Shown in pieces: positions 1 to 64,000 of a DNA stretch of 64,000 nt (positions are counted from its first letter, which is position 1; each line of letters opens with the position of its first letter). Below the pieces are notes generated by a model. That model did no database searches. It was not told where the DNA came from and saw only the letters and a program-made list of their open reading frames with translations. Origin of the DNA: Berberis thunbergii (Eukaryota; Streptophyta; Magnoliopsida; Ranunculales; Berberidaceae); assembly GCA_003290165.1 (NCBI GenBank), contig QNQO01010677.1, positions 1 through 64,000 on the forward strand, in the 5' to 3' direction. The position numbers and the translations under genes were made by a program.

Positions 1-45
1 AGTTGCCCAAATTATTGCTGAATTCAACGAAGTGAGCTGAATGAA

Positions 46-2853
46 TTGCCAAATAATCTACCTCCCAGAAGGCTCATTGATCACGAAATTGAGTTAGTCC
101 CTTGTGCCAAGCCACCCGCACGTAGTCCATATCGCATGAGCCCTCCAGAGCTGACCGAATTGAGAACACAACTAGATGGCTTGTTGGAGTCAGGATTCAT
201 TCGGCCCTCTAAAGCACCTTATGGGGCACCTGCTTTTTTCAGCGGAAACATGATGGCAGTCTTCGCCTTTGTGTTGATTATAGAGCCTTGAACAAAGTCA
301 CTATAAAGAACAAATACCCGCTGCCGCTCATTGCGGACTTATTCGACCAACTTGGATCCGCCAGATACTTCACAAAACTCGACTTGAGATCAGGTTACCA
401 TCAGGTCTGCATTGCTGCTGGTGACGAACCCAAAACTGCTTGTTCTACTAGATATGGGTCATATGAGTTCTTAGTAATGCCCTTTGGCTTGACCAATGCT
501 CCAGCTACATTTTGCACCCTTATGAATGGCATGTTCTGTCACCTTCTGGACAAGTCTGTTGTGTCTTTCTTGACGACATTGTGTTTATAGTGGGACTATA
601 GAAGAACACCTTTATCATTTGCGAGAAGTGTTCCAAATCCTTAAGGATAATCATCTCTTTGTCAAGCAGGAAAAGTGCTCATTCGGCCAGACCCAGATCA
701 ATTTCTTGGGTCATGTTATTGGCAATGGCAAGATTCGGATGGACATGGAGAAAGTCAAGGCAATCCATGATTGGAACTCTCCTAAGAACGTGTCTCAACT
801 ACGTTCTTTCCTTGGACTCGCAAACTATTATCGTCGCTTCATAAGGGACTACTCTAAAAGAGTTGTTGCCCTGACAAATTTGTTGAAACAAGACCGAACA
901 TGGGAATGGGATAGGCAGTGTGAAGCTTCATTCCAAGACTTGAAATCGGCTGGGATGAAAGATCCAGTATTGGCCTTGCCAGACATCACCAAGCCCTTTG
1001 AAGTACAAACAGATGCATCTGATTATGCCTTAGGGGGAGTTTTACTTCAAGATGGTCACCCGGTAGCATATGAGAGTCGAAAGTTGAATGATACAGAGTC
1101 TCGTTACTCAGCTCAGGAAAAGGAATTGCTAGCCATTGTACATTGTTTACGGGTGTGGAGACACTACCTCTTGGGATCTCAAGTTCTTGTTAAAACGGAT
1201 AATGCTGCAGCAAGCCATTTCCTTACACAGAAGATGCTAACCTCCAAGCAATCTCGATGGCAGGAAAAATTAGCAGAATTTGACTTAGTATTGGAATACA
1301 AGCCAGGGCGCACTAACAATGTAGCTGATGCACTCAGTAAAGGGCAGACCTTGCAGTGCTAACTCATACTGGTCCGAGTCACACCATCTTGGAGAAGATC
1401 AAAGTAGGCCTACAGACAGATCCACAAGCGAATGCGATTACAGAGTTGATCAAGCAGGGCAAAACTCGACGGTTCTGGATAAAAGATGGAGCAATACTCA
1501 CAACTGGTAATTGCCTCTATGTTCCCAGAACTTCTAGTTTGAGGAAAAAACTTTTGAGAGAATGCCATGACACCCATTGGGCGGGACATCCAGGTTGGAG
1601 ACGGACACTTGCATTGCTAGAGAGGGGGCACTATTGGCCGCAGATACAGGAGGATGTAATGGCCTATGTTCGAACATGTCTTATTTGCCAGCAAGATTAG
1701 GTTGAAAGAGATCGACCAGTAGGCTTACTAGAGCCCCTGCCTGTTCCAACTCGTCCTTGGGAAAGTTTTTCCATGGACTTCATTACTGGGTTACCGAAAG
1801 TGGAGAATTTAGGAGTATCCTTGTAGTTGTTGACCGATTCTCAAAGTATGTGACCTTTGTGCCGATCGGACTAACTTGCACAGCCGAAGATACGGCGCAA
1901 TTGTTCCTCAAGCATGTAGTGAAGTATTGGGGACTGCCCAAAAACATTGTTAGCGACCGTGATGCTCGATTCACAGGAAAGTTCTGGAAGGAGTTGTTCA
2001 AGCTCTTGGGATCCAAACTTAATATGTCGACAAGCCAACATCCCCAATCTGACGGACAGACTGAGCGCTTTAACTCTATGCTTGAAGAATACCTTCGTCA
2101 TTTGTAAGTGCAAACCAGAAAAATTGGGTGGGACTACTTGATGTTGCACAATTCTTTTTCAACTTACAAAAGAGCTCAGCTACTCACTCCAGCCCCTTTC
2201 AGTTAGTCACTGGTCAGCAACCATTGACACCACATACATTGCTGACCGGATACCAAGGACCCAGCCCAAGAGCTCTTGAATTTGTCAAAGCCTGGCAAAA
2301 AAACATTGAAGTTGCTCGAGCCTATCTTGAGAAAGCCTCCCGTCACATGAAGAAATGGCCCGACAAGAAACGACAAATCGATCCTTTTGAAGTCGGGGAC
2401 TTGGTATTAGTGAAGCTAGATATGTTCAACAAGTATAAACGGACAGTTAGAGCACACAACAATCTGTTTCGCAAGTATGAGGGACCGGTACAGATTATTG
2501 AGAAAGTAGGCAAAGTCTCCTATCACGTCAAATTACCACATTGGCTCCGTTTCACCCATAATGTCTTCCATGCAAGTAACTTGAAGTCTTACCATGCAGA
2601 TGCCGCTAATCCCACAAGAAATGTATCTACCCGAGCATTGCCTAAGCATCCTACTAAGCCAGATCGAGAAGTGGAAGAAATCTTAGCTGACCGCCTCATC
2701 AACAACACAGGCCCGGATAGGGAGTATTTGGTCAAGTGGCAGGATGAACCTCCTTCAGAGATCAGTTGGGAGCCAGTCGAGCATCTGCTGCCATACCTCT
2801 CAAAGCTGGAAGAGTACTTGGAAAAGTTCGCTGCGAGGGCGTCAGCGAATTGA
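46..2853 (+). pseudogene. Degenerate gypsy pol (RT-RNaseH-IN-chromodomain)
   Basis: The polyprotein reading is broken into six pieces. RT begins near 46; the catalytic-palm region ([13 protein letters not shown] and MPFGLTNAP) is at 366-510, and the active-site region is disrupted by a frameshift near 560-600. The RT thumb and RNase H ([18 protein letters not shown]) run 619-1362. The integrase zinc-binding HHCC region is at 1560-1690 (HDTHWAGHPG to CLICQQ) and the catalytic core at 1757-2107 (VVDRFSKYVTF, QHPQSDGQTERFN). The chromodomain is at 2670-2830 (EYLVKWQDEP, ISWEPVEHLL). Breaks lie near 240-290, 560-620, 1360, 1698 (TAG), 1700-1757 and 2105 (TAA). No functional enzyme could be made. 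Confidence 0.92.
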
Positions 2854-2864
2854 GTGTGGGAGAG

Positions 2865-3341
2865 TGTCAGGACTAGTACCATTGGTTAGAAAATCAAGGT
2901 TCAGATGCCTTTCAAGACTTTCCTAATGGTCTCAAAACTCAATGTTCCTTTTGAAAAGTGCCCAAATGCTTAGCATCTATAATATAGGGGGAAGGTTTGA
3001 GCTCTTGACTGTGAGGACGTGTTGCCTCCATTGCATAGTCGGGCCAGACTGTACCGCTAGCATTTTTATTGTTTTCTTTGCATTGCTTTTCAACTTCAAA
3101 CTTGTATTTCCTCGATCGATAGCATCGAACTAGTCTTGAGCAACGTCCTTCCGAACGTTCCTCCCCATTGTAATCTATTGAATGTGAATGAGAGCTTTTA
3201 CTGACTGTTGTGCATTGTTATATTGTCTACAGATTGATATTGTGCATTCTCAAGTTAATATTTGTGCCCGTCAAAGTAACTACTCATAGGCTTACTAGTG
3301 AATTGGATAGCTAGTGCCGCACGGATTACTAGTCCGTGACA
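2865..3341 (+). repeat. 3' LTR of the chromovirus
   Basis: The LTR begins TGTCAGGACTAGT directly after the purine-rich GAGTGTGGGAGAG. It ends ACTAGTCCGTGACA, so its first and last 13-14 bases form a near-perfect inverted repeat that fixes both ends. The 5' partner LTR is outside the window. Confidence 0.85.
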
Positions 3342-3520
3342 TCCGCCCACCCGATTCGTTTGGGGCGGTTTTGGATATGCCTAAACAAATTTCGGGGCAG
3401 ATACGGATATTCAAACAACATCCATTAAATATTCGGGGTGGATACAGATTTGGCCATATCCGCCCCACGGATGTCTGTGTAAGTATTGATATTACAAAAA
3501 TACCCACCTCGACCCTCTAA
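3342..3520 (-). mobile_element. hAT-like remnant broken by the chromovirus
   Basis: The sequence directly after the LTR is rich in GGGGCGG and GGATAC/GGATAT blocks. It resembles, in reverse complement, the 3' subterminal part of the hAT-like element at 10033-11086; compare GGCAGATACG and TTTGGCCATATCC in both. The chromovirus therefore appears to have inserted into an older copy of that family. I could not find this copy's other end, so its extent is unknown. The downstream RPS19 fragment may lie inside it. Confidence 0.5.
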
Positions 3521-3995
3521 ATGCTTTAAAAAAAAAACCTACATTTGCCTCTCACATCTCTCTCTCAATCACTTTCACTTCTTTTTTCTCTCTCACAAGC
3601 CAGATGAGCAAAAGCAGAGATAGAGTCCCAACTCCCAAACTTGTTCTCCTCTCTCGGCCGAAGTCTCTCTCTAACCCTTTCCCTTCATCTTCATTTATTT
3701 CTTGTTCTCCTTCCCTTCATCTTCCTCCTACCCCTCTCTCTCTCTATTGAGGCCCGATTTGTTGAGGTTTGAATGAGATCAAGCCTGATCAAGCAAGATC
3801 CGGCCTAATCAAGCAAGATCCACCACGTCGATGAAGCAAGATCAGGCAAGAGCGTGAAGAACCCAATCCGGGTTATGGTGTTACTGATATTGAGAAGAAT
3901 ATCAATAGAGAGCGATGAGGTGAGGTGAGGTCTGTAACCCTAAAGTTCAGTCTCTCTCTTTCCTATCGCAAGAAACTCGATCGAAACTTGTAACC

Positions 3996-4068
3996 ATGGC
4001 TACTGCAAAGACTGTGAATGACGTCTCTCCTCATGAGTTCGTCAAGGCCTAGGCGGCACATCTCAAGA
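3996..4068 (+). pseudogene. RPS19: RPS19 (eS19) 5' exon fragment
   Basis: After a pyrimidine-rich leader typical of ribosomal-protein genes (ctctctctttcctatcgc), an ATG at 3996 opens a reading MATAKTVNDVSPHEFVKA, stop, AAHLK. This matches the N-terminus of the plant 40S ribosomal protein S19. The codon where a tyrosine is expected is TAG at 4050-4052. Similarity stops after about 24 codons, so only the 5' UTR and the start of the protein are present. It is probably a fragment carried by a transposon rather than a decayed local gene, because nothing of the later protein follows. Confidence 0.75.
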
Positions 4069-4379
4069 GTTGCTAATCTTTCTCATTAATCTTCCTTTCT
4101 ATGATCTTCAGCAAGTTTGTGTGAAACGGCAATATATGTTGTTTCTTTGTTCCTATCTCATTGAAATCATCCATGTATAAACTGAAATGGTTTCAGGGTT
4201 CGTTAAGTTAAATTTGGTGAAACTACAATCTCTATTTTGGTAAAATTTTCAATGCTCATTGTCTTCTTCTACTAGCTTGCTCATTAGCTTGTTCATCATG
4301 TTATGCTACTAGCTTGCTTTATAGCTTGTTCATCATTTTGCTCATTAAGTTGCTCATGGTCTTATTGTGTGTGTGTTGT
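4069..4379. other. No gene recognised
   Basis: AT-rich sequence with short repeated phrases (ctagcttgctt, agcttgttcatcat). It may include captured intron sequence after the RPS19 exon. No coding signal or terminal repeat was seen. Confidence 0.5.
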
Positions 4380-5335
4380 TTAATGTGCCCTGGTACTTTA
4401 AATTGGCCCAAGGAACTGCCAATTCACCATTTGACTGTTTATTATGGTGGAGAATGGAGTCCAGCGCCTGAAAACAACAGAGGCTATTGGATGCCTTCTG
4501 ATTATAAGAATGGGTAAGAGATATATCTTCCAGACATAAATGGTGTCAAAATCCATTTCCAGAGTTTAAATGACCTCATTGTTACTGGTATATCTGATCC
4601 ATTTGGTTTTGGTTTCATTCAAGGGGGTATCACTTGTATTTGGAAGATAGATTTAGGATGAGCATTAACTATGATGATCAATTACCTGAGTTGTGGACTT
4701 ATGGCTGGGTTGATGATAAGGAATCAATGCATTTATCTGTAGATGTTGAGTTTGTGATTCCACAACCATTGGTGGTTGAAACTGCAGTGGTTCCAGCACC
4801 TCCTGAAGAAGAACACCCTTAAAATCAACCAATGGGTGAAGAAGATGCAGTGGTTCTAACACACCCTCAAGTAGAACACCCTACTTGCTTGTCTGAATCT
4901 CAACCAATGAGTCAAGAAGATATTAGTGGTGAACATGTTGGAGGCAATATGAATTCTAGAAAAGTTAGAAAGAAAATAAGAGCTAAAAAAAAGAAAACAC
5001 CAAGTCATATAGGGTGTGAGGAGACAAAGGCACCCACACCAACGAGGATACCACTTGGCAAATCTTCCAAAGTTTACAGGGAAGCATTGAAGAAGTGGAC
5101 ATTGATAATCTCCCAGAGGAGGAGTTAGATGGTTTTCGATGATGAAGCAGATGCAGTCCCACCACCACCTGCAACTACTCCTCAGGCAGTTTCCTCACCA
5201 CCATCTTCTATAGTCCCAACACCACCATCACAATCTACCTCAATCCCAACACCACCACCACCATCTACTTCAGTCCAACACCATCACCATCTTCTACTTC
5301 ATTTACAACTGATATGGATGAGGTAGATGAGATAA
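4380..5335 (+). pseudogene. Degenerate transposon-like coding region, possibly Mutator-type
   Basis: Several adjacent plus-strand segments read as one decayed protein. About 4400-4640 reads TVYYGGEWSP... then YLPDINGVKIHFQSL. About 4634-4820 reads DDQLPELWTYGWVDDKESMH. A Lys-rich basic stretch follows at 4950-5010, and a Pro/Thr/Ser-rich tail at 5155-5330. Stops (for example 4515) and frame changes separate the parts. The opening beta-rich module followed by a low-complexity linker recalls the N-terminal region of Mutator-like transposases, but I see no DDE or zinc-finger domain. CACTA element 1 cuts the region off at 5358. A host hypothetical gene is the alternative. Confidence 0.35.
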
Positions 5336-5384
5336 AACCTAAAGAAAAGTATTGTAGCACTACTACAAATATTAGCTTAGGTAA

Positions 5385-5655
5385 CGCCACTTAGATAGCG
5401 CTTTTTTAAAGAGCTATCCAAGTGGGCACTAGGATAGCGCTTATTTGTCTTTAAAAAAAAGTCAAAAAAAAAAACACTACAATAGCGCTTTTAATTTTTT
5501 TTTTCAGTTAAGCGCTATCTTAGTTATGTCTTAGATAGCGCTTTAAAAAACGCTATGAGAAAAAACGTTACCCAAAGCTACCATAGCGCTCTGAAGCGCT
5601 ATGCTACTTACATTTAGGATAGCGCTTCGGAATATCACTACTATAGCGCTTATAT
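5385..5655. repeat. Subterminal AGCGCTATC repeats, left end of CACTA 1
   Basis: Repeated short palindromes of the form GATAGCGCTTTTTTAAAGCGCTATC in both orientations. This is the usual arrangement of transposase-binding motifs near CACTA ends. The right end has the matching cluster at 9680-9915. Confidence 0.8.
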
Positions 5656-5740
5656 CTTAGTCTAAGTTTCTCAAATAAAATTTTTGCAATTGTCAAACCA
5701 AACCTAGCCCACCAGATCTTCCTTCTTCAAGATCCTCTAT

Positions 5741-5835
5741 ATGGCTGCAATAACACTTTCGAGAGGGAGGTCCTCTTCCTCATTCTCTTCTAACTCAAAA
5801 GCTTCCCTATTTCGCTCTCACTTCCAAACCTCTCT
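5741..5835 (+). pseudogene. Captured first exon resembling a targeting presequence
   Basis: An ATG at 5741 opens a 31-32-residue segment rich in Arg, Ser and Leu with no acidic residue, beginning MAAITLSRGRSSSSF. It ends at a good splice donor (TCTCT|GTAAGTC at 5836). The composition is typical of a mitochondrial or plastid targeting peptide encoded by a separate first exon. The parent gene is not recognised. It lies just upstream of the H2A fragment, so a transcript could join the two. Confidence 0.4.
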
Positions 5836-5861
5836 GTAAGTCAATCGTTCGATGGTTTGAG

Positions 5862-6611
5862 ATGGCTTGGAAAAGCAATTGTTCAGTAGCCTCGAAAAAA
5901 ACCACATCGAGGAAGCAGCAAGGTCGGGCTCCCAGTTCCCCGTTTGCTAGAATCGCTAGATTACTCAAAGTAGGCAAGTATGCAAGCAAGTTTGTGCTGG
6001 CGCCCCTATCTATCTTGCTGTCGTACTCGAATATTTGGCCATAGAGGTACGTTTTTTGATCTGGGGGGCTTTGATTTTGTTGTTTTACGTCATTGTTTTT
6101 ATCTTGTTTTGAGAGGAGTTCGATTTTTGGCCCTAATTTGGTGATTTTTTTTTGGTTATTTTTTTTATCTTGTTTAAATCTGGGTATTTTGTTTCAAGTT
6201 TATATCTTTAGAACCGGGTTGGTTAAGCATGCTTTGATTTTGAATGGGTTTTCATTAGTTTGGTTTTGATTTGCCTTTTGTGCCCCTAATTTTTTGATTT
6301 TCTGAAACGAAATTGAATCATGTTTATGTTTACATGGGGTTTGATTGTTTTGGTTTATTTTTATGAAATTGACAATGGACTTTGATTATGGTGCTTAAAT
6401 TTGTGATTTTTTGTGAAACAGACTTGAACAATTTTGACCTAATGAATTGGGAATCTAATTTACAATGGGTTTCTTCTTATCAGGTGTTGGAGTTAGCAGG
6501 AAAAGCAGCGAGAGACAACAAGCAATCCAGAATAGTGCTACGACACATACAATTGGCAGTGTGAAATGACGAGGAGTTGAGTAAGTTGTTGGGTGCAATC
6601 ATTGCCAATCT
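5862..6611 (+). pseudogene. Histone H2A fragment, two exons
   Basis: Exon 1 (5862-6046) reads KKTTSRKQQ, then FARIARLLKVGKYA, which is the start of the H2A histone fold. A one-base frameshift follows, and the reading resumes as GAPIYLAVVLEYLAIE up to the donor GAG|GTACGT. Exon 2 starts at 6484 after CAG and reads [19 protein letters not shown] then RHIQLAV, TGA, NDEELSKLLGAIIANL. The order and intron position match plant H2A genes. The TGA replaces an arginine codon, and the C-terminal tail is replaced by unrelated sequence. It is non-functional. Confidence 0.85.
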
Positions 6612-6962
6612 TGCTTCATCGGGCTTTCTTCTTGTCGCTTTTCTTCACTTCACTCAATTTTGTTCACTTCAATCTTCCTCTCTTTCTAAGAATAGTTTTC
6701 ATTCATATTTTGAAACAGTGAGTTGATTCGCTCAATAAATGATGACTTAGCCCAGGATTTTAACTCGAGATCTCATTCCGTCATCCTCCTTGGTGGATTT
6801 CAAAGGTAAGTTTAAGAAATTATGGTTTTTCACTTTAATTTTTATCAGCTGTTGTTTGCTGATTCATTTTCTTTCACGTTCGAAGGTTACGACATTGTTC
6901 ACTTTGTTTTGGGAGGATTTGAATAAGTAAACGAAATGTTTTCTTTACTAACTTCATTCGTT

Positions 6963-7141
6963 TGATTCAGAGTTGCCAAATTCTTTTATATGGAAGCGGG
7001 ATTAGTTCGAAAACTGATCTACCAGAGAGATGGAAGGAAAAAGAAGAGGCGATATTACATGTTATAACAGAGGAAGATTTGAAACACAGTCCCGAAATGG
7101 ACACACGTACTTTCGGAGAGGATTTGATTGCCAAGGTGCTT
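6963..7141 (+). pseudogene. Unrecognised exon-like fragment in CACTA 1
   Basis: A 56-codon open stretch between a plausible acceptor (TTCAG) and donor-like sequence. It reads ...SKTDLPERWKEKEEAILHV then ITEEDLKHSPEMDTRTFGED. The charged, helix-forming composition looks like real exon sequence. A second short exon-like piece, also plus strand, is at 8240-8330 ([19 protein letters not shown]). I do not recognise the parent gene and cannot say whether both pieces come from the same one. Confidence 0.35.
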
Positions 7142-9160
7142 TTTAAGTATTATTTTTGTCGATTTTGATCTTAATTTCCAAATATTTGTTCTTTTCTCTA
7201 TATTATTTTGGATGATTATTCTCAAGCTTCTAGCCAATTGGTAAACTACTCTAAATCCTTGATACAACCTTAACATTCATCCTAATGGCAAGTTTTGGAG
7301 TCAAGGAAGTCACATTCAAAATATAAATACCTTGGTTCTCCCACTTACCCTCTCTAGCAAGAAATCTTGAGATCCTTTACCATATTTTTTGTTGATAATG
7401 ATCTCACTCAAATAGAGAACTGAAAACACATTCATGCTCTTGAATATAGTTTTTGCCAAAAGGTGTGGCATATGGCTTTTGTTAAGAAGCGACTAGTGTT
7501 ATGAGGTGCAATGAAGTCGAGGCTTGGTACATGGAAGTCCAAATAAAGGGGGTAGGCTTACATGGTATCAGTTCTTTTAACCTGCCCACTTACTATGTAC
7601 CCCTGTCATTTCCTGCTGGAAAGTTGCAACAAGGATATAAGCTATAAGGAGACCTTAGAGTGGTTCCAAATATGATGGAAGTTTTATTTTTCTTATGCAC
7701 ATCCCTCGAATATGTGTGGTCCAGTTCTTTGTCAGAGTATTTTAATATTCGAATATACTTCCTCAAATGGATTTAACATACGGTTAGATAAGAATATAAA
7801 TATAAAGTGAGATTATGGATGCCAGTAAACATTGTCTGCCTCAGAGTTTTGGGATTTTAGTTGATGGAAACTTTGCTTGAAAAACTTCGTCTTAAAATTA
7901 GAATGGCTATCAGAGATGAGGAAATTGAAGAAGTGTGTATTTAATTGAATACTATCAATACTCTTGGTCTAACAATAAAGAAGACATGGTTTTGGAAGTG
8001 GACAAAGGATGGTCTTTTTTGGTGCCATCATTTAATCCACACATGATGAATAACCTACTTTTACCTATGTTGCTGTTCTAACCTGTAAAGCCACAAAAAG
8101 TTCTCATAACGTCTAGATTCCAGTTTTAAATAATTTTAAACTTTAAAAGCTATTTTGATGAAGGATTTATATTGCTGGTTCCTTCTTACAGCTTAATGGG
8201 TATACCATATGGTGCTACGTTCTCACCTTTGTCCCTCTAGCAGAAGCTTGCTCAAGAATGGATTTAACTGCCATACATGAGATCTTGGATAATATCGGGT
8301 ATAAAGATGATAAGGGAGCAGCCAATGAGGTGTGTTTTGATCTTCTATTAATTAGTATGTTATTGATCTGTGCCATATCTTTATATGTACAGCTGATGGA
8401 TATCTTCATCACAATGTGTTCATTTTTCTTCAGTTTGGTTTGTTCTGGTTAGTTGTGGTCAATTAATTGATTTTAGGAGATGATTACATTAAGTGTATAA
8501 ATGTCTGTACTGGAGATTATTGAACCTTTCTCATAGTTAGATGTTTTGTTTAACATTATAAAGAAAATCCACCAAGAGATTGATTGTTCCCATTGTTGTT
8601 CTTGTGGATTTAATTGTTACATTGTTTGGAAGATACATTAGGTCTATTCTAATCTTTTCTGTGATGCAGTCTTTTTGAACTTAGAGGTTGTGAACTCATC
8701 AAACTCCACCTTTTTCCTACTCATAATAACATACAGAGTAACTGATTTCAGTAAATAAAAGTTGAAAATAGAACTTTGATTTCACAAAACTTTTAGAAAG
8801 AGCTTCCTATTTTAACTTTTGTTGAGCAGAACTTCATTTCTAATCCTTACTTTGAGGAAGGAACAACAACGATCACAACACAAATTACAGTTAGCAGAGT
8901 AATGAATGGATTTATTTAGTAATTTTCTTATTACATTTTGCAGTTTTAATGGTTGTTAACTCATCAAAGTTTGTCTCTTCTTTGCAGTTGAATATATTTA
9001 GATGGCTGGTGAGCTGTAAGTAGACTAATTGATTGTATATTCTGACTTTTCCAAATCGGTAAGTCATTTTCTTAGCCTCTAATGTGTCTGCTCAAATTAG
9101 TGACTGCTGCATTTATAGCTGCTTGACATCAAGTGGAAGCCCAATTTCTCATGTGGGTAT
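7142..9160. other. Interior of CACTA 1, mostly intron-like sequence
   Basis: AT-rich, T-tract-rich sequence with no long open frame apart from the short exon-like piece at 8240-8330. It is probably captured intron sequence, since both flanks carry exon fragments. Confidence 0.4.
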
Positions 9161-9164
9161 GTTT

Positions 9165-9653
9165 TCACTTGCTGCAGCGTTGACGAAAATATGGTGAAGG
9201 TATGTAATTATAGTTCTTAGAGCTGATGATAATGGTGAAGGTGGAACTTTTGCTTTGTATTAGTTGTTATGCCGCCATGCTAGAGTGAGTGTTTTGCCTT
9301 GTGGACAATTGGCTGATGAAGATTTGTTTGAGTATAAGAAAGATGGGAATGCATCTTCGAATGCTAAAGATTTAGTTTGATATCAACATTAGAGAAGCAC
9401 AAATTCTTGCAACAAGTTTTGCTTATTTTGGCTTTGATTGGGACTTGTATGGTAATTGGTGATGGAGTCATCACCCCTGCAATCTCAGGTAGAAGATTTT
9501 AGATGTTCTTCTGTGAATCATTGTATGAAGCTATCAAATTTTACATTATCAGTAATCTTTCATGATTGTTGATTTGATTAGTTCTTGTTATGTATTTAGT
9601 ATTTTCAGCAGTTTCCGGATTAGAGCTTTCCATGTCAAAGCAGCATCATCAAT
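9165..9653 (+). pseudogene. KUP/HAK/KT potassium transporter fragment
   Basis: The first exon part reads IVLRADDNGEGGTFALY, stop, [28 protein letters not shown]. After a frame change it continues [35 protein letters not shown]. It stops at the donor TCAG|GTAGAA (9489). The next exon at 9600 continues VFSAVSGLELSMSKQHH after the acceptor TTTAG. This is the N-terminal membrane region of the plant KUP/HAK/KT family (K+ uptake, plasma membrane or tonoplast). Only about 150 of some 780 residues are present, with in-frame stops. Confidence 0.85.
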
Positions 9654-9679
9654 GTAATTTTTTTTTAAAATTTTTTCAC

Positions 9680-9915
9680 TTGGATAGCGCTTTTTTAAGT
9701 GCTATTTAATTTTTTTTTAATTTTATTTTAACTTAGATTCTAAACGCTATTTAAGTTAATGATAATATTTTTTTGGACTTGGATAGCATTTTTTAAGCGC
9801 TATCTAAGTGGTAAGCGCTTTTAAAAGCGCTATTTAAGTATTTTTTAGCTTGCATAGCAGTAGCTTAGATAGCTCTTAAAAGCGCTATTTAAGCCAAAAA
9901 AAAGCGCTATGCAAG
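9680..9915. repeat. Subterminal AGCGCTATT repeats, right end of CACTA 1
   Basis: Cluster of TTTAAGCGCTAT and AAAAGCGCTATTTAAG motifs in both orientations, mirroring the left subterminal region. Confidence 0.8.
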
Positions 9916-10032
9916 CTGAAATCTGTAGTAGTGCTATAATCCCCACCTCCCCGTACAAAAATGGTAGTGCTTAATTAATTAAGCCATAGTTGATCTAAGT
10001 GACACTAAGGATGATAGCAAAAAGAAGTGAAT

Positions 10033-11086
10033 TAGGGATGGCAACTGGGTAGATTGGGTCGGATTTTGCCAAATATGTTCCCGCCCTGCCAAGGATCGCG
10101 CATCCCCGCTTCCGCCCCAATTATTGTTTTTTTGGTAAACCATCCCCATCTCGATTAACCACCGTGGTTCAAAGTGGTTGTGCTTCGCCGTGTAGGTAAT
10201 AATGAAAATCGACGAATCTGACTGGCTTCTCACTCTCCACCTCCACCGTCCTCATCACCACCATACTCACTCAACCCACCTTAGTGCTTGCCCTAGTCAA
10301 CAATTGCCCCTTCACATTATGGCCAACAATCCAGCCAACTCAAGCCATGACGTCCTTAAGAAGGGAGGCTTCCCCTCTCTTAGTTTCTTCCTCAAGCTTT
10401 TTGACTCAATTTCCTCGTCTGCTACAAGTTTCTCTTCTTGTTTCATAGCTCTCTAATTTCTTGAATTTCCAGGAACGAACGAAATGTGGTTCACCTGTAG
10501 AGATTAATCAATTTTCATTTGTTAACCCAAGAGTACTGAAACACGAATAAAGAAAGCAAGAAGAACAGACGAAATGATGTTTCAGAATGTTAAAGGTTTA
10601 TGTTGTTGATTTTGATGAAATGTACCGATCTGAAGCAATTTCCATGAAATCTAGTGGAAATGAAACGATGACAAGATGTAATTTGGAGAGAGAAAGGTTT
10701 ATTGCATCATCTTGTCTTCATCATTTTCTCTTCAATTGGTTCTCTTCATTGTTAGACTGCAGAATGTGCCAAGGACAGGAGTTCAATTTTCATATATTTT
10801 TTATAAAAGGAAATTAATTCCATGAGCTCAGTCAGGTCCATTTTATAGTCCAGTTTGTATTGTTTTGCTTTGTGATGATTATACATTTTAGTAATAACAA
10901 TATTTAAACGGATATTCGCGAAGTGGATATGGCCAAACTCGTATCTGCCTCGAAATCTGTTAAGCCAAACTCACATCAACCCCATTCAAGACGGGGTGGG
11001 ACGGATATCCATGTATATCCCGCCCCATTCAGAACGGGGCAGGGTCGGGCGGATATCATGTATATCTGCGCCGTTGCCAACCCTAG
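10033..11086. mobile_element. Non-autonomous hAT-like element, 1054 bp
   Basis: The left end TAGGGATGGCAAC and the right end GTTGCCAACCCTAG form a terminal inverted repeat of the TAGGGRTGGCAA type known from plant hAT elements. GTGAAT is directly repeated outside both ends (10027-10032 and 11087-11092), which is 6 bp of a possible 8-bp duplication. Subterminal GGGTCGG and GGATATCC blocks follow. There is no transposase. The middle holds an ATG-initiated stretch at 10319-10453 (MANNPANSSHDVLKKGGF...) after a CT/CA-rich leader, which may be a captured first exon of an unrecognised gene. Confidence 0.75.
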
Positions 11087-11304
11087 GTGAATGCATCAAA
11101 CCAAATCAATAAAGAGAAACTAAGTCACTTTGACCAAGTTGTATACTTCTAGACCAGGAAAGTCATGGAGCTCCATCGGGAAATCTCAACTAGGAATGAA
11201 CCCAATTCCATTTTGCAGAAATGATCCTAAGCATGGTGTTCTTATTTCCCTAGAGATGTAGTTTGACAAAAGGCCTGAGAGTATTGGGACAAGCAAATTG
11301 TATA

Positions 11305-11809
11305 TGATGATACATCAAATAAGACTATCATCACGACCATACAAGTGGCAGAGATCGCCTATCACGAGGACTAAGTATCCTAAGCCCGGACCAACTTACA
11401 AATCCCAAAAAGAGCTTGTCAGAACAAATCATAGTCAGAGCCCAAATCCAGGCCCAACAAAGCTTTACCTTAAAGAAGAGGAAAGTTACAAAGAAAAATA
11501 GTCGTGCAGGGAGTTACTCCCCCAAGGACGTATCTTCATAAAAGAGAAGACTGCTACAAAGAACGTCTCCCCTCGTTGAGCCTTACACGCTTAAGTCACA
11601 TAAAGATTTAATAACGACCACTATATAAGGTAAAATGAACATTCGACAAAGGTATGCAATTTTAATTAAGTTTTGTTCAAATTAATTTCCATCTCAAACA
11701 GAGTTACTGACTTAAGAATCGGAGTGCCTTCGGCCAGCAAACGGGTGGTCTTTGGCAATCTAACATTTGTTTTGCAAGTCAAATTTACGGGAGACTAGAT
11801 TTGGTTGCA
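11305..11809 (+). repeat. 5' LTR of Tat/Retand copy A
   Basis: Starts TGATGATACATCAAATAAGA and ends AGATTTGGTTGCA. It is clearly similar along its length to 29262-29779 and to the reverse complement of 54707-55215. It carries a TATA box (TATATAAGG at 11622) that fits transcription initiation within the LTR. Confidence 0.8.
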
Positions 11810-11908
11810 TCAGTTTGGCACTGTTTGTGGGAAACAACATTTTCCTTTAAAAAATTGTTTGTAGTTGGAAACCTCCTTAGTTCTAACTCCCGATAAAAAG
11901 TTAGAACA

Positions 11909-13480
11909 ATGGAACACTCTACAGACCCCCAACCTAGCAATAATCAAGGCAAATCTTCCACTAGCAAAGCTGAATTGCCAATAGTGCATGCTTTAAACCC
12001 GGAGATAACCGGGCCAACCATATCGAGTAACAGAGAGTCACAACATGGAGTGGTAGCCCAGTCATCTCAGACATCTGGCAGCACTGCCATAGACCCTCGT
12101 GTGGATCATCTCATGACCCAGATGGATCGCCGATCAAACTGGTGGACAAACTCACCCAGAAGTGTGCTCAATCCACTGACCACGTCCAAACACCACCACA
12201 ACAAAACTCTACCTACCGCGTTCGAGAAAAAAATGAAGTTGTTGCAGAACTTAAATAAGTGAATCTCGAAGGAAGTGAACCGCAGGTAGATGGCCTCTAA
12301 AGTGAAGGGGCCCTGCACAAGTTTCATTCAGGATTGGAGTCACAGATCCCAACATGTTGTACGAACTAGCCAGACCGTCATTCTCTGACGCACTCATGGT
12401 GACTCCTCTACCAAAAAAATTCACTCCACCAAAGTTCGAAGCATAAGATGGCACCACCAATCCGATGGACCATCTACGACACTTCCACCACATGATGGCA
12501 TTGAAAGAGAGCACAAAGACATCCTATGCCGAACATTTCCAACTAGTCTCACCTCCACGGCGATGAGTTGGTTCAACAGCCTACCACTGAAGTCGACAGA
12601 CTCCTTCCAAGCGCTAGCCACTGCCTCATCATGAGGTTCATTGGCAGTCAGTAGATGAGAAATGGCCAACTTGCTTCACATTTGACAAAAGCTCGAAGAG
12701 ACTATAAGGGATTACACCACTCGTTGTACTGATGGGTTGACCATGATTGACGGCTACAGCGATGACAAGGCCATTGCCACCTTCACCATCGGACTAAATA
12801 GATGATCATTTTACAAGTCCTTGAATCTAGACCCTCCAAAGAATATTGCAATATTGTTAAAAACCACTCATAAATTTGAGGGTGATGTTAGCTGGCAAAA
12901 AGAAGATCGAATTCGAAGGAGAGGACCATTCAAAGATACGAGAGAGGAGAGAAGAAAAAAATTAGAGACGAAAGTCCTCGGGAAGAAAATGCTCAGTCGA
13001 AAATGCATCATACCAACGGCAGATCCCAATTCAACTAGCGGTAACCAGAAAAGCTACAATCTGCAAGGCCCGGACACGAAAGGGTGACGAGTGTGGTGAA
13101 GAATACGTGTAAACCATACACGACTTTGAAAACGAGTCGAGCAAGCATACTACAATCCATGACAAAATGGGATGATTTAAACTGGCCGCTAAAAATGAGA
13201 GGAAACCCGGATGGGCAAGATAAAAGCAAGTACTGATCTTTCCACAAGCATTACAGGCACGACACTGAAGACTGCTAAAATTTGAAGGACAAAATTGAGC
13301 ATTGGATTCAAAGAGGGCGACTCGAAGAATTCGTTGGGCTGCCAGACAAGCAGGCTAAGGGAAAAGATAAGGTACACACCACTGCATGGTCAAAAGAACA
13401 ACCCAGAGAACTAATATATGCCCTCTACTGCATAGTTGGAGAAAACGATCGGTCTGACCGATCAAAGAAGTGATCAACGG
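11909..13480 (+). pseudogene. Degenerate Tat-type gag
   Basis: An ATG at 11909 opens a 117-codon leader (MEHSTDPQPSNNQGKSS...). About 12390-12560 reads TPLPKKFTPPKFEA, stop, DGTTNPMDHLRHFHHMMALK. This is the conserved core of plant gypsy gag proteins (Retrotrans_gag family). A basic segment lies at 12880-13080. Then 13230-13340 reads FHKHYRHDTEDC, stop, NLKDKIEHWIQRGRLEEF, the zinc-knuckle-like end of Tat gags. Many stops and frame changes occur. Gag would form the particle shell around the element's RNA. Confidence 0.75.
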
Positions 13481-13589
13481 CACCGGCCACTCAAGCTAAT
13501 CTAAATCAAAACAGAAAAACTAGCACCATCAAGCGAGACCAGAAAGTCACTACAATAACTACAATAACCAGAAGTGATCAACCAACTGA

Positions 13590-13865
13590 TTATGTTTGAG
13601 GGTCTAGCTTACGAATGAGAACTTGATCCAAATTATCCCTGACAAGGCCAACAACACCTTCTCTATCATTGACTACAGAACTGACGTAAACAAATTTGAT
13701 TCAGTGAATAAACTTGATACCATTGCAAGGTTTGGAACCCAGAAGTTCATGGAAGCCTATGCGGCTGGCACTGATGTGAGCATGATTGGACAATTCAGTG
13801 TTGAATTCTACTAAGCTTACCTTGTTACCGAGGAAATAACCAATCGAAGCACCTTGAAGATCCCA
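13590..13865 (+). pseudogene. HSP90 ATPase-domain fragment, left part
   Basis: The translation reads MFEGLAYE, stop, ELD, then (frame change) IQIIPDKANNTFSIID, TIARFGTQKFMEA, AAGTDVSMIGQFSVEFY, stop, AYLVTEEITN. This is the N-terminal ATP-binding domain of cytosolic HSP90, including the region of the conserved GVGF loop (here SVEF). The DSGIGM segment is scrambled (DYRTDV). It stops at the left end of CACTA 2 and resumes on the other side at 24766. It lies on the same strand as the retroelement and replaces its pol region. Confidence 0.88.
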
Positions 13866-13887
13866 CACTACAACACAAATGCTCATT

Positions 13888-14215
13888 AATAGCGTTTCAA
13901 AAACGCTATTGTAGGCTATTATAGTGTTTTAGAAAACGCTGTGTCTGCCGGAGCTATCATAAATACAGGGTTATTTATAGCTTTTTAGAAACGCTATTAT
14001 AAGTAGACCATTTAGACTTTCTGAATTGTATATTGTACAATAGCGTTTCTGAAACGCTATTGTATACTATACAATAGTGTTTGAAAAGCGTTATTGTTTA
14101 GGTTGTGATAGAACTTAAAAAATGCTATTGTATAGTTACCAATAGCATTTATGAAACGCTATTATCTTCTCTCACGTGGCATTTAACAAATGTTATTGTA
14201 TTAGTTTCTATAGCA
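13888..14215. repeat. Subterminal repeats, left end of CACTA 2
   Basis: At least six copies of ATAGCGTTTCTGAAACGCTAT-like palindromes. The right end has decayed equivalents at 24560-24750 (AGCTTTTTAGCATTGCAACGCTATT). Confidence 0.8.
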
Positions 14216-14699
14216 ATTCTCAAGGCCTTTTTTTCTATAGCACTCATCAAGTGCTATCAAATGACTTTTTATAACATCTTATAAGTTTTATTTCTAGAAA
14301 ATAAAAACTAAATGTGCCAAACACTTTTCCATGAACGACGAGGCACAATAATGTAATTAATTTGTATTACATCGAGTCACCAAATCTATCAAATAATAAA
14401 GATCAGACTACATTTATTTCAATTGATGCATGGTAAACAACCAAACATCGCCCCAAAAGCCTGTACAAACTCTGCCCAAGACACCATACCAATCAGCGCT
14501 CAGCGACAATTTCAACACTACTCCCTCAGCGCAGCAGCCAACGCCGCCACCGCCAAACAGTCCATAGCGAGCCAATACACCAAGGATAAAAGACTTGATA
14601 AGCCAATTGGCAAGTACTTAAGCATTGCTCCACAGCTTGCAAACCGAATTTGCAACTTACAAGCACAAAAATGCAACTTGCAGTCACAATGTTCAACCA

Positions 14700-15730
14700 C
14701 ATTTCTGCTAATGCTTCTCCCATACAAAAGAACTGGCCTCCCAAAAGTAAGAGTGTTCTTCCTGATTGTTGTTGCACCTTCTCATTGCATGTTTTGCAAT
14801 CCAAGGTCTCCACAATAGCATCTACAACTTCTTCTCTATACAAACTTGATTGTAAATGGTCTCCCTGAAACATAGTTGTTGTCCATTCAATAACTCTTAG
14901 AGAATTTGAAAGGTCTACTAACTGCTCCATAGATATGAGGAAGCAGTTTTTGATAAATACCAGAAGATCAAGTTGTAATAAATTGGATGCCACTAATGGA
15001 CGCTGTTCAAGTGGAGCGTGCTGGAGGTATACTAACAAGATGTACATGGTATCCAAGAAACCTCCATGATCTTTTAAACTGTTTAGGCAACAACATATCT
15101 TTTAAACCTCCATGGTATCCTGTATATTGGATGGCTAACAACATACCTGCTGCTTGGGGACTGCATTAGACGGCTAACAAAGACTGCAACTGGTCACCAC
15201 CAAACTCCAGAACCTGAAAAACCAATGGAACCTGAAAAACCAATGGAACCCAGTCTACTGATAGCATTTGCTTAGCTTTGGACTTCAATAGGTAAAGCGG
15301 AACCGATGACTTCAGAAACAAACTACTACTACTAAGAAGTTTCATGAAGATTTCGAGTTGTGGGTCTGACTTCAGTACTATCTCCTTGTTAGCTTAATTT
15401 CTCGATACCAATTCTGCCAAAATTGAGATTACTAACTCCAAAATCTCATCATCATTAGAAGCAAACACAACCTCGAGCATTCCGCCGATCAAAGAAACGT
15501 TTGACAAAATTGATTCAAGAATAGGATCCCCATGTGAGTCCAACCAAGCTTTGGCAATCACTCGCACTGAGACTCAATTTCAGTGCTTGATGGTACAACT
15601 TTTCTATGACTTCAAGTTCTTTACCAGTCAAAGAGACCCAATTTATCAAGCAGAATCTCTGTCTCCATGCGGTCAAAAATAAAATAGCATATACATCCAT
15701 ATCTTCCAGTCTGAGCAAGAAGTGAAACAA
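14700..15730 (-). pseudogene. LIN/CERBERUS-like E3 ubiquitin ligase fragment
   Basis: Minus-strand exon pieces read in order: about 15730-15530 (TAWRQRFCLINWVSLTGKE, LEVIEKLYHQALKLSLSASD); about 15530-15150 (LVISILAELVSRN, stop, ANKEIVLKSDPQLEIF, KSKAKQMLSVDWVPLVLQVL); about 15056-14960 (LLVYLQHAPLEQRPLVASNL, LQLDLL); and about 14876-14700 (SLYREEVVDAIVETLDCKTC, KVQQQSGRTLLLLGGQF). These match the helical-repeat region of the plant U-box/WD40 protein family LIN-1 (CERBERUS), involved in protein ubiquitination. The U-box and WD40 domains are absent. Stops are present. This is the last fragment in transcription order. Confidence 0.78.
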
Positions 15731-15905
15731 GAATCAATCAATTTATTGTCATTCATTAGCTTTTCACTGAACCACAAATGTTAAATGAATTTGGAGTCAC
15801 AGATTACTAATGAAATTCAAAATTGGAGAAAGGATATCCTTTTCATTCATTCAAATAGAACAATACGGTGAGATTTTGCATTACATTTGGCAGTCATTCA
15901 AACCC

Positions 15906-16621
15906 TCATAAACAATGTCCTAGATAAAGTATTGATTGTAACTTAATGTGGAGACTGAGATGTTGGTTGAGCTTGATATCCCATGAGCTCCCTCGAAATA
16001 ATTCATTGGAGAGCATGCAACGTACATATTCACTTTTGCTGTAACAAGTAGCAAAGAAACCTAGTAAGTGGCACAGGAAACATCCATAAGGATTACACAT
16101 TGCCACTATTGAAAATTTAACTTCCAGTGGAGAAACCAAGAGGCCATACAACATGCGACACATGAAAGGTCTCAATAATCATTTTCTGTTCCATCTTGGA
16201 GATCTTTGATTTATAAATAAAAAAATGTGATACTATACTGGATATCAAATGTTTCAACATCCACCTCCTAGAATGCCACGTCTCTTATGATACGCCTTCT
16301 TTAAGTTCCACCCAGTTATTATTCGGAATGAAAACATCATTATTGAAGCACAAGAAACCATTAGGTATCACAAAAAGTCTTGAAGGGTCAATGGCAATAC
16401 CTGTCCATGAGTCCAACCTTATCTGACAAATTCGGGACAAGAATAGCAAAAATCTGTGTCCTGCCGTTGATCCCTTTTTGGACTTCATTCTGATCAGTTG
16501 AACCCATAGATAATGAAGTATCCAACAGATGCACCTTCACTGCAGAGTCAAACCCAGCAGTGATAAGAAGTGACGATCTTGGATCGTATGCACACCGCCA
16601 AATGAATCTCCCTCTGTACAA
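15906..16621 (-). pseudogene. WDR6-like WD40 protein fragment
   Basis: The main exon piece (16621-16395) reads GRFIWRCAYDPRSSLLITAG, FDSAVKVHLLD, then RTQIFAILVPNLSDKVGLMD. A second piece near 16045 reads SKSEYVRCMLSNE. Together they look like a C-terminal part of the plant WDR6 homologue, a WD40 protein that in other eukaryotes partners a tRNA 2'-O-methyltransferase. The WD motif IWRCAYDPRSSLLITAGFDS is complete, but the rest of the propeller is missing. The identification relies on memory of the family and is less certain than the others. Confidence 0.55.
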
Positions 16622-17689
16622 TTACAAAAGTGAGACAATGGCTTAACTAAACATCTTTTCAACTCAATGGCATGTATAACTTCAATCTTGTATTTATGTA
16701 CAAGTATATATACTACTCGTCCTTATCTTATAAAATCTCTGGACGAAGGCTGTCAATGGATCACATTTGAATTAGGTTAGAATATAATAGATCTGATGAG
16801 CTGGAAGGCCTAGTTGAGGAGCACTGATCAATTGAGGCTCCAATATTCAGGATCAAGATTAATCCTTATATTTGACTGAACCAGGGAACTAGCCATAGGA
16901 GCGAAGCTATTATTTCAAATGAATATCAAATTAAAAAATACTCACATTTAATCTGTCCAGTGTATTCAATTACCATGATACAAGAATTTTGTATTACACT
17001 ATCAACATAAGATGTGCCATAAATCTACAACGGGTAATAGCATGTTAGAACATAATTGTTTTTCAGTCCTGAACAAAAAATAATGTGGCCAGTTCAAATC
17101 AGATTGGAGGATCATCACGTTGAATCATATACCAATTCAACATTAAAATACAGTTCCCACTGCAGAAATTCCAGGTTTAACATGCCCACTGAGCACAAGA
17201 TATCAGAATCATCATCTAGTTAAGAAACGCAAACAGAGAAGATTTCAGAATACAATAAATTGCTTGAAAACCAAATATGTACTTCTAAAGGATGTCACAC
17301 TGGGAAAACAAAATATTACTTGATGGGATTCCATTTAATTCCTCCAGGAAATGGTTAATACAAAGGGAAACATTGCAAATGAAATTTACAAAGGAGCTCA
17401 GATTCATCATATGAATCAAAACTAGCTAATGATGTTAATGTAATAAGTATCCTTAACAAAATACTTAACAGGTTGAAAATGTATTCATAACTGGAAGCTA
17501 TGGTCAGAATTGAGTGTTAGCCTTTTGAGATCTCAAAGGTCAAACTGCATTCAGATGATAGAACACGAACATACTTCTACTGCATCTACCAATTGCAAGG
17601 CTATTCTAGTCATTATGATAGCATGCTATATATAGAATGGATTAACACATTATAAAGGCGGTAAATAAAAATTTACAATGCAATCAAAC
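16622..17689. other. Interior of CACTA 2 without recognisable exons
   Basis: AT-rich sequence with no coding signal on either strand. It probably represents captured introns or spacer between the WDR6-like and SART1 fragments. Confidence 0.45.
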
Positions 17690-19440
17690 TCATCTCTCCT
17701 TTCGATATGTTTTCTTGTGGTTCTCCCAATGTGACATTTTGAGTCTCAGGCGCTTGATTTTTGGAAGCAAGAGCTAGGGAAGCAACAGCCTGCAGACCTG
17801 ACGGTTTTTCCTCCTCCTGCTTCTTCAAAGCTAGTTTTCTAGCTTTCTCTAGAGATTTGTAGAGATCCTAATCTTCATATCCAAAAACAAGAGTTTCCTC
17901 TTCCTCCACTTTAGCTGAAGATATATTTTGACAGAGTGTCTTAGATGCCTCTTCAGCTTTTGTAAAAGCTGTTTGGTATGCATCATTCCTACTTTGCGCC
18001 TCAGATCGCTCTTGTTCTTCTTTGGCGAATTGCCTCTTCTCGTCTTTCCTAGAACCTAGATCCCCAGCACCCAGTCCATCACTGACAGCTTCTGCTTCAA
18101 GGGCATCTAAATCAAGTTTCTCTTTCTTTCTGAGTGCCTTTTTCTTCTTGGGTTTCTTGAGTTGAAGCATTTCCTCTTGTGTATAGTAGTTTGATGATAC
18201 CTTTCCTGATGAATTGAGATCCTCAAACCCACTGGTCGTGGAAACACCTAATATCCTTTTCCTAAGCTGAAAACAGTAACAGTTTTTCTCTTAGAAATAA
18301 ATTATTTGTCACAAAAAAATCCCCTATATTCAACATTACATTGGGAAGGAGATGAGAGTTACCTATTCTAGCTACTTCTTTGTTTTGCCAGTAAAACGCC
18401 CACTTTCATCTAAGGTCACGACCTGAACAAATAAATAATAAAAGATAAGACGATCTACTATATATGCCTATATATTACAAGGTATTACAAAGATCCTATG
18501 CTAGGGCATGGAGCTAACCTCGTCATCAACAGGATCATCATATTGTGGAAGGATTGTCTTCTGAGCACCAGACTCATCATTGAACCTACGAAGAGATAAT
18601 ACAGATGGCAGATATTTTAGTCGTATGAAGCACATTTGTGAGAAAAATACAACAATAATAAGATCAATCTTACTTGTCATCATATATCCCAGTCTTTTTC
18701 TTCGCAGCATTGTAAGCATCATCTCGTTGCTTTTGCTCTCCAATTTCCACATTTTCAAGCATATCAACCTCTGTCAATCAGAATGTCGTTGTAAGATTTT
18801 AAGGAATTAGATTTGATAAACACTGCCTTAAAGAAAATTTCAAGCAAACGATAATTACCATCATTGATGTCACCATCAGCTAATATGCTCTAATTTTTTA
18901 GAGTCAGAACAACTGCTCCGCCTTCAACGACTTTATCAAGACCGTGAAGTACTTTAACTCCAGCAAGGTCCACTGTTAGCAAGAAGAAGAAGAAATAAGT
19001 TGAAGTTTTGATGCCATATATTCATGCATGTAACAAACTAACTGAATAGATCCCTTTGAGTTTGCAACAACAGACCACATGATAAATGCATTTTTCATGT
19101 GATACCGTCGTACTAACGAGGTTTTACACATATATACCCAATCCACACTGAAGTGCAGGGCATAGCGCATATATAAGCGATGGTGTGCATCACTTTCACA
19201 GAAAACCTATGTCTATCAAGATTCTAATACTCATCTAGAATTCTACTACATAATGAGATGTCATAATCTAATACAAGGAACAGTATTGGATTAACAACGA
19301 TGTACACAAATTTCAGTAAATTTTCAAAGAAAATAAAGTAAATGAGGCTTAGGAAGAGCAAGGGCAGTACTCATAGTATGCTGAGCTGACTCATTTTCTT
19401 CATCTTCTTCTAGAACAATATTATCCTGTGGAAGTTGAAT
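17690..19440 (-). pseudogene. DOT2: SART1/DOT2 (snRNP assembly factor) fragment, at least seven exons
   Basis: Exon pieces on the minus strand read in the expected order. 19440-19373 reads QDNIVLEEDEENESAQHT. 18975-18862 reads VDLAGVKVLHGLDKVVEGGA, VVLTLKN. 18773-18674 reads DMLENVEIGEQKQRDDAYNA, AKKKTGIYDD. 18590-18520 reads FNDESGAQKTILPQYDDPVD. 18420-18360 reads VVTLDESGRFTGKTKK, stop. 18268-17868 reads LRKRILGVSTTSGFEDLNSS, then LKKPKKKKALRKKEKLDLDA, LEAEAVSDGLGAGDLGS. 17867-17690 reads DLYKSLEKARKLALKKQEEE. This is the SART-1 family, U4/U6.U5 tri-snRNP protein (Arabidopsis DOT2/MDF). Stops at 17866-17868 and elsewhere disable it. It is the longest captured piece. Confidence 0.88.
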
Positions 19441-19860
19441 CAAAGAGTTATCTTAAATGAAAAAAACCACAAAATAAGTAAAAAATATCACCGCCCAAGA
19501 AAGCAAACTAATCAGAAATGAGGGTCACTAAAACATACCTGCTCCTGGAAAACTCTTGAGAGATGCAAAGCTTATTTATTGTCGTCTATCATATAAATTC
19601 ATCAAATTTTCAAAAATATTAAATATGTAAACATTTCCTTTTTAACACTTATCTTGCTTAACAGATAAGTATTTTGCCTAAATGAACGACATCATGGCCT
19701 TGAAGTTCAAAAAACAATAAATAAAATATACCCTTGGGTTTTCAACCCCAAGCTAATGGATCACATGCCATCCATCTGAAGATGTAATAAAACTTGATAT
19801 GTATCATAACATTTGAAAAGTGTTGCCATGAATATAATTCACTGGTTAGTGTTTCAATTA

Positions 19861-19968
19861 CCTCATCAAATGCCTCAAATATGTCGATACTTGGTTGATG
19901 GATAGTGCAAACTGTTGTCCTTCTTGTGCCAACAACATTCTTTACTGCACGTATAACAATAGTTGCCT
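19861..19968 (-). pseudogene. PDR-type ABCG transporter exon fragment
   Basis: The minus strand reads [35 protein letters not shown]. This is the segment after the Walker B region, with the H-loop ([11 protein letters not shown]), of a full-size plant pleiotropic-drug-resistance ABC transporter. Only this stretch of about 35 codons is recognisable. It is open and well preserved, suggesting a recent capture. Confidence 0.85.
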
Positions 19969-20479
19969 ATCATTTTACAGTTGAAAATAGACGAATGAGG
20001 AATGAGATTAACAAAAATCAGTGTATTTACTTGTAATTTATAAAAACTATTCCCATTTAGGTGGAATGAAATCAGCTCCTAAAGTTTGTAATTACTTTGT
20101 TAGGTCTTAACCTGACCATTAACTATTTTCTAATTACTGACTTCCCGAAATTGTTTCAATTAGATATATTTTGCAGAATAAGAAACTTCTGCTAGCTAAA
20201 GTGTGAGTATTGACACCTCCCCTTCCAGCTAAAAAAAACCTCAACCTGAACAAGGGTAATTAAAAAACGTCTCTGTGTATGTTGAAAGAACCATAACATT
20301 GTGTTAAAAATCAGGCTAGCCAGGGATCAGTTTGTCCATGGTGCCACACAGTACACTTACCTATATGTGTCAATTAAATGCATTTTAACAATTTTGAACT
20401 AAAGAATTTCACTTTCAAAATTCCCTTGGTACATAAGTAACGAAAAAGGGATCCATAGATGCTTCAGTGCCTCTTACCT

Positions 20480-20712
20480 CATAAAGATGTGCTAATCTAA
20501 GGAGCATGTTTCCATCATTCAGTTCCTACAAAACCAAAGTCGGGCATAGTTCTTACAAAAACATGTTCCAACAGTCGCCAACTTTCACTTTATAACGTGT
20601 AAAGATAAGGTTACCTCAAGAGTGATTAGAGCAACATTTGGAGGTAAAGAATAGTCAGGATCCATGGCAGTTGCATTAGTCACATGAAAAGCCTTCCAGT
20701 CTTCCATTTTCG
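20480..20712 (-). pseudogene. Alpha-mannosidase (GH38) fragment, two exons
   Basis: 20712-20613 reads KMEDWKAFHVTNATAMDPDY, SLPPNVALITLE. After an intron, 20531-20480 reads ELNDGNMLLRLAHLYEV. Both belong to the C-terminal region of plant lysosomal/vacuolar alpha-mannosidases of glycosyl hydrolase family 38, which trim N-glycans. The catalytic N-terminal domain is absent. Confidence 0.8.
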
Positions 20713-20934
20713 GCAAGTCAATTGTACGTTTAGAAGATTACAATGTTAGAAAAGGGATTTCCTGGAATAGTTAAGCTTATAAGTTATACCTCATGTGTGA
20801 AAGAAGCACTAGCCATGATCTCTGGCAAATAACCATTAGCTAAAACAACATATATGGACTTTTTGATTTATGTTTTCCAATTATTGCAGCAAAACACAAC
20901 GTTAGGCGTGGCCACGTCTAGGGTCATATTTTCT

Positions 20935-22005
20935 CATCCAGACATGCTTGTGGTTGATTAGAAACTTGACCAACTTGCGTCCGTCAAGGACTGTAGTGAT
21001 CATTGAAGCTGACCGAAACACCACCTTCGCATATACTGGGTCCTCAAATGGAAGAACCTATTCCATTTTGATTGCTTCAATACAATCCTCGTACACCCTG
21101 AGAATCAAAATCAAGTCTAATATTTAGTAATATGAATGTATAAATACATAAACAACACAACAAATAGAAATGGGTGAGAATAGAGAAAGATATAATGATG
21201 ATTATTACTTTAGAAAGAAGTCGAGAAGCTCTTTCGCAAGCATGGGATGTCCCCTAGAAAATGTTGCAAACATGATCCTTTCCTCTTCAAGAACATAAAA
21301 GGAGGGAGCCCATGGTTGTGCCATTGGATTGAGATTGGAAGCTAGGAGTGAAGGACTCCAGGGCTACGCAGTTGGATTGAGGCTTGAAGCTGGCTGTGGC
21401 CTCCAAGGCTGTGCAGTAGGACTGAGATTTGTTGAAGCTTGGGGCACAACATGTTGTTGCAGTGCTGGTTCATTCACCAGGCTCGTCTTTGGATCAGTTG
21501 CAACGTTGACATTGACCATGCTAGCAGCAAACCCCATGGCTCTCCCAATCTCCTTTTCCATTCTACAGATAACTACATCTTGGACAATGTCCTGAAATGC
21601 CTTACTCAAGTTGCCATTCTCCATATCTTTTATGGCACGTAAGGCACTAGCTTTGTTTTCATAGATAAATTAACTGCATTGACATCCTTCTCCCAGTAAG
21701 ACTAGTTGTGACTGCTAACTCCATATCAGGTTGTGGTGCCTGCCTATTGTGTTCCATGAATGCTATGCACTGCCTACCTTATTTTGCTGCCAAACTAACA
21801 CAACATCCTCTTTTTTTAGCAGTATACCAACCATGCTAGGAAAACCCAGCATCTGCATCCACAACCAGAATGCAATTATCTTCGTACACTGTACCAGGTC
21901 ACATCCCAACTTGATCACCATGCGACTGAAAACCTGTCTCTCTAAGTTGTTATACCATTTGGATAGTGCAATTGTGGAAGAAGCACTAGCCATGATCTCT
22001 GGCAA
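20935..22005 (-). pseudogene. RRM-like plant gene fragment, function uncertain
   Basis: Reading the minus strand from an ATG at 21991: MASASSTIALSKWYNNLERQ, then ALWLW-type helical text (IIAFWLWMQMLGFPSMVG). At 21624 it continues MENGNLSKAFQDIVQDVVIC and a Pro/Ala-rich repeat (SLNPTAQPW, three times). At 21310-21208 it reads FYVLEEERIMFATFSRGHPM, LAKELLDFFLK. At 21100-20935 it reads VYEDCIEAIKME, stop, VLPFEDPVYAKVVFRSASMI, LINHKHVWMR. The end has the layout of an RRM-like fold in a plant-specific family. I recognise the pattern but not a name. Stops are present. Confidence 0.5.
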
Positions 22006-22127
22006 ATAAAATATTGATATTAGAAATATGTGGATACATATTTACTTGAACTAGTCATGTATCTTGATCTACAAAGAATTTAATGTCAATATTCAGGACA
22101 AGGACCAGCACTTACCATCTACTTCGA

Positions 22128-23065
22128 TTCCCTTAGGGAAAAATGGAACAGAACCAATAGCGATAATTATGTTCTTCGCAGTTATAACATTATCAGGCAA
22201 GCCAACTTTTCCATATTTCACCTTTTGTGGACCTTAAAAAACAAATCCATGCACGAAACAGTAAAACTAATGAAAGACCAAGTTAACAATGAAACTACAC
22301 TTTTTCCTAACTACTAATGTGTATATACAAACAGAAGGTTTATGCAATTTTATCTTAGATCAAACCAAGTTACAACAAGCAAAACTAACAACAATAGTGC
22401 CTACGCCAGTCAGTATGTCCACTCCTAGAGCTTTCATTGAATTGGTCAAGTTATTTCGATTTTTTGATGCGAGGTTGTTTGCATGATCAACAACCCCTTG
22501 TCTATCATATTCAGCAGCTGCAACCTTTCATCATAAGTTATGTGTCAGAGTCAGATAACACATGAAATAATTAAATTGTAAAGGAATGATCACAAAAACA
22601 GAAAGATAGCCATTAAATCAACCATGCAAGAATGCTAAGATGCAGTTGAAATATCTCCAAGTTTAGAGGTTGTATTTGGAGATACATGCTGATTTGAAAA
22701 CTGTGGCAAGGTTGAAGTATGAAGTCAACAATTAGTCGTTATGTTGGATAAGAATCATTTTTGTTGAATTATCATAAAAGCAATCTGTGAAATTTTGCAT
22801 GGCAAGTGTGAACAAGTAAGGAAAGCGATAATTTGAGAAAACAACTGTGATAGTCATTTTTAATGTTATTCAAATAGAATAAAATTATTTTGTTAAGATA
22901 ATCATGATGTCTTTTTAACTGTAAGCCAAAAGCCTTCATGTGCTGCTCATTCCGAAGTTCACGCATCTGTCCACTGACAGCAAGAAGAGCTTTAGAAGGA
23001 ACACAACCTCTGTTCACACAAGTTCCACCTACTACATCTCCCTCAATTATAGCAATTTTCAAACC
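22128..23065 (-). pseudogene. Plastidial dihydrolipoyl dehydrogenase fragment, three exons
   Basis: The first piece (23065-22917) reads [34 protein letters not shown]. It contains the redox-active disulfide motif GTCVNRGC of lipoamide dehydrogenase. The second (22527-22395) reads [40 protein letters not shown]. The third (22237-22128) reads [39 protein letters not shown]. The sequence type is that of the plastid pyruvate dehydrogenase E3 subunit. Only the N-terminal FAD/disulfide region is present, and the exons are open. Confidence 0.9.
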
Positions 23066-23544
23066 CTGTAACCAATGTGTTTAAGGTTATAGATTTCATG
23101 CATCTTATACATTCTCTTATTAATATCTAATTTGAGCTATGGATGCATGGACCCCCCGATTCTTCCCTTGAATATTGAGTTGGGAAAAGACTATTGTATG
23201 TCTTGCATGCTGTGGGAAAAAAGGGAAAAAACAGATAACCAATTATTAAAAAAAAAAAAAAAATTTGAGCATCAATTTGCGACTGTCACTAATAATGTCT
23301 TGATTGTCACAACTCTCTTCAGATTGTAACAACTAGGGAGGACAAATGTTTCAACATTGTTCACTAGAACAAATAGACATTTAGATTGGCTTTGAATTTA
23401 AATATGGGTGTTTTATAAAACAATCACCATAGAAGACAATATTAAATAATTGAATGGGGTTCTGTAAAATAATCACCATAGAAAATAGTATTGAATAATT
23501 GAATGAATAAAAAATAAAAATAAAAGGCATAATAAATTACTTGC

Positions 23545-24093
23545 CAAGATCGATGTGCTATTGGATACCGAAACCAAAGCATCTAGTCTTACTGAAGTTC
23601 CTCCTCAACAGGTCATACTCCTTCACCTTCAATCCACTCTCAAGAAGTTGCATCACCTTGTCACCTCGACGGTGACATAGCAAGAAATCTTCTCATTACA
23701 CCCGATTCGGAAAGATTTTTGTTAACACAAAAATCAAAGGGTCAAAAACCCCATCAACCAAATCAATGTAAAATCAAAATGAACAAAAAACATAAAAGAG
23801 AGAAACCCTTTTTGTTTGTTAGATACATACCTTTGGAGAAAACTAAGGTTTGTTCACTCAACTACTCCAACACCTACAAATAAAAATAAAATAAAAAAAC
23901 AGTGAAAAATGATGAGGGTTTAAGAGGAAAAGATGTGCAATGGGGTTTAGGGGGTAACAAGGAGATAGAGTTAGTATACATACCTTGGAGGCCTTGGTGA
24001 GTCGATTTCTGCTCTTGCCGACGGAGATGTTGAGGACAAGCTTCCGGACCTTGACTCCTTCATAGATTTCGACAGCTTCTTCTCGGCGGCCTG
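23545..24093 (-). pseudogene. RPL11: Ribosomal protein L11 (uL5) fragment
   Basis: After an acceptor (TTTTTGCAG), the minus strand reads AAEKKLSKSMKE from 24093. A frame change gives VKVRKLVLNISVGKS, NRLTKASK. The next exon reads VLE, stop, LSEQTLVFSK (about 23875-23832). The next reads [14 protein letters not shown] (about 23715-23670), followed by further frame-shifted pieces to 23545. This is 60S ribosomal protein L11. GA-rich leader sequence upstream on the minus strand (24100-24530) may be its captured 5' UTR and promoter. It is the first fragment in transcription order. Confidence 0.85.
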
Positions 24094-24109
24094 CAAAAAT
24101 CCATCAAAT

Positions 24110-24535
24110 CAGATATTTGTCTCTCTATATCTCTCAATCTCCCTAGATCTAGATCTCTATTTCTCGATTTCTCTCTCCCTCACTCTTTCCCTCTCCCTGG
24201 ATCTCTCTCACTCTCACTTGTAGAGCGGCGTGCCTTGGGTTTGAAGAAGAGCGGTGTGCCTTTAGTTTGAAGAAGAACGCGTCCCTCTCCCTGGATCTCT
24301 CTCACTCTCACTCTCCCTGGATCTCTCTCACTCTCGCTCGATTTCTCTCTCCCTCACTATTTCACTCTCGCTCGATTTCTCTTACTCCCCCTCACTCTCG
24401 CTTGTAGAGCGGCGTGCCTTTGGAGAAGAAAAATGCCTTTCCAATCTGCTGCGATTGACGGGGGAGGAGAGCGAGACTGAAAGGGAGAAAGACGTAGATG
24501 CTTTCTAAAAGTTGAAGTGGAATCGAATGAGCTCA
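24110..24535 (-). promoter_or_regulatory. Probable captured RPL11 5' leader/promoter with tandem repeats
   Basis: On the plus strand this is CT-rich, with three or four copies of CTCCCTGGATCTCTCTCACT and repeats of GAGCGGCGTGCCTT. On the minus strand it lies directly upstream of the RPL11 coding fragment and would be its 5' UTR intron, leader and promoter. If active it would drive transcription through all the captured exons in CACTA 2. This is inference; I see no clear TATA box. Confidence 0.4.
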
Positions 24536-24765
24536 CTTTTTTATTTTCCTGCTTCCTCTTTCATAGCTTTTTAGCATTGCAACGCTATTAAAATTTGCGA
24601 TTTTAAGAAGCAATTGTGGCACAACGTGTCTTTCTTTTTAAGTTCCCGCGCGCGGCTTTGTTTATAGCGTTTTAAATTTTAATTGTCCATAATTTCAGTC
24701 AATCATAGCACTTTGGACAAAAATGTTATAAACATATATTATAAATGAGGACTTTTCTTGTAGGT

Positions 24766-24813
24766 ACACTCAAGGATTTGATAAAGAAGCATTTTGAGTT
24801 CATTAGCTACCTC
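24766..24813 (+). pseudogene. HSP90 ATPase-domain fragment, right part
   Basis: Directly beyond the CACTA 2 right end the plus strand reads TLKDLIKKHFEFISYL. This is the HSP90 segment that lies about 50 residues downstream of where the left fragment stops. It shows that CACTA 2 inserted into an HSP90 fragment, with some HSP90 sequence lost at or after insertion. Confidence 0.8.
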
Positions 24814-25389
24814 GTGGTGACCGTACATGTGATGCAAACTATCAAAAGTATAGGAAAACCATAAAATTGAGATAAGTTGTAGAGATAATCACTCCCCCAA
24901 CGACACAGTTCAACGAAGAAGGATGTTGCAATGAACACCCCTTTTATTACACCATTCGAGTTAAAAATGGACACAGTCAGTTCAAACAAAACAATTCCAA
25001 AGCACACTTCAAAATGACACAAAACCAAAGCCGATCTAAAAGCAAATACGAGTACTCCTTAAACAATAATGGTGGGCATGAACCAACCCCCTACCATCAT
25101 AAGGAACGACGTCAACCAAACAACAGTCAAACAGAGACGCAATGTACGAACTATTCATGAGTGGATCCTACGTAGTAATAAAACACCCACAAACAAGCGA
25201 ACAAGCTAGATGACCAACACTATGAACCAAGAAGTTTTGGGGAAATAAACAAAAACTACTACGATTATAGAATGTTAAGCATCTGAAACAGGATTATCAA
25301 TAAAACTCCAAGTTCAAACCCTCCATCGTATGTTTAAACAGTCAAGTCAAGGCGTCAAATTCTGACAATGCAAAAAACCTAGCACGATC

Positions 25390-26060
25390 AACATATCGAG
25401 CTATGATTAAAAGGTCAGGACGTATAAGTCAAGTGTAAACATAAAACTTCTAGTCTGATCATCCACGAAGTAAATCTACAGAAGTTAGGACGTACAAGTC
25501 AACTTATTCATGAAATCTTATGGCCGACCAATACATCAGACCATGAGGTAAAAGTCTGGACGTATAAGTCAAGACCTATTCGTAAAACTTTCTAGCCACG
25601 AGGTAAAAGTCTGGACGTATAAGTCAATACCTATTCGTAAAACTTTTGGCCGACCAATATGTCAAACCACGAAGTAAATCTACCAAAGATGGGACGTATA
25701 AGTTAACTTACTCATAAAACCTTCTGGTCGACCAATATGTCGGACCACGAAATATGTCGAACCATGAAGTAAATCTACCAAAGTTTGGACGTATAAGTCA
25801 ACTTACTTGTAAAACCTTCTGGTCGATCAATATGCCTGACCACGAACTAAATCTACCAAAGTTGGGGCGTATAAGTCAACTTACTCATACAACCTTCCGA
25901 TCAACCAATATGTCGAACCATGAAGTAAATCTACCAAAGTTGGGATGTATAAGTTAAGACTTACTCGACTAATACATCAGACAACGAAGTAAATCTACAA
26001 AAATCTTGACATACAAGTCAAGAATTACTCGTAAAACTTTTTGGCCTGATTGACATGCAA
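25390..26060 (+). repeat. Tandem repeat array, 78-bp unit
   Basis: The phrase 'gaagtaaatctaccaaag' then 'gggacgtataagtcaactta' recurs every 78 bp or so, with shorter variants at the left. In the plus frame at 25754-25957 three 26-codon units read M(S/P)(N/D)HEVNLPKxGRISQLT, but this frame is a by-product of the repeat. Tandem repeats between pol and the 3' LTR are a known feature of Tat-lineage elements. Confidence 0.8.
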
Positions 26061-26233
26061 AAAATACGAGTAACAAGATCAAATCACATTTATTGTGTAC
26101 AGATACCGTGATTGATCCAAGATAATAAACAAATTACGACCAAGAAAGAATAACATGCAAGTTCAGCAAGCAATAAATACAAGAAAAACAAAGCACAAGA
26201 ATGTCAACAAATAGAAACTTGTCATTCATAACG

Positions 26234-28928
26234 CTATTCAGTTACATCTGGAGAAGAAGATAGAATAATTCGAGAAGAAACAATAGAAATAATCAAAGCA
26301 TTACTAGCAAGAGCATTCAAAGGAGGATGGGCAACAACATTAGTAGCTGGAGATGTCGAAGCTATCTCTTCGACAACAAGAATAGATGATGGAGCAAGAT
26401 CGGAAGAAGGAGGAGACGATGGTTCTTCATCAACCGGATCACTTGGCAGATCCAGAACACTATCCTTGCCATCATCATCCTCAAAAACCTGTTAAACTAA
26501 ACCACGATATCTAGACAAATCAAGACCATCCCCTTCCATGTAGTCAAGGAGGTCGATTCGACCATCAACAACTCTCTTCCAATCCACTACTTCCGCAATC
26601 TTCAATTTGTTTTTGGTTGTAGCAAGCTCGTTCTTGGTCGAAATAAGTTTCCCTTCAACGATGGTCAACATTGAGAAAACATCCGACGTAAAATCATCAA
26701 GCATAGTTGTTAACTGCTCCACCCACTCTTCAACAACCTTACGACTAACAGATTGCTCAATAACGGAACACATAGCCTCATCATGACTAGCCTTCTCAAC
26801 AAACATCTCCCTCTCCACCTCGTTTAGCCGGTCACAAACTCTGTTCAACTCAGTCCTTGAGGTCTCAAGCTCAGCAGCAAACTTGTCTCGCAACCTCCAC
26901 CTCCCTCAGAGAAGCCCGAGCATTCTCAATTGTCTTCTCCTGCTCCACACACTGCACTTTTAATGCATTCAGCTCACGAAGAACATGAGAAAACACCAAC
27001 AACTGTCTTGCCATCTTCCTCTCAATAGCAGCCACCTAACCACGAGCAGCCTGATAGTCCGACCCCATCACCCTAGCATAAGTAAGGTTATTCATCCCCT
27101 CCATTATCTCTTTAAGGCCATAGTCGAGACGACTGTTAGGCTTTCATACATCCATTGAATCCCTCTCCACCAACCGCCTATGCCACTCATCGAATAAATT
27201 GCATGCACTGTTTTACACGTCAATCTCACTAAATCAACTAGACTTCCTATCCAACTTAGTATGGATGTATTTCGGGTTGGGCTCCTTCCAAATAATCCGT
27301 GGATGAAGAACTCGGGGATCAAGAAGCACATAAGACCAACCCCCAACAACCGGAAGAACGATCGTAGTAGTAATGATAACGAAAAAGCCACTCTTGCCAT
27401 TTCTTTGTGAAACAATAATGGAGGGAGTGGGACAAGCAGTAGTGACAATAGCAACAGAAGAAGTGAGACGGGGAAGCGAAGAAGTAGGAAGCTCCACATC
27501 ATCAACATCACGAGTAGGAGAAGAAGAAGGAGAATGAGGAGCCTCATAACTCTGACCCCGATCGGCTAACTCTTGTTTGCGCAATGGATTAAATTCAAAG
27601 TTTGCCAAAGTATTTGTCATATTCGGATCCTTTGACCGCTCCATAGCAAGTTGAAACATCTTATTGTCAATGACTCAAGGATCATTATCAGACGACTCGA
27701 CGAAGTCGGGCACACCATGAGTTGAAAAAAATCCTTTTCTCACTCTCGTCCAACAGATGGGTCACCTCATTCTTGTTTCTTTCCAGCGCTCGCTTCATCT
27801 CCTCAACCTCCTCAAGAGATAGGTGATCCTCTTTCCTTTTTTTTTTTGAAAGGCAAATATGTTGTCAGTGAGTATAGAACCCAAGACAGGGGGATTAAAC
27901 CACTACAGCCTTAACCATCCAACTAGGCTACCACTCATTCGAGTTTATTTTATAAGGAGGGTAGGAAAGTCCGAGATAGGCGATCCTCTTTCCTACCCTT
28001 CTTATCAGATAAAGCCATTTCTTCTTCGGAATACAGTCAGGGCTTATAGCCAATTGCTTTGACGGGCTAGCAAGCCTCATAAGCTTCTTCTTTCTAGTGG
28101 TTGGGTCAACAACACCAATGCTAACATGAGCATTGAGATCCGTAACAATCCTGTCAGAGCTCACTTTTCCAATAATGCTAGCATTACTAACACCAACAGG
28201 ATTAGCGCGAGCAACAATCTCAGCAGCTCGAGACTCAGTAAGCAAAGCATGTTCCACCTTGTTCATAGTGTGCAAACCACTACGCTACACAACCTCCGCA
28301 GTGAGGAATGACTCTACGACGACCAGAATAAGCTTTGAAAAGCGGTCGCTGATATTTTGTTCCTCTTCAGACAAGTGCAGATCCCTCCACTTGTTGGGGA
28401 CTCAGAACGGCCATATAATCTATCAACCCCACAAGTTAAAGTGGCCAGATTTGACGAATGCAAACCAAAATCTCGACCATTCTTTGTAATCATCATTAAG
28501 TTTCCCAAAACAGGTGGGGGAGCGAAGAAAACAAATATTCTTGTTCAGAACAAGACCCACCACAGAATGCAAAACCCTAACAGTTAAGGGAATGTCAGAA
28601 ACAACGACTCTTGCACAAGTAGAAATCATTACCCTCCAGCCGTTTGGACCCATTTGGGCAAGAACAATTGCCAAAAATCTAAATAGTCCCAAAATACATT
28701 TGGGACTGAAACCTAAGACCTAACTGGAACATACACTGATAAAATGCGATTTAGCCAGGCCGTGAACGACAAGGACAATCGTTCTGCCTAGGTAGAACTA
28801 TCTCAAAGTCGGATGGCAAAGAGTACTCAAAACGAACTCTCTCCAACATCGCTTACGATGTATTCTTTGACGAAAAGAACGCCTCACAGACGCTAAGCGC
28901 CTCACCATCTAGTTTTGTTGGTAGACAT
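26234..28928 (-). pseudogene. Antisense ORF of Tat copy A (Transposase_28-like / putative gag-like)
   Basis: On the strand opposite to the LTRs runs one long decayed coding region. About 28690-28430 reads LAIVLAQMGPNGWRVMIST, CARVVVSDIPLTVRVLHSVV. About 28275-28000 reads MNKVEHALLTESRAAEIVAR. A SINE interrupts it at 27838-27981. 27659-27240 follows (FQLAMERSKDPNMTNTLANF). A coiled-coil, Glu/Lys-rich end lies at 26893-26492, then an acidic Ser/Pro tail (FEDDDGKDSVLDLPSD). The first part resembles the plant 'putative gypsy type transposon' domain. A parallel copy is at 55548-63907. Its role is unknown. Confidence 0.65.
27838..27981 (-). mobile_element. tRNA-derived SINE with 13-bp TSD
   Basis: On the minus strand it starts with a tRNA-like head: box A-like GTAGCCTAGTTGG and box B-like GGGTTCTATACTC. 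It ends in GCCTTTC followed by poly-A (poly-T on the plus strand at 27838). GATCCTCTTTCCT is directly repeated on both sides (27825-27837 and 27982-27994). It sits inside the antisense ORF of Tat copy A, so it inserted after that element. Confidence 0.8.
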
Positions 28929-29261
28929 GGGAAAGAAATTGAACACGAAGAAGAGCAAAGAAGAAGGTAAAAAACAAACTCTGATCTCAAAGATAGCATA
29001 AAGAGAAAAACAAAACCATCATGCCCCCTTTTGTAGAGCCGAACAACAAAGAGACTACTAATAGAATTACGTGCGAGATATGATGGCTACATGAAATCCC
29101 AAAAAGCGGGCGGAAATGAACAGATAGATGAGATATCAGAATATGAAGTTCATCGAAAGTTACTAACAATATTAAATGCACTACAATGATGAAATCGAAA
29201 GTCCAACCGTCGTAGAGTTAATGGCCATGTCAGCATACCCACTAACTAAAAGGGGAGTAGC

Positions 29262-29779
29262 CGATGATACATCAAATAAGACTATCATCACGACCATACA
29301 TGTGGCAGAGATCGTTTATCACGAGGACTAAGTATCAAGCCCAAACCAACTTATAAAGTCCAAAAATGGCGAATCCAATCATTAAAACCCAAAAAGAGTC
29401 TGTAAGAACAAATCATAGTCAGAGGCCCAAATCCAGGCCCAACAAAGCTCTCCCTCAAAGAAGAGGAACATTACAAAGAAAAATAGTCATGGAGGGAGTT
29501 ACTCCCTCAAGGACATATCTTCATAAAGGAGTAGACTATTACAAAGAACGTCTCCTTTCTTTGAGCCTCGCATGCTTAAGTCAGCGACCACTATATAAGG
29601 TAAATGGAGTATTTGACAAAGTTATGCAATTTTAACTGATTTCTGTCTAAATTAATCTTCGTCTCCAACAGAGTTACTAAATTAAGCATCAGAGTGTCTT
29701 AGGCCACCAAATAGGTGGTCTTTGTCAATCTAACTTCTGTTTTATAGGTCAAATTTACGAGAGACCAGATTTGGACACA
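29262..29779 (+). repeat. 3' LTR of Tat/Retand copy A
   Basis: Begins after the purine tract AAAAGGGGAGTAGC and matches the 5' LTR at 11305 throughout, including the TATA box (TATATAAGG at 29592). It ends AGATTTGGACACA. Frequent small differences from the 5' LTR suggest an old insertion. Confidence 0.8.
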
Positions 29780-32218
29780 ATAACTCCTTTCTTTCCGGTC
29801 TCTAACCCAAGTAGTAGTATGTCAACAAGCAATTAAGCATCTTTTGAAATGGGTGGTGGGCAATGGCAACATTTATGTGGAAGAGGCTTCGATATATCCA
29901 TCAAGATACAGACTTTAGCCACCGAAGGCCTTTATCAGTACGAGTATTTCTTGGTGAGCCTCCTTTCCACCAAAGGAAGGCTGACTCCATGAAACCCCTA
30001 AACAGCAACCCCCTAATATAATTTGTCTCTGTAACCTTTCTATGGCGTATGGACCCAAAATAGTTTGGGTCAATCTCTGAGGCCAGGCCATTGGCTTATG
30101 GACAATTGGGAATAATAAGCCGAAATATGTTCATTCCTTGAAAGGGCCAAATTCTTCTTCAGTTAGGTTTAAGCAACACCCACACGTAAAATTGGACCAC
30201 AAGGAAATTGGTACTAATGAACCTTAAAAAAGAAGGTTGTATAAGTTTAAGTCTAAATATCATTGACATATTATAAACATCCATACAACTCATCCATAAT
30301 ACATTTGGGCAATGTATCAGACTATCAGGTCTTCTACCGACAAACGTATTGCACAATATCAACATTTCAATCACTGATAAAGATGCTATTAGGACAGAAT
30401 AGAATGAAAGTGGAAGGGCAAGGACTGTAGTCTGATTTAGGCTGTTTGAGCAATTGATAGAACTGTTGGGTTAGCAGAAAATGATCTGACCTTGGTTGAT
30501 TGAACCTAATTTGGATGCTGTTAATGGTTTTCAAAGTAAAAGACATAAGCAAAAATTTCCACTTCTACATTATTCATATCGTAAAAATGAACAAAAAAAA
30601 CGTATGATGTAAATGCCTTAAAAATGAAGACACGTAGACATTAAAGAAAGTAGTTGTATAATGTATGATACATATATCATTAAATAAAAATTGATTATTT
30701 TCAAAGAGGTCAATCAAATTTATAAAAACTTGTGATATGATCCAAGAAAATTTTGTCGGACAACCAAATTTGATTTAACTTTATCAATAGGATCAACACA
30801 CAAGTTTATAATTTTGTTTTTGTGTTGCTTCTTGTGTGAGCATAATTTGATGCCTACCATTATACCAAATAAAAGAGACAATCACACGATGATTTTACAT
30901 GGTTTCCTCCATAATGGGAGTGGGAGGTACTCCATGGTGCTCAATTGAATCGAGCACACTATAAACATAACTATTACATTTTATTTCCTTCCCTTTCTCT
31001 CTAAGGGTCTATTTAATAGCCTGGAAATTTTGGCTAAAAAATATTTTCCAGGTAAATTCCTATTTTTTGGTGTTGATCGGCCATATAAATAGGAAAACAG
31101 TTTTTGGATTCACTTGATTTTTCTGACTTTTTTTGTACCGACCGTCTAAGAAAATATTTTTTCTTCTAGTAAGCATAAAAAAAATTATTAAAAAAACTCT
31201 CATACTCGTAAACAACAAAACTTGATTCAAGACTAATTTGTAACAATAAAAAAACTCTTAAACTACTAGAAAATAATTTTCCTAGTAAAATATCTTTCCT
31301 GGTATTTTTTTTTTCTCAGAAAAGTCATTTTCCCTAAAAAAAAAAAACGATTTTATGGACTAGCAAACACACCCTAAGTTCATATGGTAATTTTCCTCCT
31401 ATTCTAATTAGGCCTATTCATTCTATATATAGAAAATATATTTACATACAAATATCTTTTCCCTAAATATCTACACATTGGTATGAGTAAGTCTAGCCAG
31501 CCAAGTTTGGTAGGCATTTTGGGTCAAATTTTGGTTTATTTACATTTTTTACCCATTCTTTTTAAAGTACTGACACAAACATCATCTATAGAATGAGCAT
31601 AGTGTAAAAAAATAAAAAATTGACCAAAAAATGGCTACTGAACCTGGTTGGCTAGAATTGTTGCATTGGTATATGTGAATAAAAATAGCGTGGATCTATC
31701 GTAGTGGTAACTCTAGGACCCTTTACACTATAATCTCCTTCAGTCCAACGGCTCCTTGAATCACTCCAATGTACATCTCGATGCACTATAGATACATCGA
31801 CTATTCTCCGCGTGGTTGTACTTAGCAAATGACAAATGGTCCTTAACACTTCTCATTTCTTGTATATATCTCATTATATTTTAGAGACCGAGTGGAATCT
31901 GGAGACAAAGACTTTTCACAAAGGAAATTACATGTGCATACTTCATCTACTATTTCTCAACCTAGAAATTTCATAGCAAGTTTATATATATACAAAACCC
32001 CATCAACACTAGTCTAAAATTTGACATATATTTCAGGAAGATAAAAATCATCGATACCACTTTAGATGCCAATTTCAGAATTATATATTCAATCTCAAGG
32101 GGATGTGAAAATTAGCCAGTCAAGAATTTGACCATGTGGGGGCTATCTAATTTCCTATCTCCAGGGGAATATGTAAAATTTCAAATAAGTGTTGGAGAGA
32201 TGTGTCTAAAAATCCCTA
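29780..32218. other. Intergenic, AT-rich, no gene seen
   Basis: No coding signal on either strand. It contains one MITE (31005-31374, listed separately). The stretch around 30780-30990 (atttgatgcctaccattata and following) may be old retroelement sequence, but I could not confirm it. Confidence 0.6.
31005..31374. mobile_element. Tourist/Harbinger-like MITE, 370 bp
   Basis: Left end GGGTCTATTTAATAGCCTGG; right end, in reverse complement, GGGTGTGTTTGCTAGTCCAT. The ends are flanked by TAA on both sides (31002-31004 and 31375-31377), the target duplication typical of PIF/Harbinger-derived MITEs. The interior is AT-rich with no coding capacity. Confidence 0.7.
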
Positions 32219-32639
32219 CACTATTACAAAAATGGTCAATTCTGGCGGATAAATATATGACACTAAAGGCATACTTCCGACACAAAAAAGTCTATATCCG
32301 CCAGGTAAATGTTGCAATGGCAGATATAATATCCGCCGGCAAAACTGGCATCGGGAAAGGGATTGGCCAGACGGACAAGTCCCTTAATCCGCCGGGAGTA
32401 ATTTTGAATTTAAAAAAAAAAAAAAAAAGATATCCACCTGCATAACATAGTGGTGGATATAAATGACATAACAATTTTATTCGTGGCACTTATATTTGAC
32501 AGAGTAATTGATTGAGCAACATATAAATACGCCGACTACAAATTGTTAAACGTCGGGACTTCAGAATGGGCGACAAATAAATACTCCGGGTACAAATTTA
32601 TCGACGCCAGGACTCTAGAATGGATGACACTTGTATACG

Positions 32640-33325
32640 CCAAGCTGTTGTTGCTGTTGGTGAGCCCGTAACACCTTCAGTTCCTTCTGCATAGCCTCAT
32701 GTTTGGTCTTCATTTCTAGGCACTAAGACTTCAAGAAGGCTTCTCTAGTCTTTGATCATCTCCTTGATAACTACTAGCACTACCCAAGGCATAAGCCACC
32801 AAATCAAAAGTCACACGATTTTCATCCCGAACTTTATTTCGGGTCTCAGGACCCATCTGCTCCACATAAACTTGTGCGCGAACTCTTATGAGTCTTCCGC
32901 TCCATCATCAATTCGAGATTGAAGGGAATTTATCCATAAAAACCTAGCAAAAAATACTTAGAACTATTAATAATTAAGAAAATTAAAATATAATATAAAC
33001 TAGCTGAAAATCAAAATATTAATTAAAAACAAATACCCATTTATCTTGCGATGGCTCATCAATCCAAAAATTATCTTTCCTTGTGTGGGTGAAACGAAAG
33101 AATGAAAGAGGATTATGAAATCCTCCACGCAGCTTCTTCTACATATGAAATGAATAACCAAAAAATAATTAAATCATATTTTTGTACATTTATTAAAACT
33201 GTGACGTAATAAAATGAAAAAAAATACACATACATAATCTTTTTGAGCACGTGCATAGGACTTTGATCCAGATGTATGACCCATCATTTGCTTAGCACGA
33301 ATTACTTTATTCTTTACCGATTTCC
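32640..33325 (-). pseudogene. CACTA Transposase_24 (PttA/En/Spm) remnant
   Basis: Minus-strand exon pieces read in order: 33325-33245 (GKSVKNKVIRAKQMMGHTSG, SKSYARAQKD); 33140-33035 (KLRGGFHNPLSFFRFTHTRK, DNFWIDEPSQDKW); and 32930-32650 (QVYVEQMGPETRNKVRDENR, VTFDLVAYALGSASSYQGDD). The spacing and the THTRKDxxxxDE motif match the plant PttA/En/Spm transposase family (Transposase_24). Stops and frameshifts follow after YQGDD. The catalytic TNP2-like protein is absent, so the element needs help to move. Confidence 0.7.
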
Positions 33326-34122
33326 CCTAAAAATAAGAATGAAGAAAAAAATGAATGAATTTTCCTACACTGAAAATGATTATACTTTCCGGTCATCAAA
33401 CTTGAATAACTTAACAACAAGAAATCAATTCCAGAAAATGTATTTAAGATGCTTTCCAGAAGATCAAGACATATATTTGAACAAAAATGCTTTAAAAATA
33501 TGCCATTGATAATGTATTATCCCTGATAATGTAATGTTACAGAAAAATAATGCCACTGATGATAATATTACAAAAAAATAATGCCACTGATAATAATGTT
33601 ACAGAAATATAATGCTTTAAAAATAATGCCACTGATAATGTAATGTTACAGAAATTTAGAGTCGGCAACAGAATGTAGAGTATCATCTGATCAAAAAAGC
33701 AGAGCAGTTTATCTGCTCTATTTTGGTCTGTTTTTAGCAGATTGTGGTTCTCTAAAGCCTGCGAATTGGCTGAATGGTGTACGCAAATTTTAGGCAGAGC
33801 ATTGTTCTGTAAAACAAAGCATCGCTGGAACATAAAAAACCAAACCCCTCCTTCCCCAAGCTACTCTTCCTTCAATCCCCCAGAAAGTGCAGTAGAAGAA
33901 TCACTTTCACGTATAAATAAACAACCAAACCCCTCCTTACAGTGCATAGCAAGTTTGAAAACAAAACAAACAAACAAAAAAGCCAAATATACCTTGGTTC
34001 CAAGTACCTTTGCTGATTTAGCCTTGACTAAGCTTTGGTAAATTGCATGCACAGAGTCACATATGAAATGTAAAGGTGAAAGAAAGAGTGTTGGAGCTGT
34101 TAGAAGAATATATTCTTTTGAC

Positions 34123-34266
34123 TTTTTTTTTTTGAAAGGCAAGCATGGTTTTTATAGGATCCCAGAATCCATAAAGATGCCGCATGCTGGGTTTGAATCC
34201 ATGACCTAGTGGTACCATCTGCCAAGCTCTAACCGTTGAGCTGTCATGCCATTGGCATATTCTCAC
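34123..34266 (-). mobile_element. tRNA-derived SINE with 13-bp TSD
   Basis: Minus-strand head GCCAATGGCATGACAGCTCA, with box A-like GACAGCTCAACGGTTAGAG and box B-like GGATTCAAACCC. The body ends GCCTTTC plus poly-A. ATATTCTTTTGAC is repeated exactly on both sides (34110-34122 and 34267-34279). It is inserted inside CACTA element 3. Confidence 0.88.
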
Positions 34267-35829
34267 ATATTCTTTTGACATTACATGATAATGATTACTA
34301 GAAAGTACTTCTCTGAGGAAATGATGCCTAAGGAGGGGAAGAGGGTGGGGAGGACATTCTCACATATGCATCCTACCTAGAGCATGTTTGTGTGTGTAAG
34401 TGTGTTGTTCTCAACTCATTATAACCATACATCTACGTACATCCTGTTGACCCAATTAACAACAAAAAGGGTCCATGTGTCAACTGAGTTTCAAGAACAG
34501 TTTGGTGAAATGGATTGATAATGAATCCTTGTTCTTGTGGTTATGGTGCCAGTAGGAGAACCAATGGAAAAGATCGATGAAGATCAACAGTAATTTATTG
34601 CCATTCAGTTAGAATGCATTTACCACTTTATTGCACAAATCAAACTCCAAACATATTCAACACCTCAGTTCTGTGAAATTTGACACAAACAATTACTTAC
34701 TATGATTCAATTAGTTTCAAACCTTGAAGGTTATGTGGATGGGAGACTACTATGTTCCCTAAACTCCTACGCGACTCAACTACAAATCCTAGCAAAGGAT
34801 GGTAACTAGTTCCCCTACCACCATAATTGTTTCAAGCCAAGCAAATATTTCATTCAAATGGTAATCTAGCATCCCACTAAATCTATTTTGCTTTCAAACT
34901 AGTTACTTACTCAAATTCAATTAAAACATTATAATGAGTCTTTAATTTACCTGCCATTCGGGTGAAAAGAGGGGAAAAGCGGTAGGCGACTTAAGGGTTT
35001 GGGTTTCCATGTCCGGGCGGATATATAGACCACTCTTAGTTTGGGGTTTCGATATTCTTGCGGATATACACACCACCAAAACACTAGGAACATTATTGGT
35101 AGCGGATATCTTAGAATTCGTGGCAACTACAACCACTATCACAAATTATATCAATATTTAATGAGCAATTGAGCGGTAATATTTCCCGCTTTGGACTTTC
35201 ATGGCGAATATAAACCCCAGTTTAGGATTTTTAACCGTTAACACCAATTTTATTGATTTTTAATGAGCATTTGGAAGGGAAATTTTCCCTCTTTATATTT
35301 TAGTGGCGAATATAAATTTCAGTTTAGGATTTATAACTGCCGGCACAAATTTTATTGATTTTTAATGGGCATTTGAGTAGGGGAATTTCCCTCTTTATAT
35401 CTTTGTGGTGAATATAAATACCAGAAACACTATTCTGACGGATAAAGTGTCAAGATTTATCTTTTTCCGGCGGATACCCTTAATCTGCCGGAAGAATGTT
35501 TTTAGTATCATATATCATCCGCCAGAATAGCCCTTTTAGTAGTAGTGCTATCACGGTATAGTTGTGCTACACTAATGTATGTTATAGTCCAACATCTCTA
35601 CCCTTGCTTCCACTTGACATGTGATTAGATTCATCATCTTCACAAATTCAAGGTTTTTGAGAATTGACAATTTATCAATAATAATAACCGTGATATTATA
35701 GGTGAATTTAACAAAATCTCACCACTAGAGACCCAAAAAATTCTAGAAAGACTTTTTTTCTGTTTTTTTTATAAACCAGAAGTTCCAGAAAGTCGAACAC
35801 TCACTACAAAAAAAAGCTTCAATAGTTAC

Positions 35830-36800
35830 AGATACTAGCGACGGTTTTTTGATACCGTCGCTAATTATAAGATTTGCGACTGCAAAAAACCGCCACTAAT
35901 TCTTTTGCAAAGGCAGCAAACCGCCGCTAAATGATTTTTTGAAAAAAAAAATTATACGCAAAAACATTTAGCTACGTGCAAACAACCGTCGCTAAGTTTT
36001 GCAAAAAAAAATTTATTACCGTCGCTTATTGAATTTTTGAAAAAAAAATATTATACACAAAAACATTTAACTACGGCAAAAAACCGTCGCTAAGTTTTAC
36101 AAAGTTTTTTTATTAGCGACGGCACAAAACCGTCGCTAATTCATTTTTTTTTAATTATACACAAAAACATTTAGCTATGGCAAACAACCATCGCTAAGTT
36201 TTACAAAGATTTTTTTATTAGCGACGGTTTCTAATTGATTTTTTGAAAAAAAAAATTTATAAACAAAAACATTTAGCCACGGCAAAAAACCGTCGCTAAG
36301 TTTTACAAAGATTTTTTATGTCGTCGCTAATCGATTTTTTTTAAATAAAAATTATACACAAAAACATTTAGCGATGACAAAAAAACCGTCGCTAATCGAT
36401 TTTTGAAAGAAAATATTTATACACAAAAACATTTAGCTACGGCAAAAAACCGTCGCTATGTTGTTCAAAGATTTTTTTTAGCGACGGCACAAAACCGCCG
36501 CTAATTATTTTTTTTTTAAATTTATACACAAAAACATTTAGCTACAGCAAAAAATCGTCGCTAAGTTTTACAAATATTTTTTTTATTAAAAACCGTCGCT
36601 AATTGAATTTAAAAAAAAATTATACACAAAAACATTTAGCTACGGCCAGAAACCGTCACTAAGTTTAAAAATAAAAAATTATTAGCAACGGCATAAAACC
36701 GTCCCTAATTGATTTGTTGAAAAAAAAAATTATATACAAAAGCATTTAGCTATGGCAAAAAAACGTCGCTAATTGATTTTTTTTTAAATTATACACAAAA
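35830..36800. repeat. Tandem array of GCGACGG/CCGTCGC units in CACTA 4
   Basis: Units of roughly 100-130 bp repeat about eight times. Each contains ACACAAAAACATTTAGCTAC, then GGCAAAAAACCGTCGCTAAG, then TTTTACAAAGATTTTTT, then TTAGCGACGGCACAAAACCG. Each unit therefore holds inverted CCGTCGC/GCGACGG pairs able to form hairpins. Similar TAGCGACGG motifs recur at the other end (37340-37640). Confidence 0.85.
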
Positions 36801-36876
36801 ATAAACCTCATCTCAACCGTCAATAACACCCAAAAATTTTAGCTCAATCCAACGTACTAAACCAAACCACGTCACC

Positions 36877-36932
36877 GATCCGCGTGAAACTAACTCAACC
36901 AATCACCTTCAATTACCTCTCTCTATATAAAT
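36877..36932 (+). promoter_or_regulatory. Histone-type promoter inside CACTA 4
   Basis: GATCCGCG at 36877-36884 is the reverse complement of the plant histone octamer CGCGGATC. CCAATCAC follows at about 36899 and a TATA box (TATATAAAT) at 36924. The order and spacing are those of plant core-histone promoters, and a histone-like coding start follows. Confidence 0.6.
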
Positions 36933-36995
36933 TTAAATTTTCTCTACCATCCAACTTAAACAAAAAATTTCTCTCAATAAAAAATTTGCTCTCAA

Positions 36996-37068
36996 CCCGC
37001 AGAGAAGAAACCCACGGAGGAGAAGTCTGCCACCTCCGTCGACACCCATCCCGGCCTTTCCCTATAGA
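36996..37068 (+). pseudogene. Histone H2B-like N-terminal fragment
   Basis: Downstream of the histone-type promoter the plus strand reads PAEKKPTEEKSATSVDTHPG before a stop at 37067. The Pro/Ala/Glu/Lys pattern AEKKPxEEK is that of plant H2B N-terminal tails. No start codon or histone fold remains, so this is only the 5' end. Low complexity makes the match weak by itself; the upstream octamer and TATA box strengthen it. Confidence 0.45.
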
Positions 37069-37830
37069 ATAAATTTTTTTTTGTGGTTTTTTGTAATTTT
37101 TGTATGGATTCTTTGTAATTTTTGTATGATATTCTAGAGATTCTGTATAATTTTTGCTATAATTTTGATCAATTAAGTCTCCTATCATGTTTTTGATCAA
37201 TTAAGTTTAGTTCTGGTAGTTTCTATTAATTTTCAGAATTGACAATCATTAAGAGCTAATTTCATTATAAAAAATGAATTATCATTTGTAATTTGTAATT
37301 TGTAAATTTCATTTGTCAATATGATTTGCAACAAAGTTGTCCCTAAATAGCCACGGCAAATACTGTGGTTGTTTTGTCAATTGGATTTGCAATTTAGCAA
37401 CGGCATGGAGCCTTCGCTATTTTTCAATTTGCAACAGACTTAGCCGAAATTTTAAACAGCTTTAGCGACAGAATTTTTCGAGTTAGCGACGATATTTAGC
37501 CGTTGCGAATTAGCCACGGGATAATATGTCGTTGCTGATTCAAATAGCGACGATTAAAATAGCAACGGTATTGCAACGGTTGTTGAGCCGTTGCTAATTC
37601 ATTTTAGCTACGGTTTTTACCCGTTGCTGAAATGAATTTTTTTTTGGAGTGACTTAAACCCTTTTAGCTTCTTTTTTTTCGATTTGTTACTTTAAAGTCT
37701 TTAATTAGAAAACAAGATTTTTTATGAAGACCATTCATATGGGTAACTTGTCAACAGTCCCATTTGTTGACAAATGTTGAGTGGTTCAGAGCGAAGGGGT
37801 GGCTGTATTCTTCACTCTCTCTTCCTTCTC

Positions 37831-37838
37831 TATAAATA
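37831..37838 (+). promoter_or_regulatory. TATA box of the ADH-like gene
   Basis: TATAAATA lies 84 bp before the first start codon, preceded by a CT-rich stretch. This implies a leader of roughly 50 bases. Confidence 0.7.
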
Positions 37839-37914
37839 TTACACAAACAAAGCCATTCAAGAAATGCAAGTAACCTCCTCAAAGATAAAGAAAGCTTGAG
37901 AACAGATAGAGATC

Positions 37915-43215
<5,301 letters not shown>

Positions 43216-43717
43216 ACTTTTATTATACAATACAATAATTTTCGTTACAGATTCCTGTAATGGTATGGTGTGTTGATATGATATGAATGTATGTGTATGC
43301 ACCGCATGTTTGAAACTATCATTTTCTTATTAATTTACTCCAATCTTTATTATATATTTACATGTGAAGTTTCTCACTAGGTACACTAGATAAAGCTATG
43401 CACTTCCTTTGTATTTAAGGTGTACGTGTTTGGTTGAAAGGAAAGTTTTCGCAAGAAAATTTGCTAAATGTAGAGGAGAGGAAGAGGAAGAAACGTTCTG
43501 TTAGCAAAACTTCCTGAAACCCTTGCCCTTAGAGTGCTTCACCGATCTTTCATTTAGCCAATAACTGAAAACCAATATCACCGTCACACATCAAACCATC
43601 ACTATCATCCATCACCATATTTATCGAAGCACCATCAGCAATGCCTTTCTTGAGGCACAACAAAGACTTACATTCGATCAAAATAAAATTCACTGATTGA
43701 GGAAACAAATTTGTGGT
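43216..43717. other. 3' flank of the ADH-like gene
   Basis: AT-rich sequence expected to hold the 3' UTR and polyadenylation signals. No other gene seen before the copia insertion. Confidence 0.5.
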
Positions 43718-44298
43718 TGTTGGAGAACAATCAGAACAATGTATAAATTTGTTAGAAATAAGTAATGTAACAATACAAATACTATTTATATTATAAATTG
43801 ATTACAACAAAATTAAATAAAAGAAACAAATGTACTAACTTGTATTGCAGGTAGAGGTTTGCAAAATCACTATCTTGAATTGGCAGAGTTGGTACGTCTT
43901 GATTTGTAGATAAAGGCTAGCGGATACGCTATGTCCTATAGACAAAATTCGCCCTTACTCGGTGTTGTAGTTCTTTAGGCGTCTGACTACTAGAATTTAA
44001 CTATCCAACACCTTAGCACAAGGGTGTTGGCTCTGGCGAATTTACCGAATGCAATCTCTTTCAGAAGTGAAAAAGAATGAATAACTCTCGAAAATTAATG
44101 TCCTTTAAGAACTTGATTTTCTCTTCAATATATAGAGAACAAAAGGGTGTGTTGATCAAACATATCATTTCTTAAATGACACAACTTTTGTCTTCAAGTG
44201 CAAAAGACACATTTCTTAAAAGTAAAAGACACATTTCTTAAATCAAAATACACATCTTTTGTCTTTAATGTTGGTTATTGGCTATACAAACTCCAACA
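43718..44298 (-). repeat. 3' LTR of the copia element
   Basis: 581 bp, paired with 48929-49515. On the minus strand a TATA-like CTATATATTG lies about 44120-44140, with an equivalent in the other LTR near 49345. Confidence 0.88.
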
Positions 44299-44727
44299 AT
44301 ACACCACATTTGTATAGTAAATATACAAAGTTGTCTTTTGGAGAGAAACTTAGACATAATATGCATTGGGAGAGGTGTCTTTTGGACTTGAACCTTCCTT
44401 ATAGTGAATACTTATCGGATTTACTGGTGACGCAATGTGTATAGGAGATATTGAACTGTTCACAAAAACAAAGACAAACATTTTTCAATTCATACGGTTG
44501 TGTTCATTTTGGTCTTGAACAAATCCCGGATTCATGAGAGCTTTAGAGAACTCAGTCATATCATTATCATAAATGCGACCCCACATTTACTCCCATATAG
44601 GTGACACTTAGATTATTAATACCCTGTTGTATTCATCTTATCTCTCAAAATATTAGTGTCATTAAGAATAAATAAATATTCACCTTGACCATCACAAGTA
44701 GTATACATTTCTTATCATAGGAATTAG

Positions 44728-44815
44728 TAAGTGTGTACACTCTTCCTAGGTTCGAGACCTACCTGCAGCCCACCTGCGGTGGGATCCTTAAAAACCCAGC
44801 TCGCTTTCCAAGAAA
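44728..44815 (+). mobile_element. SINE 3' fragment
   Basis: A box B-like GGTTCGAGACC is followed by a body ending in GCTCGCTTTCCAAG and nine A residues. The tRNA-like 5' end is degraded or missing. It lies inside the copia element. Confidence 0.45.
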
Positions 44816-44825
44816 AAAAAACATT

Positions 44826-44925
44826 TTGCCAATGGCATGACAACTCAATGGTTAGAGTTTGGGGGATGGTACCACTCTATTATTTGAGTTTCAACTAACT
44901 AGTTTGCCTTTTTGAACCTAGGCCT
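44826..44925 (+). mobile_element. SINE 5' fragment, same family as 34123-34266
   Basis: GCCAATGGCATGACAACTCA then TGGTTAGAG...GGTACCACT closely follow the head of the SINE at 34123-34266 (minus strand there, plus strand here). The box B region (TTTGAGTTTCAACTAAC) is worn, and no poly-A or target duplication is clear. Confidence 0.6.
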
Positions 44926-44999
44926 TGAAATTTCATTTGGCTAGGTTAGGTTTCCGCCAGGTATACTTCTCATTGGATTGGCTTTAAACTCATTCCCCT

Positions 45000-47900
45000 C
45001 GATAATTTTAACACTTGCTCTATTGGTATACCCTTTATAAGTTGATCCGCAATATTCTCCTTTGACTTCACATAGTCAATTGAAATGATTCCAGCTTTGA
45101 GCAATTGTTTTATTGTGTTATGTCATCGTCTTATGTGCTTAGACTTGTCATTGTAAATGTTATTTTTCGCTCGTGCAATGGCTGCCATGCAGTCACAGTG
45201 AATACATATAACAGTCACAGGTTGTGGCCATAATGGAATATCTTCTAAAAATTTTCTCAGCCAATCTGCTTCTTCAGCAGTTTGATCTAAGGCTATAAAT
45301 TCATATTGCATTGTTGAACGTGTTATTCACGTTTGTTTTTGTGATTTCCACGACACTGCTGCCCCACCAAGTGTAAATACATATCCACTTGTGGATTTTG
45401 CAGTTTTACCGGATATCCAAGTAGCATTCGTATATCCTTCCAAAACTAGAGGATATTTTGTATAATATAATCCATAGTTGATTGTGAACTTTAATTATCG
45501 CAATACTCTGACATAAACTACCCAATGGTCCTTGGATGGTTTGATAGTATATCTAGCCAATCTATTTACTGAGTAAGCAATATTCGGTCTAGTACAATTT
45601 GTAATGTATTGTAGTGTCCCAATGATACGCGAGTATTCCAATTGAGAGACATTTTCTCCCTTATTTTTCTTGAGATTGCAACTTGGATCATACGGTGTTT
45701 TAGCCGGATTGCTATCAAAATGACCAAATTTTCGCAAAATTGTTTCCACATAACGTGATTGGGTAAGTATGTAGCCATCATTATTTCTTAGAATTCTTAT
45801 TCCCAAAATTACATCAGCTTTACCCATATCTTTCATATCAAAACTCGAGTTCAATAATTTCTTAGTTGAGTTTTGATATCCAAGTTTGGTCCCATGATGA
45901 GCATGTCATCAACATATAAGCACACAATGACAATAGAACCATTATCAAATTGTTTGATGTAAACACATTTATCACATTCATTGATCCGAAATCCATGTGA
46001 TATCATTGTATGATCAAACTTTTTCATGCCATTGTTTAGGTGTTTGTTTAAGTCCATAAAGAGATTTTACAAGCTTACAAAACTTTTTTCTCTTGACCTT
46101 TTGCCACAAAACCTTCGGGTTGTTCCATATAGATTTCTTCATCTAATTCACCATTTAAAAATGTTGTTTTTATATCCATTTGGTGTATCTTCAAATTGTA
46201 AACATAAACAATTGCAATTAGCATCCTAATGGATGTAATTCTAGTCACTGGTGAGTAAGTGTCAAAGAAATCTAGCCATTGTTTTTTATGGTATCCTTTG
46301 GCGACTAGACGAGCCTTATATTTTTCTATTGTACTATCAGGCTTTAATTTTCTTTTAAAAATCCATTTGTAACCTATTGGCTTACAACCTAGAGGTAAAT
46401 CTATTAATTCCCACGTATGATTTTGCAAGATAGAATCAACTTCACTATTTATTGCTTCTTTTCAATAACAGGATTCAGGAGAGGTGATAGTTGTTTTATA
46501 GGTTTGTGGTTCACCCTCAGTGAGAAACGTTAAAAAGTCAGGTCCAAAATCTTTAGCAATCTTGACTCTTTTCCCTCTCCTTGGCTCTACTTGTTGTTCT
46601 TGGACAACCGGTGCAGATTCATTTCAGTTCCAAGTCTTTATCTTGAACACCGGATGATGAAGTGTCATTAGCATGATTAAAATCATGTGCTTTTCTTTTA
46701 TTTCCAGTAAGCCTATCATTGTAAGGAAATATATTCTCAAAAAATTCAGCATCATTGAACTCAATGATAGTATTCGTATGGATATCTGAAATTCCCGATT
46801 TAATGACTAGAAAACGATATGCTGCACTATTATTGCCATATCCAATAAACACACAGTCAACCGTTTTAGGTCCAAGTTTAACCCTTTTTGGAAGTGGTAC
46901 TTGAACCTTTGCTAGACAACCCCACACTTTCAGCATTTTATAGGTTGGTTGTCTTTTGTTCCATTTTCATATGGTGTTTGATCACTTTTCTTTAGTGGGA
47001 TTCTATTCAAGATGGTGTTTGCAGTAAGCAAAGCTTCACCCCACATTTTTAATGACAACCCATAACTATTTAACATGGAAATAATCATGTTTTTCAAAGT
47101 TCTGTTTTTACGCTCTGCAACCCCATTTTGTTGGGGAGTGTATGGTTCAGTCGTTTGATGAATAATTCCATGTGAAGCACAAAATTCTATAAAGGCATTG
47201 GAGTCATATTCTCTTCCTCTATCTGATATTAGAATTTTTATTTTCTTGTTTAATTGATTTTCGACTTCAACCTTATATGTCTAGAACATATTCAAAGCTT
47301 CATCTTTGGTATGTAGTAGATAAACATAACAATACTTACTACTATGAAAGTAATGTAATAATTCTTTTCTCTACGAGTTGGGTTTGATTTGAAATCACCC
47401 AAATCTGTATATATTAATCCTAACAATTCATTTGATTTTTCCATTACAAACTTATAAAATTTACTAGCAAATTTTGATTCTACACAAGTTTCACATTTAT
47501 GTAAATTGTCAATTGTGCATTTAGGAAGTAAGCCAAGATTAACCATTCTTCATAAAGTTCTAAAATTAACATGTCCTAATCTATCATGCCATAATGTAGA
47601 AGATTCAAGCAAGTAAATAGAATTAATACTATTTATATTATTATTATCATCCAAAAATAATACATTGAGTTTAAAAATCCCTTCAGTCAAGAAGCCTTTC
47701 CCAACAAATGTTCCCCCTTTAGTGAGAACGAGCTTGTTAGATTCAAATACAAGTTTAAAGCCTTAGACATAAGATTTTTAGTAATTTGAGGAACATGCAA
47801 TACATCCATCAGGGGAAGGTCCTTGCCAGATGTAAATTTCAAGACCACTTTCCCTTTGCCAGCAACACTTGCAGTAGATGCATTGCCCATGAACAACTTT

Positions 47901-48905
47901 TATTCACCATTGATAAGAGTGTAGGTGACAAACATATTTTGGTTTCCACATATGTGCCTTGTTGCACAAGTGTCAACCCACCAATCCTTACTATTTTTCA
48001 TCATATTGACTTCAGAAACAACACCAACAATGTCTTCAGCAATATTAGCTTGGGTATTATTGTTTGTAGTAGGATTCTCCTTCTTGTGGCAACAGTCTTG
48101 TGCCTTGTGTCCAGGCTTTCCACATACCCAACATGCACCTTTAATTTGTTTGAAATTATTCCCTTTTGGAGAAAGTATATGTGAGTGTGGGCGTTTTCCA
48201 TCTTACTTGTTTTTCTTTTTCTGAATTTTGTACTTAGGCTTGGACTTGTTTCCATCCTCAACAACATTGGCTTTGGCGTCGAACTCAGAAGTGTTCATTC
48301 CCTCACTCTTGCGGTGATCTTCTTGAACCCTTAATTTGAGAACCAAATCCTCCATTGTCATATCAGTCTTCTTATGTTTGAGATGAATCCTGAAATCGTT
48401 CCAAGATGGAGGCAATTTCTCAATGACAACTCTGACTGCAAATTGGTGTGGCAATTCCATTCCCTCTGAAGCAAGTTCTAGAATCATAATCTGGAGTTCT
48501 TCCACTTATTTCACAAAAGTCTTCGAGTCTATCATTTGGTATTTTAAAAAATTTCTAATGATGAACTTCTTTGAACCAACATCTTCAATTTTATATTTAT
48601 TCTCCAGATAATCCCAAAGTTATTTTCCTGTTTTGTATGATCTATACACATCATACAATGCATCATCGAGACTGTTTAGGATATATAGTTCCTGCATACA
48701 AACTCACTATGTTTCCATGCATCAATTGCATTAAATTGATGTGCGGAAATATCATCTCCTTCAGTGACATGACCATCTTCCTTGACAATATGAGCAAGGT
48801 TCAAGGTTGTTGGTTAGAACAACATCTTCTGTTGCCAGCGTTTGAAATCCATACCCTTGAATTTGTCCAGTTTCTCAACATGAAGTTTGACGCCATTAAC
48901 TGATT
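45000..48905 (-). pseudogene. Degenerate copia gag-pol
   Basis: Reading the minus strand: gag (48905-48203; ELPHQFAVRVVIEKLPPSWN), CCHC zinc knuckle at 48139-48092 (CWVCGKPGHKAQDC) and protease with WWVDTCATRH where D(T/S)GA is usual (about 47985). Next come integrase parts (47546-46619), RT (46428-45495; WELIDLPLGCKPIGYKWIFK, then YVDDMLI at about 45910) and RNase H (45420-45010; YEFIALDQTAEEADWL). In-frame stops and frameshifts separate the pieces, for example around 47290, 46940, 46080, 45850 and 45340. No full polyprotein can be read. Confidence 0.9.
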
Positions 48906-48928
48906 GTTCCACAATTCTGTCTATAGAT

Positions 48929-49515
48929 TGTTGGAGAACAATCAAAACAATGTATAAATTTGTTTGAAATAAGTAATGTAACAATACAAATACTATTTGT
49001 ATTATAAATTGATTACAACAAAATCAAATAAAAGAAATAAATCTACTAAATTGTATTGCAGATAGAGGCTTGCAAAATCATTATCTTGAATTGGCGGAGT
49101 TGGTACGTCTTGATTTGTAGATAGAGGCTAGCGGATACGCTATGTCCTATAGACAAAATTCGCCCCTACTCGGTGGTGTAGTTCTTTAGGCGTCTGACTA
49201 CCAGGATTCAACTATTTAATACCAACACCGTAGCACAAGGGTGTTGGCTCTGGCGAATTTACCGAATGCAATCTCTCTCAGAAGTGAAGAAGAATGAATA
49301 ACTCTAGAAAATTAATGTCCTTGAAGAACTTGATTTTCTCTTCAATATATAGAGAACAAAAGGGTGTGTTGATCAAATACATCATTTCTTAAATGACACA
49401 ACTTTTGTATTCAAGTGCAAAAGACACATTTCTTAAAAGCAAAAGACACATTTCTTAAATCAAAAGACATATCTTTTGTCTTTAATGTTTGTTATTTGTT
49501 ATACAAACTCCAACA
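48929..49515 (-). repeat. 5' LTR of the copia element
   Basis: 587 bp, paired with 43718-44298. The shared ends TGTTGGAG...CTCCAACA are themselves an inverted repeat. Confidence 0.88.
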
Positions 49516-49520
49516 GTGGT

Positions 49521-50640
49521 CACAGGAATGAATATGACATCCTAACTAAGTTGCACGTTCATAGGCTTTGACATTTACAATCCTTGCTTCCTAATTAAGT
49601 CTAATATTAGGAGTCTTGAAAACAAAATATGGACTTGCTAAAATGAAATAGAGAAATTTTCTTAAAGAAACACTTATCACACATTGATAATTGCATTTAG
49701 AAAAATGCCTCAAAAAGTGTGACTAAGGGGGTGTTTGTTTGAGTTGAGACTTCTAACACCTTATAAACATAGGGCTTCTAACTAAACGTAAATGTCTTAT
49801 TCAAGCATTTGCTAGCCGTTGATGGTATGCAAAAGCAACCTCTAAACTAGATGTTGTAGCCAAACATTTCTGTTAAATAATATCTGCCATTTTTTTTAAT
49901 AACTAGACATACTATCTGATTCGGAGGTGTAAACAACCACTCCTATATGTTTGAAAAGTAACTATAAAAAGGATTTCTATTGAGGGTCCAAAATATAACT
50001 AGGATTTCTATATATAATATTGATTTCTATTGAAGCTTAAGCCATAAAGATAAACTTTTAAAATAGTTTTTTTAAAAAAACAATTCTTACAAAAAAAATC
50101 CCTTAAAGCGTCTCCCGTCTTCTATCAAAACATCCTTCTAATTATTATTTTTTCTTATGTGAGGATACTTAAAATTTCGATGCCCTAGTAACCCAAAAAT
50201 AGGAGAGTTGAACCAGACATTTTTTTTTGAAATAGACCCACCACTCCGTGCTCTTTAAAGGATCACAAAACCCTTGAAGGAGCCCGTGGCCTTTTAAAGA
50301 CCAAAGGGTCGTGGTTGATTTTTTTTTAATCCCATCTGTTCTGTTTTTTGTACACGAGTCAATTTAGAAATCTTTCTACCATTCTTCTACCTGTGGTTGT
50401 TTGGGGAAAAAGACTTCCAAATTTAAATTTAGAAAAGAAGACCACTGCGTGAGTTTATCACTCCTATATTTAGAAGACATTTCATAAGGCCCCCTACTAA
50501 ATAACACCCCCACTTCTATTGATGGACACCAAAAACCCCCTACTTTTTTAAGGACACCACCACATTTTTTAAGGACACCACCAATATAAGCCCTTCAAAA
50601 AAATTTCCCTTTCTCTCCCACATCAAAAGAAACGGTCTCT
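49521..50640. other. Intergenic, no gene seen
   Basis: AT-rich sequence with several homopolymer runs. No coding signal or clear element boundaries on either strand. Confidence 0.55.
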
Positions 50641-50993
50641 CCCTTTCCCTCTCCCAACGTTTGAACTTCGCACACCCTTCCTTCCCTCATTCTCTCTCTA
50701 CTCTCTACTTTCTTGTTCTATTCTCTACTCTTTCCATCTACCGTTGGTGTGCGATTCAAAGGTTGGAAGTTTTCGTGCAATTTGGGGTCTGTTTGTGTGC
50801 GAATCAGTGTGTTTATGTGCGATTGAGGTTTGTGTGTGATTCTAGAGCTCAGTTGGTTCAATTTGGTGCGTGGTTTTCATTGTGTTTGATTGTTCAACCA
50901 AACCCAAACGAATTCAGGTAAACATGTTTGATTCCCTTTATTGTGTTCAATTGTTTTTTTTTAATTATTTCATATTTATTTCAAATGTTTAGC

Positions 50994-53635
50994 ATGGCAA
51001 AGACAAACTAGGATGTTGTGATGGAGGTTGGTGGCGGTGTTGGTGTTGCTGGCGGTGATATTGTTGGTAATCTTGGTGAAGTTGGTGGTGGTGTTATTGG
51101 CAATGTTGTTGGTGCTGGCGTTGGTGGTGATGTTGGCGGTAGTGTAGGTGGTGGTGTTGGTGGAGATCATCTCATTGAAAGATGACCAATGACAGCGTCT
51201 TTGAGAAAAAAAATAAAGAAATGATGGAAGAGAAAAAAACAAAAAATCCAACAATGAAGGGAAAAAGAAATGGAGATGAAAATGAGAGTAGATGAAGTAT
51301 GGAGTGATTTGATTGCTGCGTATGAAGCAGCGACACTACTATTGTTATCTCAAAGTCAACGTAGTGTGGTTCGTGTTGTTGAGGAAATGGATAAGAGTGA
51401 GGGGATGGGGAGGGTGTGCAAACATGGCGGGGGGGGAGGGGGGTGTGGAGGTCAGGGGATGAGGAAGGTCAGTAGGGTCAGGGAGATGCAGAGGCCCAAG
51501 GTGATGTGGAGGGTCGAGAGTCACCAATTATTTTGTAGAACCTGGTCCCGATGAAGATCCATACCTAGCAAAGTTTATTATCTTGGTAATCCCAATGATG
51601 CATCCATATTAGAGGATTATGATGGCCATGTTGCTCACTCCATTTGAGTTGGTCAGGAGATATTTATAATATTTTCAAATTTTTTTCATATGCAATATTT
51701 ATTGCTTTTACATTATTTGGACACTGAGTAGTTTTTCTTATTGTGTAGGAACGGGGGGAGTTGAGATGTTGGTTTCAGTACAAGAATTTTATAGTTTGGA
51801 GGTTGCATGACAAGCCGAAGGATGTTATTTCAATGGTTTATTCGAATAGTCTCTGACCATTGATAGGCCATTGTAAGGATCATATGGATAGGGTCACAGT
51901 TTGTGCTTTCATCGAACATTAGCAACATGAGACCAACACTTTTCACCTCCCTTTTGGAGAAATGACCATCATCATCGATGATGTCTATTGTATCAGTCAT
52001 TTGCTGATTGTTGGTAAGCCGGTTATGGTGAAGAAAACTCAAATGAAGGCAGAGAAGTGTGTTCAACTCTTGGTGAATGGGTTGGGGATTCAAAATAGCG
52101 AAACACAAAAACATGTCTAGAAGTATCAGATTTTTGTGGAGATAAAATTTATTAAGGATCAATGTTGTGGGAAAGTGAGCACAAACAATTCTCTTCAAAA
52201 GAAAAAACAAATTGCACGAGGTTACTTGTTATTTCTTCTGGGCATGACGATCTTCGATGATAAGACTAGAACCAAGGTGCCCACTAGATATTTGAAGTTG
52301 CTGATGAAGGTGGATGCTATTGGGAAGTTCACATGCAGAGTTGGTACTTTGGCGTTCTTGTATCGACAACTTGGCTGTGCTATCTGAGTGGGTACCAAAC
52401 AAATATCTGGATATCTTCCGCTTTTAGAGGTACAATTTTCAGGTTAATTGTTCAATTAATTATCTTTTTAGTGTTTCAGATATTGATATGTTTAATTCTT
52501 TTGTAGTGTTGATATACGATCACTTTAGCCTTTGGGGTACGGCTCGAACCTCGTGGAAGGATCACCTTTCCACGATAGCTAAGTGGGATTGCCCCCAACC
52601 TAGCGGGGTCGTAAGTAAATAAGTTTTGACTCTCAGGGAGAATTTTGATGACATGTCTTCTGAAGTGGTAAAAGTTTGTCATTTAAGTTCATGTTTCATC
52701 TCAGTTAATTTAATAAGTTTCATGTTTGTATTGTCAGGTTATTTGGGACCCTTATGCGAAATCCAAGGGAAGAACTCTACTTCACAACATTATATGGTTA
52801 AAAGGCTACTTCTTATGCCCTGATGTTGAAGAACCCTATCACCTAGATCGAGTGGTGAGACAGATGGGAAGGGTACATGTCATTCCAAATCCCCTCATTT
52901 AAAACAAAATGAAGAATAGAGGTCGATATGGTCACAACTACTCGGTGAAACATGATATACTGTCCTCGTTTGCTGCAACTTGGCATAATCATCTCTTGTC
53001 AATTGAAAACCAAGGAGAGCCACTGAAGCTTCCATGGAATTTTAGTAAGGACTACTTGAAGTGGTTTTATGAGATTAGCCATCTGTTCATCCAACCACGG
53101 AAGACTAGAAAAACACATCACTTAAGAAATCAATTGTTCATATCTCATAATTGGGTAATTGACCTATAGTTTAACAAATTTTCTCACATTTGAAATACAT
53201 AATTGATTTTTTTTTTTTTTTACTAAGATCAATGTTTTCCTTGCATAATAAATTGGTTGATAAAGCTCTTCAGTTGGTAGACGCCTCTATATTGAATAAG
53301 GAGGGAATGTGGATAAGGTTGTGTTGCTCAAAAGGCATAAGAGAGTAAGTGACATGCTAAGACAAATGTATATGCATTTCTTCTCCTTAAGAGATAATGA
53401 GCAAGAATAACAAACTAGTCGAACTGGTGATGGTGGTGCTGCAAGTGGTGGTAGGGGAAGGGGTGGTGGTGGTGTTGTTGCTAGTAGAGGAAGATCTGAG
53501 GGTGGTGCTAGTGCTGGTGGTGTTAAAGACATTGAAGAATTTATTGTTGGTAGTAGTGTTAAGGGTAGAACCAAGAAGAGGTATGATAAGAATATGACTG
53601 AAACTGAACCTCGAAAAAAGACTAAGAGGAATTAA
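50994..53635 (+). pseudogene. Plant mobile domain (PMD, MAIN-like) gene, broken
   Basis: A CT-rich leader (50640-50910) ends at a donor (TTCAG|GTAAAC). The acceptor TTTAG precedes MAKTN, then an immediate TAG at codon 6 and a Gly/Val-rich stretch. The PMD core then reads across frames: ASILEDYDGHVAHSI (about 51600), NTFHLPFGEMTIIIDDVYCI (about 51930), RGYLLFLLGMTIFDDKTRTK and YRQLG (52136-52387), YDHFSLWGTARTSWKDHL (about 52510-52565), RTLLHNIIWLKGYFLCPDVE (about 52770) and NFSKDYLKWFYEISHLFI (53040). The tail is Gly/Arg-rich (GGAASGGRGRGGGG), then KGRTKKRYDKN and TAA at 53633. PMD proteins act in silencing and meristem maintenance, or belong to transposons. The stops make it a pseudogene. 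Confidence 0.75.
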
Positions 53636-53738
53636 TGTATAATTTTGAGAAACAATTTTATTTGTTGTATTTTGTAGTTAGTTAGTGAAAATGTAATGAC
53701 TATATGTTTATGCAATCAATTATGATTTCACAATTATG

Positions 53739-53849
53739 GTTTTTTTTTACCTTTAACCCTCCCCACCCTATGCCGCTGGCCGAGTTCGAACCCATGACAT
53801 GTGATTCCATCCGCCACACCTCTACCAATTCAGCTGGTACACCTTTGGC
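53739..53849 (-). mobile_element. tRNA-derived SINE with 13-bp TSD
   Basis: Minus-strand head with box A-like CAGCTGAATTGGTAGAGG and box B GGGTTCGAACTC, ending GGGTTAAAGGT plus poly-A. TTTCACAATTATG is repeated exactly (53726-53738 and 53850-53862). The box B is close to consensus, suggesting a younger copy than the others. Confidence 0.87.
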
Positions 53850-54119
53850 TTTCACAATTATGATTCGCATAAGTATTTATGTATGTCTCTATAGGTGTTC
53901 TAATGTTAATTGTAATCCAAATAAAAGTAACAAATTCAATCAAATAACTTGAAAATTTTGATACAAAGTCACTTAAAACAAAAAAAATATGGAATTTATG
54001 TCTGCAAACGCACGAGCCGCTGCGAAAGAGATTAAAAACATCGTAGTGAACTTTGCGTTAGGATCCTGAAAACTAATTTCACAACAAATGACATCAAACG
54101 TAGCGACACGTGCAAAGTT

Positions 54120-54700
54120 AAAATAGATAATCGCAGTGGTCAATGTGAGGATCCTTATCCCAGTCGCAGTGACAGTTGCGTTTGGACAGAAAGCAGACCA
54201 TCCAATTTTGTGATTTTTTGTATTAGAATCTTTTTTGGGTTTTATTTTTCAATTCATATGGGTTTGATACACTATTGGCATTTTGCAAAACCCCACTTTT
54301 GACCTTTTCAAGTTGGGGTGTTTAAAAGTGGGGTTTGCAACAAATCAAATATGTCAATAGTGTATCAAACCCATAGGAATTGGAAAAAAAATTTTCAAAT
54401 TCAAAAAATTGGACAAAGTTTGTTTTTTGTCCAAATGCAACGGTAGTTGCGAGGATGCCTATTCCATTCACAGCTACTGCTGTGTTTGGAGAGAAAATAG
54501 ACTCTATCCAATTTTATTAATTTTTAGAATTTTTTTCAATTCCTATAGATTTGATACACTATTGTCATATTTAATTTATTGCTAAAATAACCTTTTGACA
54601 TTACCAAGTTATAGTGTTCAAAAGTGAGGTTTTGCAATATATCAAATATGCCAATAGTGTATCAAACTTATAGGAATTGCAAAAAAAAAACCAAAAATGA
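54120..54700. repeat. Two tandem copies of a hairpin-bearing repeat
   Basis: Each copy (about 54120-54410 and 54420-54700) contains a Gln-less, CAG/CGTTTGGA-rich opening, then an inverted repeat. The stem is GGGTTTGATACACTATTG...CAATAGTGTATCAAACCC at 54260-54372, and GATTTGATACACTATTG...CAATAGTGTATCAAACT at 54548-54670. The second copy is more diverged. No target duplication was identified. Confidence 0.6.
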
Positions 54701-54706
54701 TTATGA

Positions 54707-55215
54707 TGCGTCCAAATCTCGTCCTCTTGTAAGTTTGACCTGCAAAACAGATGTTAGACTACCAAAAACCACATTTTTGGTGGCCGAAGGCACTCCGATG
54801 CTTAAGTCAGCAACTCTGTTTGAAGAAAGATGTAAATCTGGACAAAACTCAGTTAAAGTTGCATACCTTTGTCAAATGTTCCCTTTACCTTTTATAATGA
54901 TCGCGGTTAATTTTTTGCATGACTTAAGAATGTGAGACGCAACGGAAGAAGACGTTTCTAGTAAAACTCTCCTCCTTTATGGAGATGTGTCCATGGAGGC
55001 GTAACTCCCTCCACGACACTTTTTTTTATGCAACATTCCTCTTCTTTATGAGAGAACTCGTGCGGGCCTGGATTTGGGCTTTTAATTCGTGCGAGCCTGG
55101 ATTTGGGCTTTTATGATCTACGAGCAGGCCAAGTAGATGGGATGGCAGATCCTCGTGATGGATAATTGTTGCCACGTGTATGGATGTGATGACGATTTAT
55201 TTTGATGCATCATCA
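54707..55215 (-). repeat. 3' LTR of Tat/Retand copy B
   Basis: On the minus strand it begins TGATGATGCATCAAAATAAA and ends AGATTTGGACGCA, matching both LTRs of copy A. It carries a TATA-like TTATAAAAGG at about 54890. Confidence 0.78.
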
Positions 55216-56261
55216 GCTACCCCCCTAGTTAGTGGCTATGCTGACGTGGCCACTAACTTCTTGACAGTTAGTCTTTCAATTCCATCATTACCTTGTATTT
55301 AATGTTGTCAGCATATTTTGGTGGGTTGGTGTCTCAATTTCATACCCACCCATTTGTTTTTGCGCACAGTTTTGGGATTTCACATAGCAATCATACCTCG
55401 CACGCCGTCCCATAAGTAGTCCCTTCGTTCCTTGGCTCTATTAAAAGGGGCATGATGGGTTTATTTTCCCTCTTTACACTATCTTTGAAATTATGTTTTT
55501 TTCTTCCCCTCTCTCCTTCTTTCTCTTTGCTTTTCCATTCTTTAAGGATGCCCGTTAGCGATAAACTAAGCGGTAAGCCACTAGCTACTTGTAAAGCTTA
55601 GTTTTCTCCCAAAGAAGCTTTTCATGCGATGTTGGACAACCTTCGTTCTGACTATAATTTGCCACCCAACCTCAATATTATTTTACCTAGATAGAACAAC
55701 AATTCTTGTCGTCCAAGGTCCGGGTACATTGCGCGCACTATATTTGTGCATATTTTCTCTGGCATTCGATTCCCAGTTCTAGAGCTGTTTTGGGAGTATT
55801 TGAATTTTTTGGGCATTCCTCCTACCCAAATGGGTCCTAATGGTTGGAGGGTCATGGTTTCTTCTTATATGAGGGTTATTCTATTTGGCATTCCTTTGAC
55901 TGTGAAAAATCTGCATTGGGACAAAGGATATCTGCTTCCTCTGTTCTCCCGCCTATTTCGTGAAGCTTAATGATGACATCAGTGATTGGTCGAAGTCCTG
56001 GTTTTATGCTTCTATTAATTCTGGTTGCTTCCAACTTGAGGTCATCTGATTTTGTGGTCATTCCAAGTTCCTAACAAACAGAAAGATCTATAGTTAACTG
56101 CGGAGGAGTTGAGGGTCAGTGACCAATTCTTGAAGCTTCCTAAGTTCCTTATGGAGGCATTTCTTTCTGAGGACATCTTGGATCGTAGTGGTTTGTACAA
56201 TATGAACCAAGCGGAGCGGGCATTGCTTACTTAATTTTGTGCTAAGGAAATCGTTGCTCGC

Positions 56262-58750
56262 TGTCACGCCTCGATTTTTGAGAAAACAAAAATCCTAAAT
56301 TCCACATAGGATTATCCGTTTCCCCAAAACTCAGGACGTGAAAAATTCAATAACAACATAACGTTTAACAACAACAACTAAAACATAATTTAGAAAATTA
56401 AAACAAACTAAAAAATAATCTAACCATGAAACTCTGACGTCGCTAGCCTCACTAACGAAACTCTAGTAACACTGCTCATAGATTTCTAAACTTGTGAAAG
56501 ACTAAATGGCTACGTTCCAATAAGATCGTACCCAAGAAGCATAAACTTACTTGGGTAAGCGAGGTAGCTGGTGTGAGTTATCTCAATTTCCTTATAAATA
56601 AAATAAGTTACATGATTTAACATGAAATGTTCCAACACAATAAATAACACATCACTAACTGGTAGTTCCTCCATGAGGCAAACATGTCATACTACAAAGT
56701 TCTATCATGCTGAAAATATATATTTATTTTACCAACACTTAGAAAGTGAAGGTTGGATGTGGTAAGTCTGACAAAAAAATGTTCATAGACTTACCATCCT
56801 GCACAGAACATTTAGAAATAAATGAATAAAATTCTTAATTTCTTGATCCTCATAAATACAATTATTTTCAAATAAATACAGATCATACTCATTATCACCA
56901 TTATTTAAAAGTCAACCAAATACATTTTACCGTAATGAAGGCATGTAGTTATCAGAATGAACATTTAGTTTCTTCCATTAAGGCAATCATGCACATACAC
57001 AAAAAAATCGCTTATTTTCACAATTGCACTACCCTCTTTGTGCCGAACACAGCTCACCCAAGTGTGTCTCCCTAGCCTTCGAAATCACTCGGAGCGTACA
57101 TGTTCCAAGTGGGGAGCCAAATCGAGGAACATGTCATCTCACCCGAAGTTCGATCCATGCCAAACATTTCCTAAATACTGCACGTACTACCAAACTCACA
57201 TGGAACGACGTACTGATATGCAAACAAGTCTGCATACCCAAAATTATATCACACGCATACAAGCAAATCTGTATAAATTTTTTTTTTTGGAATTTTGAAA
57301 AAGAGCACAAAAAAATCAACTAATTCTTAAAACTCTTTTCTAGTGACATTTTGTCAACCATAATAAATTAACCACAATATTCACTATTTCTTTTTGGGAA
57401 GCAAATAACATTTTCATAAGTAAATTTTCTATAACATCGCATGGATTCACACTTATTCATTATAAGGATTAACATGTCAATTTGCATAACCTAAAATACA
57501 AGTTTACAGTATGATCACGTACTAAACACGCATTTCACGTTATAAGACAAAAATGCAAATATGAGTTTTACAAAATAATACTAATACCCAAGTCATCCCA
57601 AAAGTTTCTTCCTATGATGATATTTACGAATATCCAAAAATACCTAAATTTCTAAATGAGAGAAAATAAGGAGAAACTCACTTAACCTTTCACTTGGTCA
57701 TAATAGTTTTAAATAGAGATACACAATAACAAGTAACAATGCATGATGGTTACAGAAAAAGACATGATTTATTCTAACAAACCAAAACCCCATCAAAATA
57801 AATTTACGCATTTTAACTGACCATGATCTCAAATTCTATTTCATCCCAATTATAATATTTTTCAAATTTATTTGGTATAAGCAAATCCATATCACATATA
57901 AAAATTCTTCCAAACAAAAATATATGAAAAGAGGATGGAGGAAAAACTCACTAAATTCTACTACTAAATTATTTTATACAAGGGTTTCTAATGTTTAATC
58001 AGTGACATTTTTCTCTACCTCGTGGGAGATCTAACCGTTGGATGGATTCCAAACCAATGGTGTGTTTTTCATACTTGTGCTATTAATCCACCGTTTTAAT
58101 TTAAAAGGGTTTTGATACTATAAGGTCTCGATCCACTGTAAACACTGAGGCTATGTAAGGTTGTCTTTATTACGGGAATTAAATAAAACCTAGTTTTAGG
58201 TTTTCTCTTTCAACTCATCTAATTCCTACGAAAATATAATAAAATTTTCATATTTCAAATTTATATCCGTAATAAACTCTAACCTTAATCAATTGATTAA
58301 TCTAAAAAAATAAACTAAAAGAGAACGAATAAGACTCACCTTTATATATCCAAAATACTAACAACATACATAATAAAAAAAAAGTTAAATAATAATCAAT
58401 ATCAAAGATTAAATAATTCGATAGAGTTTAACTCACTATTTTGTCAAAAATCACAAAGTTGAAGCAAACTTTTTCTCTTCACTTCCTTTTCTTCTACGTT
58501 TTTTTTTCTGTGTTTATCCAAAGAAAAGAGGTGGCTAGGATTCTCAATTAGTGTTTTACTAGCTTTAGCTAAACACACCCACCACTCCTTTTTTACCCAC
58601 CACCAATCTAAACCTAGGTCCCAAAATTCATATAATAAAATACTTTCATATTTGTAAATACTACCAATTAATAAATATTACCAATAAAAATATATTAATA
58701 ATGATTAAAATAGTAACATTATATTGGGAAGTGATTTGGCGGGTATTACA
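56262..58750 (-). repeat. Long LTR (2.5 kb) of a nested gypsy element
   Basis: Plus-strand ends are TGTCACGCCTCG and GGCGGGTATTACA; on the minus strand it reads TGTAATACCCGCC...GGCGTGACA. Immediately to the right, the minus strand gives CGAATCTGGGGACGAGATTC then TTTAAAGG, the 'GGGGACGAGATTCTTT' purine-rich end typical of Tekay/Del-type chromoviruses just before their 3' LTR. The interior is CT/AT-rich without genes. No matching second LTR or target duplication was found, so most of the element is lost. Confidence 0.6.
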
Positions 58751-59160
58751 CTATACATACCTTTAAAGAATCTCGTCCCCAGATTCGGAAGGTAAGAGTC
58801 ATGCGAATATTAAAAATGACATAGCAAACGAAATGAGATTTTAAAATATATTTTCATATGAAAATTTACTCGGAGTTTATACTCATATAAAGATTTCACA
58901 TAAAACAAAGCAAAACACCAAATATGCATACACACGAGGCTACTACGAGGCTACTACATGCATATACCTATATTATTTTAACAAGAAATTAAAAATATAA
59001 ATCGGAACACTATGTACAAAAATATTATTAAGGTCAATGAAAAGTCTGGGTGTTACAATATATACACCTCAAAAGAATCTTATCCCCAGATTCGATAGAG
59101 AGGGTAATTAGGAAATTAATTCTATAATAAGCCCACAACTTACCGAATAAAACAACACTA
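58751..59160 (-). mobile_element. Internal stub and second LTR edge of Tekay-like element
   Basis: The junction TATTACA|CTATACATACCTTTAAAG at 58750 recurs 307 bp later as GTTACA|ATATATACACCTCAAAAG at 59057. In both cases ATCTxxTCCCCAGATTCG follows. This points to a partial duplication or two related insertions stacked at one place. Confidence 0.45.
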
Positions 59161-62100
59161 GAGTCCAAATAATAAATCATTCAATAATATATTTTATGTT
59201 AATCATTCTTAAGAAACAAACCACACATCACATTGATTACGCCCAAACAGTACACGCGATCAATTGCAGTAAAGATTGGGGTGTCGATCCCACGAGGAAA
59301 AACAATCTACAAAACAAGGTAAGGAAGAAGAACTACGCGAAACTAAATTTAAGAAATTCTAGCAATTTTAAATTATGAAATTGAATTTAGTTTAATAAAA
59401 ATCAAGTTTAGAAAAGTCACAAGGTTCCCAGAATCCCTCCTAGATTTCACGCGTCAACTAGTATTGATTCGCTATGATGACTCAATTACGTGTTTCACAT
59501 CCCAAACAACATAATCGGAAAAAATAGTCTTTAATGCACCAATATATTCTAATGTAAATGGATTTTAGATTTCACTTTTTCTAGAAAGCACAAAGGTTGG
59601 TCATATGTGATATCCTAAATTTACGATATATCTGGAGACAATAACGTAATAAAAGACGATCGCATATAACTAACCTACCGGAATCAATTGATCCTTAAAA
59701 ATTCCACACATAAGAAAAGTGTGACTAAGCTTATATGGAAAGGAAAAAGACAACCACCGGAATAATAATCTATGAAGAAATTGATGAAATCTTTGTCACT
59801 AAAATAACATAAATTCGTATATTAAATAAAAGTGAAAATCATAAACACCATTATTCATCGTGAAAGCATAAAGCGAATCAAATAAAAATTAAGTGCGTTA
59901 CATCTAAAAGTTCATCTCTTCACCTTGCGTGAAGTTTAGTGTCGCATAGTGGAGGTGATGACAGCAACAGCGGTGTGGAGCTTCATCGGCATGGCCGCGC
60001 GTGGTGGATTAGCTGCGTGTTGTTTTGGACAGCGTCTCCTGCTGGACAGACATGGTCTCCACTGTTGGACAGCGTTTCTGCTGTTGCATTTCCTCCTTGC
60101 TGTCCTATTTTTGTTGTTGTTGCATCCTGCGCTTGCTGTCCTAGAGCAAAAAAAACACCCTTCTTTCTTGCTGTCGTATATCTTTTTGTTAAAAAAGAAA
60201 TAACAACACTTCTCCTATTGGCCACCCCCCATTTAGAAATCAAATCTATATTGTACACCAAAAAGGACTGTTGTCTTTTGCGCACTCCCTGCTGTCCTGG
60301 ACGACCTTCCTGCATTTTGGCTCCTTCTTTTTCTCCCCCTCATTTGTTGTTGCCGTATTTGTGTTAAAAATAAACCAAACTCCTTGTTGGAAACTCCATT
60401 GGCAACCCAATACAAATTGGAAACCACCAACCAAAGGAAACGAAAGGGGTTCATATATAATTGGAAACCAAATACAAATAGAAACCACCCATATTGTTTG
60501 GATTCTCTTCTAATAGCAAGAAAGTGGGGTTGGCTATGTTCATCGATATCACTTCTTTGTTCAACAAAGATTCAAAATTAATTTCCTTTATTTTTTTCTT
60601 TGGTTCTCTTAATCTTTGGCTTGAGTGTCTCCCGCTGCACTTTGTCAATTTGTCTATGAATTTCTAAAGTGTGTGTGTGAGAAACCTTATCAACATAACT
60701 CTTCATTTCATAGTAAAGATGTGACGAGATAACCTTTAGAAAGGAAGCTTCGACTACAAATCTCTCATGTCACTCAGAAATAAAACACTCAGAGATTGGG
60801 CACTCAGTTTATATGTGAGGAAAATGATATAAACTATGGAAAATGCAAACGTCTCACATATAATTATCATGAAAAACATAATTTTTCAAAGAATGAAATG
60901 AATATGATCTCATGGACAAGAATATTGATTACTTTTGAGAATGTTGAATCAAACACCATAGTTCTTTCCTATTCAATCTCCACATCTACTGGACCAACTT
61001 TCACTTAAGATCAATTAGATCTTTACTAAGTTGTAATGAGGCTTGGATTATGACAAACAATTATGGACAAAAAGGATACAAGAATTTCCTAAGAATGGCT
61101 ACACCTTTGAATAAACACATAGGGCTTTGAATAAACACATAGGGCTTTGAAGAACAAATCAATGTTGTACACCATTAACTTTTTCTTCATTATTTTCTTC
61201 TTCAAGCCTTTTTTTTTTCTTCAACCACTTTTTTTTTCACTGCATGTTTTTTTTCCCGTTTATACAATCAAACACTTTTACTTTGAGGGCGCATGAAATA
61301 TCTATTTTCAATTCTTTCTATTTGTCAATTCCATAAATATATCTCACCATATACATTCTCAAAAAATTGGGTAAGGATAAAATAATATACGTGTAACTCC
61401 TTGATTAGAGTAGGTAATGGGAATGAGGTTAACAAAGAGAAGGTTATTTAAAGGCTCAAAGGGCTGCAAATGAATATTTATTATTGGGTAGGCTAAAAAG
61501 CTAAAAAAATGGTTTAAAGAAAGAAATGCCTATATCACTTCATAAGTTCTAGTTAGTGCTAAGACATCTCAACTAAATAAAGCAAGAAGTTCTAGTGTAA
61601 AAATTCAATTTTTATGTCATTCTTAAAGCAATCAATAAGAAAGTCAAGAATAATGAGACCATCAACGAAATAATGCGAACTCAAGAAATAAAGAATGGGT
61701 CAAAACTCACAAAGGTTAAAGTCTCCATTATTATTCTAAAGTTTTCTAGTTCAATATCTCACTAATTAACTTCAAATCATGTTGACTCGGCTTAAAGTGC
61801 ATGAATAGTCGAGTTGAAAAGTCTCACAAATTACATCTAACATAAGGATAATATCAAATATCATGTTTTCTAATTATATAACTATGTGACACGTGTTAGT
61901 ATGTGTTTTCTCAAAATTAAAGGCAACAAAAATATTCTCTAAAATTAAAAAGACTCAAAATTCATTTATTTATTTATTTTAAAAATGGTTTAAATTCACC
62001 AAGAGTTTAGATTTCAGATGCATTTTTATAAAGATTTTTCACAATTACCTTAAGCAAAGTATTCAATGGAGATTGAGTAGAACACAAAAAATGACTCGGT

Positions 62101-62493
62101 TTAATTATAAAATATGTTTTAAGCTCAAAGATTTTTGAAAATTGCACAAAAAACCAAATAAACTACCATCACCCCCAAACCTAAACCAAACATTGTCCTC
62201 AATGTATAAAATAATAATTATGACAAATGAAGGAAAAACTAAAGAGGAGGGTTAGAGTGATATTACCATGGTGAAGCTTTACCAATTTAAAATAGACAAT
62301 GTCCTCACAGTCACCAAAATATAATAAAATCATACCGACGGGAGATAAGAACACATGGGATGAGGGGCTCCGAGTGACTCCAGTAGCAACACCTAAAATA
62401 ACCTGAAACACTAAAAGAAAAACATAAACTAAAATAAAAAATAAAAAATAAAAAATAAAAAATAAAAAATAAAAAATAAAAAATAAAAAAACT
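59161..62493 (-). mobile_element. Retroelement remnant, possibly Athila-like
   Basis: On the minus strand, ACATTGAGGACAATGTTTGG then TTTAGGTTTGGGGGTG (about 62200-62165) resembles the purine-rich 3' end of Athila-type gypsy elements. TCCTCGTGGGATCGACACCC (about 59300) resembles the end of their LTR. The part between has no recognisable genes apart from a GC-rich block at 59940-60170 with repeated GGACAGCG/GCTGTCC words. It ends in an (AAAAAAT)n run beside the resumed antisense ORF. The assignment is tentative. Confidence 0.35.
62431..62490. repeat. (AAAAAAT)n microsatellite, about 8 units
   Basis: AAAAAAT is repeated without interruption, exactly at the junction between the inserted sequence and the resumed antisense ORF. 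It could be the tail of a non-LTR element or simple expansion. Confidence 0.85.
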
Positions 62494-64000
62494 ACTCATC
62501 CATTGGACGATAATGAAAATAAGCTTATTTCTGTCTATGGTATTTCTAACGTTGTTGAATGGTCTAACGATGATCCTCGGGCTATAGATGACAAGATGCA
62601 TCAGTTGGCGGTGGTGCCATCTAAAGAGGTTGTCGGTAGTGGTCAAAATTTTAAAGTTCTTCTTCCTCATTATCTTATTATCAATGACACTGACGCGGCC
62701 AGATTCTTAGTTTCTTCTCTAGCTCATTTGAACTTTTTTGCTGCCAGTACTTGTCATGTTCCTGCTTTGGTTGCTCCACGCTGGGAGGGCAAGAGTGGTT
62801 TTTCTGTTGTCATTGTCGTTCCGCCTACTCTTCTAGTTGTTGGGGGTGGTTCCTCCATGCTTTCAGATCCCCATGTTCTTCATCCATGAGTTAGCTGGAT
62901 TGAGCCTAGCTCAGAAGATATCCATTTAAAGTCAGACGACAAGTTTTGCTGGTTTATTTGGCTTGACGTGCAAGATGGTGCACGCAACCTGATAAGACAA
63001 TGGCACAGGCAGTTAGTGGAAAAACCTTCATTGCTCCTATTGGATCCAAGCGCTCATTTTGATTATGGTTTTAAGTAGATAATGGACGAGATGAATCATC
63101 TCACTTATGCAAGGGTGATGGACTCAATTTATTGAGTTGATCATGATCAGGTGGTTTTTTTGGAGAGAAAGTTGGCAGAACTGTTGTTTCTATTTTCTCA
63201 TGTCCTTTCCCAATTTGACGTGTGGAAAGCACAATGCGCAAAGTCAGAGAAAACTGTTGGGGCTGCTCGGACCTCATTGATTGAAGAAGAAAGTGCACGG
63301 GATAAGTCTGCAGTTGACCTCAAGTTCTTGAAGGCCAAGTTGGATGGGGTATGTTACAAGATGTGGTTAAGGAGCTATTCGCCGAGAATGTAGCTTATGA
63401 TAAGGCTTCACATGATGTGATTGAACTATTCATAAATCGTGATATTGCTGAGAAACAGGCGGAATAGTTGACAGCTGCGCTTGACGAGATCAAGGCAGAT
63501 ACTTCCGTTATGCTTACCACCGCTGAGGGATGGCTTGTTGTGGTCCAAAACCAAACTCGCTAATGCCAAGGACAAGCTTTGCATTGTGGAAGCGAGTTGT
63601 TGATGGGCGGGTTGAGCTTCTTGATTATATCGAGAGGCTTGGTGTAGATTTGTCCAAGTACCGCCACTTGGTTGATTAAACTTTCGAAGACGATGATGGT
63701 GAAGAAGGTGCCCCGAACCCTACAAGAGCTCTAGTGGTTGAAGGACCATTGCTTCTTTCTCTTTCCAAAGAGGGAACTTCGCCCTCTCCCGCAGATGATG
63801 TTGCCAACGATGTCGTGGTTGCCTTTATTTCCTCTCACACTCCTTCATTTTCCTCTCATACTCCTTCATTTCCCTTCGACTCGTTGCCTGTTGCTTGTTC
63901 CTTTTGAGACTATTCGTAGTTGTGTGAGTTGCATGTCAGACTTTTTTGACTCGAGTTCCCTCATGGCTATTAGTTGCCTCGAAATGGGTTGGTTTTATCC

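Follow-up and report, generated by a model that had tools for sequence, protein, structure and literature searches.

How cut-and-paste transposons acquire host genes is an unsettled question. A close precedent for the element described here is soybean Tgm-Express1 (the wp allele), a CACTA element of 5.7 kb which likewise contains both exonic and intronic sequence from five unrelated host genes, the five pieces entering a single transcript by splicing, as cassette exons (PMC1947982, PMC2613891). From such splicing we infer a common direction of the five pieces, as orientation is not stated in the available text on this element, in which we also found no family-wide test of direction described. 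Non-autonomous CACTA elements whose ends are conserved and whose interiors are captured host-gene DNA, as seen here, also make up the Tpn1 family of Ipomoea, and no statement on capture direction was found in the accessible text on this family (PMC5105172, PMC8195511). Pack-CACTA (Pack-TYPE) elements are described as capturing chromosomal DNA via fusion of neighbouring elements with complementary terminal deletions (PMC8903248, PMC13317346), and on wheat chromosome 3B there are 140 reported CACTA-mediated capture events, mostly of gene fragments (PMC4290129). The maize Helitrons, a different class of transposon, have gathered up to 12 gene pieces in a stepwise manner (PMC3288121).

The window analysed here is a stretch of 64,000 nucleotides of Berberis thunbergii (contig QNQO01010677.1), in which positions 13866-24765 hold one non-autonomous CACTA insertion with an HSP90 pseudogene as host site. 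Inside the element are eight host-gene pieces, all intron-containing and all on the minus strand, versus five pieces in Tgm-Express1. While the transcripts of Tgm-Express1 have been demonstrated, the Berberis element is known here from sequence alone; with the Pack-TYPE elements it shares the capture of chromosomal DNA, but it combines many blocks, and a fusion step is suggested by block sharing. The features of the locus are as follows:

13640..13865, plus strand: left flank, HSP90 pseudogene split by the element (coordinates from translation)
13866..14300, plus strand: left end, terminus CACTACAA and subterminal repeats (ATAGCGTTT / AAACGCTAT units)
14529..15733, minus strand: fragment with several exons of a LIN-like E3 ligase, kept in gene order (PF23628, E 3.7e-29; PF23654, E 7.7e-16 and 2.1e-12)
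15932..16621, minus strand: WDR6-like fragment (WD40 PF00400, E 0.024, below the Pfam cut-off, plus reading by eye)
17212..19573, minus strand: SART1/DOT2 fragment with introns (PF03343, E 2.5e-4, plus alignment to host gene L018)
19745..19966, minus strand: fragment of a PDR-type ABCG transporter, from the exon for the second nucleotide-binding domain (PDB ABCG1, E 0.0016)
20418..20737, minus strand: alpha-mannosidase fragment, two exons (PDB jack bean alpha-mannosidase, E 1.2e-14)
20905..21669, minus strand: RRM-like gene fragment (by eye only)
22096..23080, minus strand: fragment with three exons of lipoamide dehydrogenase (LPD), matching dihydrolipoyl dehydrogenases in the PDB (E 2.7e-14) and PF07992 (E 4.2e-5)
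23530..24093, minus strand: RPL11 (uL5) fragment with introns (PDB, E 1.8e-23)
24105..24765, plus strand: right end, a subterminal region rich in pyrimidines followed by the terminus TTTTCTTGTAGGT
24766..24810, plus strand: right flank, HSP90 pseudogene resumes (match to residues 222-239 of 4x9l)

Several features expected of CACTA (En/Spm) elements were found: a terminus with terminal inverted repeats, subterminal repeats, and many copies with the same ends. The first-pass annotation had proposed CACTA-type ends, and this holds, with CACTACAA at 13866 and a right terminus (24753-24765) which differs at two positions from the family end TTTTCTTGTAGTG, itself present in exact form in three relatives (L009, L011 and L050). 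Profiles built with this copy included matched the left end at 13866-14205 (E 9.5e-83) and the right end at 24430-24764 (E 1.1e-114), and the left-end profile matched at many loci. The left subterminal region (13889-14200) contains direct units as well as inverted pairs, including seven of the eight listed copies of a 25-nt unit. Genome counts of CACTACAAGAAAA, which take in every CACTA family sharing that end, were 3448 + 3456, versus 100 + 97 for the reversed pattern. The two flanks combined matched HSP90 in the PDB (E 4.8e-23), the left corresponding to residues 106-171 and the right, a short piece which is weak alone (11 bits), to residues 222-239 of 4x9l. They read as a single HSP90 pseudogene, and hence the termini at 13866 and 24765 belong to one insertion rather than to two different elements. 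The trinucleotides flanking the element (CCA and ACA), compared as a 3-bp target-site duplication, are alike at two of three bases. No transposase family was found in the 29 distinct element ORFs scanned, a subset of all element ORFs (three sets of 10, with 16391-16621 in two sets). Judged from its sequence, with intron-containing host-gene DNA between its ends and no transposase of its own among the ORFs scanned, this is a Pack-type CACTA element, i.e. non-autonomous and gene-capturing, and we have very little doubt about the anatomy as described.

With regard to the captured genes, the eight pieces in one orientation proposed earlier were all recovered on the minus strand, with six of eight identities supported by tools, the WDR6 identity weak and that of the RRM-like gene made by eye; no RRM domain was matched in the three RRM-like ORFs scanned. 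The LIN-like ORF at 15518-15733 and the plastid type of the LPD were also judged by eye, and the WDR6 block boundary at 15932 was taken from relatives. The SART1 fragment lacks about 930 bp of its host gene at 17708-17710, and its main piece (17708-19580) has 93.8% identity to that gene; the RPL11 piece has 73.6% identity to a host RPL11-type gene (L055), which is perhaps not its parent. PPR-protein matches in the RPL11 PDB search came from a query stretch in the wrong frame and were discarded. As a control for the opposite strand, 10 plus-strand element ORFs gave no Pfam match at E 0.01. Eight pieces are many for a CACTA element, and to this extent the "exceptional" number claimed in the first-pass annotation stands, but they do not make a new kind, given that Tgm-Express1 has five and maize Helitrons as many as 12 in the available text of those reports.

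A search for other copies of the element found partial, colinear relatives with different subsets of its blocks. L039 and L040 combine a left end with LIN, WDR6 and SART1, L014 and L030 a left end with SART1, and L009-L011 LPD and RPL11 with the right end, while L015-L017 contain the PDR to RRM blocks, L041 the PDR to LPD blocks and L033 RRM and LPD. At each of three separate loci (L033, L036, L038) the LPD piece breaks off at 22737, and RPL11 adjoining the right end is common to L050 and the element in the window. These different subsets among colinear relatives suggest that the chimera was assembled in steps, which we regard as highly probable. Inspection of sequence print-outs gave no convincing remnants of terminal inverted repeats at the internal junctions.

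Next we compared the SART1 block with the host gene in 10 distinct copies. Exons were changed at 442 of 8872 positions (5.0%), introns at 324 of 5631 (5.8%) and splice dinucleotides at 10 of 206 (4.9%). The count leaves out L019, which is almost the same as the host copy; L024, L025, L028 and L031, almost the same as copies already counted; and L045 and L046, which cover no splice site. On these counts the resident SART1 copies look neutral, decaying without selection and with nothing maintained now, whereas 19 captured genes on wheat chromosome 3B are described, in the text available, as transcribed and under selection (PMC4290129). Since exons, introns and splice sites diverge alike, a direction bias would arise at capture or in early survival, and neutral splice-site decay in resident copies argues against maintained function as its cause.

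We expanded the comparison of direction to five further elements (L050-L054), chosen by end sequence regardless of content. Four of the five contained recognisable genes, every one oriented as in the window element, right end to left end: an ABCC in L050 (PDB, 4e-25), an EF-hand/NDB gene (E 4.1e-7) and MDHAR (E 8.6e-25) in L052, a callose synthase in L053 (E 1.1e-5) and a cytochrome b561 in L054 (E 2.5e-13). L051 has the left end and no recognised gene, and L048 and L049 contributed no gene to the tally. Including a serine carboxypeptidase with the same direction in the relative L041 (E 2.4e-15), 12 of 12 tool-supported genes face one way, although at the level of elements this is only five of five (two-sided 6%, a small sample). 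Eight of eight in one direction would have a probability of 2 x 0.5^8 = 0.8% if captures were independent, but the eight are not independent trials, since elements already had blocks in common before these came together here. Weak Pfam matches against this direction (L050 1450-1695 and L052 4920-5150; E 0.003 and 0.0046) were taken as chance, like a wrong-looking match on the expected strand at E 0.009. The bias looks family-wide from these sequences. We tentatively suggest a one-way rule for this CACTA family, under which any host gene taken up reads from right end to left end and the family works as a one-way collector of exons. The direction would then be set during capture, or because antisense captures are lost early, and not by later function. 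Available text on grapevine describes a CACTA element with a captured PPR piece opposite to the transposase ORF (PMC2528002), which argues against a universal rule. As for the earlier suggestion of selection or a transcription-tied mechanism, the direction bias does recur in other family members, and the SART1 counts do not support selection for maintained function.

In the account we propose, several members of a single CACTA family would have acquired copies of host-gene DNA, introns included, and the element in the window would have been built stepwise by exchange or fusion between members with different blocks. As the likeliest cause of the direction, transcription would, we infer, enter the element from its right end, and those elements which took up a gene in antisense may have been lost early, made harmful or unproductive by RNA complementary to functioning genes and by the many poly(A) signals of the antisense strand. 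Sense captures would be tolerated and drift freely later. We give this account as a whole, a Pack-type CACTA element with stepwise assembly and a transcription-linked early filter on direction, about an even chance of being right, and the early filter taken singly somewhat less than that. Similarity to L055 begins at an exon boundary and stops short of the upstream region, and so gives no support to the idea that the right end contains a captured RPL11 promoter. AATAAA is less frequent on the sense than on the other strand in five elements (3 vs 22, 2 vs 17, 5 vs 14, 5 vs 13 and 3 vs 13), an asymmetry due to sense orientation itself; the host SART1 gene has 0 sense and 10 antisense, and unrelated 7.5-kb windows have equally large skews of mixed sign.

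Three other explanations of the chimera were weighed and rejected. A segmental duplicate of eight adjacent genes, for which no supporting point was found, has next to no chance of being correct: SART1 is truncated within the gene at both ends, block subsets occur in other contexts in other elements, and the parents do not appear adjacent in this order, none of the 15 listed PF00673 (RPL11-domain) matches being on the host SART1 contigs (C451/C7940). Helitrons are known from the available text to gather several gene pieces (PMC3288121), but that one is nested inside the CACTA element is very improbable, as L014, L030 and L011 have gene blocks joined straight to CACTA ends, and a strict search of both strands, which could miss diverged ends, found no CTRRT directly preceded by a perfect GC-rich hairpin. 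A useful fusion product maintained by selection could be read from the GT/AG sites of the SART1 block in the window, where 0 of 24 bases are changed, but at 5-6% divergence such an outcome has a chance of roughly one in four, and with stops in the SART1 exons and like divergence of exons and introns such a product is extremely improbable.

With regard to direction itself, it may have been fixed once and then inherited, same-facing neighbour elements having fused and the agreement among elements reflecting chance or shared ancestry. Relatives do share colinear blocks, agreement between elements is just five of five, and local Pack-TYPE insertions with conserved orientation are described in the accessible text (PMC8903248); nevertheless, L050, L052, L053 and L054 agree despite genes which are absent from the element in the window, and while the RPL11 of L050 is inherited, its ABCC is not, making this reading rather unlikely. 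Repair synthesis copying host DNA could alternatively favour one strand of transcribed genes, consistent with a direction which recurs across differing contents while resident copies are without selection; we know of no CACTA mechanism which predicts such strand-directed capture, no junction feature bearing on strand choice was found, and we consider it improbable. In a many-member family with clear left and right ends and one-way captures, the source of the direction, be it the copying step, transcription of the element or antisense loss, becomes a question open to counting. One further locus, L047 (C66:525000-533900), was excluded from every tally as its element ends were not found; aside from SNF2 (1.1e-4) and PP2C (0.006), its genes have no Pfam match and were read by eye, and it apparently contains five genes with one mutual direction.

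The element at 13866-24765 carries on its minus strand, read from open reading frames (ORFs) from right to left, RPL11, LPD, RRM-like, alpha-mannosidase, PDR/ABCG, SART1, WDR6-like and LIN-like pieces. Search tools supported six of these identities (RPL11, LPD, mannosidase, ABCG, SART1 and LIN); the sole tool evidence for the WDR6-like piece was a WD40 match below threshold, and the RRM-like gene was identified by eye. No Pfam matches were obtained on the opposite strand in the ten plus-strand ORFs scanned.

The left terminus is CACTACAA, starting at 13866, followed by a left end in which a 25-nt subterminal unit occurs seven times, and the right terminus, up to 24765, is TTTTCTTGTAGGT, a mutated form of the family end found unmutated in the relatives L009 and L011 and the further element L050. 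The bordering trinucleotides are CCA and ACA. Combined, both flanks match HSP90 (E 4.8e-23), with the left flank corresponding to residues 106-171 and the right flank to residues 222-239 of 4x9l, and thus represent one HSP90 pseudogene lacking ~50 residues at the insertion site, a loss which either predates the insertion or was caused by it. Both ends therefore delimit a single insertion, and do not come from two different elements. Weak left-end profile matches were also present at 5400-5632 of the window (E 1.1e-9 to 4.4e-5), with CACTACAA at 5475, probably the remnant of another CACTA element. Two retroelements were also seen in the window:
213-2853, plus strand, Ty3-type retroelement with chromodomain (reverse transcriptase, RNase H, integrase and chromodomain ORFs)
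45495-46461, minus strand, Ty1/copia-type retroelement (RVT_2 ORFs)

A genome search with 14300-24500 as query gave at least 80 matches (38 scored of 3258 candidate places; counts are lower bounds). The window's own place was absent from the matches listed, and none of the places listed contained the complete block set. Local alignment identified colinear subsets of the blocks in these relatives:
Left end, LIN, WDR6 and SART1: L039, L040
LIN/WDR6 and SART1 pieces: L026-L029
Left end and SART1: L014, L020, L023-L025, L030, L031
PDR to RRM: L015-L017, L035
PDR to LPD: L036-L038, L041
RRM and LPD: L033, L034
LPD, RPL11 and right end: L009-L011, L042
That the subsets vary among relatives points to a chimera built up in steps. 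By eye, the SART1 block is longer in L014 and L039, reaching the start codon region, and the LPD block is longer in L011, reaching further exons, which indicates that the window element carries trimmed versions. At the RRM/LPD junction, a 37-bp direct repeat (20796-20832 and 21973-22009, with 97% similarity and a spacing of 1177 bp) is perhaps a trace of block joining. In L032 (C66:596515-601002) the family left end, at 1385-1515, directly borders RPL11 sequence belonging to another copy, apparently a family element inserted into a relative.

The first-pass annotation had proposed capture, with a segmental copy of adjacent parent genes as the alternative. A whole-genome SART1-family search and alignment placed the host SART1 gene, with the matched long exon free of stops, on contigs C451 and C7940, probably as two alleles given their 99.9% similarity. 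The SART1 block of the window element is 93.8% identical to this gene over its main piece and retains introns; it begins within an exon, ends ahead of the last exons and has an internal loss of ~930 bp. None of the 15 listed places with RPL11-type domains is on C451 or C7940, which together with the cut inside the SART1 gene speaks strongly against a segmental copy. One of these 15 places, L055, aligns with 23530-24093 at 73.6% identity, introns included, which makes it a relative of the RPL11 source, not necessarily the source itself.

Five further elements (L050-L054) were picked by end and subterminal sequence, with their content not known beforehand. All five have left ends, L050 and L054 have right ends and L053 a partial one; the end-profile search found no right end in L051 and L052. 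All 57 stop-free ORFs of at least 75 aa in L050, L052, L053 and L054 were scanned, of which a few fall beyond the likely element bounds; 34 have the orientation expected from the window element (right end toward left end) and 23 the opposite one. Family matches at E ≤0.001 were obtained for 5/34 predicted-direction ORFs versus 0/23 opposite ORFs, and at E 0.001-0.01 for three (one chance-like) and two, respectively. PDB matches refined two of the identities, MDHAR in L052 (8.6e-25) and ABCC in L050 (4e-25), and a GDSL lipase (L052), a WVD2-like gene (L050) and a PP2C (L054) were identified by eye in the same direction; L051 contained no recognisable gene. Adjoining the shared blocks, L041 has a serine carboxypeptidase capture (E 2.4e-15) and L015 additional ABCG exons (E 1e-6). 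Each of them follows the common direction, measured relative to the shared blocks since the end-profile search found no ends for either locus. The single direction noted for the window element thus holds there, and once other loci are added all tool-supported captured genes agree (12/12: the six window genes, the carboxypeptidase, ABCC, EF-hand (NDB by eye), MDHAR, callose synthase and cytochrome b561). Taken as independent events this has a chance of 2 x 0.5^12 = 0.05%, and with each element as one event (5/5) of ~6%; the real chance lies between these, as blocks move separately, yet some travel together.

Selection had been suggested as one reason for the common direction. When ten distinct copies of the SART1 block, including that of the window element, were compared with the host gene (summed by hand), differences were found at 442/8872 exon sites, 324/5631 intron sites and 10/206 splice GT/AG bases. 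There was no sign of exons or splice sites being kept in these ten copies, which speaks against maintained chimeric products; a filter acting early is compatible with the counts, as most differences arise after insertion. Host genes contain few AATAAA in sense, the SART1 gene having none against ten in antisense, and five elements are likewise AATAAA-poor when read in gene sense (for L052 and L053 we set one element bound ourselves). Antisense capture would bring in many poly(A) signals, as well as antisense RNA against working genes, which may be why one direction prevails. The asymmetry is a by-product of direction and no proof of such a cause, and skews of similar size and mixed sign occur in other parts of the window.

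In the published record, Tgm-Express1 combines five gene pieces in spliced transcripts (PMC1947982), and a PPR piece in grapevine Cactavine-5 is reported opposite to the transposase ORF (PMC2528002), which argues against a direction rule covering all CACTA elements. The literature considered also covers captures in wheat (PMC4290129) and work on lettuce (PMC8195511), Ipomoea (PMC5105172) and Chenopodium (PMC8978399), alongside the Pack-TYPE papers (PMC8903248, PMC13317346). Titles, abstract openings and selected passages, with subscription literature mostly outside this scope, yielded no report of a direction rule for captured fragments.

In L042 (C501:394000-403000), within 1-3155, a different CACTA-type end, TTTTTGGTGTAGTG, adjoins the LPD and RPL11 block. 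Beside this end are a fragment of a LigB dioxygenase gene (PF02900, E 5.3e-27) and, on the same strand, what by eye is likely part of a GH3 glucosidase gene. L047 (C66:525000-533900), for which element ends were not found, contains minus-strand fragments of SNF2 and PP2C genes along with three others on that strand recognised by eye, and is possibly a second multi-gene chimera.
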